Shown here: positions 1 to 64,000 of the stretch, piece after piece
Layout of the letters: each line of letters opens with the position of its first letter
How positions within the stretch are numbered: the first letter of the stretch is position 1
NCBI RefSeq assembly: GCF_902705855.1
Contig: NZ_CACSIJ010000011.1
Coordinates: 247,183 to 311,182, forward strand
Length of the DNA: 64,000 nucleotides
Origin: Zhongshania aliphaticivorans
GTDB taxonomy: Bacteria > Pseudomonadota > Gammaproteobacteria > Pseudomonadales > Spongiibacteraceae
Reading direction: 5' to 3'
Notes under the pieces: model-generated
Databases searched by the model: none
What the model saw: only the letters and a program-made list of their open reading frames with translations
Told to the model about the DNA's origin: nothing
Program-made: the position numbers and the translations under genes

Positions 1-290
1 TTCGCGGCAGTGGTGTTTGAAAGAGAGCTGGCACTGCCGTTAGGCTTTGATGTGGTAGACCATAAGTAAGTAAGAGAATCGCCGTCGGCATCGGAGCTGC
101 TGCTGCCATTTAGAGAGGCGAGCGTACCAGTTGTTACGTTCTGATCCGGGCCAGCGTTAGCGGTGGGGGCGCTGTTGGCAGTGCTGTCCGGAGGGGTTTC
201 CGGTGTTCCACCGCCACCGCCACCACACCCTACGATGGTGGCAGTTAAAATTAAGATAAAGATAGCTCTAAGTAATTGTCTAATTTCCAT
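1..290 (-). CDS. PKD-like lipoprotein, N-terminal part only
   Basis: The frame opens at ATG 290 and runs off the left edge, so only about 96 residues are visible. It begins MEIRQLLRAIFILILTATIV followed by GCGGGGG: a short basic stretch, a hydrophobic segment and a cysteine, as in a lipoprotein signal peptide. After a Pro/Thr/Ser-rich linker comes NAGPDQNV, then SSSSDADGDSLTYLWS, the typical opening of a PKD/REJ-like beta-sandwich repeat. AAGGA lies about 10 bases before the start. The likely product is an outer-membrane or surface-anchored lipoprotein with one or more PKD-like repeats. Its ligand cannot be guessed from what is visible. Confidence 0.75.
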   Translation of the reverse strand, partial: MEIRQLLRAIFILILTATIVGCGGGGGGTPETPPDSTANSAPTANAGPDQNVTTGTLASLNGSSSSDADGDSLTYLWSTTSKPNGSASSLSNTTAA

Positions 291-405
291 ATGTTTAAAT
301 CCTTGTTTTGTTTATGCGGCCGGATTCTAGATGAATTTCCTATGTTAGTGAATACTTTTGTACTCGTAGTGGAAGCGCTTTCTTTTGGCCATCAAATGGA
401 TTTTG

Positions 406-425
406 TGAAGTGTGTCCTCACTTCA
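406..425. other. Small inverted repeat in the upstream region of the lipoprotein gene
   Basis: TGAAGTG (406-412) and CACTTCA (419-425) form a perfect 7-bp stem with a 6-nt loop, about 115 bp upstream of the lipoprotein start. There is no U-tract. It could be an operator or a weak hairpin. Otherwise 291-518 contains no gene I can support. Confidence 0.35.
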
Positions 426-518
426 TGGGTCACATAAAAAAGCTAGATGGTAAGTCTAGGCGTTGATTTACTGAGCTTGTGGATATGGCTTCCGTCGTGT
501 TTGGTATTTTCGATAGAT

Positions 519-571
519 GAAAAAACCACCATTAGGTGGTTTTTTAGAATAATGGTAGCAAGGGGCGGATT
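519..571 (-). repeat. tRNA-linked repeat, distal copy (tRNA-Met 3' end plus terminator hairpin)
   Basis: This stretch duplicates 701-754 with one substitution and slightly different A/T run lengths. Read on the minus strand, 571-553 is an exact copy of the last 19 nt of the tRNA-Met gene, including CCA. It is followed by TTATTCTA and a CCACC/GGTGG hairpin. The two copies are 183 bp apart. Identity with the tRNA stops abruptly at base 572. The layout matches what I remember of the tandem repeats behind tRNA-Tyr in E. coli tyrT (rtT RNA), which also end in 19 nt of the tRNA. Confidence 0.75.
520..545 (-). terminator. Rho-independent terminator, distal copy
   Basis: Six A, CCACC, ATTA, GGTGG, six T. 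The stem is symmetrical and would extend into the A/T run, so it can stop transcription from either side. On the minus strand it would end the tRNA-Met transcript if the first terminator (702-728) is read through. Confidence 0.7.
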
Positions 572-701
572 GGGCAGTAACAGGCTTTGGTCTGTTATCG
601 CCCCTTCGGGCTGCGCCATGTATAAAATACTCGTCGTATTTTATCGAACCGTGCGGCGGTTCTCATCCACCCGCCGAGGGCGGCGTCCTTATCGGGAGAC
701 G
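572..701 (-). other. Hairpin-rich spacer of the tRNA-linked repeat
   Basis: These 130 bases between the repeat copies are dense in inverted repeats: TAACAG/CTGTTA (578-597), ATAAAATAC/GTATTTTAT (622-644, 9-bp stem with TCGTC loop), GAACCG/CGGTTC (646-662), and a GC-rich CCGCC/GGCGG element near 671-684. No credible coding frame is present. Transcribed from tRNA-Met it would be a strongly folded RNA flanked by tRNA-like 3' ends. A function is not known to me. Confidence 0.5.
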
Positions 702-728
702 AAAAAAAACCACCATTGGGTGGTTTTT
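702..728 (-). terminator. Rho-independent terminator after tRNA-Met
   Basis: On the minus strand: AAAAA, CCACC, CAAT, GGTGG, then eight T, beginning 8 nt after the tRNA 3' end. This is the proximal copy of the hairpin duplicated at 520-545. Confidence 0.8.
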
Positions 729-735
729 AGAATAA

Positions 736-812
736 TGGTAGCAAGGGGCGGATTCGAACCGCCGACCCCAACATTATGAGTGTTGTGCTCTAACCAACTG
801 AGCTACCTTGCC
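736..812 (-). tRNA. tRNA-Met (CAT), elongator
   Basis: A 77-nt cloverleaf with encoded CCA. The acceptor stem is GGCAAGG against CCTTGCT (first pair G-U), the D-arm is AGCTCAGTTGGTTAGAGC, the anticodon loop is CTCATAA with anticodon CAT, and the T-arm contains GGTTCGAATCC. The ACTCATAATGT context and the lack of three G-C pairs in the anticodon stem mark the elongator rather than the initiator. It lies downstream of ychF on the same strand, as I recall for Pseudomonas. Its last 19 nt are duplicated at 553-571. Confidence 0.95.
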
Positions 813-886
813 ACAGTCTCTCTGTCGAGAGAAGGCGCGCATTTTCCAAGGATAAGCGCACCTTGTCAAGCGCGGATCAGTATGTG

Positions 887-1978
887 TTACACATTGAAGC
901 GGAAATGGACGACGTCGCCGTCTTTAACGACGTAGTCTTTGCCTTCTAGGCGCCATTTTCCAGCGTCTTTGGTGCCTTGTTCGCCTTTGTATTGGATGTA
1001 GTCGTCGTAGGCGATAACTTCTGCCCGAATAAAGCCTTTTTCAAAGTCGGTGTGAATCACGCCCGCTGATTGTGGTGCGGTGGCGCCAACTGGGATGGTC
1101 CAGGCGCGAACTTCTTTTACGCCTGCAGTGAAGTAGGTTTGTAGGCCAAGTAGTTCGTAGCCAGCGCGAATGACGCGGTCGAGGCCAGCTTCTTCCATGC
1201 CGAGGTCGGTGAGGAATTCCTGTTTCTCTTCATCGTCTAGTTCGGCAATTTCCGATTCAAGTTTATTGCATATTGGCACTACGATGGCACCGTCTTCGGC
1301 GGCGATGGCGCGAACGACGTCTAAGTGCGGGTTGTTTTCAAAGCCGTCTTCGTTAACGTTGGCGATGTACATTGTGGGTTTTATGGTAAGTAGGTGCAGA
1401 GTCTTGGTGCGGGCGAGTTCCTCGCTGTCGAGTGTTAGTGAGCGGACAGGTTTGCCTTGGTCAAGATGCGCCAGTAGTTTTTCAAACAGGTTTTTGAGTG
1501 TGGTGGCTTCTTTGTCGCCACTGCGGGCAACGCGAACTACTTTTTGTAATTGTTTATCGATGCTTTCCATGTCGGCGAGTGCCAGCTCGGTATTGATAAT
1601 GTCGATGTCGGCGGCGGGGTCAATTTTATTGGCAACGTGAATAATGTTGTCGTTGTCGAAGCAGCGCACTACGTGAGCAATGGCGTCAGTTTCACGGATG
1701 TTGGCTAAAAATTTGTTGCCGAGGCCCTCGCCTTTGGAGGCGCCGGCGACGAGGCCGGCAATGTCGACAAACTCCATGGTGGCGGGTAGTACGCGCTCGG
1801 GTTTAACAATGGCGGCCAAGGCATGCAGGCGTTGGTCCGGTACCATGACAATGCCGGAATTGGGTTCGATGGTGCAGAACGGGAAATTGGCCGCGTCAAT
1901 GCCGGCATTGGTCAGTGCATTGAAGAGGGTGGACTTGCCGACATTGGGTAGTCCGACGATGCCGCAGTTAAATCCCAT
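887..1978 (-). CDS. ychF: Ribosome-binding ATPase YchF (Obg family)
   Basis: 363 aa, the usual full length. The G1/P-loop is GLPNVGKST at about residues 8-16; DIAGLV is the G3 region; NKIDP-like text near 118 and the NVNE switch (about 206-209) stand where Obg-type G4 motifs do. A TGS/ubiquitin-like domain closes the protein ([16 protein letters not shown] to the C-terminus). YchF hydrolyses ATP rather than GTP, binds the 70S ribosome and has been linked to stress responses in E. coli. It starts 6 nt after the pth stop, so the two are almost certainly co-transcribed. Confidence 0.97.
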
Positions 1979-1984
1979 GTGATA

Positions 1985-2572
1985 TTACCCTTGTTTGTAG
2001 CTGTGTAGTTGGTTCATGGCTTTGGCCCAGTCGCCACGGACTGCGTCTTCTAGCGTGCGAAGTGCTTCGTCTATGCAGTGATCGATGCTGATCCGCTCGT
2101 CCGTTGGTGGCTTGCCAAGTACGTAATTGGTAACTTGAGAGGCGTGGCCGGGATGGCCGATACCGACTCTGAGTCGATGAAATTTACTATTGTTGCCGAG
2201 TTGGGCAACTGTGTCGCGCAGGCCGTTATGCCCACCGTGACCGCCACCATTTTTGTAACGTGCGGTGCCGGGGGGGATATCCAGTTCGTCGTGGGCGACG
2301 AGTATGGCTTCTGGTGGAATTTTGTAAAAGTTAGCGAGTGCGGCGATAGCTTGCCCGCTGCGATTCATGAACGTAGTGGGAATAAGTAGGCGCAGGTCGT
2401 GGCCGTGGTAATGAACTCTGGCCGTGTCGCCAAAAAATCGCGGTTCGCTATTGAGTGCGCAGCCTTGTTGCCGGGCTAGCTCTGAAACAAACCAGGCGCC
2501 CGCATTGTGACGTGTATCGTGATATTGCGGGCCGGGATTAGCCAGCCCAACTATCAGTTTTATCGTTTCCAA
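1985..2572 (-). CDS. pth: Peptidyl-tRNA hydrolase
   Basis: 195 aa. It recycles tRNA by cleaving the ester bond of peptidyl-tRNA dropped from stalled ribosomes. Family residues are visible: [17 protein letters not shown] carries the catalytic His, TFMNRSG carries the substrate-binding Asn, and HDELDIPPG carries the catalytic Asp. [14 protein letters not shown] follows. It lies 39 nt after rplY and just before ychF, the usual order rplY-pth-ychF. Confidence 0.97.
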
Positions 2573-2611
2573 TGGGGCGCCTGTTACTGTTAGCCCCGGA
2601 GGGCCGTCAGC

Positions 2612-3238
2612 TTACTCTTCTTCTGATGCAGCTTCGTCATCGCTGTCATTGCCGCCGCGTGGCGCATGTACAGTTGCGATAGCTTGGTCGTGATCTTCGC
2701 CTAGTGCCAGTGCGGTGCTTTCTACGCCAGCAGGTAGGGTCAGGTCAGAAATGTGCAAAGTAACGCCAGTTTCAACCGCTGCCATATCTACTTCGATGAA
2801 CTCAGGCAGATCTTTAGGTAGGCATTGTACTTCGATGTCGGTTGCAGCATGAGTAATGTTGCCGCCCTGAGTTTTCACGCCAACACAGCTTTCTTCGTTT
2901 AAGAAGTGAAGTGGAACGTGCAGAGTGATTTTGGTGTTGGCATCAACACGCAAAAAGTCAGCGTGCAGTACTTTAAGCTTAGCTGGGTGACGCTGAAGGG
3001 CTTTAAGTACAACAGACTCTTGTTTGCCATCGATATCCAGAGTTACTACAGAAGTGAAGAAGGCTTCATCTTCCAAGAACCATAGGAGGTCTTTGTGCAA
3101 AATGCTGATCATTTGCGGTGCGTTTTCGCCACCGTAAACAATAGCCGGTACTTCATTTTCCAGACGACGTAGGCGGCGGCTCGCACCTTTCCCTACATCT
3201 GCGCGCGCTTTGGCGCTAACTGTGTAATCGCTAGACAT
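2612..3238 (-). CDS. rplY: 50S ribosomal protein L25 / general stress protein Ctc
   Basis: 208 aa, the long L25 (CTC) form. The N-terminal half, with ASRRLRRLENEVPAIVYGG, is the 5S-rRNA-binding L25 domain. From about residue 100 comes the TL5/CTC C-terminal beta domain (VPLHFLNEES to LPAGVESTA). The last 15 residues are acidic. An AAGGAG-like site precedes ATG 3238. It sits 86 nt downstream of prs. Confidence 0.96.
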   Translation of the reverse strand: MSSDYTVSAKARADVGKGASRRLRRLENEVPAIVYGGENAPQMISILHKDLLWFLEDEAFFTSVVTLDIDGKQESVVLKALQRHPAKLKVLHADFLRVDANTKITLHVPLHFLNEESCVGVKTQGGNITHAATDIEVQCLPKDLPEFIEVDMAAVETGVTLHISDLTLPAGVESTALALGEDHDQAIATVHAPRGGNDSDDEAASEEE

Positions 3239-3324
3239 AATAGTCTCCTTAATAACGCGAAAACCGCCGACTTGCGACCAGTGCGGCGGTAAATGTCGAA
3301 AAACGTTGTTGCTAAACGGTGTGC

Positions 3325-4269
3325 TTAGCGGAACAAGGCGCTGATCGACTCTTCATTACTGACCCGTCTAATTGACTCGGCCAATAGATTTGCCAGGGTA
3401 AGCTGGCGAATTTTTGTGCACTTTCTCGCGTCTTCTGATAGCGGGATAGTGTCGGTAACAATCAGTTCATCTAGCTCAGAGCTATTGATGTTCGCAATAG
3501 CGGCGCCAGATAATACAGGATGTGTACAGTAAGCGACAACTTTTGCTGCGCCATGCTGCTTAAGTGCTTCGGCGGCTTTACACAGTGTGCCGGCGGTATC
3601 GACCATATCGTCGACCAGTAAGCAGGTTTTGCCCTGTACTTCGCCAATAATATGCATGACCTGTGCAACACCTGCTTGTGGGCGGCGTTTGTCGATAATA
3701 GCGAGGTCGGCATCATCTAATTGCTTGGCAACAGCACGGGCGCGAACAACGCCGCCAATGTCAGGCGATACGACCATTTGATTTTGGTATTGTTGACGGC
3801 TGATGTCGTCTAGCAGAACGGGCGAGCCGTAGACATTGTCTACTGGTACGTCAAAGAAGCCTTGGATTTGCTCTGCGTGAAGATCAACGGTCAGTACGCG
3901 GTTAATGCCCACGCCGCTCATCATGTCTGCAACGACTTTGGCAGAGATCGGTACGCGCTGTGAGCGTACGCGGCGATCTTGGCGAGCGTAGCCGAAATAC
4001 GGCACAACTGCGGTAATACGACCGGCTGAGGCTCTGCGCATGGCGTCTGCCATGACTATCAGTTCCATCAGGTTGTCGTTAGTTGGTGCGCAGGTTGGCT
4101 GTAGAAGAAAGACGTCAGCGCCGCGAACGTTTTCATTCACTTCTACGTAAATTTCGCCATCGCTAAATTTGCCTACGGTGGCGTCGCCGAGCGGCAGGTG
4201 CAAATGCTCAACAACTTTACGTGCAAGTTCGGGATTGGCATTGCCGGTGAAGACCATCATCTTGGGCAC
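3325..4269 (-). CDS. prs: Ribose-phosphate pyrophosphokinase
   Basis: Makes PRPP from ribose 5-phosphate and ATP for purine, pyrimidine, histidine, tryptophan and NAD synthesis. Visible are [10 protein letters not shown] at the N-terminus, [20 protein letters not shown] and the PRPP-binding loop [12 protein letters not shown] place the start at GTG 4269 (314 aa, protein [10 protein letters not shown]) and not at ATG 4290. AGGA sits 8 nt before the GTG, nothing like a ribosome binding site precedes the upstream ATG, and the family starts just before this lysine. The upstream region contains tRNA-Gln. Confidence 0.95.
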
Positions 4270-4381
4270 GGTCAGAGTCCTGTTGGGCATGTGTGTTTTT
4301 GAAAAATAAGGTGATAACTGGCGAGTTCACTAAAGCCGCGCAGTATTCAGATCGTTATTGTGCGCGACTGATTCTGAATAA

Positions 4382-4402
4382 CATGCCGCTTTTGGCGGCA
4401 TG
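4382..4402 (-). terminator. Stem-loop downstream of tRNA-Gln
   Basis: CATGCCGC and GCGGCATG form a perfect 8-bp stem with a 5-nt loop. On the minus strand it starts 10 nt after the CCA end of tRNA-Gln and is followed by TTATTC, a poor U-tract. It is probably a processing or termination hairpin between tRNA-Gln and prs. Confidence 0.6.
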
Positions 4403-4411
4403 GTGTAAAAA

Positions 4412-4486
4412 TGGCTGGGGTGGTAGGACTCGAACCTACGGATGCTGAGATCAAAACCCAGTGCCTTACCACTTGGCGACACCCCA
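4412..4486 (-). tRNA. tRNA-Gln (TTG)
   Basis: 75 nt with encoded CCA. It begins TGGGGTGTCGCCAAG and ends CCACCCCAGCCA. The anticodon loop reads TTTTGAT with anticodon TTG, and the T-arm has GGTTCGAGTCC. The unusual U1 opposite A72 is typical of bacterial tRNA-Gln. It lies between ispE and prs, the same place as I remember in Pseudomonas. Confidence 0.96.
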
Positions 4487-4508
4487 ATAAACTTTTTAAG
4501 ATAACTTT

Positions 4509-5354
4509 TTACAGTAAGCCCAGTGCGCGATGCAGTGGCGAGGTATTTACGCCTCGGGCAACAAAACCATGAATTTCAGCGGGTCGTTGTTCGCAAACTG
4601 CTTGTGCAGTTATCTGATCTTCAAAGCTAGCAAACACGCATGCGCCTGTTCCAGTTAGCTTCGCGAGAGAGAATTGTTCCAGCCAAATCAAAGCTTTATC
4701 AATCTTCGGATATAGTTTTCGAACCAGCGGTTCACAACTATTTCCGGTACCCCCCTCAAGAAAGGTCGCTATTTTGATCGGAGAGCCATGGCGTGTCAAT
4801 TGTTCATGACAAAAAATTTCAGCGGTGGACACATGGCAGTCTGGCTTTAGTACCACATACCAGAATTCTTGGGTTTCTAGCGGGGTTAATTTTTCACCGA
4901 TTCCTTCTGCCCATGCGGTTTTTCCACGCACAAACACGGGAACGTCGGCGCCTAGTTCAAGGCCGATTTCGGCTAGCTCATTAATGCTGAGACCAAGCTG
5001 CCATAGCTGGTTGAGGCCTAGTAGCGCACTTGCTGCGTCGGAGCTGCCGCCGCCGATACCGCCGCCCATTGGCAGGCACTTCTCTAAGGCGATATTTGCG
5101 CCGGTAGGAATGTCGCGGGCAAAAGGCTGTAACTTGCGGGCTGCGCGAAAAACCAAATTATCTTCAGTGCTAACACCGCTGAGGGTGTTGTTGAGGTTTA
5201 ATTTGCCGTCGTCGCGGTGGTTAAGTACGAGGGTGTCACCGTAATCGAGTAGCTGGAATAAGGTTTGTAGCTCGTGATAGCCGTCATCGCGACGGCCGGT
5301 AATATTCAGAAAAAGATTAATTTTAGCGGGGCAGGGCAGCGAAAGAGTTTGCAT
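4509..5354 (-). CDS. ispE: 4-diphosphocytidyl-2-C-methyl-D-erythritol kinase
   Basis: 281 aa. ATP-dependent GHMP kinase of the MEP isoprenoid pathway. [20 protein letters not shown] is the conserved N-terminus, and [19 protein letters not shown] is the glycine-rich ATP-binding motif. The start is the ATG at 5354 ([11 protein letters not shown]): the family starts there, and the codon shares its A with the lolB stop (TAATG), which suggests translational coupling. An in-frame start 33 nt upstream would add 11 residues with no family counterpart. Confidence 0.96.
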
Positions 5355-5944
5355 TATTTGGCGCAAAACTCCGGTTGTTCCTGCCATTCGCTAACAATAA
5401 GTGTAATGCGGGCATTGGCAGATTTCGCGTTAATTCTATCCGGTAGTTGGTGAAATGGGGTGCGGTAGTGATAGGTAATATGCCAGCCAATTTGATTTAG
5501 TTCTTCTAGTTGGCCATTGGTATTTACACGGCCTTCTAATTTTTCAGTGAACATGGCACGGCCTCTTACCCAGAAGCGCAGTGCTTCAACGGGTATTGGC
5601 CAGTTTGCGCGGCTGGCCAGCTCTTCAATGCTGTCGGCGTGACTACTCTCGCCGTTTTGTATTAATCGGGCGCCAGATGGGTCGGCGGATAATTCTATGC
5701 TGCCTGCACCAAGTGGGCCGCTTAGTCTAATTCGGGCGCTGTTGGCGTCACATTGCGACCAGTTAATCGTGGCGCTTTCTTGTTTTCTACCCTGCCAGAA
5801 CCCAATTTTTCCTTGTAATTGCCAAGTTAGAGATTCGCTGTCGGCAGGGGGCTTTGGCGGCGTTGCACAGGCGCTAAGTATTAGCGCGACAATAAGGGCT
5901 AGACCACGAAAGAGAGTTGAGTTTGACATTGTTGCGCTACTCAT
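5354..5944 (-). CDS. lolB: Outer-membrane lipoprotein insertion factor LolB
   Basis: 196 aa. It receives lipoproteins from LolA and inserts them into the outer membrane; it is itself a lipoprotein. A signal peptide ends in the lipobox LSAC (about residues 23-26), followed by [33 protein letters not shown] is the start of the LolB beta-barrel fold, and RFWVRGRAM is a family block. A second ATG 15 nt further in (MSNSTLFRG) could be the true start. The frame overlaps the end of the upstream TPR gene by 8 nt and the start of ispE by 1 nt. Confidence 0.93.
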
Positions 5945-7655
5945 TGAAAAGTCCTAGTTTGCGAAGCGTATCCATAATTATGGGGCTGTTGGGGGTGTCT
6001 TTTAGACCTTCTTGCCAGACTAACTTTGCGCGGGCTTGGTCGCCACTTAGCCATAACGCTTCACCGAGATGGGCCGCAATTTCGTGATCCTGTGTCTGTT
6101 TGAACGCTTTCTCTAGCAGCGACACTGCCTCGCTGATATTACCTTTTAAAAGCATGATCCAGCCATAGCTATCGATAATGGCGGGGTCATTTGGTTCGAG
6201 CTCTAGAGCGCGTTTGACTAGTTGCTCGGCTTCGTCGAGTCGGGTTTTGTTTAAGTTGGCGATGCTGTAGCCCAGTGCATTTAGGGCAGTTGCATTGTTG
6301 GGGTCGCGGTCAATAAGGTGCTGAAGGTCGTGCTCCACTGCGTCAATATTGCCTAGTTTCTCGCTAAATAATGATCGCGCATAGCGCAACTCATCGTCGT
6401 TAGTGTTGGTAGATAATGCTTCACTGAGTAGGTCGTAACCCTGCTGGTAGCGGGCCTCTTTGCGTAATATCTCAGCTTCTAGCTGATAGATATGCGTCGC
6501 TTGTTCTGGGTGATTTACCCGCAAATGTTTAAGCCGTGCTAGGGCTTTGTCGGCACTTTCGATGGCGAGACTGATACTCGCAATGCGCTGACTGGCTTTG
6601 CTGAATTCGTCGCCGCCGGTGGCTTTTAGGTAGTGGCTAATTGCTTGCTGCCAGTTTTGATCCTCTTCGTCTAAGCGACCAAGAATGTAATTGGCACGAC
6701 TGCGAAGCTCGGGGCTGTCGTTGAGCGACTTTAGCTGTGCTGTTACCTCGGCAGTATTGCTGAGCTCGCGGTTGATGAGCATGAGCTCTAGCAGTAAATC
6801 TCGGTCGCTGGGGTTTTGGCGCACAAGTTCTTCGTACTGGGCTTTCGCTTGATAGAGGTCAGTTTTCACTAGGCGGCGTGCTAGGTCATGGCGAAGGCGT
6901 TTGTGGTGAGGGTTTTGATCGACTGCGTAATGTAGTCGCGCTAATGCATCTGCGTCGCGGCCAAGCTGGCTAAGGGTGCGGGTTTCAATTAGCAGCGCAT
7001 GAGGATTGTCGGGCTCCTCGTTGAGCACTTCTTGTATGAGTGCTAGGGCGGCGTCTTCTTGCTTTTGATATTGCAGCATTAGTGCTTTGGCAATTTTTAA
7101 GGAGTTGTCGCTGGGGTGGAGCTTCAGTTGTTTATTGAGTTCACCCAAAAATTGCGTTTGCTCGAGTTCTGGTCGCGTGAGTGCAGAGGCTGCCAGTGCA
7201 GCGAAATTGCTGTCGCCGCCAAGCTCCAATACTTTGACCATATAAGGTAGTGCGGTCAGTGGATTCGTTGTTTTGCTAAGGGCCGAAGACAGGATGAAAT
7301 ACGCTTCGGCCGCTTCGGGTTCTTGATCGGCCCATTGTTTAGCGTAGGTCGCGGCGGTTTCGTCACGGCCGAGGTACTGGGCTAATTTTGCGGTTGTGGT
7401 AATTACCCCAAGGTCGCCGGTTTTTTCCGCCTGATAGGTGTAGTTGTCGAGCGCAGTTTCAAGATCTTGACTGCGAAGTGCTACCTCGGCGATAAGCAGA
7501 TCAAAAAAAGCATCTTCAGGAAACGGTCGGGTGACCTCGGCTGCTTTTGCACTGGCCTTAGTGTTGGGCGCTAGGTCTTGCTCTGGAGTCAGCATGGCGC
7601 AGCCGCTTAGTAAAATGGCTAGGCTTAATAGCAGGCTGGTTAAGGATTGGTGCAT
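5937..7655 (-). CDS. TPR-repeat lipoprotein
   Basis: 572 aa from the ATG at 7655, which gives MHQSLTSLLLSLAILLSGCA, a lipoprotein signal with lipobox LSGC. An upstream start at 7745 would put 30 residues ahead of the signal and is unlikely. The rest is all-helical with many tetratricopeptide repeats (for example NPHHKRLRHDLARRLVKT, DPNNATALNALGYSIA and EPNDPAIIDSYGWIMLLKG). It lies between hemA and lolB, like the TPR gene I remember as PA4667 in Pseudomonas. It is probably anchored to the outer membrane facing the periplasm; the partner is unknown. Confidence 0.85.
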   Translation of the reverse strand: MHQSLTSLLLSLAILLSGCAMLTPEQDLAPNTKASAKAAEVTRPFPEDAFFDLLIAEVALRSQDLETALDNYTYQAEKTGDLGVITTTAKLAQYLGRDETAATYAKQWADQEPEAAEAYFILSSALSKTTNPLTALPYMVKVLELGGDSNFAALAASALTRPELEQTQFLGELNKQLKLHPSDNSLKIAKALMLQYQKQEDAALALIQEVLNEEPDNPHALLIETRTLSQLGRDADALARLHYAVDQNPHHKRLRHDLARRLVKTDLYQAKAQYEELVRQNPSDRDLLLELMLINRELSNTAEVTAQLKSLNDSPELRSRANYILGRLDEEDQNWQQAISHYLKATGGDEFSKASQRIASISLAIESADKALARLKHLRVNHPEQATHIYQLEAEILRKEARYQQGYDLLSEALSTNTNDDELRYARSLFSEKLGNIDAVEHDLQHLIDRDPNNATALNALGYSIANLNKTRLDEAEQLVKRALELEPNDPAIIDSYGWIMLLKGNISEAVSLLEKAFKQTQDHEIAAHLGEALWLSGDQARAKLVWQEGLKDTPNSPIIMDTLRKLGLFNE

Positions 7656-7824
7656 AGTGACAATGTCGGTACCGTGTTTAAAGGCCAATGTTAGCATGGC
7701 TCTTTGCTGGTGGTTAGGGTTGCTGCATAGGACAGTTGCAGCCATGTTTAATTCGCGCGTTCTGGCTTCGACGCAGATTGTTTAGTAAAAGCTGGTAATA
7801 AAATCCACATTTGGCCCCTGTCTT

Positions 7825-7848
7825 GCTAAAATTCCCTGCTATTTTAGC
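7825..7848 (+). promoter_or_regulatory. Leader hairpin upstream of hemA
   Basis: GCTAAAAT (7825-7832) and ATTTTAGC (7841-7848) form a perfect 8-bp, A/T-rich stem with an 8-nt loop, 32 nt before the hemA start. It could be an operator or a leader structure. No classical promoter is obvious in 7656-7880. Confidence 0.35.
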
Positions 7849-7880
7849 TCGGCTCCGGAAAGGCAGGCACTCGGCATCTC

Positions 7881-9152
7881 ATGAATTTGCTCGTAATTGG
7901 CATTAATCACAATTCGGCCCCCGTCTCGATTCGAGAGCGGGTCGCGTTTGTGCCTGAGCAAATGCATCAAGCTTTAAAAGATGCCGTCGGCAGCACTGGG
8001 GTATCAGAGCTGGCCATATTGTCCACCTGTAATCGCACTGAACTTTACGGCATTGCTGGTGAAGATGGTGATGCGGCAGCTGCGAGCATGTTGGATTGGC
8101 TGTCGGTTTACCACCATGTCGATCGCGCTGAGTTGAGCGCATGTATCTATGATTATCGTCGTGATGACGCCTTAAAACATATGATGGAAGTGGCTGCTGG
8201 GTTGGATTCTATGGTGCTCGGCGAGCCGCAAATATTAGGGCAAATGAAATCTGCCTATGCGGTCGCTGTCGATGCTGGTACTGCAAATGGTGTGCTGCAC
8301 CGTACCTTTGCTCATATTTTCTCAGTCGCTAAGCGGGTGCGTACCGACACCGCTGTGGGTGAAAACCCTGTGTCGGTTGCCTATGCGGCGGTCAATTTAA
8401 CTCAGCATGTGTTTTCTTCATTAAACAGCTGTACCGCCCTGTTGATAGGCGCGGGTGAAACTATTGAACTGGTGGCTCGCCATCTTCATGACAAGGGCAT
8501 AAAGCGTCTTATTATTGCCAATAGGACCTTAGAGCGAGCACGGGAGCTTGCCGAGAAATTCGGTGCAGAGGCGGTGATGCTATCGGATATTCCCCATTGC
8601 CTTGTTAGTGCTGATATTGTCGTTGCGTCGACCGCGAGCCAGTTACCGATTTTGGGCAAGGGAGCGGTTGAGGGTGCACTTAAAAGGCGCAAACATCGGC
8701 CAATGGTGATGGTGGATATCGCGGTGCCGCGAGATATTGAACCGCAAGTTGCTGAATTAGCAGATGTCTATTTGTATACCGTTGATGATTTGCGCGAAAT
8801 TGTTGAAGAAAATAAACGCGCTCGCCAGAGTGAGGCCCGCAAGGCGGGGGATATTATTACCTTGGCGCTGGGTGAGTGGGAATCGCAATTGCGAGCCTTG
8901 GATGCGGTGGGCACCGTGAGAGATTACCGCGCCCAAGCGGAACAGCTACGCGACACCGAACTAGACCGTGCACTGCGCAATTTGGCGCGGGGCGATGATG
9001 CCGAACAAGTGCTAGAGCAGCTCGCTCGCGGTTTAACCAATAAATTAATACACAGCCCGACCACGCAAATAAAAGAAGCGGGAGCCAAAGGGCGAACCGA
9101 TCTTATCCACTGGGCGCGGGAACTATTTCAGCTCAAAGACAGCGACTCCTGA
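7881..9152 (+). CDS. hemA: Glutamyl-tRNA reductase
   Basis: 423 aa. First committed step of C5 tetrapyrrole synthesis: NADPH reduction of Glu-tRNA(Glu) to glutamate-1-semialdehyde. ILSTCNRTELYG holds the catalytic Cys at about residue 50, GLDSMVLGEPQILGQ is the family signature, LLIGAGETIELVARHL is the NADPH-binding loop, and the C-terminal helical dimerisation domain is intact. It diverges from the TPR gene and leads into prfA and prmC. Confidence 0.97.
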   Translation: MNLLVIGINHNSAPVSIRERVAFVPEQMHQALKDAVGSTGVSELAILSTCNRTELYGIAGEDGDAAAASMLDWLSVYHHVDRAELSACIYDYRRDDALKHMMEVAAGLDSMVLGEPQILGQMKSAYAVAVDAGTANGVLHRTFAHIFSVAKRVRTDTAVGENPVSVAYAAVNLTQHVFSSLNSCTALLIGAGETIELVARHLHDKGIKRLIIANRTLERARELAEKFGAEAVMLSDIPHCLVSADIVVASTASQLPILGKGAVEGALKRRKHRPMVMVDIAVPRDIEPQVAELADVYLYTVDDLREIVEENKRARQSEARKAGDIITLALGEWESQLRALDAVGTVRDYRAQAEQLRDTELDRALRNLARGDDAEQVLEQLARGLTNKLIHSPTTQIKEAGAKGRTDLIHWARELFQLKDSDS

Positions 9153-9182
9153 CAGTAGCTAAAACATTAAAAGCGAGAAAAT

Positions 9183-10265
9183 ATGAAGGCCTCTATTGTC
9201 ACTAAACTCGACAATTTGCTTGATCGATATGAAGAGATCGGTGCGCTATTAAGCGACGGCGAAATTATTGCTAATCAAGATCGTTTTCGCGGTTTGTCTC
9301 GGGAGTATGCCGAGATTGAACCCGTTGTTGAGGCTTATGGCCGTTTTCGTCAAGTGGAAGAGGATTTGGCTGAGGCGACGGCAATGCTATCGGAAGACGA
9401 CGCCGATATGCGCGAAATGGCTGAAGACGAGGTCGCGTCTGCTAAGGAAAAGTTAGAAGCACTGGAGCTGGAGCTGCAAACTTTGCTTTTGCCCCGTGAC
9501 CCTAACGACTCCCACAACGTATTTTTAGAAATACGTGCTGGTACTGGTGGTGACGAGGCCGCTATTTTTGCTGGTGATTTGTTTCGTATGTACTCCCGTT
9601 ATGCGGAGCGCAAAGGTTGGCGAGTTGAGGTTTTAAGCGAGCGGCAGGGGGAGCATGGCGGTTATAAAGAAATTATTAGCCGCGTAGCGGGGCAGGAAGT
9701 TTACGGCCATCTTAAATTTGAGTCCGGCGCGCACCGTGTGCAGCGTGTGCCTGAAACTGAATCTCAAGGTCGCATTCACACCTCGGCTTGTACCGTGGCA
9801 GTGATGGCTGAGCCAGAAGAAGCTGACCACATAGAGCTTAATAAAGGTGATTTGCGTATCGATACCTTCCGCTCCAGCGGCGCGGGCGGTCAGCACGTTA
9901 ACACCACAGACTCAGCGGTGCGTATTGTTCATATTCCTACTGGTATCGTGGTGGAGTGCCAAGACGAGCGCTCGCAGCATAAGAACAAGGCGCGGGCGAT
10001 GTCTTTATTGGCTGCAAAAGTAAACGATGCGGCCAGCAGTAAGCTCCAAGCAGATCAAGCGACAGAGCGTCGCAATTTGGTCGGTAGCGGCGACCGTTCA
10101 GAGCGTATCCGCACCTATAATTTTCCACAGGGTCGGGTTACCGACCACCGCATTAACTTAACCTTGTATAAATTGGATGAGTTTGTGCAGGGCGATGTAG
10201 ATTGTGTGGTATCGCCTCTGCGACAGGAGTATCAGGCTGATCTATTGGCGGCCTTGGCAGAATAA
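9183..10265 (+). CDS. prfA: Peptide chain release factor 1
   Basis: 360 aa, full length. It recognises UAA and UAG. The catalytic GGQ is in [19 protein letters not shown] (about residues 225-243). The codon-recognition region contains the PET motif in [12 protein letters not shown]. It starts 30 nt after hemA. Its TAA shares an A with the ATG of prmC, whose product methylates the GGQ glutamine, so enzyme and substrate are coupled. Confidence 0.97.
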
Positions 10266-11125
10266 TGACGGACTCGCAGCGGCTGCCTAGTTTGAGCATC
10301 GCGGCTGCGATGGCAATGCGAACGCGTCTGTCTGCGATAAGCGATTCCCCAGATTTAGATACGTCGCTACTGCTGTGTCGCTGTATTGATAAGCCGCGTA
10401 GTTATTTATATAGCTGGCCAGAACGTGAATTGACAGTCGTGCAGGAACAGCATTTTCTGCAATTATTAGCGCGCCGCATAGCGGGCGAACCTATTGCCCA
10501 TATTTTGGGCGAGCGTGATTTTTGGTCATTGCCTCTGGCGGTGTCGCCGCTGACCTTAATTCCTAGGCCTGACACTGAGTGCTTGGTTGAGCGCGCATTA
10601 GAAATGCTGACGGGCCAAGAGAACCCACTGATATTAGATTTGGGGACGGGTACCGGTGCTATTGCTTTAGCTTTGGCGTCAGAGCGAGCGGATGCGGAGG
10701 TACTGGCATCTGATTTTTCGTCTGAGGTCGTCGCCTTGGCCCAGCGAAACCGCGATGCCCTTGGGCTGACAAACCTGCAGCTGGTGTGTTCAAGCTGGTT
10801 TAGCGATATTCCCCACAAGCGCTTTAATCTCATCGTTAGCAATCCGCCATATATCGATCCCAGCGATCCTCATTTGAGTCAGGGCGACGTTCGCTTTGAG
10901 CCGATGTCGGCATTAGTTGCCGCCGAAGGTGGCATGGCAGACTTACGGCGTATTATTAATGAGTCGCCAGACTATCTGGTGGCGGGCGGCGAATTGTTAC
11001 TTGAGCATGGTTACAATCAGGGTGAGTTGGTACGGCAGGCTTTAAGCACGCGGGGCTTTGAACAAGTGGCATCGCAGCTCGACTACGGTGGTAATGAGCG
11101 CATAACGTGGGGGCGATGGCGATGA
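10265..11125 (+). CDS. prmC: Release-factor glutamine N5-methyltransferase
   Basis: 286 aa. SAM-dependent methyltransferase that methylates the Gln of the GGQ motif in RF1 and RF2. The helical N-terminal domain is followed by the SAM site LILDLGTGTGAIALALASE (about residues 121-139) and the NPPY catalytic motif in IVSNPPYIDP. It starts inside the prfA stop and overlaps the next gene by a few bases. Confidence 0.96.
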   Translation: MTDSQRLPSLSIAAAMAMRTRLSAISDSPDLDTSLLLCRCIDKPRSYLYSWPERELTVVQEQHFLQLLARRIAGEPIAHILGERDFWSLPLAVSPLTLIPRPDTECLVERALEMLTGQENPLILDLGTGTGAIALALASERADAEVLASDFSSEVVALAQRNRDALGLTNLQLVCSSWFSDIPHKRFNLIVSNPPYIDPSDPHLSQGDVRFEPMSALVAAEGGMADLRRIINESPDYLVAGGELLLEHGYNQGELVRQALSTRGFEQVASQLDYGGNERITWGRWR

Positions 11126-11874
11126 TGAATGACGAGCAGTTATTGCGCTATAGCCGCCATATACTTCTGCCGAGCTTAGATGTCGACGGACAGCAGGCGC
11201 TACTGGATAGCAAAGTGTTGATTGTCGGCATGGGCGGTCTCGGTTGTCCGGCTGCCTTGTATCTCGCGGCATCGGGTGTGGGCGAATTGCACTTGGCGGA
11301 TGACGACACGGTTGAACTTAGTAATTTGCAGCGTCAAATTGCCCACGGCCAAGCTGATATTGGGCGGGCAAAGGCAGAGTCGGTCGCAGACAGTATTAAA
11401 GCGATTAATTCAGATACGACGTTACGGGTATTGAATAGACGTTTAAGCGATAAGGCTTTAAGTGCCGCGGTCGAGGCCGTCGACGTGGTGGTAGACGCCA
11501 GCGACAACTTCGCAACGCGTTTTGCATTGAATGAGGCCTGTGCGCTAGCGCGGCGGCCACTTATTTCTGGCGCAGCGATCCGTGGCGAGGCGCAACTTAG
11601 CGTGTTTGATTTTAGACGCGATGACTCACCATGCTATCGCTGCTTATACCAAGAAGCGGATGATGCGACCTTGAATTGCTCAGAAAGCGGCGTGCTGGCT
11701 CCCATCGTTGGTATGATGGGTAGCATGCAGGCGCTAGAAGCATTGAAATGTATTGCAGGTATTGGCGAGCCACTCGTTGGTCGCGTGTTGTTAATTGATG
11801 GTATGAGCATGGAGTTGCGACAGCTCAATTTACGTCGTGATCCGGAGTGCCCAGTGTGCCGTTTGCGGGGCTAG
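11122..11874 (+). CDS. moeB: MoeB/ThiF-family sulfur-carrier adenylyltransferase
   Basis: About 250 aa. E1-like enzyme that adenylates the C-terminal Gly-Gly of MoaD (molybdopterin) or ThiS (thiamine). LLRYSRHILLP is the N-terminal block, VGMGGLGCPAALYLAASGVG the nucleotide loop, DDTVELSNLQRQ the family signature, and CYRCLY with CPVC supply the zinc cysteines. ESGVLAPIVGMMGSMQALEA is the conserved late block. Starts ATG 11122 or 11125 overlap the prmC TGA; GTG 11107 is less likely. MoeB and ThiF cannot be separated by sequence alone. No moaD or thiS is adjacent. Confidence 0.85.
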   Translation: MMNDEQLLRYSRHILLPSLDVDGQQALLDSKVLIVGMGGLGCPAALYLAASGVGELHLADDDTVELSNLQRQIAHGQADIGRAKAESVADSIKAINSDTTLRVLNRRLSDKALSAAVEAVDVVVDASDNFATRFALNEACALARRPLISGAAIRGEAQLSVFDFRRDDSPCYRCLYQEADDATLNCSESGVLAPIVGMMGSMQALEALKCIAGIGEPLVGRVLLIDGMSMELRQLNLRRDPECPVCRLRG

Positions 11875-11972
11875 TTTCAGGGATATATACCGCACCGCGG
11901 TGGTTATCTTGCCCATCTTAAAATAAGATCCATAAATAAATATCGCCAAAATAATCATAATGAGGGAATGCT

Positions 11973-12776
11973 ATGAGGCTTATTCTTAGGTGCTACTACT
12001 TTCTGCACGATGGCATTTTTGCGCTTCTTTCAAAGCTTGATGGAATTCCACCCTTATTAATTCGCCTCTATTTATCGCCGATTATGCTCGCTGCCGGCTT
12101 GTATAAACTTCATCATTTTGACGCAACAGCGATGTGGTTAGAGCAGGGGCTGAATTTACCTTACCCAGAAGTCATGGCGTATTTGGTGACCTATACCGAA
12201 CTTGTTGGCGGCTTTTTGTTGCTGTTCGGTTTGGCGGTGCGCTGGATTAGCATCCCACTTATGGTGGCAATGCTGGTCGCGGCAGTTACCGTACATTGGG
12301 ATAACGGCTGGTTTGCTATAGCACCGAGCAACCCTGTGACAAGTACCGCAAAACCCTTGGCAGATATTGGTGTACCAATGGCAAGGGCCAGCATGGAAAA
12401 CAGCATCGGTGTAGGCGAGCGCTTAGACCGAGCGAGAACTATTTTGAATGAATATGGCCACTATGGCTGGCTGGTTGAAAAAGGTAATTTTGCAGTACTA
12501 AACAATGGTATTGAATTTGCCGCCACGTATTTCATTATGTTGTTAGGTCTTTTGTTTAGCGGTGCTGGTCGCTATTTTAGTTTGGATTATTATCTTGACC
12601 GCCGAGCCCGAGAATTTATTAAGCCCAAGCCTGAAGAGCAAAAAGAAGAGCCCGCTGTCGAGCCGGAAAGTAAGCCCGTGGAACAGAAAGAGGAGGCGCA
12701 AGCGCCGTCAGAAGTCAGTTCAGAGCCCGCGTTAAAACCGCAAGAAACTCAGTCTGGCCCAGTCGCGGATGAATGA
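11973..12776 (+). CDS. DoxX-family membrane protein with acidic C-terminal tail
   Basis: 267 aa. DoxX-like pattern: RLYLSPIMLAAGLYKLHHF, then helices at YTELVGGFLLLFGLA and IPLMVAMLVAAVTVH, a soluble loop (about 115-170), and a last helix FAATYFIMLLGLLFSGAG. The final 55 or so residues are a Pro/Glu/Lys-rich tail (KPEEQKEEPAVEPESKPVEQ), probably cytoplasmic and disordered. The family is linked to redox or quinone-dependent membrane processes, but the role here is unknown. It stands alone between moeB and rhlB. Confidence 0.8.
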   Translation: MRLILRCYYFLHDGIFALLSKLDGIPPLLIRLYLSPIMLAAGLYKLHHFDATAMWLEQGLNLPYPEVMAYLVTYTELVGGFLLLFGLAVRWISIPLMVAMLVAAVTVHWDNGWFAIAPSNPVTSTAKPLADIGVPMARASMENSIGVGERLDRARTILNEYGHYGWLVEKGNFAVLNNGIEFAATYFIMLLGLLFSGAGRYFSLDYYLDRRAREFIKPKPEEQKEEPAVEPESKPVEQKEEAQAPSEVSSEPALKPQETQSGPVADE

Positions 12777-12819
12777 TGCTAGAATGGCTGATTATTGAGC
12801 AATGTAAGAAGAGTATATT

Positions 12820-14205
12820 TTGTTAAAAAAGTTGTTTGGATCAGCTAAAAAGGCGCCCATAACGGCAGGTCAAAATACCGCCGCCGAAGCGCATAGTGCA
12901 ATACCTAAGTCCGGCGCAGCGGATACAAATGTAAAACACCGCGATACCCATAAGCGCGGACGAGAGCGAGGCGCGAGCAAAGCAGCGGACAAAATCGCGT
13001 CCACCTGGACTCTTAAAGACTTTCAAGTTGAGCCAGAAGAGGGAAAGACGCGTTTCCATGACCTTGATCTCGATGAGAGTTTAATGCACGGCATTGCCGA
13101 CACGGGGTTTAAATATTGCTCGCCAATTCAGGCGGCCTCTTTGCCTCATACCCTGCGTGGCAATGACGTTATTGGCAAGGCCCAGACCGGCACAGGTAAA
13201 ACAGCAGCCTTCCTAATCACCATTTTTAATGACTTATTGAGTAATCCAATAGACGAAGAGCGCTTTGCCGGCGAGCCTCGTGCATTGGTTATTGCGCCAA
13301 CACGAGAGCTCGTGGTTCAGATCGGCGACGATGCCCGTATGCTTGGTAAGTATTGCGGCTTGAATGTGGTTACGTTAATTGGCGGTATGGATTACCAGAA
13401 GCAGCAGGATAAATTGGCTGGCATGGTCGATATCGTTGTGGCGACGCCAGGTCGGCTGTTGGACTTTGAAGGCCGTAAAGACCTGTATCTCGATCAGATA
13501 GAAATTCTGGTTATCGACGAAGCTGATCGCATGTTGGATATGGGCTTTATTCCACAGGTGAAACGCATCGTGCGTTCTTGCCCTCGTAAAAGCCATCGTC
13601 AAACGCTCTTGTTTAGCGCGACCTTTACCGATGACATTATTCGACTTACCGAGCAGTGGACTGACGAGCCGGTCAATATTGAAATTGAACCAGAAAGTGT
13701 GGCAACGGATACCGTTGATCAAAAAGTCTATTTGGTTGAGTCGCAGGATAAATTTAAATTGCTGCTCAATATTGTTCGCCATGAGAGCGCAACCAGTGTG
13801 ATTATTTTCGCTAATCGCCGTGATGAAACCCGACGTTTATTTGAAAAACTGCAGAAGGCGGGCATTCGCTGTGGTATTTTGTCGGGCGAAATTCCGCAAA
13901 ATAAGCGCTCGCGAACGCTGCAACAATTTAAGGATGGCGAGATTGAGTGTTTGGTGGCGACGGATGTTGCCGGTCGTGGTATCCACGTAAATGGCGTGAG
14001 TCACGTTATTAATTACACCTTGCCTGAAGATGCCGACGACTATGTGCATCGCATCGGCCGTACTGGTCGCGCTGGTGCAACCGGCACTTCTATCAGCTTT
14101 GCCTGCGAGGATGATGCCTTCTTGTTGCCAGGTATTGAAGCTGAACTAGGTATGAAATTACCCTGCGAGCGCCCACCAGAACACCTGATTGCGGGTGTGC
14201 GCTAA
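12820..14205 (+). CDS. rhlB: ATP-dependent RNA helicase RhlB (DEAD-box)
   Basis: 461 aa. Motif Q is [15 protein letters not shown]; motif I AQTGTGKT; Ia [14 protein letters not shown] in [50 protein letters not shown]. The N-terminal 65 residues are Lys/Arg/Ala-rich as in RhlB of Pseudomonas. The start is TTG at 12820 ([11 protein letters not shown]); AAGAAGAG lies 6 nt upstream and the encoded N-terminus fits the family. RhlB works with the RNA degradosome in mRNA decay. The stop overlaps the cysZ stop on the other strand. Confidence 0.92.
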
Positions 14206-14933
14206 GTTTTATCTTTAAATCGCTCTACCCACATCAAGGTACCGCCGCAGACCGCGGCGGGCATAATAAATAAATTCAAAACTGGTACCATGGTGCCCAA
14301 CATCACGAGCGCGCCAAAGCTAAAGCTGGTGCCGCGCTGGCTGCCAATACGTTTCCTTGCATCTTTAAAACTCAGTTTGTGATTGTCCATGGGGTAGTCG
14401 CAGTACTCTATTGCCATCATCCATGCATTTAGGGCAAACCACAGCAGCGGTGCCAGCGGTGAAATCACAAAGCTCGCGATGAGAGTGAGGATGGCGAAGC
14501 CGAAGTAGTACAGCAGCTTTTGGCATTCGCGGCCGATACTTTTGGGAAAACTTGCGATGGCCATCGCGATGGTTTCGCGGCCAGCGACCTCTTGCCCGGT
14601 GAGCATCTCCTCAACCTTTTCCGCTAGCAGCCCATTAAAGGGGGCGGCAATAATATTGGCTACTGTGCTGAATATATACATCACAATAGCTAATACTAAG
14701 ATCACCGCCAGTGGCCACAGAATCCAGCGTAAAAAGTCTAGCCAAGTGGGTAGCCATTCAACGACTTGGTTGATCCAGCCCGACATCGCTTCTAGTGTTA
14801 GGGTGGTGAATGCACCAAAAATAATAAAATTAATAAGCAGTGGAATAGCAACAAATAGGCGTATGCCCGGTTGTCGGATAATTTTGAAGCCGCGCAATAA
14901 ATAGTCTGGACCGCTAAGTGGGCGTGCATTCAT
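14202..14933 (-). CDS. cysZ: Sulfate permease CysZ
   Basis: About 243 aa from ATG 14933; ATG 14942 or TTG 14954 are also possible because the only AGG is poorly spaced for each. It begins [19 protein letters not shown], the usual CysZ N-terminus, with membrane helices at about 25-50, 65-95, 140-175 and 205-235. [16 protein letters not shown] and [10 protein letters not shown] are family blocks. CysZ carries sulfate inward for cysteine synthesis. It converges on rhlB with a 4-nt stop overlap. Confidence 0.88.
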
Positions 14934-15157
14934 ATTAAACATTACCTGCAACAATTAAATTTTGGGGTTTGGCGATTTGCTCGCTTTCCCCTGCCTGCCA
15001 AAGTCGTTATGCTTTTTGGGGTTGAGTTTGTTTGTTTAAATTCGGTTATCGTCACCATAATAACGATTTGAACGCTGGCTTGTGAAGGCTCGTGTTTGTG
15101 CGGGTAGATAAAGCGCGGCGATTTAATATTTAGTGCAATGACTGAGGGATGCGTCTA

Positions 15158-15523
15158 ATGAAAGTAATATATGGGGTTGTAGTGGCTGTGATCTTTGCTA
15201 TGTCGGGTAGCGTGCAGGCCGACGATTTAGGCGAGTCTTACAATATTATGTGCGAAAAAATGAAGTCTTGCGCGCTGAAGAATATGGGCGAAGCAGATTT
15301 GACGCCGGATTTACGCGCAATGGTCATCGCGAGCTTGGAGGGCGCATGTGTAGCTATTCAGCAGCAATTTAATAGTGTGGCTGCGGCGCATCCTCTTTAT
15401 GAGCCGGCAAGCGCATGTATGAAATCTATGACGACGTTGAGCTGTGAACAAATCGAAAATATGAGCGACGAGAAAACCCCAGAGTGCGCCCGCTATGAGA
15501 AAATGGCGGAGAGTTATCAGTAG
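15158..15523 (+). CDS. Small periplasmic protein with six cysteines, unknown function
   Basis: 121 aa from ATG 15158, which has GAGGG 9 nt upstream; the ATG at 15149 is not as well placed. MKVIYGVVVAVIFAMSGSVQA is a clear Sec signal, cut probably after QADD or VQA. The mature part has six cysteines (CEKMKSC, ACVA, ACMK, SCEQ, ECAR), an even number that suggests disulfides in the periplasm. I do not recognise the family. It converges on the CWC gene with no base between the two stop codons. Confidence 0.7.
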   Translation: MKVIYGVVVAVIFAMSGSVQADDLGESYNIMCEKMKSCALKNMGEADLTPDLRAMVIASLEGACVAIQQQFNSVAAAHPLYEPASACMKSMTTLSCEQIENMSDEKTPECARYEKMAESYQ

Positions 15524-15736
15524 TTACTTGCTGATAGGGCATCCGCATTGTTGGCAGAGACACCGTTTTTCTGTGCCGCTGCTAGCAGCTCGTCGCTTAG
15601 CCTGTTCGTCTATCTTGGTTGTCATACACCAGCAGCGTGATGGCTCGCTTCCTGCGGCTACGGCGCATTGGTTCTCTTGCTCACAAAGTGGGCAGCGCAT
15701 TGGATTGGCATAGGAAACAGGGTTGGCGGTAGACAT
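15524..15736 (-). CDS. Cysteine-rich CWC-family protein
   Basis: 70 aa with eight cysteines. The pattern CPLCEQENQCAVAAG, RCWCM, then CLCQQCGC is that of the Cys_rich_CWC family, small putative metal-binding proteins common in proteobacteria. AAGGA stands 6 nt before ATG 15736. It diverges from the Smr gene. The biochemical role is not established as far as I know. Short and easily missed, but codon structure, ribosome site and motif support it. Confidence 0.82.
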   Translation of the reverse strand: MSTANPVSYANPMRCPLCEQENQCAVAAGSEPSRCWCMTTKIDEQAKRRAASSGTEKRCLCQQCGCPISK

Positions 15737-15768
15737 TTTTTATTCCTTAAGCGCCGGTGGAGGTGAGC

Positions 15769-16350
15769 ATGAGCGACGATGATAGATTGTTCGCTGAAGA
15801 GATGGCCGGTGTCAAACCGCTTGAAATAGAAAGACGGGTTGTTATTCGCAAAGATACCGGCGATGCGGTCAATATTGCAGCGCGTCGCGCGGCTGCGACG
15901 GCAATCAGTGGTGTGCGTAATTTTCTATCGACCTCTGACATCGAATTATTAGACCCGTATTACGTATTGGAATATCGCCGAGAAGGCGTTCAGCATGGCG
16001 TATTTCGGCGTTTAAAACAGGGTAAATACACGATAGAAGCGCAGCTCGATTTACATAATATGACCGTCGAACAGGCGCGCTTGCAGGTGTTTGAATTTAT
16101 TCGCGAGGCAATGAAGGCGGATTTGCGTACCGTAATGATTGTACATGGGCGCGGCCATCACAGTGAATCTAAAGGCGCGGTAATTAAATCTTACGTAAAC
16201 CGCTGGCTGCCAGAGATGGAAGAAATTCAAGGCTTTAGTAGCGCGCAGCCCCAGCACGGTGGTGCGGGTGCAGTGTATGTGATGCTGAGGAAAAGTGAGA
16301 AGAAAAAGCAGGAGAACCGCGACCGCTTAGCGCGCGGTCGCAGTGTTTAG
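15769..16350 (+). CDS. Smr-domain protein (SmrA-like endonuclease)
   Basis: 193 aa from ATG 15769, with GGAGG 5 nt upstream; a GTG 12 nt earlier lies before that site and is rejected. The C-terminal Smr domain shows LDLHNMTVEQARLQVFEFI (about 93-111), then VMIVHGRGHHS and GAVIKSYVNRWLP. The HGRG motif is typical of nicking Smr domains. The N-terminal half (DDRLFAEEMAGVKPL) matches the YdaL/SmrA group. A nucleic-acid nicking role is inferred from the family. Confidence 0.88.
   Translation: MSDDDRLFAEEMAGVKPLEIERRVVIRKDTGDAVNIAARRAAATAISGVRNFLSTSDIELLDPYYVLEYRREGVQHGVFRRLKQGKYTIEAQLDLHNMTVEQARLQVFEFIREAMKADLRTVMIVHGRGHHSESKGAVIKSYVNRWLPEMEEIQGFSSAQPQHGGAGAVYVMLRKSEKKKQENRDRLARGRSV
16319..16341. 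terminator. Hairpin at the convergent end of the Smr gene
   Basis: GCGACCGC (16319-16326) and GCGGTCGC (16334-16341) form an 8-bp G/C-rich stem with a 7-nt loop inside the last codons of the Smr gene. No U-tract follows, so it may only slow polymerase between these convergent genes. Confidence 0.4.
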
Positions 16351-16368
16351 GCTAGCTAAGCTAGGGGC

Positions 16369-16659
16369 TTAAGCCGCCCCTTTGCTTTCAAGTGCGGCAA
16401 CGTGCTCACCAGAATTACGGTGTTCTTTAGCGTAACTTAATACTGTGCGACCACCCTTGTCGGTGGCGTTAAGATCGCGACCAGCTTCCAAAAACATGCC
16501 GATGAAGAGCTCGAAGTCATCGGCGCGCATGCTTTGGTAGGCTTTTAATAGCGCGTGAAAGTCCCGGTTAGTACCGGCTTTTGGCTCGGAATCTAAAAAC
16601 TCGCGGACGCGTGATTCGGTCCATACTTCATCGAGTACCTTTTCTTTGTCTTTTTTCAT
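16369..16659 (-). CDS. PA4642-like small conserved protein
   Basis: 96 aa, no signal peptide or membrane helix. It resembles a small conserved protein I remember from Pseudomonas as PA4642 (charged N-terminus, WTESRVREFLDSEP, DFHALLKAYQSMRADDF, then AGRDLNATDKGGRTVLSYA). The last part reads like half an ankyrin repeat. It starts about 30 nt after the gatB stop on the same strand and may be the tail of the gatCAB operon. Function unknown. Confidence 0.72.
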   Translation of the reverse strand: MKKDKEKVLDEVWTESRVREFLDSEPKAGTNRDFHALLKAYQSMRADDFELFIGMFLEAGRDLNATDKGGRTVLSYAKEHRNSGEHVAALESKGAA

Positions 16660-16692
16660 AAAGCTGTTTCTACCTTGCTGGTGCTGGCGGGC

Positions 16693-18141
16693 TTAACCGC
16701 CGAGCTTTTCGTTTAAAAGTGAGTTGATCACGCCGGGATTGGCTTGGCCTTTGGAGGCTTTCATAATTTGGCCGACAAAAAAGCCTAACATTTTTTTGCG
16801 TTTGCCTTCGTCGGCGCCTCGGAACTGCTCAACTTGTTCTGGGTTGGCGGCGAGCACTTCATCTACCATGGCGCCGATGGCGCCGCTGTCAGAGACTTGC
16901 TTTAAGCCCTTGTTGTCGATAATGGCATCGGCGCTGTCGCCTTCTTGATTCCAGAGTGCATCAAAAACCTGTTTGGCGATTTTACCGGAAATGCTGTTGT
17001 CGCGGATTCGCTGAATTAAGCCGCCTAATTGTTCTGCCGTGACGGGGCTGGCAGTAATGCTTAGGTTTTCGCGATTCAATGAGGCTGAGAGTTCACCGTT
17101 TACCCAGTTGGCTGCGAGCTTGGCGTCGCCGGCGCTGCTGGCTACGGCTTCAAAGTAGTCGGCCACGGGGCGCTCGCCGGTTAACAATGCTGCGTCATAG
17201 GCAGATAAACCAAATTCCGTTTCAAAACGCTGGCGTTTTGCGTCAGGTAGCTCCGGCATTTGCGCCATTAGTTCGTTAATTAAAGATTGTTCGACGTGCA
17301 CCGGCAATAAATCTGGGCAGGGGAAGTAGCGATAATCGTTGGCTTCTTCTTTGCTGCGCATGGGTCGAGTTTCGTTTTTGTCACTGTCGTATAGGCGAGT
17401 TTCTTGTCTAACTTTGCCGCCGTCTTCGATTAATTCAATTTGACGCAACACTTCGGTTTTGATGGCGCGTTCAACAAAACGGAAGGAGTTAATGTTTTTA
17501 AGCTCGGCGCGGGTGCCGTATTCCTCTTGTCCTTTGGGGCGAATTGACACGTTGGCGTCGCAGCGCAGTGAGCCCTGCGACATGTCGCCGTCAGAAATAC
17601 CGAGGTAGGTCACAATCGAATGTATTTTTCGCAGATACGCGACGGCCTCTTCGGCGCTGCGCATGTCTGGCTCAGAGACGATTTCGATTAAGGGTGTGCC
17701 AGCGCGGTTGAGGTCAATGCCTGACATACCTTGATAATCTTCGTGTAGCGATTTACCGGCGTCTTCCTCTAAGTGGGCATGGTGTACGCGAACACTGCGG
17801 GTGCTGCCGTCGCTGAGTGTAATTTCTACGATGCCCGCGCCAACGATGGGGAAGTCCATTTGCGTTGTTTGGTAGCCCTTGGGCAGGTCTGGGTAGAAAT
17901 AGTTTTTACGGTCAAAGACCGAATCGCGGCAAATGTCAGCATCTATGGCTAGGCCAAAGAGGATGGCTTTTTTCACCGCCTGTTCGTTTAGTACCGGCAA
18001 GGTGCCAGGCATGGCCAGATCAACGGCGCTGGCTTGGGTGTTGGCGTCGGCGCCGAAGGCGGTGCTTGAGCCAGAGAAAATTTTAGATTTGGTGGTGAGC
18101 TGGACGTGAATTTCCAGACCAATTACAACTTCCCATTCCAT
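16693..18141 (-). CDS. gatB: Asp/Glu-tRNA amidotransferase subunit B
   Basis: 482 aa. [20 protein letters not shown] is the hallmark N-terminus; [18 protein letters not shown] and [19 protein letters not shown] are family blocks; the C-terminal YqeY-like helical domain ends [13 protein letters not shown]. GatB phosphorylates mischarged Glu-tRNA(Gln) and/or Asp-tRNA(Asn) and passes it to GatA. It begins 11 nt after gatA. Confidence 0.97.
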
Positions 18142-18152
18142 AGTCGCTTTCC

Positions 18153-19607
18153 TTATACGCTGCCGGGAGCGGCTTGCTGGTGCCAGTCGCTGCGCTGTTG
18201 GTATTGATGCGCGGCGGCAAGCAGGGTGGTTTCGTCAAAATCGCGGCCAATTAATTGCAAACCAATCGGTTTGCCTTTAGTAAAGCCAGCGGGCAATGAA
18301 ATGGCAGGTAGCCCTGCCAAGTTCACAGCGATGGTGTAGATGTCTTCAAGATACATAGTGACCGGGTCACTGACCTTCTCGCCCAGCGCAAACGCGGGGT
18401 TTGGGGTGGTGGGGCCGGCGATAATGTCGACGGTTTTAAAGGCCTCGTCAAAATCTTGTTTAATTAAACGTCTAATTTGCTGGGCCTTGCGGTAGTAGGC
18501 ATCGTAAAAACCTGAGGAGAGTGCGTAGGTGCCGATCAAGATTCGGCGTTTCACTTCCTCGCCAAAACCTTCGGCGCGGGTGCGGGTGTATAGGTCGTCT
18601 AAATCTTTTGGGTTTTCGCAGCGATATCCATAGCGTACGCCGTCGAAACGTGACAGATTAGCGGATGCTTCAGCGGGCGCAATAATATAATAGCAGGGTA
18701 CCGCTAAATGGGTGTGTGGCAGACTGATAGATTTAATTTCTGCGCCCATTTTACGGTATTCATCTAAAGACGCCTCTATTGCTGATGCAATTTCTGGGTC
18801 TAAGCCTTCACTAAAATACTCTTTGGGTACGCCGATTTTTAATCCGCTCAGGTCTTTGTTCAGGCCAGCTCGATAGTCGGGTACGGCCAGATCCATGCTG
18901 GTGCTGTCGCGGTGGTCGAATCCCGCCATTGCTTGAAGTAGCAGCGCGTTGTCTTCGGCAGTTTTCGCCATTGGCCCACCTTGGTCAAGGCTGGAGGCGA
19001 AGGCGATCATCCCGTAGCGTGAAACACGTCCATAGGTCGGTTTTAAACCCGTGAGGCCGCAAAGTGCTGCCGGTTGGCGAATGGAGCCGCCGGTGTCGGT
19101 GCCTGTCGCTGCTGGCGCGAGTCCTGCGGCTATTGCCGCCGCTGAACCGCCAGAGGAGCCGCCGGGTACGCAGTCGGTATTCCACGGGTTGCGCACTGCG
19201 CCGTAAAAGCTGGTTTCATTCGACGAGCCCATGGCGAATTCGTCGAGATTGGTTTTACCTAAGGTCACGACGCCAGCATTGGCGAGTCGGTCAACGACAG
19301 TGGCGTTGTAGGGCGCAATGAAATTGTCCAGCATTTTTGACGCGCAGCTGGTGCGAACACCTTCGGTACAGAAAATATCTTTATGGGCGATAGGTACGCC
19401 ACATAGTGCGCCAGCTGAGCCATTTTGGCGCGCTGTATCGGCGGCGCGAGCCTGGGTAAGGGCTTGTTCCGCCGTCACCGTAATAAAGCTGTTGTAGTTG
19501 CTGTCGTGTTTCGCAATGGCGTCGAGGTACTGCTGGGTAATTTCTTCGCTGGAAAAGGTTTTTGCTTCTAGTCCGCGAAGAATGTCGGCAATCGTGTGAT
19601 TGGGCAT
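18153..19607 (-). CDS. gatA: Asp/Glu-tRNA amidotransferase subunit A
   Basis: 484 aa, amidase-signature family. The catalytic Lys is in [12 protein letters not shown]; the serine-rich region [18 protein letters not shown] and [16 protein letters not shown] carry the cis-Ser and nucleophile Ser. GatA frees ammonia from glutamine for the amidation done with GatB. Gene order gatC-gatA-gatB with 80 nt between gatC and gatA. Confidence 0.97.
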
Positions 19608-19687
19608 AGTTCAGATTACTCGTTATGTCTGCCGAATGAAGGTGCGGCGGTCAATGTGGTGCGTTGTTTGCAGCAAGCCGCAGCGTT

Positions 19688-19975
19688 TTATTCAATTACT
19701 TGAGGTACTAAATACAAACCGTCGGCGGTTTGAGGTGCGATCTTTTGAAAGTGTTCGCGTTGGTTGGTTTCGTTAACCTCGTCGGCACGCAGACGCTGTA
19801 CAGCGTCATGTGGATTTGCCATTGGTAAAATATTGGTCGTGTCTACGGCTTGCATGGCGTCGACCATGTTCAGAATGTCGCCAATACGTTGGCTGAGTTC
19901 GGCGGTGTCTGTTTCGGCGATGTTAATCCGCGCTAGTCGCGCCAACTTGGCAATGTCGTTTTGGTCTAAGCTCAT
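19688..19975 (-). CDS. gatC: Asp/Glu-tRNA amidotransferase subunit C
   Basis: 95 aa from ATG 19975 (MSLDQNDIAKLARLARINI), with AAGGG 7 nt upstream; the longer frame to 20086 has no family support. Contains LSQRIGDILNMVDAMQAVDT and the C-terminal LRADEVNE block. GatC braces the GatA-GatB contact. It heads the minus-strand operon that diverges from mreB; I see no convincing promoter sequence for either side in 19976-20234. Confidence 0.95.
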   Translation of the reverse strand: MSLDQNDIAKLARLARINIAETDTAELSQRIGDILNMVDAMQAVDTTNILPMANPHDAVQRLRADEVNETNQREHFQKIAPQTADGLYLVPQVIE

Positions 19976-20225
19976 GCTCACCCTTTTACTATTGATTAAT
20001 GGCAACACAGACAATTTTCCGCTGCGCAAAATGAGGACTGCGTCGGATTTGCAATGAGGTTGCCGGTAAACCGCTAAACTTATCATATTTGCGCCTTGCC
20101 CTAAATCCCTGCCGTTGATAGAGTGGCAAAGTTTTTAAAATAGGGCCTCGCGATGTTGCTGGGCGGCAATCGTTTCCGGTCCGATCAGCCTGGCCCCTGC
20201 CCAAAATTTGGGCTGTATAAGGTGA

Positions 20226-21272
<1,047 letters not shown>

Positions 21273-21274
21273 TA

Positions 21275-21310
21275 ATGATTCGCCCCGCGGAGGGAGGACG
21301 CAGCAATTAA
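21275..21310 (+). other. Possible 11-codon leader ORF coupled to mreC
   Basis: ATG 21275 opens MIRPAEGGRSN and stops at TAA 21308, which overlaps the proposed mreC ATT codon. The ATG itself lies 2 nt after the mreB stop. Ribosomes ending here would finish exactly on the mreC start, which could help a weak AUU start. It may equally be chance. Confidence 0.3.
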
Positions 21311-22139
21311 ACCGGTATTCGCCAATGAATCGTCTGTAGGTGGTCGGCTGCTGATTTTAGGTGGCGCTGCACTGGTGTTGATATTGATTGGGCAGCGCCT
21401 TGAATTCATGGCGCCGTTGCGAACGCAATTGTCAGTTGTTGCCGCCCCATTTTATTGGGTTGTTGATATTCCAAGCCGTATGACGGATCAGTTTAAAGGC
21501 TCTTGGAATAGTCGGAGCGAATTGCTGGCCGAAAACGAGAGACTGCGTTCGGAGTCTCTTATTCTTAATGCCAAACTTCAAAAATACATTGAGCTACGTG
21601 CAGAGAACGTACGTCTTCGTGAGTTGATGAACTCTGGAGAGCGGGTGAATGACTCCGTTCTTGTGGCCGAGGTAATTGCGGTCGCGTCGGATCCTAATCG
21701 TCACCAGCTCTTGGTAGACAAGGGGAGTCGAGACGGTGCTTTTTTGGGGCAGTCCGTTATCGATGCGAACGGCTTACTCGGTCAAATTACAGACGTTGGC
21801 GTCTTGCAAAGCCGCGTATTGCTTATTACCGACAGCGCTCATGCACTTCCAGTTCGGGTTAGTCGAAATGGTTTGCGAGCGATAGCAGAAGGCACTGGCC
21901 TGATTGACGAGCTGGCGTTGACGCATGTTGCCGCCACGACCGATATCCAAGTGGGTGACCTGTTGGTTAGCTCTGGGCTTGGTGGCAGATTCCCGAGCGG
22001 TTATCCGGTGGGCGAAGTCGTCGAAGTGTCGATAGACCCCGGCAAACCGTTTGCCGAGGTTCGTGCCCGTCCAATGGCTCAGCTCGATCGCAGCCGCAAC
22101 GTCTTACTGGTTTTCAGTGAACAGAAGATTGAGGAGTAG
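21306..22139 (+). CDS. mreC: Cell-shape protein MreC, apparent AUU start
   Basis: 277 aa if read from ATT 21306: IKPVFANESSVGGRLLILGG then ALVLILIG, which lines up with the family N-terminus (M-K-P-x-F, short cytoplasmic tail, one membrane helix). GGAGG (21293-21297) sits 8 nt before the ATT. The frame is closed by TGA 21276, and from there to CTG 21348 there is no ATG, GTG or TTG. The first GTG (21375) falls inside the membrane helix and would destroy it. Downstream are a coiled coil (about 65-105) and the MreC beta domains. MreC is the periplasmic scaffold of the elongasome. Confidence 0.9.
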   Translation: MKPVFANESSVGGRLLILGGAALVLILIGQRLEFMAPLRTQLSVVAAPFYWVVDIPSRMTDQFKGSWNSRSELLAENERLRSESLILNAKLQKYIELRAENVRLRELMNSGERVNDSVLVAEVIAVASDPNRHQLLVDKGSRDGAFLGQSVIDANGLLGQITDVGVLQSRVLLITDSAHALPVRVSRNGLRAIAEGTGLIDELALTHVAATTDIQVGDLLVSSGLGGRFPSGYPVGEVVEVSIDPGKPFAEVRARPMAQLDRSRNVLLVFSEQKIEE

Positions 22140-22142
22140 CGC

Positions 22143-22628
22143 GTGGATTCGCATGCGCACGGTCTTTGGTTTGTTGTAGTCACAATCTTTGTCGCTTTAA
22201 TTCTAAGTATCTCCCCTCTTGATGGAGGTATTGCCTGGGCTAGGCCTGATTGTTTATTGCTAATCCTAGTTTATTGGTTGTTGATGCTGCCAGAGCGAGT
22301 CGGCGTAATTATTTGCTGGAGCTGCGGCATATTGCTGGATATTTTACAGGGTGCCGTTTTGGGGCAAAATGCCTTCGCGCTCGCTGTTATTGCCTATATT
22401 ATTCAAGTGTCTTACCAGCGTTTGCGGATGTTTAGCATTGTAAAACAGGCCGCGTTTGTATTCTTACTCGAACTATTCCATATATTGGTTGATCAATGGG
22501 CGCAAAACATTAACGGTGTTGCGCAAACCCATTGGCTCGTTTTTCTCCCCGCCTTAACGACAGGTCTACTTTGGTTGTTAGTTCGGCCGATAGTGGCTTG
22601 GCTACAGCGTTTGTTCGTGGTTTTCTAA
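22143..22628 (+). CDS. mreD: Rod-shape protein MreD
   Basis: 161 aa, GTG start with GAGGAG 6 nt upstream and 3 nt after the mreC stop. About five membrane helices, with IAWARPDCLLLILVYWLLML and GAVLGQNAFALAVIAYIIQ as family blocks. Inner-membrane partner of MreB and MreC. The maf gene follows after 2 nt. Confidence 0.93.
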   Translation: MDSHAHGLWFVVVTIFVALILSISPLDGGIAWARPDCLLLILVYWLLMLPERVGVIICWSCGILLDILQGAVLGQNAFALAVIAYIIQVSYQRLRMFSIVKQAAFVFLLELFHILVDQWAQNINGVAQTHWLVFLPALTTGLLWLLVRPIVAWLQRLFVVF

Positions 22629-22630
22629 GC

Positions 22631-23221
22631 ATGAGCAGAAATAATATGATTGTTCTGGCCTCAGGTTCGCCGCGTCGTGCCGAACTGTTGCTGCAAATTG
22701 GTGTGGAATTCCAGATTGTGCCGGCCGATATTGATGAAACCCCGAAACCGAATGAGCTGGCGGTGGATTACGTTCAGCGTATGGCGGCGGAAAAAGCTGT
22801 GACAGTTGCTAGGCTATTTCCTGATCGTGTGGTGTTAGCCGCCGATACGTCGGTGATAGTTGATGGTGAGATTTGGGGAAAGCCCTTAGATCGCCAACAT
22901 GCTAAGGTAATGCTAGCGGGGCTTAGTGGCCGTAGCCATCAAGTGATGACTGCACTCGCGGTTTTTTGTGGCGGAGGTGTTGCGCTGGAGCTCAATGTCA
23001 CTGAGGTGGAGTTTGCCGTATTAACGCCAGAGCAAATAGATACTTATATTGCTAGCGGTGACGCTGACGATAAGGCTGGTGCCTATGGTATTCAAGGTGT
23101 GGCCGGGTGTTTTGTAAAGCACTTGAGTGGTAGCTACTCTGGCGTGATGGGTTTGCCTTTATATGAAACAGCGGTTTTGCTGGGCAAAGCCGGAATAATA
23201 TTAGAGCCTGCGAATGAGTGA
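22631..23221 (+). CDS. maf: Maf-family nucleoside triphosphate pyrophosphatase (YhdE-like)
   Basis: 196 aa from ATG 22631 (MSRNNMIVLASGSPRRAELL). ASGSPRRAELL is the Maf signature; VVLAADTSVIVDGEIWGKP and DKAGAYGIQG carry catalytic and base-recognition residues. Members hydrolyse dTTP, UTP and modified nucleotides to monophosphates. A longer reading starting inside mreD has no family support. It overlaps rng by 8 nt. Confidence 0.94.
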   Translation: MSRNNMIVLASGSPRRAELLLQIGVEFQIVPADIDETPKPNELAVDYVQRMAAEKAVTVARLFPDRVVLAADTSVIVDGEIWGKPLDRQHAKVMLAGLSGRSHQVMTALAVFCGGGVALELNVTEVEFAVLTPEQIDTYIASGDADDKAGAYGIQGVAGCFVKHLSGSYSGVMGLPLYETAVLLGKAGIILEPANE

Positions 23222-24677
23222 AGAGATATTAATCAATGTTACGCCGGTAGAAACCCGTGTTGCGGTGGTTGAAAACGGCGTGCTGCAAGAGGTTTATATT
23301 GAGCGTAGTCGTTCACGCGGTATTGTTGGGAATATATATCAGGGCAAAGTGGTACGAGTTTTACCTGGTATGCAGGCGGCGTTTGTCGACATCGGCTTAG
23401 AGCGCACGAGTTTTATTCACGCCTCAGATATTGCCTGCCTAGATAATGAAAGTGGTGAACATGCGGATATTCGTAGCAAAATTCGCGAAGGCCAGTTGCT
23501 AACCGTCCAAGTTAGTAAAGATCCAATGGGTACTAAGGGTGCGCGCTTAACAACACGTTTGTCGGTGTCGTCTCGGTATTTAGTCTATATGCCTGGTGCC
23601 GCGCATATTGGCGTTTCTCATCGTATCGACGATGAGGAGGAGCGTCAGCGACTGCGCGATGTGCTTGAAACAGCGGCGCGCGAAGACGATGAAGAATTGC
23701 GGGACGGTTATATCTTACGCACGGCTGCTGAAGGCGCCGGTGAGGATGAAATGCGTGCCGACGTCCAGTTTTTAAAGCGTTTGTGGGGCGCAGTAGAGCG
23801 CCGGATGAAGCGGGATACCGCACCGAGCGTGATATACGAAGATTTGCCGCTGTTTATGCGAACAATGCGGGACCTGGTGCGACCGGGCTTAGAGAAAATT
23901 CGTATCGATTCCCGAGAAAGTTTTCAGCGCGTGGCGCAGTTTGCTGAGGATTACCTACCAGAGATTAGCTCGCAGCTTGAATATTATCCTGGTGAGAGGC
24001 CGATATTTGATCTTTACGGTGTAGAAGACGAAATTCAAAAAGCCCTTGGTCGCAAGGTTGAACTCAAGTCTGGCGGTTATTTGATTATTGATCAAACCGA
24101 AGCGATGAGTACCATAGATATCAATACTGGTGCATTTGTCGGGCATCGTAATCTCGAAGAAACCATTTTTAAAACCAACCTTGAAGCGGCTGCTTCGCTG
24201 GCTCGTCAACTGCGGCTGCGTAATCTTGGTGGCATTATTATTATCGATTTTATCGATATGAAAGATCCAGAGCACCGTCGCCAAGTTTTGCGTGCGCTGG
24301 AGCGCGCAATGGAAAAGGACTACGCAAAAACCTCGATCACGGGTGTGTCTGATTTGGGGCTTGTAGAAATGACCCGCAAACGCACTCGCGAAAGTCTTGA
24401 ACATATTCTTTGTGAAACCTGCCACTACTGCCATGGTCGGGGTTCATTGAAATCACCTGAAACGGTCTGTTATGAGGTGTTTAGAGAGATTCTGCGGGAG
24501 TCTAGGGCATACGAAAGTAAGCGATTATTGGTCTTGGCATCACAGGAAGTTGTGGATCGTTTGCTTGATGAAGAGTCGGCAAACGTTGCCGACCTTGAAG
24601 AGTTTATTGGCGCGAGTATTCGCTTTCAGGTCGAAGCGGTGTACACGCAGGAGCAATATGATGTCGTTTTGCTTTGA
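23214..24677 (+). CDS. rng: Ribonuclease G
   Basis: 487 aa. N-terminal S1 domain (GNIYQGKVVRVLPGMQAAFV), catalytic Asp residues in STIDINTGAFVG and IIIDFIDMKD, and the zinc-link CETCHYCHGRG. RNase G matures the 5' end of 16S rRNA and degrades some mRNAs. It lacks the long C-terminal scaffold of RNase E, consistent with its length. Confidence 0.97.
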   Translation: MSEEILINVTPVETRVAVVENGVLQEVYIERSRSRGIVGNIYQGKVVRVLPGMQAAFVDIGLERTSFIHASDIACLDNESGEHADIRSKIREGQLLTVQVSKDPMGTKGARLTTRLSVSSRYLVYMPGAAHIGVSHRIDDEEERQRLRDVLETAAREDDEELRDGYILRTAAEGAGEDEMRADVQFLKRLWGAVERRMKRDTAPSVIYEDLPLFMRTMRDLVRPGLEKIRIDSRESFQRVAQFAEDYLPEISSQLEYYPGERPIFDLYGVEDEIQKALGRKVELKSGGYLIIDQTEAMSTIDINTGAFVGHRNLEETIFKTNLEAAASLARQLRLRNLGGIIIIDFIDMKDPEHRRQVLRALERAMEKDYAKTSITGVSDLGLVEMTRKRTRESLEHILCETCHYCHGRGSLKSPETVCYEVFREILRESRAYESKRLLVLASQEVVDRLLDEESANVADLEEFIGASIRFQVEAVYTQEQYDVVLL

Positions 24678-24709
24678 TCTTGGTTGCCGGTAATCGTGGG
24701 TGATCACTA

Positions 24710-27700
24710 ATGCTCGTGCGAGCAATCCGCCAACTTTATACCCTGCTCTGGGGCATCGCCTTAGTGGTGTTGGTGGTCTTGGCTTTGTACGCGAGCTTGG
24801 GGCGACAGTACATTGGTTTGCTCGACCGTTATCAGCAAGATATTTTTCAGCAGCTTGAAAGTTTTACTGGCGTTAGCATGCAGGCGGCTAGTGTGCAGGG
24901 TAGCTGGGCTGGTTTGTCTCCCGTTATCGATGTTACTGATTTTCGCTTAGGCAGCGGTGACGCTGTTCGTCTTGATCATGCCCGTATAGAAGTCGATGTG
25001 CTCTCGTCGTTAGTGACTGGCACGCCAAAAATACGTCAAATTCAGGTGGGTACACTCAGTGTAGACCTTGAGCAAAACAGCGAAGGGGGTTGGCAAGTTG
25101 CAGGTTTAATGGCTGGCGACGCTAGCACTGGCGACCCTGAAATGTTGATAAATTCCGTGCTGGGTGTGCGTAGTGCAGCGCTGGGATTGTTTGCGATTAA
25201 CCTTCATTATGCCAATGGCGATGTTACACATATCAGTAGCCGCGACTTTTCGCTACGCAGCGACGACAGGTTTCGGCGCATATATGCACAATTGAATACC
25301 GACAGCGACGGTGATATTCAATTGGTGCTGGAGTCCTACGGCGATCCTCGCAACGCAGAAAAATTTAGCGCCAATGCTTATATGATCATTGATGGTAGTC
25401 GTTTGTCGGCAATAGCGCCGCTGTTTCAGCAAAGTGCGCCGTTGTTTGACAGCGAAGTCAGCGGCGAGTTGTGGATGAGCTGGCGTCGTGGTCAGCGCGT
25501 TAGTTTAAGTGGTGTACTCAGTGCTGAGGAGTTGGCAGTTGGGGTGCTCTGGGGAGCCGAAGACGCTCTGCTTAAAGACGTGAATATGCGTTTTGCCGGC
25601 AGCCATCGCGACGGTTCTTGGCGTATTAGCTTTACGGAATTTGATGCCCACTGGCGAGATCATTATTTGGATTTGGCGGGGGTTTCGGTATGGCATCCCG
25701 AGAATACACTGTGGCGATTTACCTTGCCTCAGCTAGAGATCAGTGCAACGAATGCACTTTTGACCGAGAGCGATATTCTTCCTGAACACCTGCAGAATGT
25801 ACTCACGGACTTGGCGCCTGAGGGGTATTTAAACCATATCCAGTTCGATCTTTATACCGGAGAAAAGGGTATAGATAGCTTTGCGCTGAGGGCCGAAGCC
25901 TCAGAGCTGAGTGTGCAAGCTTGGCAGGGCGCACCTGGGGCAGAGGGCCTAACGGGATACCTTGAAATCAGCCCTAACCACGGCACATTACTGGTGGATT
26001 CCGAGGCATTAACTCTGGCTTTCCCGCATCTGTATGACGATGCCTTTGCCCTAAAGTCGGTAAAAACCGAGCTGCGCTGGGAATACGACGATCAGCGTGT
26101 AAGGCTGTACAGCGGCTTGATTAGTGCTAAAAGTTTTGACAGGCCGATGTCTGCAATGCTGCGCTTAGATTTGCCCCTACATAAGGATGGCAGCCCAGAC
26201 CCAACAATGACCTTGATGATTGGTGCGCAGAATGTAGACGCAAGCCATCATGAAGCCTACACACCAAAAGTATTAGGTGATGACCTCCATGCTTGGCTGG
26301 CAGACAGCATCCGAGACGGTCGCGCTAGCGATGTTGGCTTTATCTACCACGGATCACTGTTAGCCCATGCGGAACAACGTCCCTCCGTGCAGTTGGATTT
26401 GGACCTCGTTAATGTTGAATTACGTTTTCTGAAGGATTGGCCGGCGGTAAAAGCAAAAAACGCTTCGGTGTTAATTAATAATGCAGAAGTGACGGCGATA
26501 TCAGACGCCGCCAGTTTAAATGGTCTGGCTTTAGGGCCGCTTGAAGTGAATGTTGTACCAAACTCCAAGGGCGATTTTGCCCTTAAGGTTGCAACTAGTG
26601 CTAAGCCGATATTCTCGCAGGTGAAGAGTTTACTGATAGACACCCCCTTACACGGCTATATTGGAAATACCTTTGATTCATGGACTGGGGACGGAAAAGC
26701 GACGGTAGACTTCGGCTTGTATTTACTGTTTGCCGGTGAGCGCATACCCAAGGTGAAAGTCGATGCCGATATTGATTTTCCAACGCTGGGCTTGCCTGAT
26801 TATCGTTTAGCGTTGAGTGATGTCAGTGGACATATCCATTATGAAACCGTTAGTGGGCTTAGCAGTAATAGTTTGCAGGCTAAGGTATTTGAACAGCCTC
26901 TGTTTACGACTATTCGCCAGAATGGTCGTCAGGTGGATATTGATATCGCCACTAATGTTGCCGCTAGGAATGTTGAACAGTGGCTGCGTAACCCTGTGCT
27001 GCAGTTCTTTAGCGGCAGTAGTGCGATTAAACTGCATATTCAAGCTGGTGGCGAAACACCGAATCTGAGGGTGACATCTGCGCTGCAGGGCGTAAGCATT
27101 TCACTGCCGCAACCGTTTTATAAGCCCGCTGAGTCTGCGCGCCAATTAACTATCACAATGCCCTTGGGGGGCGATGAGCAGTTGCTGCGCTTAACTTTAG
27201 CAGATCAATTGGCCTTGAGTTTGGGTATTAGTGAGGGGGAGGTGTTTGGCGCGCATTTACGACTTGCTAGCGGTGATAAGCCCGCAGTACTACCGAGGCC
27301 ATTATTGGGTCAATTTAATGTTGATGGGCGTGTAGACTTTGCGACGTTTGAGAAATGGCAGAGAATTGCAGATCAATATATGGCAAACACTCAAGCGGGT
27401 AGCAGCGCTGGTATCGTTTTGGCGGTTAATGATTTGTACATTGGCGATGTCGATATTTTTGATCATCTTTTACAAAATGTTCGGCTTACATTGACTGAAA
27501 ATTATGAGCGTTGGCGCTTACGAATAGACAGTCACCAGCTTGCCGGAGATTTGGTTTTTCCCCGCAATAATTCCCAAGCTAAAGCCTCTTTCACACTAGA
27601 AAAATTGGTTTTACCGTCTTTTAGTGAGGGGCAAGCGAGTGCGACGGTTGGCGTTGATCCCCGCACATTCATGGATGTTGATGTTGATATCGATGCGCTG

Positions 27701-28558
27701 ACAGTTGGTGGAGAATATTGGGGTAGTGTGGGGTTTGATCTGCGAACAGATAAATTTGGCGCGCACTTCAATGACGTGCGTGGCGAGTTGCGTGGCATTG
27801 CATTGGCTCAGGATGATGGCGCAAGCAGCTTGCACTGGCTTAGAGATGATGCCGGAAACCAAACCTCTAGGCTGAAGGGTAAGTTTGGGGTTCAGGATTT
27901 GGGCGCGGTGTTAACGGGGCTTGGCTATCCTAAAGTGATGGAAACAAGACGCGGTGATTTTAGTGTTGATATGCATTGGGATGGCTCGCCAAGCCAATGG
28001 AATATCTTAGAAAGCGACGGTGAATTGGAATTTGGTTTTGATGATGGCCGCTTTTTAAAAAGCTCTGATGCTGCCAGCGGCGCCTTGCGGGTATTTAGTA
28101 TTTTTAATATGGCGAATGTTATTCGGCGATTGAAATTCGACTTCCGTGATGTATTCAGTAAGGGAATTTACTTTGATTCTATGCGCGGCAATCTAAATAT
28201 ACATGACGGCATTGTTAGATTGCAGGAACCTTTAGATATCAAAGGACCGTCTAGTCGTTTCCAAATGACTGGGAATATTGATCTTAATACTGACGTGCCG
28301 GCACTACGTTTAGTTGCAACTTTGCCGGTAGGCAGTAATTTGCCGTGGGTTGCTGCGCTGGTGGGCGGCCTGCCCGCCGCCGCAGGTGCTTATGTGGTAA
28401 GTAAGGTGTTCGAGGAGCAAGTCGATAGCTTCTCCAGCGCGGTCTACGATATCTCTGGAACTATCCAGCAACCAGAATTAACGTTTAAAAAGATTTTTGA
28501 TGTGGATAGTGAAGATTTGCCCGCGCCGACGGATGCCAAAATTGAGCATGTTGAATGA
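24710..28558 (+). CDS. yhdP: YhdP-family AsmA-like outer-membrane lipid-transport protein
   Basis: 1282 aa. One N-terminal membrane helix (LYTLLWGIALVVLVVLALYA) followed by a very long beta-rich periplasmic part, as in YhdP (TIGR02099). C-terminal blocks such as RVFSIFNMANVIRRLKFDF and VAALVGGLPAAAGAYVVSKV fit the family. YhdP bridges inner and outer membranes and is implicated in phospholipid delivery to the outer membrane. It follows rng, as I remember in Pseudomonas. Confidence 0.93.
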   Translation: MLVRAIRQLYTLLWGIALVVLVVLALYASLGRQYIGLLDRYQQDIFQQLESFTGVSMQAASVQGSWAGLSPVIDVTDFRLGSGDAVRLDHARIEVDVLSSLVTGTPKIRQIQVGTLSVDLEQNSEGGWQVAGLMAGDASTGDPEMLINSVLGVRSAALGLFAINLHYANGDVTHISSRDFSLRSDDRFRRIYAQLNTDSDGDIQLVLESYGDPRNAEKFSANAYMIIDGSRLSAIAPLFQQSAPLFDSEVSGELWMSWRRGQRVSLSGVLSAEELAVGVLWGAEDALLKDVNMRFAGSHRDGSWRISFTEFDAHWRDHYLDLAGVSVWHPENTLWRFTLPQLEISATNALLTESDILPEHLQNVLTDLAPEGYLNHIQFDLYTGEKGIDSFALRAEASELSVQAWQGAPGAEGLTGYLEISPNHGTLLVDSEALTLAFPHLYDDAFALKSVKTELRWEYDDQRVRLYSGLISAKSFDRPMSAMLRLDLPLHKDGSPDPTMTLMIGAQNVDASHHEAYTPKVLGDDLHAWLADSIRDGRASDVGFIYHGSLLAHAEQRPSVQLDLDLVNVELRFLKDWPAVKAKNASVLINNAEVTAISDAASLNGLALGPLEVNVVPNSKGDFALKVATSAKPIFSQVKSLLIDTPLHGYIGNTFDSWTGDGKATVDFGLYLLFAGERIPKVKVDADIDFPTLGLPDYRLALSDVSGHIHYETVSGLSSNSLQAKVFEQPLFTTIRQNGRQVDIDIATNVAARNVEQWLRNPVLQFFSGSSAIKLHIQAGGETPNLRVTSALQGVSISLPQPFYKPAESARQLTITMPLGGDEQLLRLTLADQLALSLGISEGEVFGAHLRLASGDKPAVLPRPLLGQFNVDGRVDFATFEKWQRIADQYMANTQAGSSAGIVLAVNDLYIGDVDIFDHLLQNVRLTLTENYERWRLRIDSHQLAGDLVFPRNNSQAKASFTLEKLVLPSFSEGQASATVGVDPRTFMDVDVDIDALTVGGEYWGSVGFDLRTDKFGAHFNDVRGELRGIALAQDDGASSLHWLRDDAGNQTSRLKGKFGVQDLGAVLTGLGYPKVMETRRGDFSVDMHWDGSPSQWNILESDGELEFGFDDGRFLKSSDAASGALRVFSIFNMANVIRRLKFDFRDVFSKGIYFDSMRGNLNIHDGIVRLQEPLDIKGPSSRFQMTGNIDLNTDVPALRLVATLPVGSNLPWVAALVGGLPAAAGAYVVSKVFEEQVDSFSSAVYDISGTIQQPELTFKKIFDVDSEDLPAPTDAKIEHVE

Positions 28559-28588
28559 AGGCGGTCTACGTGAGGGCACGGAGGGCTT

Positions 28589-29410
28589 ATGTCTAAATCG
28601 CTTTTGCCAATCAAAGTTGCCGCTCTGCAAATGGTGTCGACGAATCAATTGAATACGAATTTGCAGCGTGCTGAAGCCTTGGTAGCCGAGGCGGCAGAAC
28701 ATGGCGCACAACTGGTAGTGCTACCAGAAAACTTTGCCTTGTTTGGCAGCAAAGAAATTTTTGCTTTGGCCGCCGCCGAAGAGGCGTGTGGTGAGCTGCA
28801 GAGCTTTCTTGCGGGCTTAGCTACTCAATATAAAGTTGTGTTGGTTGGTGGCACTATTCCGCTTCCTGCTGAAGATGGCCGCGTTTATGCGACGTCATTT
28901 ATTCACAGCGGCGACGGCGTCAGTCTTGGCCAATACCGGAAAATTCATTTATTCGATGCCGACGTTGGCGATGCTCAAGGTAGTTATCGGGAGTCTGACA
29001 GTTATGCCCCAGGGGATGAGGTTGTTGTCGTTGACTCGGCGGTAGGGCGTATAGGTGTTGGGATTTGCTACGATTTACGTTTTCCTGAAATGTTTCGTCG
29101 TATGCTCGAACTTGAGGCTGATATTATTGTATTGCCGTCTGCGTTTACACGTAATACTGGCTGGGCCCATTGGCTGCCACTATTGCGTGCGCGTGCGATA
29201 GAAAATCAATGCTTGGTGGTGGCGGCAAATCAGGGCGGTGTCCATGATGCTAAGCGCCAAACTTCGGGTGGTTCAGTAGTTATCGATAGTTGGGGGCGGG
29301 TGTTAGCGGAAGCGGGCTTGGGAGAGGCTTGTGTTGTAGCCAGCTACGATCAAGAGGAACAGCGTGCCTTGCGGCGGCGGATGCCGGTTGCCCAGCATCG
29401 CCGATTATAA
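28589..29410 (+). CDS. Carbon-nitrogen hydrolase (Nit/omega-amidase-like)
   Basis: 273 aa. The Glu-Lys-Cys triad is visible: VVLPENFALF (Glu), YRKIHLFDADV (Lys) and GVGICYDLRFPEMFR (Cys). The sequence is close to the Nit1/YbeM group, which deaminates damaged glutathione or omega-amides; the exact substrate cannot be read from sequence. GGAGGG lies 2-3 nt before CTTATG. In Pseudomonas this gene is followed by tldD; here darP follows on the opposite strand instead. Confidence 0.9.
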   Translation: MSKSLLPIKVAALQMVSTNQLNTNLQRAEALVAEAAEHGAQLVVLPENFALFGSKEIFALAAAEEACGELQSFLAGLATQYKVVLVGGTIPLPAEDGRVYATSFIHSGDGVSLGQYRKIHLFDADVGDAQGSYRESDSYAPGDEVVVVDSAVGRIGVGICYDLRFPEMFRRMLELEADIIVLPSAFTRNTGWAHWLPLLRARAIENQCLVVAANQGGVHDAKRQTSGGSVVIDSWGRVLAEAGLGEACVVASYDQEEQRALRRRMPVAQHRRL

Positions 29411-29420
29411 ACTGCAAATT

Positions 29421-29930
29421 TCATTCTTTTGGCTGATGTTCCTGCAGTTCTTTTAAATATTGGAATAATTTGCGCTTGGCTGCGGGCGGCTTGTTTGCTT
29501 TGGCATCTTTACCTACTTGTAATATCAGTGTTCGTAGGCGTTGACGATCAGCGTCAGGAAATTGAGTAACTACCTTTTCAATTCCTGGTAGACCTTGTTC
29601 AACAATGTCATCTCGTAATTCTTCTAGTCGATGAAAGGCTCTAGCGAGTTCGCGCTGCCCTTCATCCCGCTTTGCTAATCCCGCTTCTATTTCTGTTAAA
29701 TCAATGCCGCGCATTAGTTTACCAATATATTGCAATTGGCGACGCAGCGCTTCGCGGCTCGTTAATCGCCTTGCGGTGGTAAGGGCTTCGCTTAAATGCT
29801 CGTCATGAATAGGGATTTTTGCTAACTCATTATTGCTGAGTTTTACCAATTGCTCGCCGAGGTTTTGCAGGGCCTGCATTTCCTTTTTTACAGCGGTTTT
29901 ACTTGGGCGTTCTTGTTCTGGCTCGGTCAC
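29421..29930 (-). CDS. yjgA: 50S assembly factor DarP (YjgA)
   Basis: 169 aa, DUF615. RPSKTAVKKEMQALQNLGEQ is the conserved start, and IQFIGKLMR-like text appears here as LQYIGKLMRGID; the C-terminus is Lys-rich. It is a helical protein bound to late 50S precursors. It converges on the nitrilase gene with a 10-nt gap. Confidence 0.93.
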   Translation of the reverse strand: MTEPEQERPSKTAVKKEMQALQNLGEQLVKLSNNELAKIPIHDEHLSEALTTARRLTSREALRRQLQYIGKLMRGIDLTEIEAGLAKRDEGQRELARAFHRLEELRDDIVEQGLPGIEKVVTQFPDADRQRLRTLILQVGKDAKANKPPAAKRKLFQYLKELQEHQPKE

Positions 29931-29994
29931 GTTGGGATCCGTTTAGTTATCTAATAGTGTTGTTTTCAGCTGCGATACGAATGTTAAAAACGCT

Positions 29995-31353
29995 CTAGCC
30001 GTAAAAATAGCTGGCAAGTCCGAGAAATGATAAGAAACCAATTACGTCAGTTACCGTAGTAAGCACAACACCGCCTGCCAATGCAGGATCAATGTTTAAG
30101 GACTTCATTGCCAGTGGCAATACTGCGCCAGCGAGTGCCGCAGTCAGTAAATTAATGATAATTGCCGCGCCAATAATACCGCCCATCAAGGGGTCGTCAA
30201 ACCACAGTGTGGTTGCGCCGGCAACAATTACCGCCCAAACCACGCCGTTAATGGCGCCAACCGCCATTTCCCGATTAATTAACCAGCGACTATTGTCACG
30301 ACTAATGTGGCCGAGGGCCATACCGCGAATGACCACGGTGAGGGTTTGAGTGCCGGCGACGCCGCCCATGCTCGCCACAATGGGCATTAATACGGCGAGG
30401 GCAACGACTTTTTCGATGGTGCCTTCAAATAAATTAATCACTGCCGAGGCGATAAAGGCGGTGAGTAAATTAATGCCGAGCCACACGGCACGGCGCGGCG
30501 CGGTGGTTAGCACGGCGGCGAAGGTGTCTTCGTCTTCGTCCAAGCCTGCCATGCTCATTAATGAGTGGTCAGATTCTTCGCGGATAACGTCGACGACGTC
30601 ATCGATGGTAATGCGGCCTAGCAGCAAGCTGTTTTCGTCGACGACGGGGGCCGATACCCAGTCATGTCTTGCGAAGAGCGTGGCGACTTCTCGCGAGGAC
30701 ATACGCGCGGGAATGGGCTCGACTTCGGTGTCCATGATTTCGCGAACGGTAACGCTGGGGTCAGATACCAAAAGCTTACGCAGCGACAACACGCCGATGT
30801 ATTGATCGTTACGGTTAACCACCAATAGGCTGTCGGTCATTTCTGGCAGTTGTTCGTGACGGCGCAAATAGCGGAGCGCAACGTCGAGGGTGATATTCGG
30901 CCGAACGGTGATGGTGTCGGTGTTCATCAAACCGCCGGCACTGTCCTCGTCATAAGATAGAACGTGCTCTACCCGAATCCGATCCTGGTGATCCATTGAG
31001 TCGAGAACTTCGCGAATGACTCGGTCAGGCAGCTGCTGGAGAATATCCGCAATATCATCCGCTTCCAGACCTTCGGTAATGGTCGCGACTTCCTCCGCGT
31101 CCATTTGGCGGAGGAATTGACTTTGAACTTCATCGTTTAGATGTTGGAGAATGTCCCCTTCATTCTCAATGTCGATGAGCTGCCACAGCACGCTACGGAT
31201 TTTGTGCGGTGTAGATTCTATTAAGTGGGCAGCGTCAGCAGGGGGCAAACCGTTCAGCATACGACGGATTTGCAGGAAGCCCCCAGAACCCAAGGCGTCA
31301 TTTAGGGTTTTGAGTTGGCTCTCGGTTTGAAGCTTGTCAGCAGTCTGGGCCAT
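29995..31353 (-). CDS. mgtE: Magnesium transporter MgtE
   Basis: 452 aa. N-terminal MgtE helical domain (DAAHLIESTPHKIRSVLWQL), two CBS domains (about 135-255; MNTDTITVRPNITLDVALRY and IMDTEVEPIPARMSSREVA), then five membrane helices from about 285 with PIVASMGGVAGTQTLTV and GGVVLTTVTDVIGFLSFLGL. The CBS region senses magnesium and gates the pore. No Mg riboswitch is evident in 31354-31473. Confidence 0.95.
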   Translation of the reverse strand: MAQTADKLQTESQLKTLNDALGSGGFLQIRRMLNGLPPADAAHLIESTPHKIRSVLWQLIDIENEGDILQHLNDEVQSQFLRQMDAEEVATITEGLEADDIADILQQLPDRVIREVLDSMDHQDRIRVEHVLSYDEDSAGGLMNTDTITVRPNITLDVALRYLRRHEQLPEMTDSLLVVNRNDQYIGVLSLRKLLVSDPSVTVREIMDTEVEPIPARMSSREVATLFARHDWVSAPVVDENSLLLGRITIDDVVDVIREESDHSLMSMAGLDEDEDTFAAVLTTAPRRAVWLGINLLTAFIASAVINLFEGTIEKVVALAVLMPIVASMGGVAGTQTLTVVIRGMALGHISRDNSRWLINREMAVGAINGVVWAVIVAGATTLWFDDPLMGGIIGAAIIINLLTAALAGAVLPLAMKSLNIDPALAGGVVLTTVTDVIGFLSFLGLASYFYG

Positions 31354-31473
31354 ACCTATCCCTAGCCTGAGCCATTAGGTGGAAAGAAAGTCTGGGTTAA
31401 TTATCCTTTAAAGTGCTGTCTGCAACAATCCACAGTACTTGGCTACAAGCATAAATAAGTCATATTACGCTTA

Positions 31474-31743
31474 TTATTCAGCTTCACCGAAACGCTGAGA
31501 AATAATATCGAGCACCGCCGTAAGCGCGGCTTGTTCATCTTCGCCATCGCAGCGCACAGTAAGTTCAGTGCCTTTGCTAGCGGCTAGCATCATAACAGCC
31601 ATAATACTTTTGCCGTCGACAGATTTGTCGCCAACGCCGACTTGAACACTAGCGCCAAAGGCGCCGGCGGTGGCGACTAATTTGGCTGCTGCGCGGGCGT
31701 GTAAGCCGAGTTTATTAATGATTATTATATTGGATTCGACCAT
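31474..31743 (-). CDS. ptsO: Phosphocarrier NPr (HPr-like) of the nitrogen PTS
   Basis: 89 aa from ATG 31743. NKLGLHARAAAKLV contains the phosphorylated His; the Ser-46 region reads VDGKSIMAVMMLAASKG. It takes phosphate from PtsP and passes it to PtsN. The longer frame that opens in rapZ is rejected. It is 10 nt after rapZ, in the rpoN-hpf-ptsN-rapZ-ptsO order. Confidence 0.95.
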   Translation of the reverse strand: MVESNIIIINKLGLHARAAAKLVATAGAFGASVQVGVGDKSVDGKSIMAVMMLAASKGTELTVRCDGEDEQAALTAVLDIISQRFGEAE

Positions 31744-31753
31744 CGTGGATACT

Positions 31754-32608
31754 CTAGTGTAGTTCGCGATGGCGAACTTGAAGATCTGGGTAGGTCTTAC
31801 GTAGGGTCTTGGCAAGCGTTTCAGCCATATATACTGAGCGATGTTGACCACCTGTGCAACCAATGGCTATGGTGAAATAGCTGCGGTTACTCGCTTCAAT
31901 TTTAGGTAGCCAATGTTGCAAATATTGTAGGATGTCATTGTGCATTAAGGTGACGTCATCTTGACTGCCTAAGTAATTTTGCACCGCTAAATCTTGTCCT
32001 GTGAGTGCGCGTAGCTCTTCGTTCCAGTGTGGATTAGGTAACATGCGTAGGTCGTAAACTAGGTCTGCGTCGATGGGTAGTCCACGCTTAAACCCAAAGG
32101 ATTTTAATTGCACAGCCAGTTTGCTGGCGTCCACACCGAGGATACGGTCGCGGATAGCCGCGCGTAATTCGTGTACGGTCATGTCGCTGCTGTCTATTGC
32201 CAGCGAGGCTTCTACAACAATAGGTTCGAGCAAGATCGACTCAAGTTTTATGGCGTCGGCCAGCGGTAGTGAATCTGTGGTGAGTGGATGGCGGCGGCGG
32301 GTTTCGCTGAATCGTTTGATGAGTTTGTCATCGCCGGCATCTAAAAAAACAATGCGTAACTGGGCGTGTTTTTTAACTTCTTCGCACAGTGATTTAAAGC
32401 GGGCGAGTTCGTCTTGGGAGTTGCGGGCGTCTATGCACACGGCAACTTGTTGATGAACTTTTAAGGGGCTTTGCGATAGTTCTCTGACCAGTTCTGGAAG
32501 TAGTGATACCGGCAGATTGTCAATGGCGTAAAAGCCCTCATCTTCTAATTGGTGAAGGGCCGTACTTTTGCCGGAACCTGAGCGACCGCTTAGAATGATG
32601 AGGTTCAT
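31754..32608 (-). CDS. rapZ: RNase adapter protein RapZ
   Basis: 284 aa from ATG 32608. Walker A GRSGSGKSTALHQLEDEG; VCIDARNSQ and IVFLDAGDDKLIKRFSETRR; C-terminal domain with GCTGGQHRSVYMAE. In E. coli RapZ guides RNase E to GlmZ to tune glucosamine-6-phosphate synthesis. Starts 1 nt after the ptsN stop. Confidence 0.95.
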   Translation of the reverse strand: MNLIILSGRSGSGKSTALHQLEDEGFYAIDNLPVSLLPELVRELSQSPLKVHQQVAVCIDARNSQDELARFKSLCEEVKKHAQLRIVFLDAGDDKLIKRFSETRRRHPLTTDSLPLADAIKLESILLEPIVVEASLAIDSSDMTVHELRAAIRDRILGVDASKLAVQLKSFGFKRGLPIDADLVYDLRMLPNPHWNEELRALTGQDLAVQNYLGSQDDVTLMHNDILQYLQHWLPKIEASNRSYFTIAIGCTGGQHRSVYMAETLAKTLRKTYPDLQVRHRELH

Positions 32609-32609
32609 A

Positions 32610-33059
32610 TCAGCTTGCTGTCGCGAGTTTAAACAGTGTTTCTGTGTCGTTGGCATGGCGCAGCTTGTTGCGGAAGTCGTCTTCATTAAATGCAGTGGCA
32701 AGCGCGCCAAGCACTTTTAAGTGCTCGTCGTGGGCTTCGGCGGGAACAATAAGGGCAAAGATTAGATCGACGGGTTCGTCGTCGATGGCTTCAAAGTCAA
32801 TGGCTTCATCAAGTTTGAGTAACATGCCGGTAATGCTGGTGCAGCGGCTGCTGCGGCAGTGCGGAATGGCGACGCCGTGGCCAATGCCGGTGCTGCCTAA
32901 ACGTTCACGGGCGAGTAATTCATTAAATAACTCGTCAGCGTCAAATTCGGATTTGTCTGCGGAAATACCCGCGGCAATGTATTCGAGTAAGCGTTTTTTA
33001 CTGGTGACGGACGCACCGTATTCGGTGCGTCCGGTAGTGAGTATTGATTCAAGTGTCAT
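32610..33059 (-). CDS. ptsN: PTS IIA-like nitrogen regulatory protein PtsN
   Basis: 149 aa. The active-site His is in GIGHGVAIPHCRS; LIFALIVPAEAHDEHLKVL is a strong family block. Phosphorylated by PtsO, it modulates potassium transport and stress responses. It lies 38 nt after hpf. Confidence 0.96.
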   Translation of the reverse strand: MTLESILTTGRTEYGASVTSKKRLLEYIAAGISADKSEFDADELFNELLARERLGSTGIGHGVAIPHCRSSRCTSITGMLLKLDEAIDFEAIDDEPVDLIFALIVPAEAHDEHLKVLGALATAFNEDDFRNKLRHANDTETLFKLATAS

Positions 33060-33097
33060 GATAGTTACTAGTTAACTTCTGTTGAAATCATGGGGCC

Positions 33098-33385
33098 TTA
33101 GCGGCCCAGCGATTTTTCTTTGTGTTTAATTAATTGGCGGTCAAGTTTATCTGTCAGGCTGTCGATTGCCGCATACATGTCTTCGGATTCGCAGGTTGCA
33201 AATAAATCCGCGCCGGCAACGTGTACGGTAGCCTCGGCTTTTTGAACGAGTTTTTCAACCGTCAGGGTCACGTCAGTATTGGTGATGTTGTCAAAATGTC
33301 GCTGTAGTTTTGTGAGCTTGTTGTTTACATAATCGCGGAGGGCGGGGGTAACGTCTACGTGATGACCACTTACAGTAATCTGCAT
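33098..33385 (-). CDS. hpf: Ribosome hibernation promoting factor, short form
   Basis: 95 aa from ATG 33385 (MQITVSGHHVDVTPALRDYV), with GGAG 6 nt upstream; the 13-residue longer version begins before that site. ITNTDVTLTVEKLVQKAEAT and SEDMYAAIDSLTDKLDRQL are typical. Short HPF helps dimerise ribosomes to 100S in stationary phase. Confidence 0.95.
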   Translation of the reverse strand: MQITVSGHHVDVTPALRDYVNNKLTKLQRHFDNITNTDVTLTVEKLVQKAEATVHVAGADLFATCESEDMYAAIDSLTDKLDRQLIKHKEKSLGR

Positions 33386-33439
33386 ATATTGCTCCTTCAT
33401 CGCTAAAAAATGCTGGCGCCTCACGGCGAGTCGCTACTA

Positions 33440-33461
33440 GCGGTGACCTTTGGGTCGCCGC
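33440..33461 (-). terminator. Hairpin between rpoN and hpf
   Basis: GCGGTGACC (33440-33448) and GGTCGCCGC (33453-33461) pair over 9 bp with one G-T wobble. There is no U-tract. It could be a processing site or attenuator separating rpoN from hpf. The rest of 33386-33647 shows nothing I can name. Confidence 0.35.
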
Positions 33462-33647
33462 ATTGTGAGATCAATACACGATTGTTCATTCGCCATCTGG
33501 CAACATCCAAAGCACACTCAGTCGGTCATTTATAAGCATAAATTACCTCATTTACCTTTCCCGCTGGTCACTCGTATCTAGTGAGCGGTAGTGGCTGTGC
33601 ACTTTTGAGCGCCAGAGAACAAAATTCCGGCTCGTGTATACATCTCT

Positions 33648-35138
33648 TTATACTAGTCGTTTCCGCTCATTTGAGGGCGGAATAACCAGTGATTCTCTGT
33701 ATTTCGCTATGGTGCGGCGTGCAACCTGTATTCCTTGCTCGCCCAATAAGTCGGTGATTTTACTGTCGCTTAATGGTTTGCGAGGGTTTTCCGCCGCAAC
33801 CAGTTTTTTAATCAATGCACGTATGGCGGTGCTTGAACACTCCCCGCCGGTGTCTGTAGATACATGACTGGAAAAGAAGAACTTAAGTTCAAATATTCCA
33901 CGGGGGGTGTGCATATATTTTTGGGTGGTGACCCGCGAAATAGTCGACTCGTGCATGCCAACGGCTTCGGCTATGTCATGTAGAACCAGCGGCTTCATTG
34001 CCTCTTCGCCATATTCTAGGAAGCCGCGCTGGTATTCGACAATTTTGGTCGCGACCTTCATTAGTGTTTCGTTGCGGCTGATTAGACTTTTGATGAACCA
34101 GCGCGCTTCTTGGAGGTTGTCGCGAATATAGTCGTTGTCACTGCTATTGCTGCTTTGACGCGCCATCGATGCGTATTGCGCATTGATTTGAATTTTGGGG
34201 GCGATGTCGGGGTTGAGCTCCACCAGCCAGCGGCCGTCTTTTTTGCTTACGAAAACGTCTGGTACAACGTATTCGGTGTCGTCGCTGCCAATGGCATTGC
34301 CGGGGGTGGGGTCTAGTGACTGGATCAGTTTTAGAATGTCGCGCAGCTGTTCTTCTTTTAAGCGGCAGCGGCGCATAATTTGGTTGTAGTCGCGATTACC
34401 CAATTGCGCCATATATTGGCTAACTACTACACAGGCTTCGTCAACGTAGGGCGTGTTGCGCGGCAGTTGTTTGAGCTGGATGAGTAGACATTCTTGTAAA
34501 TCTCTACCGCCGACTCCTGGTGGGTCGAATTGTTGAATGAGGTGCAATACCGCGTTGAACTCTTCGATCTCGATGGCTTCGTTGTCAAAGCTTTCGACTA
34601 GCTCTTCGGCGCTGACGGTAAGGCGACCTTTTTCATCGATAGCGTCAATAATGGCCGCGGCAATCATTTGGTCAATATCAGATAGGCGGCTTAGGTTGAG
34701 CTGCCAGCGTAGATGATCTTGTAATGAATCTGAGCTGGAATGGCGGTAATCGTTGTTGTAGTCGTTATCCTCTCCGGAGGAGCCGCTACCTGAGCCGCTG
34801 CCACTGGTTTGAAATACATCGTCCCACTGACTGTCGACGGGTAAGTCTTCGGGGATGTCGCTGCGCTCGGCCCATTCGGTATCAGCTTCTGGCTGCGGGG
34901 CTTCTACTTCGCTGTCGCTGGCTTTTTCAGGCTTTTGGGGTTCGGCTGAGGTGGGTTCAGTATTAACCTCAATGTCGCCGTCTTCGTCGCTAATTTCTAA
35001 AAGTGGGTTAGAGTCTAGGGCAGATTGAATTTCTTGCTGAAGATCTAAAGTAGACAGTTGTAATAAACGAATCGCCTGTTGCAGCTGGGGTGTCATTGTC
35101 AGGCTTTGGCCGACTTTGAGCTGTAGCGATTGTTTCAT
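33648..35138 (-). CDS. rpoN: RNA polymerase sigma-54 factor
   Basis: 496 aa. Region I is Gln/Leu-rich ([20 protein letters not shown]). The acidic region II linker (about 55-135) contains a run of Ser-Gly repeats and Asp/Asn/Tyr stretches. The DNA-binding domain follows, with [14 protein letters not shown] (helix-turn-helix) and the RpoN box [10 protein letters not shown] near the C-terminus. It lies downstream of lptB in the usual order, but a 144-nt gap leaves room for its own promoter. Confidence 0.98.
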
Positions 35139-35244
35139 AGGCAGTGGCTTCTACAACATGAAATTAAGTGGTAACGCGAACGGTGTTTTGTTCTACCGGC
35201 ACTGTGTATGCCTCTATGTCAGTGTAGTCGCGACACGGATTCCC

Positions 35245-35260
35245 AGCAATACCTGTGCCG
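35245..35260 (-). promoter_or_regulatory. Candidate sigma-54 promoter upstream of rpoN
   Basis: The minus strand reads CGGCACAGGTATTGCT, matching TGGCAYRNNNNTTGCW at every defined position except the first. GG and GC are exactly 10 nt apart. It lies after the lptB stop and about 107 nt before the rpoN ATG. Confidence 0.55.
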
Positions 35261-35282
35261 ATTCATTTGTACGGAACTATAC

Positions 35283-36008
35283 TTATAAAGTGAATTTGTC
35301 GCCTAAGTAAATATCGCGGACAACCTGGTTGTTGAGCACGGTTTCGGCGTTGCCCTCTGCCACAATGCGGCCTTCACCAACGATGTAGGCTTTGTCGCAA
35401 ATATCGAGGGTTTCACGCACATTATGGTCGGTGATTAATACGCCAATTCCCCGTGCTTGCAGGTGCCTGACGATGTTTTGGATATCGTTCACTGATATTG
35501 GGTCAACGCCCGCAAAGGGCTCATCTAGCAGAATAAAGCTGGGTTCGGTCGCCAGCGCGCGGGCAATTTCTACTCGCCGCCGCTCACCGCCAGATAATGC
35601 CATGCCTTGAGATTTACGAATGTGGGTAATATGAAATTCTTGTAGTAGTGCTTCTAATTTATCTTTGCGCTGGCTGCGATTGAGGTCGCGGCGGGTTTCA
35701 AGTATCGCCATGATGTTGTCGGCAACACTGAGTTTGCGAAAAATAGAGGCTTCCTGTGGCAGGTAGCCTACGCCGTGTTTTGCGCGCCCTTGAATGGACT
35801 GTCTAGTAAGGTCGCGGTCATCGAGCTGAATAGTGCCGCGATCGGCGTTTACAATGCCAACAATCATGTAAAAACAGGTGGTTTTGCCCGCGCCGTTAGG
35901 GCCTAGCAGGCCAACGATTTCGCCGCTACTAATCGTGAGCGACACATCCTTGATGATTTCGCGGCCCTTATAAGCTTTCGCGAGGTTTTTTGCTTGTAGC
36001 ACTGGCAT
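35283..36008 (-). CDS. lptB: LPS export ABC transporter ATPase LptB
   Basis: 241 aa. Walker [12 protein letters not shown]-loop [12 protein letters not shown], signature LSGGERRR, Walker [14 protein letters not shown] and H-loop [10 protein letters not shown]. It powers LPS extraction by LptFG and transfer along LptC and LptA. Starts 2 nt after lptA. Confidence 0.97.
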
Positions 36009-36010
36009 GG

Positions 36011-36610
36011 CTAGTTAGTTTCCTCTGCAGTCGAGGTACTTTCAGCATTGGTGCCGTCTGGCGTAGGGGTGCCGGCAGCAGTGTTGTTGTCTTCCGCTGG
36101 GGTTTGGATTTCGTCCGGTATTGCTTGAGGCTGCAGGGTCATTTTTACTCGATTGTCTTTTTCATTACTGCCGCCGTCGGCCACTACTGTTTGTTTGCGG
36201 CCGCTATAGACCACTCGGTCGCCGGAAATTTTTGAGCCTTGGTGGGTGATAGACGCATTTCTTTGCAGCAAAATTTCTTCTTGTTGCAGGCTGTATTCAA
36301 TACGTTGTGCGCTGGCAATTACCACGCCTTCGTCGGCACGGGGCTGTTGTTCAAAATAGGCGGGGGTGCCTTCCGCAATGACTTTTTGCACTTTGCGGTC
36401 AGACTCTACAATGGTGAGTTTGTCGGCGCGAATTTTTAGTGAGCCTTGGCTCATATTCACGTTGCCAATATAGATGCCTTGATTTCTCTCGTAAACTGCG
36501 CGATCTGAGCTTAAGTTGATCGCTTTTTTACGGTCGTCGGGCAGACTGAGCGCAAGCTGGCTCACACTGAGGAATAGCACAGCACAGAGTGCGGCCTTAG
36601 TAAGGTTCAT
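36011..36610 (-). CDS. lptA: LPS transport periplasmic protein LptA
   Basis: 199 aa. Signal peptide ending at SLPDD; beta-jellyroll OstA domain with [20 protein letters not shown] and [20 protein letters not shown]. The last 45 residues form a Pro/Thr/Glu-rich tail ([20 protein letters not shown]), probably disordered. LptA bridges the periplasm for LPS. It overlaps lptC by 14 nt. Confidence 0.94.
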
Positions 36611-37166
36611 AGCGGCCTTTTACCTGATTTAGCAGTTCAACACGCTCATCTTTCAGGCTGGCTTGCATGCCCGTCGAGTGTGTTGTGCCGCTGCGTAATT
36701 TGAGGGTAAGTGCCAAGGGAGTACTTACCTCGCTATTTTCAAGATTAATATTAAGTGCTTCGGTGCTTATTTCTGCTTGGCGAATAAGATCTTTTATAAG
36801 AACGGTGTCTGTGAGTACTAATTGTTCGCCGTCTTGGGAGAGTCGCCCCTTTAAAGCGCTTGCCGTCCACGGGCGCTGTTCGGCGATATTACCAACATAG
36901 AATGGTTCTTTTAAAGTGATAGAGCCATTTGAAATTAGTCGCTCGGCACTTTTTGCGCGCCATTGATAGGCTATGTCGCCGTTGACGCTGTATTTTAAGC
37001 CAGTAACGTTGGTGAGGTGGGAGTCGGCGTCGGGAATGGCTTCAAATTGATCAGTAATACTGAGCTTGCCGCTCTCGCTGTATTGGGTCAAGTAGACCAC
37101 GGTGCCAGCGAGAGCGGTAATAGCCGATAGGACTGAAAGTAGTGTGAAAAAATTAAAGCCTTTCAT
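36597..37166 (-). CDS. lptC: LPS export protein LptC
   Basis: 189 aa from ATG 37166, 2 nt after the kdsC stop; a longer version would run into kdsC. One N-terminal membrane helix (FFTLLSVLSAITALAGTVVY), then a beta-jellyroll with YRAKSAERL-like text (here YQWRAKSAERLISNG). LptC links LptBFG to LptA. Confidence 0.93.
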   Translation of the reverse strand: MKGFNFFTLLSVLSAITALAGTVVYLTQYSESGKLSITDQFEAIPDADSHLTNVTGLKYSVNGDIAYQWRAKSAERLISNGSITLKEPFYVGNIAEQRPWTASALKGRLSQDGEQLVLTDTVLIKDLIRQAEISTEALNINLENSEVSTPLALTLKLRSGTTHSTGMQASLKDERVELLNQVKGRYEPY

Positions 37167-37168
37167 AA

Positions 37169-37690
37169 CTATAGGAACTGCTCCAAGGCGTCGTTTAGTT
37201 TGCCCTGCGCTTTCAGTATCAGTTCGCATATCTCTCTAACTGCGCCGTGGCCGCCGGCGGCTTTGGTTTGCCAGTCGGCGTGTCGAGCAACATAGTAATG
37301 GCCATTGGCGACGGTGATGCCTAAGCCCGCTTGACGGATGGCGGATAGGTCGGGAAGGTCGTCGCCAACATAGGCGATTTCTTCAAAGCTGATTCCAAGA
37401 TCCTTGCGCAGCTCTTCAAGGGCGACCAGTTTATCTTCGCGGCCTTGGTAGATTAGTTCGATTTTTAGCTCAGCGGCACGACGTTTTACTAACTCTGAGC
37501 TTCGTCCGGTGATGATGGCGGGTTTAATACCAGCGTCGCGTAATAGTTTTATTCCAAGGCCGTCGAGAATGCTGAAGGCTTTAATTTCTTCGCCGCTATT
37601 GCCAAAATAGAGACTGCCGTCGGTTAAAACGCCGTCCACGTCCATTGCTAGTAGTTTGATGGGTTTTGCTTTTTCGATAACACTTTGCAT
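37169..37690 (-). CDS. kdsC: 3-deoxy-D-manno-octulosonate 8-phosphate phosphatase
   Basis: 173 aa, HAD family C0. Nucleophile motif AMDVDGVLTDGSLYFG; IITGRSSELVKRRA; IAYVGDDLPDLSAIRQAGLG. It removes phosphate from Kdo-8-P for the LPS inner core. 14 nt downstream of kdsD. Confidence 0.97.
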   Translation of the reverse strand: MQSVIEKAKPIKLLAMDVDGVLTDGSLYFGNSGEEIKAFSILDGLGIKLLRDAGIKPAIITGRSSELVKRRAAELKIELIYQGREDKLVALEELRKDLGISFEEIAYVGDDLPDLSAIRQAGLGITVANGHYYVARHADWQTKAAGGHGAVREICELILKAQGKLNDALEQFL

Positions 37691-37704
37691 TTATTGGGTA
37701 TTCT

Positions 37705-38679
37705 CTAGGCTACGCCTGCTTTTAGCAGGTCGTGGGTATGGATGACGCCTACCGGTTTATGTTCGTTGTCTACCGCGACCAGCACGGTGATTTTGTTGTC
37801 TTCCATAATTCGAAGCGCTTCGGCGGCCATCGTTCCGGGTCGGATAGTACGGCAATTACGCGTCATAATGTCATCAATTGGGCTGCTGTGTATATCTATG
37901 CCGCGATCAATAGCGCGTCTAAGGTCACCGTCAGTAAAGATGCCCGCAAGCGCACCTTTATGATCGACTACGGCGGTCATGCCGAGGCCCTTACTGCTCA
38001 TTTCTAGCAGCGCTCTACTTAAGGCGCTCCCTAAAACAACGGAGGGTATGGCGTCGCCAGTATGCATAATGCTATCTATTTTCAGTAATAGTCGCCGCCC
38101 GAGCGCGCCGCCAGGGTGGGACATGGCGAAGTCATTTGCGGTAAAGCCACGAGCTTCTAATAATGCGATCGCTAATGCATCGCCCATGACGAGAGTAACG
38201 GTAGTGCTTGACGTGGGGGCTAAGTTCAACGGACAGGCTTCTTCGCTTACGCCAACGTTTAAATGCACGTCGGCGCTGATGGCTAGCTCAGATGTGGGGT
38301 TGCCAGTTAATGCAATCACCGGTACCGCGAGTAATTTTAGTAAGGGCAATATGGTAATAAGCTCGGCGGTGGTGCCGGAGTTGGATAGGGCGATAACCAC
38401 ATCTCCCGATGTGATCATGCCTAAATCGCCGTGACTTGCTTCGCCGGGATGAACAAAAAATGCTGGCGTGCCGGTACTTGCTAAGGTGGCTGCAATTTTA
38501 TTGCCGATATGGCCCGACTTTCCCATGCCCGTGACAACAACACGACCTTTGCACGTTAATAGAATTTCGCAAGCGCGCTCAAACGTTTCGTCAATACGCT
38601 CAGCTAGGACGCTCACGGCGTCGCGCTCCATCGTGATGACACGTGTCGCAGAACTAATAAAACTAGGATTGTTCGTCAC
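37705..38679 (-). CDS. kdsD: Arabinose-5-phosphate isomerase KdsD
   Basis: 324 aa. N-terminal SIS domain (GRVVVTGMGKSGHIGNKIAA, FVHPGEASHGDLGMI) followed by two CBS domains (about 205-320). It converts ribulose-5-P to arabinose-5-P for Kdo. As first gene of kdsD-kdsC-lptC-lptA-lptB it probably has its promoter in 38680-38871. Confidence 0.97.
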   Translation of the reverse strand: MTNNPSFISSATRVITMERDAVSVLAERIDETFERACEILLTCKGRVVVTGMGKSGHIGNKIAATLASTGTPAFFVHPGEASHGDLGMITSGDVVIALSNSGTTAELITILPLLKLLAVPVIALTGNPTSELAISADVHLNVGVSEEACPLNLAPTSSTTVTLVMGDALAIALLEARGFTANDFAMSHPGGALGRRLLLKIDSIMHTGDAIPSVVLGSALSRALLEMSSKGLGMTAVVDHKGALAGIFTDGDLRRAIDRGIDIHSSPIDDIMTRNCRTIRPGTMAAEALRIMEDNKITVLVAVDNEHKPVGVIHTHDLLKAGVA

Positions 38680-38871
38680 TCAGAGCACCTTGATTATTAA
38701 TGTTGCCCGTTCAGCTTGGGCTCAGGTTCGGTATGATAATTTCCAATGTGACAAATTAACAGGTTTAGCTAACACTCGAACAGGGAGTGAATGGCGTAAA
38801 ATGTGGTCGAAGATCGCAATTGCCGGTATTTTATTGGTAATGGCAGACGGATAAAAAATTAAGGGGATGGT

Positions 38872-39543
38872 ATGTTTAAAAAAATAGCAATGACGGTTTT
38901 TGTGGTGTTTGGCATGCTTTCGCAGAGTTTTGCCGCCGAAAAGGGCCCCTATGAGGTGGTGGCAGACACTACGCAGGAACTCGTAAAAGTTATTGAAGAT
39001 GCGCGTAGCTATATCGACAAAGAACCGCAGCGTTTTAATGACGAAGTGCGTCGTATTATGGACGACGTTGTCGATTTTCAAAGTTTTGCCCGCGGCATTA
39101 TGGGTAAATACGGTAGTCGCGGTTATTACGAAAGTTTAAAAACTGAGGCAGAGCGCGCCCAGTTTCGTGAGCGTGTCATTAGGTTTACCGACAGTTTTAA
39201 AGATGGCCTGATTAACACTTATTCAAAAGGTCTGCTTAGCTTTAATGGGAATCGCATCGAAGTGCAGCCTTTGGCTGATGATGTTGATTTATCTGGTAGC
39301 GTTGGCGTGCGCCAAGATATTTACGGCGAGCGATCTAAGCCTTACCAAGTTATTTACACCCTTCGTCAGAGTTCTGACGGGGCTTGGAAATTACGTAATG
39401 TGATTATTGAAGGCTTGAACTTGGGCCGTATATACCAAAATCAATTCAATGCAGCGGTTAAGCAATATAACGGCGACATTGATAAAGTGATCGACAATTG
39501 GACTGTCGCACCTCAAGAAGTTATGGAAAAGTCTGCTGAGTAA
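38872..39543 (+). CDS. mlaC: MlaC-family phospholipid-binding periplasmic protein (Ttg2D)
   Basis: 223 aa. Signal peptide cut after SQSFA; mature part with YIDKEPQRFNDEVRRIMDDV, DFQSFARGIMGKYG and SSDGAWKLRNVIIEGLNLG, the MlaC fold. MlaC ferries phospholipids between the MlaA complex in the outer membrane and MlaFEDB in the inner membrane. The usual upstream mlaF, mlaE and mlaD are absent here, and mlaB is absent downstream. GGGGATGGT precedes the ATG. Confidence 0.93.
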   Translation: MFKKIAMTVFVVFGMLSQSFAAEKGPYEVVADTTQELVKVIEDARSYIDKEPQRFNDEVRRIMDDVVDFQSFARGIMGKYGSRGYYESLKTEAERAQFRERVIRFTDSFKDGLINTYSKGLLSFNGNRIEVQPLADDVDLSGSVGVRQDIYGERSKPYQVIYTLRQSSDGAWKLRNVIIEGLNLGRIYQNQFNAAVKQYNGDIDKVIDNWTVAPQEVMEKSAE

Positions 39544-39657
39544 TTAGCGTTGATTTGCGGGGTGAGCCCAGCTTAGGGTTTCGCCTCGCCATGTTCTCTG
39601 CAATTGCGTACAATTCCGCGCTTAAGTAATGCGGTAGTAGGTAAGAACGGAATGGGT

Positions 39658-39891
39658 ATGCAAGTAGAACAAATCGAACAACGTCTTTTAGAGCATTTTC
39701 CCAGTAGCGAAGTCGCTGTTAATGGTGACGGTAGCCATTTTGACGTGCGTGTTATAAGTGATGCATTTTCTGGCTTGCGTGCGGTGAAGCGTCAACAGCT
39801 TGTCTATGCTGCCGTGAATGAGTGGATTCGGGATGGCTCTTTACATGCCATTAATATTAAAGCGTTAACCCCCGACGAAGCCCAGTCTTAA
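39658..39891 (+). CDS. ibaG: BolA-family protein IbaG
   Basis: 77 aa from ATG 39658 (GGA 6 nt upstream); ATG 39652 is equally possible. VNGDGSHFDVRVISDAFSG and RAVKRQQLVYAAVNEWI are BolA-family text. IbaG-type BolA proteins pair with monothiol glutaredoxins in iron-sulfur handling. Its place before murA is conserved. Confidence 0.92.
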   Translation: MQVEQIEQRLLEHFPSSEVAVNGDGSHFDVRVISDAFSGLRAVKRQQLVYAAVNEWIRDGSLHAINIKALTPDEAQS

Positions 39892-41184
<1,293 letters not shown>

Positions 41185-41211
41185 ACACTGTTCAGTACCT
41201 GGAGTTAATTT

Positions 41212-41877
41212 GTGGATCAGCCGGTTACTATTGCGCTCACCAAGGGGCGTATTTTAAAAGAAACCCTGCCTTTGCTAGCGGAGGCGGGAATTGTGCCTGT
41301 CGAAGATATTAGCAGCAGTCGCAAGCTGATTTTTGAAACCAATCATTCTCATATTCAGTTGATCGTCATTCGTGGTACCGACGTGCCGACCTATGTGAAG
41401 TTGGGCTCAGCGGATATTGGCATCGCCGGCAAAGACATGTTGCTGGAGCTTGGTGCGGGCGATATGTATGAGCCGCTAGATCTTAATATTGCACGTTGTA
41501 AATTGATGACGGCGGGGCGTGTTGGTGAGGCTTTGCCTCATGGTCGCGTTCGCGTGGCCACCAAATTTGTTAATGTGGCTCGCCGTCATTTTGCTGAGCG
41601 TGGAATTCAGGTTGAGCTAATTAAGCTTTATGGCGCGATGGAATTAGCGCCGTTAATGAATTTGGCCGATTTGATTGTAGATATCGTTGATACTGGCAAC
41701 ACATTGCGCGCCAATGGCATGGAGCCGAGGGATATGATTGCCGACGTGAGTTCGCGCTTGGTGGTTAATAAGGCCGCCATGAAGCGCAAACACCAGAGTA
41801 TTCAAGACATTATCGCCAAGTTAACGGCGGCCGTAGAAGCTCGTCAGAGCGCGGAGGAGGTTGTCAGCAATGGCTGA
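41212..41877 (+). CDS. hisG: ATP phosphoribosyltransferase, short form
   Basis: 221 aa, GTG start with GGAG 7 nt upstream. [29 protein letters not shown] and [18 protein letters not shown] are family blocks. It lacks the C-terminal regulatory domain of the long form, so it should need HisZ, which is not in this window. First step of histidine synthesis. Overlaps hisD by 8 nt. Confidence 0.96.
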
Positions 41878-43189
41878 TACTCTGATTAGGCGGATGAGCA
41901 GCGCTGATGCTGGTTTTGATCTGGCGTTGACCAAGCTGTTGGACTGGGAGTCGGTATCGAATCCCGCCGTCGTTGAAACCGTAGCCGGGGTGCTTGCCAA
42001 AGTGCGTGGAGAAGGTGATGTGGCGGTAATTGAGTTCACGCAGCGTTTTGATGCTTGGCAACCTGAAGGCGCCGCAGCGCTCGAAATTCCGCATAGCCGA
42101 ATGCGGGCTGCACTCGATAATATTGATGCGGATGTGCGCGCTGCGTTAGAAACTGCAGCAGAGCGTATCCGTGCGTATCACCAACATCAACGTCAAGAGT
42201 CGTGGTCGTATCGCGAGGCCGACGGAACGCTGCTTGGGCAGCAGATTACGGCCTTGGAGCGAGTTGGTTTATATGTACCTGGCGGTAAGGCTACCTATCC
42301 TTCGTCGGTCTTAATGAACGCAATACCAGCCAAGGTGGCCGGTGTTGAAGAATTGATTATGGTATCTCCGACCCCAAAAGGGTTTGTGAACGAGATGGTG
42401 TTGGCGGCGGCGGCGATTGGCGGTGTTGATCGCGTATTTACAATCGGTGGTGCTCAGGCCATTGCGGCATTAGCGTACGGTACCGAATCTATTCCTAAGG
42501 TGGATAAAATAGTTGGCCCCGGCAATATTTTTGTCGCTACCGCTAAGCGTCAGGTGTTTGGCAGTGTTGGCTTGGATATGATTGCTGGCCCCTCTGAGAT
42601 TTTAGTAATCTGTGATGGCAAGACTGATCCCGATTGGATTGCGATGGATTTGTTTTCGCAGGCCGAGCACGACGAAGATGCACAGTCGATTTTATTAAGC
42701 CCCGATGCCGCCTTTTTAGATCAAGTTGAAGCCAGCATTGCACGCTTGCTGCCGGAGTCTGAGCGCGCGAGTATTATTCGTCAGTCCTTAAGTGGGCGTG
42801 GTGCGCTAGTGTTGGTTAAGGATATGGATGAAGCCATTGCGCTCAGTAACCGTATTGCGCCAGAGCATTTGGAGTTGTCGGTGGATGATGCCGAAGCGCT
42901 GCTTCCTAAAATACGCCATGCCGGCGCCATTTTCATGGGCCGCTATACGCCTGAAGCCTTGGGTGATTATTGCGCTGGCCCAAATCATGTACTACCCACC
43001 TCTGGTACGGCACGGTTTTCGTCGCCCTTAGGCGTATATGATTTTCAAAAGCGTTCATCGCTTATTGGCTGTTCTGCGAAAGGGGCGTCTGAATTGGCGA
43101 AGGTGGCCTCTATATTGGCGCGGGGCGAGTCTTTGACGGCGCATGCTCGCAGTGCGGAATATCGCCTATTGGGTGGTGATGATGAGTAG
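41870..43189 (+). CDS. hisD: Histidinol dehydrogenase
   Basis: 439 aa from ATG 41870, with AGGAGG 9 nt upstream. [48 protein letters not shown], and the zinc and catalytic region [10 protein letters not shown] are visible. It oxidises histidinol to histidine in two NAD-dependent steps, the last of the pathway. Confidence 0.97.
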
Positions 43190-44246
43190 ATTTTGGAGCC
43201 CTTTCGTTAAAGATCTGGTGCCCTATGTACCTGGCGAACAGCCTAAGTTAAGTAAGTTAACTAAGCTTAATACCAATGAAAATCCTTATGGGCCGTCGCC
43301 AAAGGTATTAGAGATTATTAAGGACGAGGCCAATGATGCGTTGCGTCTTTATCCCGATCCTAATAGTGATGTGTTGAAGTCTGCTATTGCGGATTATCAC
43401 GGAGTGTCGGTTACGCAAGTATTTGTTGGAAATGGCTCGGATGAAGTCCTCGCGCATATTTTTCACGGTTTATTTCAACACGGAAAGCCGCTGCTGTTTC
43501 CTGATATTACCTACAGTTTTTATCCGGTTTACTGTGGTTTGTATCAGATTCCATTTGAGGCAATTCCGTTAGATGACGCTTTTCAGATTCGGATTGAAGA
43601 GTATCGCGGTATAAATGGCGGCATCATTTTCCCCAATCCAAATGCGCCAACGGGCTGCTTTTTAGCCTTATCGGAAATAGAGCGCTTGCTGACGGTAAAT
43701 AATGAAACCGTGGTGGTGATTGATGAGGCCTATGTCGATTTTGGTGGCGAATCAGCAGTCTCCTTGGTGAATCGCTTTCCGAACTTGTTGGTTACCCAGA
43801 CCTTGTCCAAATCACGCTCTTTGGCGGGTTTGCGAGTTGGCTTTGCAGTTGGGCATCCAGATTTAATCGAGGCGCTTGAACGAATTAAAAATAGCTTTAA
43901 CTCCTACCCCTTGGATCGTTTAGCTCAGCTGGGCGCGGCGGCATCGTTTGCTGATCAGGCGTATTTTGAACAGACCTGCAGTGCCGTTATTAGCGAGCGT
44001 GAGGCTATGGTGGCTAAACTTTCCGCAATGGATTTTCAGGTGTTGCCTTCTGCGGCTAATTTCGTGTTTTGTCGGCATCGCGTTCGTGATGCTGCAGAAT
44101 TGGCGGCAGGTTTGCGCGAAGATGGCGTGATTGTTCGGCATTTTAAAATGCCCAGAATTGAGCAGTACCTGCGTGTTACGGTGGGTAAGCCTGAGGAGAG
44201 TGAAATGTTGTTCTCGTCCCTCAAGCGGATTCTTGCTGAGGCTTAA
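43182..44246 (+). CDS. hisC: Histidinol-phosphate aminotransferase
   Basis: 354 aa, class-I PLP aminotransferase. [12 protein letters not shown], the PLP lysine in [15 protein letters not shown], and [10 protein letters not shown] are visible. ATG 43182 or 43179, both inside the end of hisD; a start at 43143 would add 13 residues with no counterpart. Ends 14 nt before the algW stop on the other strand. Confidence 0.95.
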
Positions 44247-44255
44247 TGGTGCTGG

Positions 44256-44276
44256 GCGGCCTAGCTATTAGGCCGC
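44256..44276. terminator. Bidirectional hairpin between hisC and algW
   Basis: GCGGCCTA (44256-44263) and TAGGCCGC (44269-44276) make an 8-bp G/C-rich stem with a 5-nt loop. It contains the algW stop codon. No U-tract on either side, so termination strength is uncertain. Confidence 0.5.
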
Positions 44277-45304
44277 ATTGCTACTTCTGTCTCGATGGTT
44301 ATAGGTTCCTCGCCGCGTAGCAATCCGATCTTGACCCTTTCGCCGGGGCGAGTATAGGTAATCAGTTTCATTCCCGCGTGGCCGTCGCCCACTTGTTCCC
44401 CATTAATGTTGATAAGAATATCGCCGATTTTTAAACCGGCTTTTTCTGCTGGGCCGCTGGAGGCCAGCGCTGTAATAATGACGCCATTGGTGCCAACGCC
44501 AACCGGCTGAACCTCAATGCCCAGCCAGCCGCGCAGTGGTCGTCCGTAGCTGATTAGGTCGCTCATGGTGCGCAATGCAAGGTCGGTAGGAATTGCTAAG
44601 CCGATGCCCGTTGACCCGCCACTTTGAGTGTAAATGGCGGTGTTGATGCCAAGTAAGCGACCCTTGGTATCGATTAATGCACCGCCTGAGTTGCCGGGGT
44701 TGATTGCTGCATCGGTTTGAATAAAGTTTTCAAATTGGCTGAGCCCCAAGCCGTAGCGGCCAGTGGCGCTGACAATGCCCTGGGTGACTGTTTGGCCAAA
44801 GCCATAAGGGTTGCCGATGGCGAGAACGATATTGCCGACATGGATTTTGCCTGGGTCGCCAATGGTAATGCTGGTGAGGTTGTCGAGGTCTATTTTGAGT
44901 ACGGCAAGGTCGGTGTCGGCGTCACTGCCAATCACGCTGGCCAGTGCTTGGCGGCCGTCGTGCAGTAATACAAGGATTTCGTCAGCGCCTTTGATGACGT
45001 GGTAGTTTGTTAGTAAGTAGCCGGCGTCGCTGACAATTACGCCAGAACCTAGGCTGCGTTCTAGTTGTTGTTTGACGCGACCGTTGCGGCTGAAAAAGTG
45101 TTTAAATAATGGGTCATCGGCTAGAGGGTGGCGTTGTTCGACAACTTTTGTTGTATAAATGTTGGCGACTGCGGGTGCTGCGTGCTCTACCGCATACACG
45201 TAATCATGATCGCGCTGCCCTGGCAGGTAGGCGAGTATGCATAGGCCCAGTAAAATACCGCAGACGGTGGGCCAGATAAATGGTTTCAGGCTGTACCGTG
45301 TCAA
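44261..45304 (-). CDS. algW: Periplasmic serine protease AlgW/DegS
   Basis: 347 aa. N-terminal membrane anchor (IWPTVCGILLGLCILAYLPG), trypsin-like domain with His in LTNYHVIKGAD, Asp in DADTDLAVLKID and Ser in INPGNSGGALIDTKG, and one PDZ domain (about 250-340). It senses misfolded outer-membrane proteins and cleaves the anti-sigma factor of the envelope stress sigma factor. Known as algW in Pseudomonas and degS in E. coli. Confidence 0.94.
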   Translation of the reverse strand: MTRYSLKPFIWPTVCGILLGLCILAYLPGQRDHDYVYAVEHAAPAVANIYTTKVVEQRHPLADDPLFKHFFSRNGRVKQQLERSLGSGVIVSDAGYLLTNYHVIKGADEILVLLHDGRQALASVIGSDADTDLAVLKIDLDNLTSITIGDPGKIHVGNIVLAIGNPYGFGQTVTQGIVSATGRYGLGLSQFENFIQTDAAINPGNSGGALIDTKGRLLGINTAIYTQSGGSTGIGLAIPTDLALRTMSDLISYGRPLRGWLGIEVQPVGVGTNGVIITALASSGPAEKAGLKIGDILININGEQVGDGHAGMKLITYTRPGERVKIGLLRGEEPITIETEVAMRPNS

Positions 45305-45412
45305 ATGCGGATCCTCGCTGGGTTGCTGTCGGGGAGTGAGCCTTGGAAGCTCGTCTTAATGGGGTGCTAGCCTAGCACGAAAAGTGATTTTTCAGAATTA
45401 AAGTGAGGGCTT

Positions 45413-46174
45413 ATGTCGGTTTCGCTTCAAGGTTTGCTTGCCGCAGCAGACGAAATTTTAGAACCCGCTCGTTTTAGTGATTATTGTCCGAATGGCTTGC
45501 AGGTCGCAGGTGCGGAAGCGGTAGCGCGTATTGTGTCTGGAGTAACTGCTTCTCAGGCTCTCATCGAGGCCGCTATCGAAGAAAAGGCTGATGTCATTAT
45601 GGTGCATCACGGCTATTTTTGGCGTGGTGAAGACCCTTGTATTGTTGGTATGAAGCGAAATCGGTTGGCCTTGTTACTGGCGAATAATATTAGCCTAATT
45701 GCCTACCATTTACCCTTGGATGCGCATCCTGTGCTGGGCAATAACGCGCAGCTTGCAAAGCGTTTGGGGATTGCGGTTGATGGTGGTTTGGAGGCGAATA
45801 ACCCTCGTTCGGTGGGTAATGTGGGCTATTTGCCAGAAGCGATGAGTGCCTCGGCCTTTGCTGAGCACGTTGAGGCCGTTTTGGGCCGTAAGCCTTTGCT
45901 GGAGCTTGGGCATGATCGGCAAATTAAACGGATTGCTTGGTGTACTGGTGGCGCGCAATCTTATATAGAGAAAGCCGCGGCAGCGGGGGTGGATGCGTAT
46001 TTGAGTGGAGAAGTTTCTGAGCCCACGATATTGGCGGCGCGGGAGTTGGGTATTCATTATATTGCGGCAGGGCATCATGCTACTGAGCGTTACGGCATAC
46101 AGGCCTTGGCGGGGCGGTTAGCGGCGCAATTTGGTTTACATCATCGGTTTATCGATATCGATAATCCGGCCTGA
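45413..46174 (+). CDS. Nif3-like dinuclear metal centre protein (YbgI)
   Basis: 253 aa. FSDYCPNGLQVAG, VIMVHHGYFW (metal-binding His pair), YHLPLDAHPVLGNNAQLAKR and AYLSGEVSE match the family; HHATERYGIQAL ends the metal site. Reported as GTP cyclohydrolase-like, but the cellular role is unsettled. GAGGG stands 3-4 nt before the ATG. Confidence 0.92.
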   Translation: MSVSLQGLLAAADEILEPARFSDYCPNGLQVAGAEAVARIVSGVTASQALIEAAIEEKADVIMVHHGYFWRGEDPCIVGMKRNRLALLLANNISLIAYHLPLDAHPVLGNNAQLAKRLGIAVDGGLEANNPRSVGNVGYLPEAMSASAFAEHVEAVLGRKPLLELGHDRQIKRIAWCTGGAQSYIEKAAAAGVDAYLSGEVSEPTILAARELGIHYIAAGHHATERYGIQALAGRLAAQFGLHHRFIDIDNPA

Positions 46175-46195
46175 CAGATAATTGTCGGCCGGTTT
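46166..46195 (+). terminator. Terminator after the Nif3-like gene
   Basis: CCGGCC-T-GACA (46166-46176) pairs with TGTCGGCCGG (46183-46192), one bulged T, loop GATAAT, followed by TTT. It spans the stop codon. Confidence 0.55.
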
Positions 46196-46201
46196 CTGCG
46201 A

Positions 46202-46678
46202 TTAGGCGTGAGGAGTTACCGGAGGCTCGATATGCTCCGCCTTTTTCTTTTCTGACTCCATTCCAAACTCTTCGTGTAGCGCGCCTTTTTTGCCCGGCTG
46301 TCTTGGGGCGTAATCCAGCGGTGGCGCTGCAGGGGCGAGGGAGCTAGGTTTGTTGTCTAGCACGGGGCGGCCTTCGGGGATGGCTTGTAGCGGGCTAATC
46401 CCTGTACTGTGAAGATTTTGTGCACCTTCTACGATGTGGTTGTGAACGCTACGATAGCTTTCTGCTAGTTCGTTTAGCAGTTCACCAGTGCGATCAAAGT
46501 GATGGCTGACCTGTTGTTGGTAATCTTGCTGTTGGCGCTGCATATCATTGAATTGTTTCTCCAGTGCAGCGCGGTTTTGCTGTTCTGGTCTCATGCGGCC
46601 AATAATGAAATAGCCTATCGCTGTGCCAATGAGTAGGCAGATAATGGCGACGGCGATCAGTGTGTTGATGTCTTGCAC
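46202..46678 (-). CDS. zapG: Division/envelope protein ZapG (YhcB, DUF1043)
   Basis: 158 aa from GTG 46678, with GGAGG 7 nt upstream; the ATG at 46711 lies before that site. One N-terminal membrane helix (LIAVAIICLLIGTAIGYFII) then a coiled coil (EQQNRAALEKQFNDMQRQQQ) and SHHFDRTGELLNELAESYR, which is YhcB-like. YhcB links wall synthesis, lipid supply and division in E. coli. Diverges from zapE. Confidence 0.88.
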   Translation of the reverse strand: MQDINTLIAVAIICLLIGTAIGYFIIGRMRPEQQNRAALEKQFNDMQRQQQDYQQQVSHHFDRTGELLNELAESYRSVHNHIVEGAQNLHSTGISPLQAIPEGRPVLDNKPSSLAPAAPPLDYAPRQPGKKGALHEEFGMESEKKKAEHIEPPVTPHA

Positions 46679-46825
46679 AGAGGTTCCTCCGATGAGTTGA
46701 CGAGTTGTCACTCCGTCTTTGCAGTATAACCTCTCGTTGGCTGCGGTTCAGTATTCCCCGATAAAAAATTGCCAATTTGGCTGCAGGTCGGTACAGTTGC
46801 GCCCGTCTTGAAAGAGGCTAAGGGA

Positions 46826-47932
46826 ATGTCTACACCAATACAGCGCTATCAGCACGATCTTACTCAGGCCGATTTTTCCTATGATCCGGCTCAGGAATAT
46901 GCTGTCCAGTGTTTGCAACGTCTATATGACGATTTGCTCGCTCAGCCTGCTTCGCGCGGTGGTTTTTTTGCGCGCGTAGGTGCGAAGCTTTCAGGTAGGG
47001 GGGCGCCTCCTTCGGTGACTCGTGGGTTGTATTTTTGGGGTGGTGTTGGTCGTGGCAAAACCTACCTGATGGACACGTTTTTTGACACGCTGCCTTTCGA
47101 AAATAAAATGCGTGCGCATTTTCATCGTTTTATGCAGCGTGTGCATCGCGAACTAAAGTCCCTTTCTGGTGAAAAAAATCCTTTGGTTATTGTCGCTGAT
47201 CGGATTGCGGATGAAGCGCGGGTGATTTGCTTTGACGAATTTTTTGTCTCAGATATCACCGATGCGATGATTCTTGCGGGTTTGTTTGATCGTCTTTTTG
47301 CTCGTGGCGTAGTGTTGGTGGCAACGTCAAATATCATCCCTGATGGTTTGTATAAAGATGGTTTGCAGCGCGCACGGTTTTTACCCGCTATCGCTTTGAT
47401 AAAAGAGCGTGTGGACGTAGTTAATGTCGATGGCGGTGTTGATTACCGTCTGCGGGCGCTAGAGCAAGCCGAACTCTATTATTACCCCTTGGGCGAGGCC
47501 GCTGATCAAAGTTTGGCGCAGAGCTTTAAACGCTTGGCTCCTGAGGCTGCCTGTGCGGATCAGTTGCTTGATATTGAGGGGCGGCAGATTCAAGCCCTAT
47601 TTGTGGCGGATGATGTCGCGTGGTTTGATTTTTCTGAGCTCTGCGATGGGCCGCGCAGTCAATATGATTACATTGAGTTGGCGCGAGTGTTTCACGCGGT
47701 ACTTATCAGTAATGTGCCGCAAATGGGTGCGGGGCGAGACGATCAGGCCCGGCGCTTTATTAATTTGATAGATGAGTTTTACGACCGCAACGTTAAGCTG
47801 GTATTATCGGCGGCTGCACCGCTTGAGCAGCTTTATACTGGCGGTCGATTGGATTTTGAATTTGAGCGCACAAAGAGTCGCTTGCTTGAAATGCAATCAG
47901 AGGAATATCTAGCTTGTGAGCACCGGCCGTAG
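46826..47932 (+). CDS. zapE: Cell-division ATPase ZapE (AFG1-like)
   Basis: 368 aa from ATG 46826, with GAGG 8 nt upstream. TRGLYFWGGVGRGKTYLMD is the Walker A, ARVICFDEFFVSDITDAM the Walker B, and LVATSNIIPDGLYKDGLQR sensor 1. ZapE acts at constricting Z-rings in E. coli. Followed by the rplM promoter. Confidence 0.95.
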   Translation: MSTPIQRYQHDLTQADFSYDPAQEYAVQCLQRLYDDLLAQPASRGGFFARVGAKLSGRGAPPSVTRGLYFWGGVGRGKTYLMDTFFDTLPFENKMRAHFHRFMQRVHRELKSLSGEKNPLVIVADRIADEARVICFDEFFVSDITDAMILAGLFDRLFARGVVLVATSNIIPDGLYKDGLQRARFLPAIALIKERVDVVNVDGGVDYRLRALEQAELYYYPLGEAADQSLAQSFKRLAPEAACADQLLDIEGRQIQALFVADDVAWFDFSELCDGPRSQYDYIELARVFHAVLISNVPQMGAGRDDQARRFINLIDEFYDRNVKLVLSAAAPLEQLYTGGRLDFEFERTKSRLLEMQSEEYLACEHRP

Positions 47933-47970
47933 GTCGTTGAGAATTATGGCTTATAAAAGCAAGATTCCAC

Positions 47971-47999
47971 TTGAAAAACCTTTGGCGCTTATGTAGTAT
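47971..47999 (+). promoter_or_regulatory. Sigma-70 promoter of rplM-rpsI
   Basis: TTGAAA (47971-47976), 17-bp spacer, TAGTAT (47994-47999). The predicted start is near 48006, giving a leader of about 34 nt before rplM. Four of six bases match at -10 and five of six at -35. Confidence 0.65.
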
Positions 48000-48039
48000 T
48001 CGCGCTCTTTGTTCGGTACGGGCCCTATAGGCGAGAAAC

Positions 48040-48468
48040 ATGAAAACCTTAAGCGCAAAACCCAGTGACGTAATACACGACTGGTACGTAGTAGACGCCG
48101 CCGAAAAAACATTGGGTCGTTTGGCCAGTGAAATTGCGCATCGTTTGCGCGGTAAGCATAAGCCTGAATACACGCCTCATGTTGATACTGGCGATTATAT
48201 CGTTGTCGTTAATGCGGAGAAAATTCGCGTTACGGGCAACAAAGCAACTGGCAAGATCTATCATCACCACACTGGTTATCCAGGTGGATTGAAGTCTATT
48301 AGCTTCGAAAAGTTGATTGATAAAGCCCCTGAGCGCGTGATCCAAGGTGCGGTAAAGGGTATGTTACCCAAAAATCCGCTGGGTCGTGCAATGTTTAAAA
48401 AATTGAAAGTCTACGCTGGAACTGAGCATCCCCACACTGCCCAGCAGCCAGTTGAACTGAATATCTAA
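48040..48468 (+). CDS. rplM: 50S ribosomal protein L13
   Basis: 142 aa, full length. [35 protein letters not shown] and [20 protein letters not shown] are the L13 signature. Early-assembly 23S rRNA protein, co-transcribed with rpsI 12 nt downstream. Confidence 0.98.
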
Positions 48469-48480
48469 CGGAAGCGCAAT

Positions 48481-48873
48481 ATGTCAGCCACCCAGTATTA
48501 CGGTACAGGTCGCCGTAAAACCTCCTCAGCTCGTGTATTCCTGAAAGCAGGAACAGGTGCTATTTCAGTTAATGCGCGTACTCTTGATCAGTACTTTGGT
48601 CGTGAAGTTGCGCGTATGATCGTTCGTCAGCCGCTTGAGCTGGTCGAAATGGCTGAAAAGTTTGATGTGACTGTAACGGTTAGCGGTGGTGGTAGTTTCG
48701 GCCAGGCTGGCGCGATTCGTCACGGTATTACTCGTGCTCTTATGGAATACGACGAAGGTTTACGTAGCGGTCTGCGTAAAGCTGGTTACGTAACTCGCGA
48801 TGCTCGCGAAGTTGAACGTAAGAAAGTCGGTCTGCGTAAAGCACGTAAGAAGCCGCAATTCTCCAAGCGTTAA
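48481..48873 (+). CDS. rpsI: 30S ribosomal protein S9
   Basis: 130 aa. [38 protein letters not shown] and the basic C-terminal tail ending KKPQFSKR, which reaches the P-site tRNA. Confidence 0.98.
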
Positions 48874-48920
48874 CCGCGACGGCCGTCAGGTCTGTGGAGA
48901 TTGCCGCTACGGCACTCGGA

Positions 48921-48956
48921 AAACGCCCACGAGCTATTATGTGGGCGTTTTTTTTT
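48921..48956 (+). terminator. Terminator after rpsI
   Basis: AAACGCCCAC (48921-48930) and GTGGGCGTTT (48941-48950), 10-bp stem, 10-nt loop, followed by a run of nine T. A strong Rho-independent terminator. Confidence 0.92.
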
Positions 48957-48961
48957 GCTCA

Positions 48962-48989
48962 AGCAAAGACCCTTATGTAGGTCTTTGCT
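48962..48989. other. Second stem-loop between rpsI and petA
   Basis: AGCAAAGACC (48962-48971) and GGTCTTTGCT (48980-48989), a perfect 10-bp stem with an 8-nt loop, 5 nt after the T-run of the rpsI terminator. Without U-tract on plus; on minus it is followed by TGAGCAAAAAAAA. Confidence 0.6.
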
Positions 48990-49000
48990 GCGCATTAATG

Positions 49001-49029
49001 TTGTCAGTAAGGGCCAAGTTCATTACTAT
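49001..49029 (+). promoter_or_regulatory. Candidate promoter of petABC with overlapping inverted repeat
   Basis: TTGTCA (49001-49006), 17 bp, TACTAT (49024-49029). GGGCCAA (49011-49017) and TTGGCCC (49030-49036) form a 7-bp inverted repeat that covers the spacer and the -10, a good position for a repressor. Confidence 0.5.
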
Positions 49030-49112
49030 TTGGCCCATTTGGAATTTTGGATTAGGCACCGTTTAGAGAGGCGGGGCCTGCCTGAGTTTTCGTATATTAT
49101 GGGGGAATCGTC

Positions 49113-49709
49113 ATGAGTAATGACGGCATAAATACAGGGCGTCGACGCTTTCTGACGGCCGCAACATCAGTTGTGGGTGCCGCAGGCGCAGTCGGTATAG
49201 CAACACCCTTTGTGGGTTCTTGGAATCCAAGTGCTAAAGCAAAAGCTGCTGGCGCACCGGTAAAGGCTGATATTGGTAAGCTAGAGCCGGGTCAGATGGT
49301 TGTTGTTGAATGGCGTGGTAAACCGGTTTATGTAGTGCGCCGCACCGAAGAGCAAGTTGCTGGCCTAAAGCAGCTTGATCAATATTTAAAGGATCCTGAT
49401 TCAAATGGGTCTGACCAGCCAGCATATGTTGATTCAGCAACGCGCGCTATTCGTCCTGAATACCTTGTCCTTGTTGGCTTGTGTACACATTTAGGCTGCG
49501 CGCCTAAGCATCACCCAGAAGTTGGTGTTCCCGATTTGGGCGGCAAGTCATGGCTTGGTGGTTTCTTCTGCCCATGCCATGGTTCACGTTTTGATTTAGC
49601 GGGACGCGTTTATCAAGGTTCGCCTGCGTCTCAAAACCTTGTTGTTCCTCCGTATTCCTACGAGGGTGACAATGTGCTTGTTATCGGTGTTGATCAGGGG
49701 GCTGCGTAA
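49113..49709 (+). CDS. petA: Ubiquinol-cytochrome c reductase Rieske iron-sulfur subunit
   Basis: 198 aa. Twin-arginine N-terminus (TGRRRFLTAATSVVGAAG) that stays as membrane anchor. The 2Fe-2S ligands are in CTHLGCAP and CPCHGSRFD. It shuttles electrons from quinol at the Qo site to cytochrome c1. Its stop shares an A with the petB start. Confidence 0.97.
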   Translation: MSNDGINTGRRRFLTAATSVVGAAGAVGIATPFVGSWNPSAKAKAAGAPVKADIGKLEPGQMVVVEWRGKPVYVVRRTEEQVAGLKQLDQYLKDPDSNGSDQPAYVDSATRAIRPEYLVLVGLCTHLGCAPKHHPEVGVPDLGGKSWLGGFFCPCHGSRFDLAGRVYQGSPASQNLVVPPYSYEGDNVLVIGVDQGAA

Positions 49710-51766
49710 TGATCAAAATGTTAGTGGGTCTGCGTGACTGGGTTGATGCCCGCCTACCTATTATGCGTGCGTGGGATACCCATATGGGTAAGTACTACGC
49801 GCCGAAAAACTTTAATTTCTGGTATTTCTTTGGTGTCCTATCTCTAGTTGTGCTGGTGAACCAGCTGCTGACTGGTGTTTGGTTGACCATGAGTTTTACT
49901 CCTAGCTCTGAAGAAGCGTTCCGTTCTGTTGAATACATCATGCGGGATGTTGAGTTTGGCTGGATTATCCGCTACATGCATTCCACCGGCGCTTCGGCGT
50001 TCTTTGTGGTGGTCTACCTGCATATGTTCCGCGGCTTAATTTATGGATCGTATAAAAAACCTCGGGAATTAATCTGGGTTTTCGGTATGTTCATTTTCCT
50101 CGCGTTGATGGCCGAAGCCTTTGTGGGCTACGTGCTGCCATGGGGTCAAATGTCTTACTGGGGTGCGCAGGTTATTATCTCCTTGTTTGGCGCTATTCCG
50201 GTTGTGGGCGAGGATATCGTACAGTGGATTCGTGGTGACTACCTGATCTCTGGTATTACCTTGAACCGCTTCTTTGCACTTCACGTCGTTGCACTGCCAA
50301 TCGTACTGATTGCCTTGGTGGTATTGCATCTTCTGGCGCTGCACGAAGTGGGATCAAATAACCCTGACGGTGTTGAAATTAAGAAGAACAAGGATGCTAA
50401 TGGCATTCCTTTGGACGGCGTTGCTTTCCATCCTTATTACACCGTGCATGATTTAACGGCGATCGCGGTATTTATGTTCGTCTTTGCGGCGATTATCTTC
50501 TTTGGCCCAGAAATGGGTGGCTATTTCATCGAATATGCTAACTTCGAAATTGCTAATGGTCTGAAGACGCCGGAGCACATCGCACCAGTTTGGTACTTCA
50601 CGCCCTTCTATTCGGTATTGCGCGCAGTGCCAGATAAGTTACTTGGTTTCATTGCCTTCGGTGCCTCGGTTGCAATTCTGTTCTTGTTGCCATGGTTAGA
50701 TCGCAGTCCAGTGAAGTCGATTCGCTATAAAGGTCGTGTGAGCAAAGCCGCTATCTTGATTTTTGTTGCTTCATTCCTGATCTTAGGTGTACTTGGTGTG
50801 AAAGCGCCGACGGAAGCGCGGACTTTGTTGGCACGTATTTGCTCGGTTATCTATTTTGCCTTCTTTATTCTGATGCCTTTCTGGACTAAGTGGGAAGCGA
50901 CTAAGCCGGAGCCGACTCGCACTACCGATGGTGGTATGGGCTTCTGGAAGAGCATGCTAGTGTTGTTGGCTGTTATCATTTTGACGGTACTGCCATTAAA
51001 AGCTGCAGGTTCAGAATCGGCTTTTGATTGCGGCACTATGGCTTGCGATAAAATTGATACTGACGTGACCGATAAGGCATCGCTGCAAAGCGGTGCTCAA
51101 ACCTATATGAATTACTGTATGGGTTGTCATTCACTTGAGTATGGTCGTTACCAGCGCACGGCTGACGATTTGGGTATTCCGGTTGATTTGTTTGAGCAGC
51201 ATTTGAAGTTCGATGTCGATGCGAAAATTGGTTCCTTGATGACGAACTCGATTGCAGCAGCTGATGCAAAAAAGTGGTTTGGCGCTGCGCCGCCTGATTT
51301 GACTTTGGTCGCTCGCGCTCGTGGTACTGACTGGTTGTACACCTACCTTCGTACCTTCCACTCAGATCCATCACGCCCTTGGGGTGTGAATAACAAGGTC
51401 TTTAAAGATGTGGGTATGCCCCATGTCTTGGCTGAATTGCAGGGTATGCCTCAGTGCGCACCAGGTCCTGTTCACGCGCATAACGGTGGCATTCTGCGTG
51501 ACCCTTTGACCGGTGAAGATGTGCTGTTTGGTGAAGATGGTAAGGCCTTAAATCCTTGCGGTTCTTTTACCTACTCTCCTGAAGGCAGCTTGAGCCCCGC
51601 TGAGTATGATAAAGTAGTCTATGATTTGGTTAATTTCTTAGATTACGTTGGTGAGCCTGCGCAAGCGAAAAGCAAGCGTATTGGTGGATTTGTACTTCTA
51701 TTTATTGCCCTGTTCTTTGTGTTCACCTACTTGTTAAACCGTGAATACTGGAAGGATGTGCATTAA
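49709..51766 (+). CDS. petBC: Fused cytochrome b / cytochrome c1 of the bc1 complex
   Basis: 685 aa in one open frame. Residues 1-400 or so are cytochrome b: haem histidines in RYMHSTGASAFFVVVYLHMF and LHVVALPIVLIALVVLHLLA; the Qo motif reads PVWY instead of PEWY. A hydrophobic stretch LLAVIILTVLPLKAAGS joins directly to cytochrome c1 (about 435-685): CMGCH haem site, axial Met region DVGMPHVLAELQGMP, C-terminal anchor FVLLFIALFFVFTYLL. The joining stretch looks like the c1 signal peptide with a possible AAG-S cleavage site. B. japonicum FbcH is the known precedent, made as one chain and cut. Confidence 0.95.
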   Translation: MIKMLVGLRDWVDARLPIMRAWDTHMGKYYAPKNFNFWYFFGVLSLVVLVNQLLTGVWLTMSFTPSSEEAFRSVEYIMRDVEFGWIIRYMHSTGASAFFVVVYLHMFRGLIYGSYKKPRELIWVFGMFIFLALMAEAFVGYVLPWGQMSYWGAQVIISLFGAIPVVGEDIVQWIRGDYLISGITLNRFFALHVVALPIVLIALVVLHLLALHEVGSNNPDGVEIKKNKDANGIPLDGVAFHPYYTVHDLTAIAVFMFVFAAIIFFGPEMGGYFIEYANFEIANGLKTPEHIAPVWYFTPFYSVLRAVPDKLLGFIAFGASVAILFLLPWLDRSPVKSIRYKGRVSKAAILIFVASFLILGVLGVKAPTEARTLLARICSVIYFAFFILMPFWTKWEATKPEPTRTTDGGMGFWKSMLVLLAVIILTVLPLKAAGSESAFDCGTMACDKIDTDVTDKASLQSGAQTYMNYCMGCHSLEYGRYQRTADDLGIPVDLFEQHLKFDVDAKIGSLMTNSIAAADAKKWFGAAPPDLTLVARARGTDWLYTYLRTFHSDPSRPWGVNNKVFKDVGMPHVLAELQGMPQCAPGPVHAHNGGILRDPLTGEDVLFGEDGKALNPCGSFTYSPEGSLSPAEYDKVVYDLVNFLDYVGEPAQAKSKRIGGFVLLFIALFFVFTYLLNREYWKDVH

Positions 51767-51814
51767 AAATTTGCTGCTTGTTTCTGCGTTTACGTAAAGG
51801 CAGGTATTAGTTGG

Positions 51815-51851
51815 CGGGTGGCTCTATATGGAGCTGCCCGTTTGTTGTTTT
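51815..51851 (+). terminator. Terminator after the bc1 operon
   Basis: CGGGTGGCTC (51815-51824) and GAGCTGCCCG (51831-51840) pair over 10 bp with two G-T wobbles, followed by TTTGTTGTTTT. It separates the bc1 operon from sspA. Confidence 0.72.
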
Positions 51852-51876
51852 AGTTTTCTAATTTGAGGTGAGATCA

Positions 51877-52524
51877 ATGGGCGTTGTAGCCAAGCGTTCT
51901 ACCATGACTTTCTTTTCCGACGCAGCAAGTCATTACTGTCATCGGGTGAGAATTGTATTGGCCGAAAAAGGCGTGACTGTTGATATCGTCGATGTGAAGC
52001 CGGACAATTTGCCGGAAGAGGTCGCCGAATTAAATCCTTATAATTCCTTGCCTACCTTAGTAGATCGCGATTTGGCCTTGTATGAATCTAAGGTCATGAT
52101 GGAATATTTGGATGAGCGTTTTCCGCACCCACCGTTGCTGCCTGTTTATCTGGTTGCACGTGGTGAAAGTCGTCAATATATTTATCGTATTGAGCGCGAT
52201 TGGTGTCGCTTGGTCGATGAGTTACTTGCCGGTACAAATCAAAAAAATGCTGAAAAAGCGCGTAAGGAATTACGCGATAGTTTGTTAACTGTGGCGCCGA
52301 TTTTTGATGAAAAGCCCTTCTTCATGAGTGAAGAATTTACTCTAGTTGATTGCTGTTTAGCTCCTATTTTGTGGCGCTTACCTCAGTTGGGTGTTGTTAT
52401 TCCTCAGACCCGTCAGTCAAAGCCTTTGTTTGACTATATGGAGCGTTTATTTGAGCGTCCAGCTTTCCAAGAAAGTTTGACAGAGAAAGAACGTGAATTA
52501 CGCAGTGAGGCGTCGGTAGCTTAA
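51877..52524 (+). CDS. sspA: Stringent starvation protein A
   Basis: 215 aa from ATG 51877 (GAGG 8 nt upstream). GST fold: [39 protein letters not shown], then the all-helical C-terminal domain. SspA binds RNA polymerase and alters promoter use under stress. sspB follows 18 nt later. Confidence 0.95.
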
Positions 52525-52542
52525 GCCACTGGCAGAATTTGT

Positions 52543-52950
52543 ATGGCAATGACCTCTAGTCGTCCTTATATGATCAGAGCAATTTATGAGTGGGTGTTGG
52601 ATAACAGCTGCACCCCTTATATATTGGTAGATGCTTTGCTGGACGGTGTTTATGTGCCTCAGCAGTATGTGCAAGATGGTCAGATTGTATTGAATATATC
52701 GCCATCGGCGGTGATGAGCTTAAATGTCGGTAACGATACCATCAGCTTTAGTGGCCGCTTTGGTGGTGTATCGCAAGAGGTTAGTGCGCCGGTTGGTGCG
52801 GTCTTAGGTGTTTATGCAAAAGAGAACGGCCAAGGTATGTTGTTTGATGCCGAAGAGCCAGCGCCGCCACCGCCTGCGGGGCCGCGGCCATCGGCAACAC
52901 TGAGTAAGCTACCTTCCAAATCTAAGCCTACTTTAAAAGTCGTTAAGTAA
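52543..52950 (+). CDS. sspB: ClpXP specificity-enhancing factor SspB
   Basis: 135 aa. RPYMIRAIYEWVLDNSCTPY and INFS-type text (here QIVLNISPSAVMSLNVGND) form the substrate-binding domain; a Pro-rich linker leads to the C-terminal SKPTLKVVK tail that docks on ClpX. It delivers ssrA-tagged proteins to ClpXP. Confidence 0.95.
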   Translation: MAMTSSRPYMIRAIYEWVLDNSCTPYILVDALLDGVYVPQQYVQDGQIVLNISPSAVMSLNVGNDTISFSGRFGGVSQEVSAPVGAVLGVYAKENGQGMLFDAEEPAPPPPAGPRPSATLSKLPSKSKPTLKVVK

Positions 52951-52956
52951 GACTTC

Positions 52957-52987
52957 AAAGATTTGTCGCCTTCGGCGGCAAATCTTT
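52957..52987. terminator. Bidirectional terminator between sspB and dolP
   Basis: AAAGATTTGTCGCC (52957-52970) pairs with GGCGGCAAATCTTT (52974-52987), 14 bp with one G-T pair and a 3-nt loop. The A/T-rich base of the stem serves both strands. Confidence 0.8.
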
Positions 52988-52991
52988 ATTC

Positions 52992-53564
52992 TCAATAGTA
53001 TTCAAAAACTCTGACCACTTTTTGCACGCCGCTAGTTTCGCTAACGATGGTTGCGGCGGTGTCAGACTCGGCTTTAGATACTAGGCCCATCAAGTAAACA
53101 ATGCCGTTTTCAGTTACCACTTTAATTTTAGATGCGTCTAATTGCTCATTGAGTGATAAACGGCTTTTCACTTTAGTGCTAATCCACGCATCATTGCTGC
53201 GAGCTAACATGCTCACATCTGCACCGCTAGCAAGCTCATTGTGAACTTTGCGAACTTTCTTGACGTTACTGGCTACCTCACCCGCAATTTGGCGTAGGCG
53301 GTCGTCTGGGGTGTTTCCAGTCAGCAGCACAATACCGTTATGGCTGGTGGCGCTGATGCGGGATGATTTAAGTGCTGGATCGGTTTTGTTGATGTTGACG
53401 ATTACTTTTGTTTCGATAATTTCATCGTCTACATAGCTGCCCAAGCTACGGCTGCCAGGATCATCTGCTATTGGCTCATCTGTTGTGGCGGTAATTATTT
53501 GAGTACAGGCACTTAGTGAAATAATTAGTGCCAACGAAAGGCTGAGGCGTAGTGGTTTGTTCAT
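52992..53564 (-). CDS. dolP: BON-domain outer-membrane lipoprotein DolP (YraP)
   Basis: 190 aa. Lipobox LSAC in LALIISLSACTQ; two BON domains (about 50-118: VDDEIIETKVIVNINKTD; about 122-190: ISTKVKSRLSLNEQLDASKI). DolP supports outer-membrane integrity and the BAM complex. Its start overlaps the diaA stop. Confidence 0.92.
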   Translation of the reverse strand: MNKPLRLSLSLALIISLSACTQIITATTDEPIADDPGSRSLGSYVDDEIIETKVIVNINKTDPALKSSRISATSHNGIVLLTGNTPDDRLRQIAGEVASNVKKVRKVHNELASGADVSMLARSNDAWISTKVKSRLSLNEQLDASKIKVVTENGIVYLMGLVSKAESDTAATIVSETSGVQKVVRVFEYY

Positions 53565-54169
53565 GCGTGAGATGTCCCAAATAATTGAGTGTCTATTAAT
53601 TCACAGATGCTATGCACCGCAATAAGCTGCATTTCTATTGCGCGGGCGCGGTCATCTACGGGAAAGGTTAGTTCTATGTCGTCTGGTAGCAGTAGTGAGC
53701 TAGCGTCGCCACCTTTCATGTTGGATAGCGAAATAACTTTCATATTCCTTTCGTGTGCAGCTTGGATGGCTCTGAGTGTTGCAGTAGAGCCGCCGCCGTT
53801 ATAACAAAGTACCAGGCAGTCGCCGGCCTGCCCCAAGGCGCGTATTTGGTTGGCGTAAATGTCATTGTAACTTGAATCTGCTGCTATTGCGGTGGCAGCG
53901 TCAGAACTGAGTATCATTGCGGGCAGGGCGGGTCGCTCGTGTTGAAAGCTATTCAGCAAATTTGTTGCTAAATGATGAGCTATAAGCCGGCTGTTTCCTT
54001 CGCCACAGCAAATGATTTTATGTTCGTGCAGCATGCTCTCTACGAGGCATTCACTTGCGCGTGCAATGGTGTCACCAAGTGCTTCCATGGTGTACATGCA
54101 GCTTTCTATGTGGCGATGAAATAAATCTATAACTTGCTCGGAATAGTCCACGGTAATTTTGTATTTCAC
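53561..54169 (-). CDS. diaA: SIS-domain protein DiaA/GmhA-like
   Basis: 202 aa. IICCGEGNSRLIAHHLATNL, ILSSDAATAIAADSSYNDIY and CLVLCYNGGGSTATLRAIQA are the SIS phosphosugar-binding blocks. Between yraN and dolP, the E. coli gene is diaA, a DnaA-binding initiation factor; in Pseudomonas the same position is often labelled gmhA. A phosphosugar isomerase activity cannot be excluded. Confidence 0.85.
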   Translation of the reverse strand: MKYKITVDYSEQVIDLFHRHIESCMYTMEALGDTIARASECLVESMLHEHKIICCGEGNSRLIAHHLATNLLNSFQHERPALPAMILSSDAATAIAADSSYNDIYANQIRALGQAGDCLVLCYNGGGSTATLRAIQAAHERNMKVISLSNMKGGDASSLLLPDDIELTFPVDDRARAIEMQLIAVHSICELIDTQLFGTSHA

Positions 54170-54540
54170 TCCTGAAATGCGTTTGTCAGCCAGTTAAAGT
54201 GTAGTTTACCGCTTTTATCGCTACTAGCTTCAATGACATCAAAGCGACAGGGTAGTTCAGTGTATTTCCCTCCGCCGAGAAAATGCCGCGCGGTGAGGAT
54301 AATCCGTTGCTGCTTTTTGCGGGTTACTGTTTCGGCTGCACTGCCGAATGAGGTGTCTTGTCTGTAACGCACTTCGACAAAAATGAGGTGGTGTTCAGAG
54401 CGGGCAATAATATCAATTTCACCAAAGCGGCAGCGATAATTTTGGTGAATAATTTTGAGTTTGTGATTTTTTAGTAAGTGGCAGGCGCCCAGCTCTGCTT
54501 GGGCGCCGATGTCGATCTTGCTGAGCTGCTTAAAAATCAT
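54166..54540 (-). CDS. yraN: YraN-family (UPF0102) endonuclease-like protein
   Basis: 124 aa. GAQAELGACHLLKNHKLKII, then GEIDIIARSEHHLIFVEVRY with the E-x-D...E-V-R core of a restriction-endonuclease-like fold. Function unknown. Overlaps both neighbours (lpoA end by 11 nt, diaA start by 4 nt). Confidence 0.93.
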   Translation of the reverse strand: MIFKQLSKIDIGAQAELGACHLLKNHKLKIIHQNYRCRFGEIDIIARSEHHLIFVEVRYRQDTSFGSAAETVTRKKQQRIILTARHFLGGGKYTELPCRFDVIEASSDKSGKLHFNWLTNAFQE

Positions 54541-56446
54541 TACTCGGATTCTGGTTTGCTGCTCCTGTTGGATTCACTACGGCGCGACCATCTTGAATTT
54601 CCGCGAGGGCAAGTTCACGCTCAATCTGGCCTAGGTCGTTTAGGGTCAAGGTGCCTGTTTCTCCAAATACCTGACCGCTAGCGCCATTGCGTAACTGCTT
54701 TAGCCGCAGGTGAAGCCGGAAGCTATCAACACCTAAGGCATACATACGTTGATAGCCTGGGCTTGAGGGAATACCTGCGTTGATATCTTTGCGAATTTGG
54801 GACTTATCGTCGAATATCCACGGAATATCGATAAAACGAATGCCGTTAATATCTTGGTCTTTGCCGGGTGAATTGCTGCCGCGATAAATATGTGATGTCG
54901 CATAAACCGGAATGTCGCCTGCATAATGGTAAGCGAGTAGCGGTTTGATAGCGCGGCCTTCATTTGGGCGGGCCAGCAGGAAAATGAAGTCAATATCGGT
55001 GCGTCGGTAGGGCTCGTAGCTGGGGCGTAAACCGATGATTTGCTGGAGGCGTTGTAGACGCTGTTGGCTGCGGTCTATTTGCAGAATGTTTTTTATTTTT
55101 TCGGAATAGTTATTTTTGGCCGCGTCGAAGGTTTGGCTGGCGACAATTTTGCCATTCAGCGTTTGCCAGCGCTGTGTAAATGCCGCCGCAACTTTTTGCC
55201 CCCATGAGCCTTCTGGGGTGAGAACTAGAGCGCGGGTGTAGCCTTTGCTCATGGCTAGCTCGGCGATTTGTTCAGCTTCGTCCTCTGGATTAAGTCCAAA
55301 TTGATAAAGCCCATTAGGGAATTTGTTACCGTCGATGCGGTTGAGCGCAAGTGTTGGTACATTCATTGAATTGGGGTGACTGGCAACTAGGGCGCTGAGG
55401 CTTTCTTTTTCTAGGGGGCCTATGACGAGCTTGTTACCGCTGTTTAACACTTTCTGATAGAGAGTGTTAATGTCAGTTGCATTGCTGTCGTATTGATTGA
55501 TTTGGGGGACGCTGCCGCCTTGATTGAGTGTTTCGTAATATGCAGCGAAAAATCCGTCACGAATTGCCTTGCCATACGCGGCTAGTCGCCCTGTGACTGG
55601 CAGAATAAGTGCGACCTGATCGGCGCGTTCTACAATTAAGTCGTTCAGCTTGTCTAAGCCGCCGGGAAGAGAGTCGTGGGCGGGGTGCCTGGGCCAGTTG
55701 CGCAGCCAAGCATCGCGTTGCTGTACCTGCGCCTCGATATTATTTTGATTGTCTTTGGCAATCGAGGCGAGCTCAAGCCAGCCGATATAATCTTTATTGC
55801 TCGCGCTATTGATATGCTTAACGAGCATATCGGTTGGTATTTGCATTAATGACGCCCAGATAGATTCCCTGTTAGTGGGTTGTTGGCCTGGGCTGAGCAT
55901 GGGGTCGATAAAAATTCTTTCGCGAGCAGCGGCGAGGTAATCGCCTTCTATTTCATATAATGATGCGCGGATTTGGCTATATTGCATTTGTCGCCGCACG
56001 GGAGCTTCGAGCACAGCGCTTTCTATGAGCGGATCAGATAGCTGCGCGAGAGCCTGTGCAAATTCAGCATGGCCACGATGAACCCGTGCACGGATAATCG
56101 CCAGTCGTAAAGCTTGCTCGGAGTTGAGCTCGGGGGGGATTAGCTCGCCTACTACGTCATCAGCACGGGCTAGCTCGCCCTCCCGTAGTAGAACTTCAGC
56201 GGATCGCAGTAGTAGCTCCGCAGATTCTTCTGGATCCATGTCTTTGGCGTCATTAAGCCATTGCTCAACCGCGTTGATGTCAGCAGTAGCGGGGTTGAAT
56301 TCATTGCTCTGCACCACGGCGGGGCGGGGGCGCACGGTGTATCGTTCCCCGCCGGCTTGGCTGGGCTTTGGGGGTGGTGTAGGGGTAGAGCTGCAGCTCG
56401 CCAGAAAAGTGGCGATGAGTATAAGTATAAAAGTTCTTGTCTTCAT
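54530..56446 (-). CDS. lpoA: Penicillin-binding protein activator LpoA (LppC)
   Basis: 638 aa from ATG 56446 (MKTRTFILILIATFLASCSS), a lipoprotein signal; a start 30 nt upstream would put ten residues before it. N-terminal TPR-like helices (about 50-265), then the LppC periplasmic-binding-like domain (QVALILPVTGRLAAYGKAIR to RLHLRLKQLRNG). LpoA reaches through the wall to stimulate PBP1A. Confidence 0.93.
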   Translation of the reverse strand: MKTRTFILILIATFLASCSSTPTPPPKPSQAGGERYTVRPRPAVVQSNEFNPATADINAVEQWLNDAKDMDPEESAELLLRSAEVLLREGELARADDVVGELIPPELNSEQALRLAIIRARVHRGHAEFAQALAQLSDPLIESAVLEAPVRRQMQYSQIRASLYEIEGDYLAAARERIFIDPMLSPGQQPTNRESIWASLMQIPTDMLVKHINSASNKDYIGWLELASIAKDNQNNIEAQVQQRDAWLRNWPRHPAHDSLPGGLDKLNDLIVERADQVALILPVTGRLAAYGKAIRDGFFAAYYETLNQGGSVPQINQYDSNATDINTLYQKVLNSGNKLVIGPLEKESLSALVASHPNSMNVPTLALNRIDGNKFPNGLYQFGLNPEDEAEQIAELAMSKGYTRALVLTPEGSWGQKVAAAFTQRWQTLNGKIVASQTFDAAKNNYSEKIKNILQIDRSQQRLQRLQQIIGLRPSYEPYRRTDIDFIFLLARPNEGRAIKPLLAYHYAGDIPVYATSHIYRGSNSPGKDQDINGIRFIDIPWIFDDKSQIRKDINAGIPSSPGYQRMYALGVDSFRLHLRLKQLRNGASGQVFGETGTLTLNDLGQIERELALAEIQDGRAVVNPTGAANQNPSNDF

Positions 56447-56499
56447 TGATTCGCCGTTGTTAGTCTGCGCGGTCATGGAATACTGAGTGAGGCTTACTT

Positions 56500-57342
56500 G
56501 TGGATAATACCCCCACCCTCTATGTTGTTGCCACGCCGATAGGTAATTTGTCGGATATGGTACCCCGAGCCATAGAGGTCCTACAAACTGTAGCGCTCAT
56601 TGCCGCAGAAGATACCCGTCATAGTCGTAATTTGCTAAGTCATTTTGAAATACGCACTCCGCTTTGTGCTTATCATGACCATAGTAGCAGCTCTGAGCTT
56701 GAGCGATTACTTGTTCATCTGCGTGAGGGTAAGAGTCTCGCGCTGATTTCTGACGCCGGCACGCCACTGGTATCTGATCCGGGCTATCGCCTTGTGGATA
56801 TGGCATTGCGCGAGGGCATAAAAGTTGTGCCTATTCCGGGTGCTTGTGCGGTCATTGCGGCATTGAGTGTGGCGGGTCTCCCGTCGGATCGGTTTATGTT
56901 CGAGGGTTTTTTACCTGCGAAGCAGCATGCTAGGCTTACCATCCTGAAGGGGCTGCAGCGCGAGCGGCGAACAATGATCTTTTACGAAGCGCCGCATCGT
57001 ATTAAAGATAGCTTGGCGGATATCAGTGTCGCGATGGGTGGTGACCGAGTTGTGGTTTTGGCGCGAGAGATCACCAAGCTTTATGAGACCGTCAAGCGTC
57101 TGCCCGCAGCCGAATTGCACGAATGGGTTAGCGCAGATAGCAATCAGCAGCGTGGCGAGTGTGTGTTATTGATTGAAGGGTTTAAGGGGGATGAAGGTAT
57201 CCCCACTGCTGCGATTGAGATATTGAATATTCTGAGGGCAGAGTTACCGCTTAAGCAGGCGGCGGCACTTTGTGCAAAGATCAGTGGGCTTAAAAAAAAT
57301 CAGCTCTACCAGTATGGTTTAGATTTTCCGGCGCAGGATTAG
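56500..57342 (+). CDS. rsmI: 16S rRNA 2'-O-methyltransferase RsmI
   Basis: 280 aa, GTG start. LYVVATPIGNLSDMVPRAIE, AAEDTRHSRNLL, LISDAGTPLVSDPG and VPIPGACAVIAALSVAGLPS are the family blocks. It methylates the ribose of C1402. Diverges from lpoA with 53 nt between the starts. Confidence 0.97.
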   Translation: MDNTPTLYVVATPIGNLSDMVPRAIEVLQTVALIAAEDTRHSRNLLSHFEIRTPLCAYHDHSSSSELERLLVHLREGKSLALISDAGTPLVSDPGYRLVDMALREGIKVVPIPGACAVIAALSVAGLPSDRFMFEGFLPAKQHARLTILKGLQRERRTMIFYEAPHRIKDSLADISVAMGGDRVVVLAREITKLYETVKRLPAAELHEWVSADSNQQRGECVLLIEGFKGDEGIPTAAIEILNILRAELPLKQAAALCAKISGLKKNQLYQYGLDFPAQD

Positions 57343-57387
57343 CCGTAAATAGCGCTTGCCAAAATTCAAACTACTGGTTATTCTTAC

Positions 57388-57741
57388 AGTTGAGTCGGCC
57401 AGGCGATCGCTCTTCAGTTTACTGTTGGGAGGAAAGTCCGGGCTCCGCAGGGCAAGGCGCCAGGTAACTCCTGGGAGGTGCGAGCCTACGGAAAGTGCAA
57501 CAGAAAATATACCGCCTACGTAGCGAAAGCTGCCGGTAAGGTTGAAATGGTGCGGTAAGAGCGCACCGCGCGACTGGCAACAGTTCGTGGCATGGTAAAC
57601 CCCGCCTGGAGCAAGGCCAAATAGGAATCCAGCGCTGTGGCCCGCAGTGGATTCGGGTAGGCTGCTAGAGGCTTGCGGTGACGCAGGCCCCAGATGAATG
57701 GTCGTCCAAGACAGAACCCGGCTTATCGGCCGACTCAACTT
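57388..57741 (+). ncRNA. rnpB: RNase P RNA, bacterial type A
   Basis: AGTTGAGTCGGCC at the 5' end pairs with GGCCGACTCAACT at the 3' end (57728-57740), the P1 helix. GAGGAAAGTCCGGGCTCC (57430 region) is the universal P4-side block, ACAGAAAATATACCGCC another conserved core, and AGACAGAACCCGGCTTATCG the 3' P4 half. About 354 nt. It matures the 5' ends of tRNAs. The position between rsmI and mraZ is the same as I recall in Pseudomonas. A long minus-strand frame across it is an artefact. Confidence 0.97.
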
Positions 57742-57769
57742 TCCCCACTTCTTAGTAAAATATGCCCAC

Positions 57770-57790
57770 ACTTAATGTTCTACATTAAGT
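57770..57790. other. A/T-rich inverted repeat after rnpB
   Basis: ACTTAATGT (57770-57778) and ACATTAAGT (57782-57790), 9-bp perfect stem with a 3-nt loop. It lies 29 nt past rnpB and 120 bp before the mra promoter. No U-tract directly follows, so it may be a weak terminator or a protein site. Confidence 0.4.
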
Positions 57791-57912
57791 CGGGTTCTCA
57801 TGTCTTTGTTTTATCAAAATTAGCTTGCTTCTCGTCATTTTTATCCCCTGATTTTGCACGCAAGTTACTGACACATTTACGAAAATTCCCTGCTATTTCC
57901 CACTTGCGCAGC

Positions 57913-57942
57913 TTGACACCTGTGCTTGCAAGTTCCTATAGT
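57913..57942 (+). promoter_or_regulatory. Sigma-70 promoter of the mra/dcw cluster
   Basis: Consensus TTGACA (57913-57918), 18 bp, TATAGT (57937-57942; or CTATAG with 17 bp). The predicted start near 57949 is just ahead of the MraZ-box run. Confidence 0.8.
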
Positions 57943-57950
57943 GTGCCTCA

Positions 57951-58007
57951 GTGGGTAAAAGTGGTTTTTAGTGGTTTTTAGCGGTTTAAAAGCGGAGCTT
58001 GGTGGGA
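57951..58007 (+). promoter_or_regulatory. MraZ-box array in the mraZ leader
   Basis: G(T/C)GG boxes at 57951, 57961, 57971, 57981, 57992 and 58002, stepped by 10, 10, 10, 11 and 10 nt, so all on about one face of the helix. The first and last read GTGGG; the second and third are identical GTGGTTTTTA units. MraZ is known to bind TGGGN repeats of this period in its own leader. The last box doubles as ribosome binding site for mraZ. Confidence 0.75.
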
Positions 58008-58010
58008 AAT

Positions 58011-58451
58011 ATGTTCCTGGGTAGTCATACGATCACAATGGATAGCAAGGGGCGCTTGGCGATACCAGCCAAAATTCGCGACGCCTTGATGTCTGCGTGT
58101 GACGGACGCTTAGTGATTACCGCACATACCGAAGAACGCTGCTTGCTCGTCTACCCAGAGCCGCAGTGGCTAGATTTATTACCCAAAATAGAAGCACTCC
58201 CTAATATTCACCGTAAGGCGCGACTTGCGCAGCGCTTGCTGCTTGGTTATGCAACACCGCTGGAGATGGATGGCAATGGCCGTGTGCTGCTTTCGCAACC
58301 CTTGCGAGATTACGCTGACCTAGATAAAAAATTGCTGCTTGTTGGTCAGGGTAAAAAATTAGAGCTTTGGAGCGAGTCTGGCTGGTTTGATTGGCTGGGT
58401 GCAGCTGGGGAGGGTGATATGCCAGAAGAAATGCTGTCCCTTTCCCTTTAA
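58011..58451 (+). CDS. mraZ: Transcriptional regulator MraZ
   Basis: 146 aa from ATG 58011 ([20 protein letters not shown]); GTG 57999 would add four residues and disregard the GGTGGG site. Two AbrB-like SpoVT folds: [14 protein letters not shown] and [18 protein letters not shown]. Represses the dcw cluster through the boxes upstream. Confidence 0.95.
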
Positions 58452-58456
58452 CGAGA

Positions 58457-59407
58457 GTGGAACACGTGGAACAGCACTTAACAGTATTGCTTGATGAGGC
58501 CGTCAATGCGCTGGTGACCAATACCAGTGGTCGATATGTCGACGGCACATTTGGGCGTGGCGGTCATAGCCGTTTAATTTTGTCGCGACTGGCGTCAGAT
58601 GGCAGTTTGTTGGGGGTGGATAAGGATGCCCAGGCGATTGCAGAGGGGAAACAGCTTGCGGCGAGTGACTCGCGGTTTTGTATTGCTCGAGGCTCTTTTG
58701 CAGAGCTTTCTGATTTAGCCAAACAGGCAAATATTGTTGCGCCATTTACCGGTGTTTTGTTGGATTTAGGTGTGTCATCTCCGCAGTTAGATCAAGCAGA
58801 GCGTGGATTTAGCTTTATGCGTGATGGTGATCTTGATATGCGCATGGATACCGATAGTGGCATGAGTGCGGCGGAGTGGATTGCCACGGCAGACGAGGCC
58901 GAGATGGTTAAGGTGCTGCGAGATTACGGCGAAGAACGGTTCGCTAAGCGGATTGTTCGGGCCATTATCGCGGCGCGAGAAGAGGCACCGATTACCCGTA
59001 CTTTGCAGTTGGCAAAAATTGTTACTGAAGCAAACCCCGCATGGGAAAAACATAAGCACCCAGCGACCAGAAGTTTTCAGGCAATCAGAATATTTATAAA
59101 TAACGAGTTAACAGATTTAGAACAATTGCTTGGCAATGTGGTTGACCAGTTAGAAGTTGGCGGCCGCTTGGTGGTGATTAGTTTTCACTCTTTGGAAGAT
59201 CGGATGGTGAAGCGGTTTATGCGTCGGCAGTCAGAGGGGGACGATGTTCCTGCGTATATTCCGGTTACAGAGAGTCAGCGTAATCGCCGTCTAAAAATTA
59301 TTGGTAAGGCGATTAAAGCAACGGATCAAGAAGTAGAGGCTAACCCTCGTTCTCGCAGTGCAGTAATGCGAGTGGCAGAAAAACTAGCATACGGCGAGTG
59401 TGCATAG
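58457..59407 (+). CDS. rsmH: 16S rRNA N4-methylcytidine methyltransferase RsmH (MraW)
   Basis: 316 aa. [18 protein letters not shown] is the SAM site; [20 protein letters not shown] and [17 protein letters not shown] are family blocks. Methylates N4 of C1402, the same residue as RsmI. GTG 58457 or GTG 58466 as start; neither has a strong ribosome site. Confidence 0.96.
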
Positions 59408-59416
59408 GGGAAATAT

Positions 59417-59764
59417 ATGCTGGGCAAAAAGCAGCGCAGCACAAATAAAAAGAATTACGTGGCGGAAGTCGAGATAGTGGCACCGATAGGTGGCTTGGCT
59501 GTGCCCCTGCTTATTCTTCTGATGCTGATTTCATGTATTGCTGTGGTTCAAAGCTCACATAAAAGTAGAAAATTATTTGGTCAATTGCAAGATTTGCGGC
59601 GAGAAGCAATGTTGCTTGAGGAAGACTGGGGGCGCTTGTTGCTAGAGCAAAGCACGTGGGCGTCACCTGATCGAGTACAGGATATGGCTGTACAGAAATT
59701 AAAAATGCAAGCGCCTAAAGCGCGGGAAGTGAAAATGGTTGGGGGCTATGGCAAAGCAGGTTAA
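59417..59764 (+). CDS. ftsL: Cell-division protein FtsL
   Basis: 115 aa. Cytoplasmic basic N-terminus, one membrane helix (GGLAVPLLILLMLISCIAVV), leucine-heptad coiled coil (FGQLQDLRREAMLLEEDWGR). Forms the FtsQLB complex that activates FtsWI. Overlaps ftsI by 17 nt. Confidence 0.92.
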   Translation: MLGKKQRSTNKKNYVAEVEIVAPIGGLAVPLLILLMLISCIAVVQSSHKSRKLFGQLQDLRREAMLLEEDWGRLLLEQSTWASPDRVQDMAVQKLKMQAPKAREVKMVGGYGKAG

Positions 59765-61472
59765 TGCACCTATTTCGCCTTGGCGTTTCCGTATAGTCGT
59801 CGGAGCGCTGCTCGTGCTCGCCTTGCTTTTAGTGTGGCGCACCCTGACTTTGCAAGTATTGGATGTTGACCGTGGCTATGAGTTTTTACAGGGTCAAGGT
59901 AATGCACGTACCAACCGCACAGAAGTGATACCAGCGCATCGAGGAATAATTACTGATCGTAATGGTGAGCCGCTTGCAGTAAGCACACCTGTTGCGTCTA
60001 TATGGGCAAACCCGCAGGAATTAAAAGAAGCTAAAGGCGAGTGGGCGCGGTTAGCGGCTAGCCTTGATATGAATGCCTCTGAATTGTCGCGACGCATTGA
60101 GCGATATAGCGCCAGTCAGTTCATGTACTTGCGCCGTCATATGGCGCCCGCAGCTGCTCAGCAAGTTATTCAAATGAAAGTGCCTGGGGTGTATCTGCAG
60201 CGAGAATATCGCCGCTTCTACCCGGCTGGCGAAGTAACCGCACATATTCTGGGCTTTACCGATATAGACGATCGCGGACAGGAAGGCTTGGAGTTAGCCT
60301 ACGACGAATGGCTTAACGGTACGCCAGGTAGAAAACAGGTACTTAAAGATTTATACGGAAATATTATTCGGGAGATAGATGCCGGAGAGGCGGCAAGCCC
60401 CGGCAAAGACATCCAGCTCAGTATAGATTTGCGATTACAGTATCTCGCCTATAAAGAACTTAAAACAGCAATCAACAAAACCGGCGCTAAGGCCGGTTCG
60501 GTTGTTATTATCGATAGTGAAAGTGGCGAAGTGTTGGCGATGGTAAATCAGCCGTCTTTTAATCCGAATAATCGTAGCCAATTGGTACCTGATGCGATGC
60601 GTAATCGCGCGGTAATCGATATGTTCGAGCCTGGTTCAACGGTTAAGCCATTGACCATTGTTGCAGGCCTGGAAAGTGGTAAGTACGAGCCGGACACCGT
60701 TATTAATACGAATCCAGGTTATATAAAAGTTGGCCCTAAACGTCTTGAAGATCATCGCAATTATGGCGCGATTACAGTTGCCGATGTTTTAAAAAAATCG
60801 AGTCAAGTCGGGACTACAAAAATCGCCTTGTCTTTAGACGAGCACGACGTGTGGGGCGTGTTTAACCGCTTCGGTCTTGGTAGATCAACGGGTTCAGGGT
60901 TCCCCGGCGAAAGTAATGGCATGTTGCCAAATCGTCCTAACTGGCGGCCAATAGAGCGCGCTACGTTTGCGTTCGGTTACGGTTTAACAGTGACAAATTT
61001 ACAGTTGGCGCAAGCCTACTCGGTGTTCGCAAATCGCGGTATGTTTCAACAAGTATCGTTATTGAAACGTACGGAAAAGCCGGTAAAACAACAGGTTATT
61101 TCAGCAAAAATAGCGCGCCAAGTCGTCGATATGCTTGAAGAAGTAACAGAGCTGGGCGGTACCGCAACACGCGCCCAAGTCGACGCATATCGTATTGCAG
61201 GTAAAACGGGTACTTCGCACAAAGCAGAGGCAGGTGGTTACGCCAAAGATAGATATTTTGCATTGTTTGCTGGCGTTGCGCCCGCAAGCAATCCACGCAT
61301 TGTTGCTGTAGTAACAATTGATGAGCCGCACGGTGATTACTTCGGTGGCTTGGTTGCTGCACCTGTTTTTTCAAAGGTTGTTTCAGACGCTTTGCGTTTA
61401 TTGAATATCGCGCCGGATAATTTAGAGCCGGCAGACCCTAAGCCTAAAGTGAAGGGAGACTCGGCGGCGTGA
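59748..61472 (+). CDS. ftsI: Peptidoglycan transpeptidase FtsI (PBP3)
   Basis: 574 aa from ATG 59748; TTG 59739 is less likely. Membrane helix at about 15-35, dimerisation domain with RTEVIPAHRGIITDRNGEPL, transpeptidase with the Ser in FEPGSTVKPLT (STVK) and KTGT in IAGKTGTSHKAEAGGY. The SxN motif reads SSQ (KKSSQVGTTK) rather than SSN. Septal cross-linking enzyme, target of aztreonam-type beta-lactams. Confidence 0.97.
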   Translation: MAKQVNAPISPWRFRIVVGALLVLALLLVWRTLTLQVLDVDRGYEFLQGQGNARTNRTEVIPAHRGIITDRNGEPLAVSTPVASIWANPQELKEAKGEWARLAASLDMNASELSRRIERYSASQFMYLRRHMAPAAAQQVIQMKVPGVYLQREYRRFYPAGEVTAHILGFTDIDDRGQEGLELAYDEWLNGTPGRKQVLKDLYGNIIREIDAGEAASPGKDIQLSIDLRLQYLAYKELKTAINKTGAKAGSVVIIDSESGEVLAMVNQPSFNPNNRSQLVPDAMRNRAVIDMFEPGSTVKPLTIVAGLESGKYEPDTVINTNPGYIKVGPKRLEDHRNYGAITVADVLKKSSQVGTTKIALSLDEHDVWGVFNRFGLGRSTGSGFPGESNGMLPNRPNWRPIERATFAFGYGLTVTNLQLAQAYSVFANRGMFQQVSLLKRTEKPVKQQVISAKIARQVVDMLEEVTELGGTATRAQVDAYRIAGKTGTSHKAEAGGYAKDRYFALFAGVAPASNPRIVAVVTIDEPHGDYFGGLVAAPVFSKVVSDALRLLNIAPDNLEPADPKPKVKGDSAA

Positions 61473-62950
61473 TGACAGAGCAACAAGACTACACAATACC
61501 TCGATTGCTCGGCGATTTATTACCTGAGTTAACGCCGGAAGTTGCCGCTGTGCCAGTTACAGGCTTGGCGCTTAATAGCCGTGATGTACATGCAGGTGAT
61601 GTGTTTTTGGCCGTGAAAGGGCATGTCGTTGACGGCCGAGATTATATCGATGCGGCAATTCACGCCGGCGCGGTGGCGGTCATTGCAGATGCGCCTTTTG
61701 ATGCCACACGTTGGTCATTACCCGTGATAGTTGTGGATGACTTATCGACCCAGCTAAGTCAAATTGCTGGACGTTTTTATGGGCAGCCATCTGCGCAGCT
61801 TAAGTTGATTGGGATTACCGGAACCAACGGAAAAACGAGTTGCGCATGGATGGTCGCGCAATTGTTAGAGGCTATCGGTGAGCCCTGTGGATTAATAGGT
61901 ACCTTAGGTAGTGGTCGTTTTGGTCGTTTAAATAGTGGCAGAAATACTACACCAGATGCAGTTTCAGTACAGGCTTTGCTAAGAGATTGGCGTGATGGCG
62001 GTGCGAATTGGGCTGCAATGGAAGTGTCATCTCATGGTTTGGCGCAACATCGGGTGGCGGCGTTGCACTTTACCGCTGCGGTGTTTACGAATTTAAGCCA
62101 AGATCATTTAGATTATCACGGTTCAATGGAAGCCTACGGCGAAGAAAAGTCACGCCTCTTTAATTGGCCAGATTTACCGTTGGCAGTTATTAATCGAGAT
62201 GATGAATTTGGTCGTCAATTATTAAAAAATTCAAAAGCAAAACATGTTATCGATTTTAGCGTATTTGACAGTGATGCAAAGGTTTACGCCGAAGATGTAA
62301 GTTGCGATATAAGTGGCATTCGAGCTCGCTTGTGCAGCGAATGGGGCGAGGTCAAGATTCAGTCATCGCTACTTGGTGCGTTTAATTTATCGAATTTGTT
62401 AGCTGCTAGCACCGTGTTACTTGGCTTGGGCGTATCAGCAGAAAAAATTGAAACAGCGCTTCCTATGCTTAAACCTGTGCCTGGACGTATGGAGTGCTTG
62501 CGTTCTCCAGACAACGTTATGGCTGTTATTGATTATGCGCATACCCCAGACGCCTTGCAAAAAGTGTTGGAAACTCTTAGGGCTGTTACGCACGGAAATA
62601 TTTACTGTGTGATGGGCTGCGGTGGTGATCGCGATAAATCTAAACGCCCGCTCATGGGGGCCATTGCAGAACAATATGCAGATTATGTTTGGGTTACAAA
62701 TGATAACCCTCGGTCAGAGTCGGCGTCGGAAATTATTAGTGATATTTGCGCCGGAATGAGTGTTCGCCCCGTAGTTGAACTTGAGCGCGATGTTGCCATT
62801 AACGCTGCTATTCGATCCGCGAAGGCTGGTGACGTAGTACTGGTTGCTGGGAAAGGGCATGAGAATTATCAAGAGGTCGCTGGCCATCGATTGCCATTTA
62901 GTGATGTGCAGTGCGCTCGTCTTGGCTTGGCAGCGAGGGCTGCGCAGTGA
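61469..62950 (+). CDS. murE: UDP-MurNAc-tripeptide synthetase MurE (meso-DAP adding)
   Basis: 493 aa. ATP site GITGTNGKTSCAWMVAQLLE; DNPRSESASEI carries the DNPR motif that selects meso-diaminopimelate over lysine; VAGKGHENYQEV near the end. GTG 61469 and ATG 61472 are adjacent and both overlap the ftsI TGA; GGGAG is better spaced for the GTG. Confidence 0.97.
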   Translation: MMTEQQDYTIPRLLGDLLPELTPEVAAVPVTGLALNSRDVHAGDVFLAVKGHVVDGRDYIDAAIHAGAVAVIADAPFDATRWSLPVIVVDDLSTQLSQIAGRFYGQPSAQLKLIGITGTNGKTSCAWMVAQLLEAIGEPCGLIGTLGSGRFGRLNSGRNTTPDAVSVQALLRDWRDGGANWAAMEVSSHGLAQHRVAALHFTAAVFTNLSQDHLDYHGSMEAYGEEKSRLFNWPDLPLAVINRDDEFGRQLLKNSKAKHVIDFSVFDSDAKVYAEDVSCDISGIRARLCSEWGEVKIQSSLLGAFNLSNLLAASTVLLGLGVSAEKIETALPMLKPVPGRMECLRSPDNVMAVIDYAHTPDALQKVLETLRAVTHGNIYCVMGCGGDRDKSKRPLMGAIAEQYADYVWVTNDNPRSESASEIISDICAGMSVRPVVELERDVAINAAIRSAKAGDVVLVAGKGHENYQEVAGHRLPFSDVQCARLGLAARAAQ

Positions 62951-64000
62951 TTTCGTCAATGACATTGCAGCAAGTAGTCGTGACTACGTCAGGTGTATTG
63001 TGCGGTGAGAATGTGCGTTTTAGCGCAGTCTCAACCGATACTCGAAACATACAAAAAAATGATTTATTTGTTGCACTTTCTGGTGAGAACTTCGACGGCA
63101 ATCAATTTATCGAAAATGCCAAAAATAGTGGGGCGATTGCCGCATTAGTGACTAAACCTACGGATCTTTTGCCGAGTGTGTTGGTCACAGACAGTCGCCG
63201 CGCCTTGGGCCTAGTCGCACGAGAAAATCGTCGTCAATTTTCAGGCCCACTTGTCGCCGTTACAGGAAGTAGTGGTAAGACCAGCACAAAGGAAATGTTG
63301 GCGAGTATTTTTGCTCAGTGCGGTGAGGTGTTCGCGACACAGGGCAATTTAAATAATGAAATTGGTGTGCCTCTAAGTTTGCTATCCATTCAAGAACAGC
63401 ATCGTTTTGCCGTGATAGAAATGGGCGCGGCAAAGCAGGGTGATATTACATATTTGTGCGAGTTTGCCGAGCCAGATATTGCCGTGTTAACCAACGCGCA
63501 GCCGGCGCATATAGCCGGATTTGGATCATTGGAAGGTGTGGCGAAGACCAAGGGCGAGATATTTCGTAGTTTGCCGCAGCATGGCCTTGCCGTCATAAAC
63601 GCTGATGACACGTATTGCGAACTGTGGCAGGGCTATGCCAAGCACGTAAGACAACGTTTATTCAGCCTTGTGCGTGAGGATGTCGATGTGTTTGCTCGTG
63701 ATATTGATTTAAGTGTGCCAGGAAAAGTCCAGTTTGAGCTGGTCAGTTTTAACGGTAGTGCAAAGGTATGCATGCCTTTGTCAGGCAAGCATATGGTGGC
63801 GAATGCGCTCGCTGCTGCTGCTGCTTCATTGTCTGCGGGGGTGAGCTTAAGCGATGTAGTCGCTGGGCTCGAGTCAATGCGAGGTGTAAGCGGACGTTTA
63901 CTCAGGCGCGAGTTGGCGGATGTCACGCTTATTGATGACAGCTATAACGCGAATCCAGGATCTGTGCGGGCAGCAATTGATGTGTTGTCATCGTGCGTGG
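62947..64000 (+). CDS. murF: UDP-MurNAc-tripeptide:D-Ala-D-Ala ligase MurF, 5' part
   Basis: Runs off the right edge; about 351 residues are visible of an expected 450. GTG 62947 overlaps the murE TGA, with GAGGG 7 nt upstream. Protein MISSMTLQQVVVTTSG..., FSAVSTDTRNIQKNDLFVAL, ATP site VAVTGSSGKTSTKEMLASI, FAVIEMGAAKQGDI, then DDSYNANPGSVRAAID. It adds D-Ala-D-Ala, the last cytoplasmic step before MraY. Confidence 0.96.
   Translation, partial: MISSMTLQQVVVTTSGVLCGENVRFSAVSTDTRNIQKNDLFVALSGENFDGNQFIENAKNSGAIAALVTKPTDLLPSVLVTDSRRALGLVARENRRQFSGPLVAVTGSSGKTSTKEMLASIFAQCGEVFATQGNLNNEIGVPLSLLSIQEQHRFAVIEMGAAKQGDITYLCEFAEPDIAVLTNAQPAHIAGFGSLEGVAKTKGEIFRSLPQHGLAVINADDTYCELWQGYAKHVRQRLFSLVREDVDVFARDIDLSVPGKVQFELVSFNGSAKVCMPLSGKHMVANALAAAAASLSAGVSLSDVVAGLESMRGVSGRLLRRELADVTLIDDSYNANPGSVRAAIDVLSSCV

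Follow-up and report, generated by a model that had tools for sequence, protein, structure and literature searches.

A conserved, predicted AUU start codon, probably offset by a strong Shine-Dalgarno sequence, in the cell-shape gene mreC of Zhongshania, and predicted AUU-type mreC starts in many other Gammaproteobacteria

The window (the whole stretch of 64,000 nucleotides of Zhongshania aliphaticivorans that was analyzed) contains the genes mreB, mreC, and mreD, one behind the other on the plus strand. In the following, AUH denotes AUU, AUC, or AUA (ATT, ATC, or ATA in the DNA), a canonical codon is ATG, GTG, or TTG, and SD is the Shine-Dalgarno sequence, the strength of which is given as duplex energy. 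The features of the locus are:

20235–21272, plus strand: mreB, with an ATG start and an ordinary SD (−4.0 kcal/mol); 70.9% DNA identity to E. coli mreB
21276–21278, plus strand: in-frame stop TGA that closes the mreC frame upstream, with nine codons from there to the ATT
21289–21298, plus strand: SD of mreC, GGAGGGAGGA, strong; best duplex −10.4 kcal/mol
21306–21308, plus strand: predicted mreC initiation codon AUU; ATT in 17 of 17 other genomes of the genus, and ATT, ATC, or ATA in 137 of 226 genomes of the class
21306–22139, plus strand: mreC coding sequence, 277 amino acids; Pfam PF04085 at 3.5e-40; aligned with E. coli MreC (7eft) residue 1 to residue 1
22143–22628, plus strand: mreD, with a GTG start and an SD within the 3′ end of mreC; name taken from its place in the operon, which matches that of E. 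coli

The stop codon of mreB is TAA 21270–21272. That mreC starts at AUU had been proposed in the first-pass annotation, on the grounds that neither ATG, GTG, nor TTG is available between the in-frame TGA and the membrane helix of the protein. Reading the window confirmed this absence: the first such codon after TGA 21276–21278 is GTG 21375, which is codon +23 and already lies inside the hydrophobic membrane helix; a CTG is present at 21348. Also confirmed were the ATT at 21306–21308, the GGAGG (21293–21297) placed 8 nt upstream of it, and a reading frame that opens with I-K-P-V-F. In the first-pass annotation, this N-terminus had been matched to the M-K-P-x-F start of the family; the first residue of annotated E. 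coli MreC falls at the same place in the alignment. The product of the gene is MreC: full-length E. coli MreC (7eft) matches it with an E value of 1.4e-63 over residues 1–271, the PF04085 domain is present, and mreB lies upstream, the neighboring mreD being assigned by position only. The closest named locus is that of Zhongshania marina (97% identity over MreC); a locus of this species, L031, has ATT. Both strands together contain 6,497 ATT, ATC, or ATA triplets in the window, and only 2 of them, the ATT of mreC itself counted, are preceded by an SD of −10.4 kcal/mol or stronger; the combination of ATT 21306 with its SD is thus more than chance. The three mre genes of the window differ in their start codons (ATG for mreB, AUU for mreC, and GUG for mreD). 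The GTG of mreD (22143–22145) has a strong SD of its own (−8.3 kcal/mol), which sits in the last codons of mreC.

In a search of relatives, mreC was found in 56 of 57 genomes (own genome included), and the 55 other genomes containing it were all read. The codon at the position of the window's ATT was ATT in 30, ATC in 12, and ATA in 2 of these, ATG in 6, GTG in 2, and TTG in 1; it was not callable in the remaining 2. The alignment of related genomes, which had been suggested as a check on the initial reading, strongly supported the AUU start: ATT was kept in all 17 other genomes of the genus, and the three remaining genomes of the same family had ATC (two) or ATT (one). Across the 18 members of the genus (own genome included), the ATT was invariant at all three bases. 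Third-base agreement at the codons behind it was 16/18 at codon 2, 18/18 at codon 3, 15/18 at codon 4, and 13/18 at codon 5, and the gap upstream of mreC varied over much of its length.

The comparison extends to the class. In the class draw, a match was present in 338 of 370 genomes, 147 of which were read besides those already contained in the relatives draw; 70 of 80 re-searched genomes were read. These class genomes were chosen by score and by hand. Combined with the relatives and with part of a phylum draw, they gave 226 distinct genomes of the class, not a random sample, in which the aligned mreC codon was AUH in 137 (ATT 67, ATC 52, ATA 18), canonical in 50 (ATG 40, GTG 6, TTG 4), and not callable in 39. 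Named loci are excluded from this count; they stem from a scan with the peptide pattern IKPVFANE, which includes the start and biases these loci toward isoleucine. Among the 23 class genomes that were new from the phylum draw, ATG was as common as AUH (10 AUH, 11 ATG, and 2 not callable). Sorted into 129 family groups, which combine code names with NCBI names so that one family may be counted twice, 89 contained AUH only, 36 canonical codons only, and 4 both; AUH thus occurs in 93 of 129. The scope of the first-pass annotation, which had treated the AUU start as a rarity of one genome, was therefore too small, and the trait is widespread. In six Pseudomonas-like genomes (family code f21; named from protein sequence), the codon was ATC (five) or ATT (one), and in three of the six only three codons separate the stop from the mreC start. 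The start is ATG in E. coli and in three loci (L234, L235, and L237) whose N-terminus resembles the E. coli one. Throughout the resolved loci of the class, the aligned codon varies only among ATT, ATC, and ATA and ATG, GTG, and TTG; such switching between AUH and the canonical codons is what a start site should show.

Canonical codons are scarce around the AUH codons. In 119 of 138 AUH loci, none was present back to the in-frame stop, and in 107 there was none through codon +9 either. The other 31 of the 138 contain a canonical codon either upstream or within codons +1 to +9; for a few of them (L189, L202, and L215), the assignment is probably wrong. The stop is no more than three codons upstream in 33 of 152 AUH loci, and none of these stretches contains a canonical codon. 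In two loci of one family (L091 and L092), ATA GCC CCG precedes GCC AAG CCC just upstream of the aligned start, so that translation may begin at ATA there and the N-terminus may be longer. In the 20 loci from outside the class, the column contained 3 AUH, 12 canonical, and 5 other codons, in an alignment that is not trusted because the N-terminus aligns poorly.

The strength of the SD was compared between the two start classes in 204 resolved loci (152 AUH and 52 canonical), comprising 189 coded loci, 14 named loci, and E. coli. Unassigned codons, starts less than 20 nt from a locus end, and proteins shorter than 200 amino acids after the start had been dropped; in one AUH row (L157), the frame runs off the end of the locus. 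The median SD of mreC was −7.15 kcal/mol for AUH versus −2.85 kcal/mol for canonical starts, and an SD of −5 kcal/mol or stronger was present in 137 of 152 AUH versus 14 of 52 canonical loci. In the set used for the position scan, this strength was reached by 126 of 138 AUH loci, and SD energy as a function of position was strongest at the place of the AUH codon, to within ∼3 nt. On the MreC tree, at least 27 changes of start class are counted. For 27 independent pairs, drawn from the full set of branches of a FastTree tree built from MreC itself, the median SD difference was −4.0 kcal/mol (200 pairings; Wilcoxon p with a median of 0.0004 and a maximum of 0.0034); restricted to supported branches, the comparison comprised 7 pairs and had no power (sign test, median p 0.5). 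The SD of mreB, measurable in 95 of the 204 loci with only ATG, GTG, and TTG tried as mreB starts, served for comparison within loci: in 80 AUH loci, the medians were −3.8 kcal/mol for mreB and −7.35 kcal/mol for mreC, and in 15 canonical loci −3.6 and −3.3 kcal/mol, respectively. Since the SD of mreB shows no shift, the strong SD tracks AUH-started mreC and not the genomes. At positions −2/−1, pyrimidines (often GCC) preceded the start in 63 of 92 family representatives with AUH versus 16 of 40 with canonical codons (Fisher p 0.0035, kinship ignored); the window has GCA at 21303–21305. No structural control by an RNA hairpin was seen at the mreC start, where local folds were weaker than those of shuffled sequences (z 2.08 and 1.48).

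The textbook AUU-start gene is infC. It was used as a positive control, and across the 18 genomes of the genus, it had ATT in 17 and ATC in 1, with SDs between −6.4 and −6.6 kcal/mol. Of the 30 infC loci read from 53 genomes with a match, the aligned codon was AUH in 25, and the other 5 did not align at this site. Both genes combine an AUU or AUC start with a strong SD, and in the own genome 8 nt separate GGAG(G) from ATT in both, the spacing reported by the duplex program being 6 for infC and 8 for mreC. The sequence AGCAATTAAAC around the start is common to the infC of the own genome (L148 1740–1750, minus strand) and mreC (window 21302–21312), which may be due to chance or to a common initiation context. 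The first-pass annotation had named infC and pcnB as the classic AUU genes; this holds for infC, which starts with AUU in the Zhongshania genome, but not for pcnB, for which an in-frame ATG is available there (L287 2868) and which is probably not AUU-started. In E. coli, the pcnB start is AUU, like that of mreC here, and, going by the title of Binns and Masters 2002 (as cited in passages of PMC1780047 and PMC9410913), limits expression. The AUU start of infC, which encodes IF3, is autoregulated by IF3, according to passages of PMC5472188 and PMC9410913. In contrast, mreC encodes a cell-shape protein and would be without such an autoregulatory loop; it also departs from the infC-type picture in having a canonical start in 50 of the 226 class genomes.

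A second known system is sigR of Streptomyces, the conserved GTC start and extended ribosome-binding site of which are described, in passages of PMC5472188, as repressed by IF3 and as setting the ratio of the product to its partner; there, the non-canonical start is reported to be kept in 32 of 34 Streptomyces. A conserved non-canonical start with an extended binding site is common to sigR and mreC; in sigR it sets the ratio to an operon partner, as it may in mreC. However, the sigR case concerns GTC, is confined to one genus, and is experimental, whereas that of mreC concerns AUH, is class-wide, and is known from sequence. That suboptimal GUG and UUG starts go with a stronger SD is stated in passages of PMC5622118. 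The same source reports that suboptimal starts tend back to AUG (202 of 5,080 ancestral GUG starts in triples of close genomes); its compensation refers to GUG and UUG genome-wide, with a switch from AUG to AUU in 1 of 61,358 cases, whereas the mreC case is one of AUH. As to the protein, ∼180 copies of MreC per E. coli cell are quoted in passages of PMC7793260, which also state that MreC overexpression distorts the shape of E. coli and that the balance between MreC and MreD matters.

The reading that we consider quite probable is that mreC is started at AUU by initiator tRNA, at a lowered rate that is exposed to IF3 and compensated by the SD, yielding a modest and steady amount of MreC relative to MreB. 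The sequence comparisons support AUU 21306 as the start site, as well as the conservation of this site and the compensation by the SD; the lowered rate, the sensitivity to IF3, and the dose-setting role are suggested by analogy with infC, with sigR, and with the dose sensitivity of E. coli MreC. Initiator tRNA would start mreC at AUU 21306 and insert fMet there, while the strong SD would hold the 30S subunit on the mRNA. With codon positions 1 and 2 paired and position 3 mismatched, initiation would be slow and IF3-sensitive, and the strong SD would compensate for the near-cognate codon, such that the level of MreC would be modest and steady relative to that of MreB. By the same analogies, IF3 control of mreC is likely, and a limiting role of MreC with respect to MreB and MreD, together with IF3 dependence, would fit the SD compensation, the result for infC as positive control, and the dose sensitivity in E. 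coli. In lineages with a canonical start and weak SDs, we infer that a similar limit on MreC may be reached in another way.

Rather unlikely, but the strongest of the alternatives, is that the AUU start is real and nevertheless a tolerated relic, for which the strong SD makes up and in which no IF3 control or dose limit has been selected. In its favor, SD compensation by itself could restore output, and the start class has changed repeatedly on the MreC tree. However, AUG is only one base away, and evolution from suboptimal starts tends toward it (according to passages of PMC5622118), yet not one of the 17 other genomes of the genus has reverted; moreover, the SDs of the canonical-start lineages are weak, as if output were limited there by other means. 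Very improbable is that translation begins at another codon, either GTG 21375 further along or an upstream codon that has gone unrecognized, and that the isoleucine codon is internal. It is true that a list of open reading frames confined to ATG, GTG, and TTG yields GTG 21375, and that a canonical codon precedes the AUH codon in 19 of 138 loci; GTG 21375, however, lies 3′ of the conserved K-P-x-F and was rejected as the mreC start because it is inside the membrane helix. The AUH loci with a stop at most three codons upstream leave no canonical codon between, and the same column alternates with ATG, GTG, and TTG and aligns with the first residue of annotated E. coli MreC. Still less credible is that mreC is fed, by reinitiation or frameshifting, from a short open reading frame at 21275–21310 (ATG 21275; 11 codons; stop TAA 21308–21310). 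Its ATG directly follows the mreB stop and its own stop overlaps the ATT of mreC, but it was rejected because other members of the genus lack ATG 21275 (in L003 it is replaced by ATT, and in L012 to L016 the sequence differs); the gap between mreB and mreC, which spans −7 to 369 nt in 143 AUH loci, also speaks against it, and translational coupling as a general rule was rejected for the same reason. Finally, an artifact of sequencing or assembly, or an ATG that has mutated locally, would involve only a single base in one genome; this was rejected as practically negligible given the conservation of ATT in 17 of 17 other genomes of the genus and the fact that 93 of the 129 family groups contain AUH.

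In the open-access literature, none of the matches listed reports that mreC starts at a codon other than AUG (subscription journals being outside this coverage); two of them mention both mreC and a start codon, but do not deal with that of mreC. An open-access text search for N-terminal peptides of MreC yielded no papers. Near-cognate starts discriminated by IF3 are of a known kind; mreC as a member of this kind, and the breadth of its occurrence, look new. Non-canonical starts are usually encountered as isolated oddities, in one or two genes of a genome. In mreC, a core gene of cell shape, such a start extends over a large part of a class, and the ribosome-binding site varies inversely with the codon, being strong next to a weak codon and weak next to a strong one. 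A list of open reading frames that admits only ATG, GTG, and TTG mis-starts the MreC of the window and cuts into its membrane helix, and the same is to be expected at other AUH loci without a nearby canonical codon.

The combination of AUH with a usually strong SD hints at an old, built-in limit on the amount of MreC. Going further, a rather unlikely reading is that mreC and infC are members of an ancient group of genes with AUU-type starts in Gammaproteobacteria, in which the status of IF3 or of free 30S subunits would directly set the dosage of the Rod complex, with AUG and a weak SD replacing AUU in E. coli-like lineages. This raises the questions of whether AUU-type starts tie cell elongation to the status of IF3 and the ribosome, and why E. 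coli differs. If true, the AUU start of mreC would be a link, at the level of translation initiation, from the state of the ribosome (IF3 or free 30S) to the shape of the cell.
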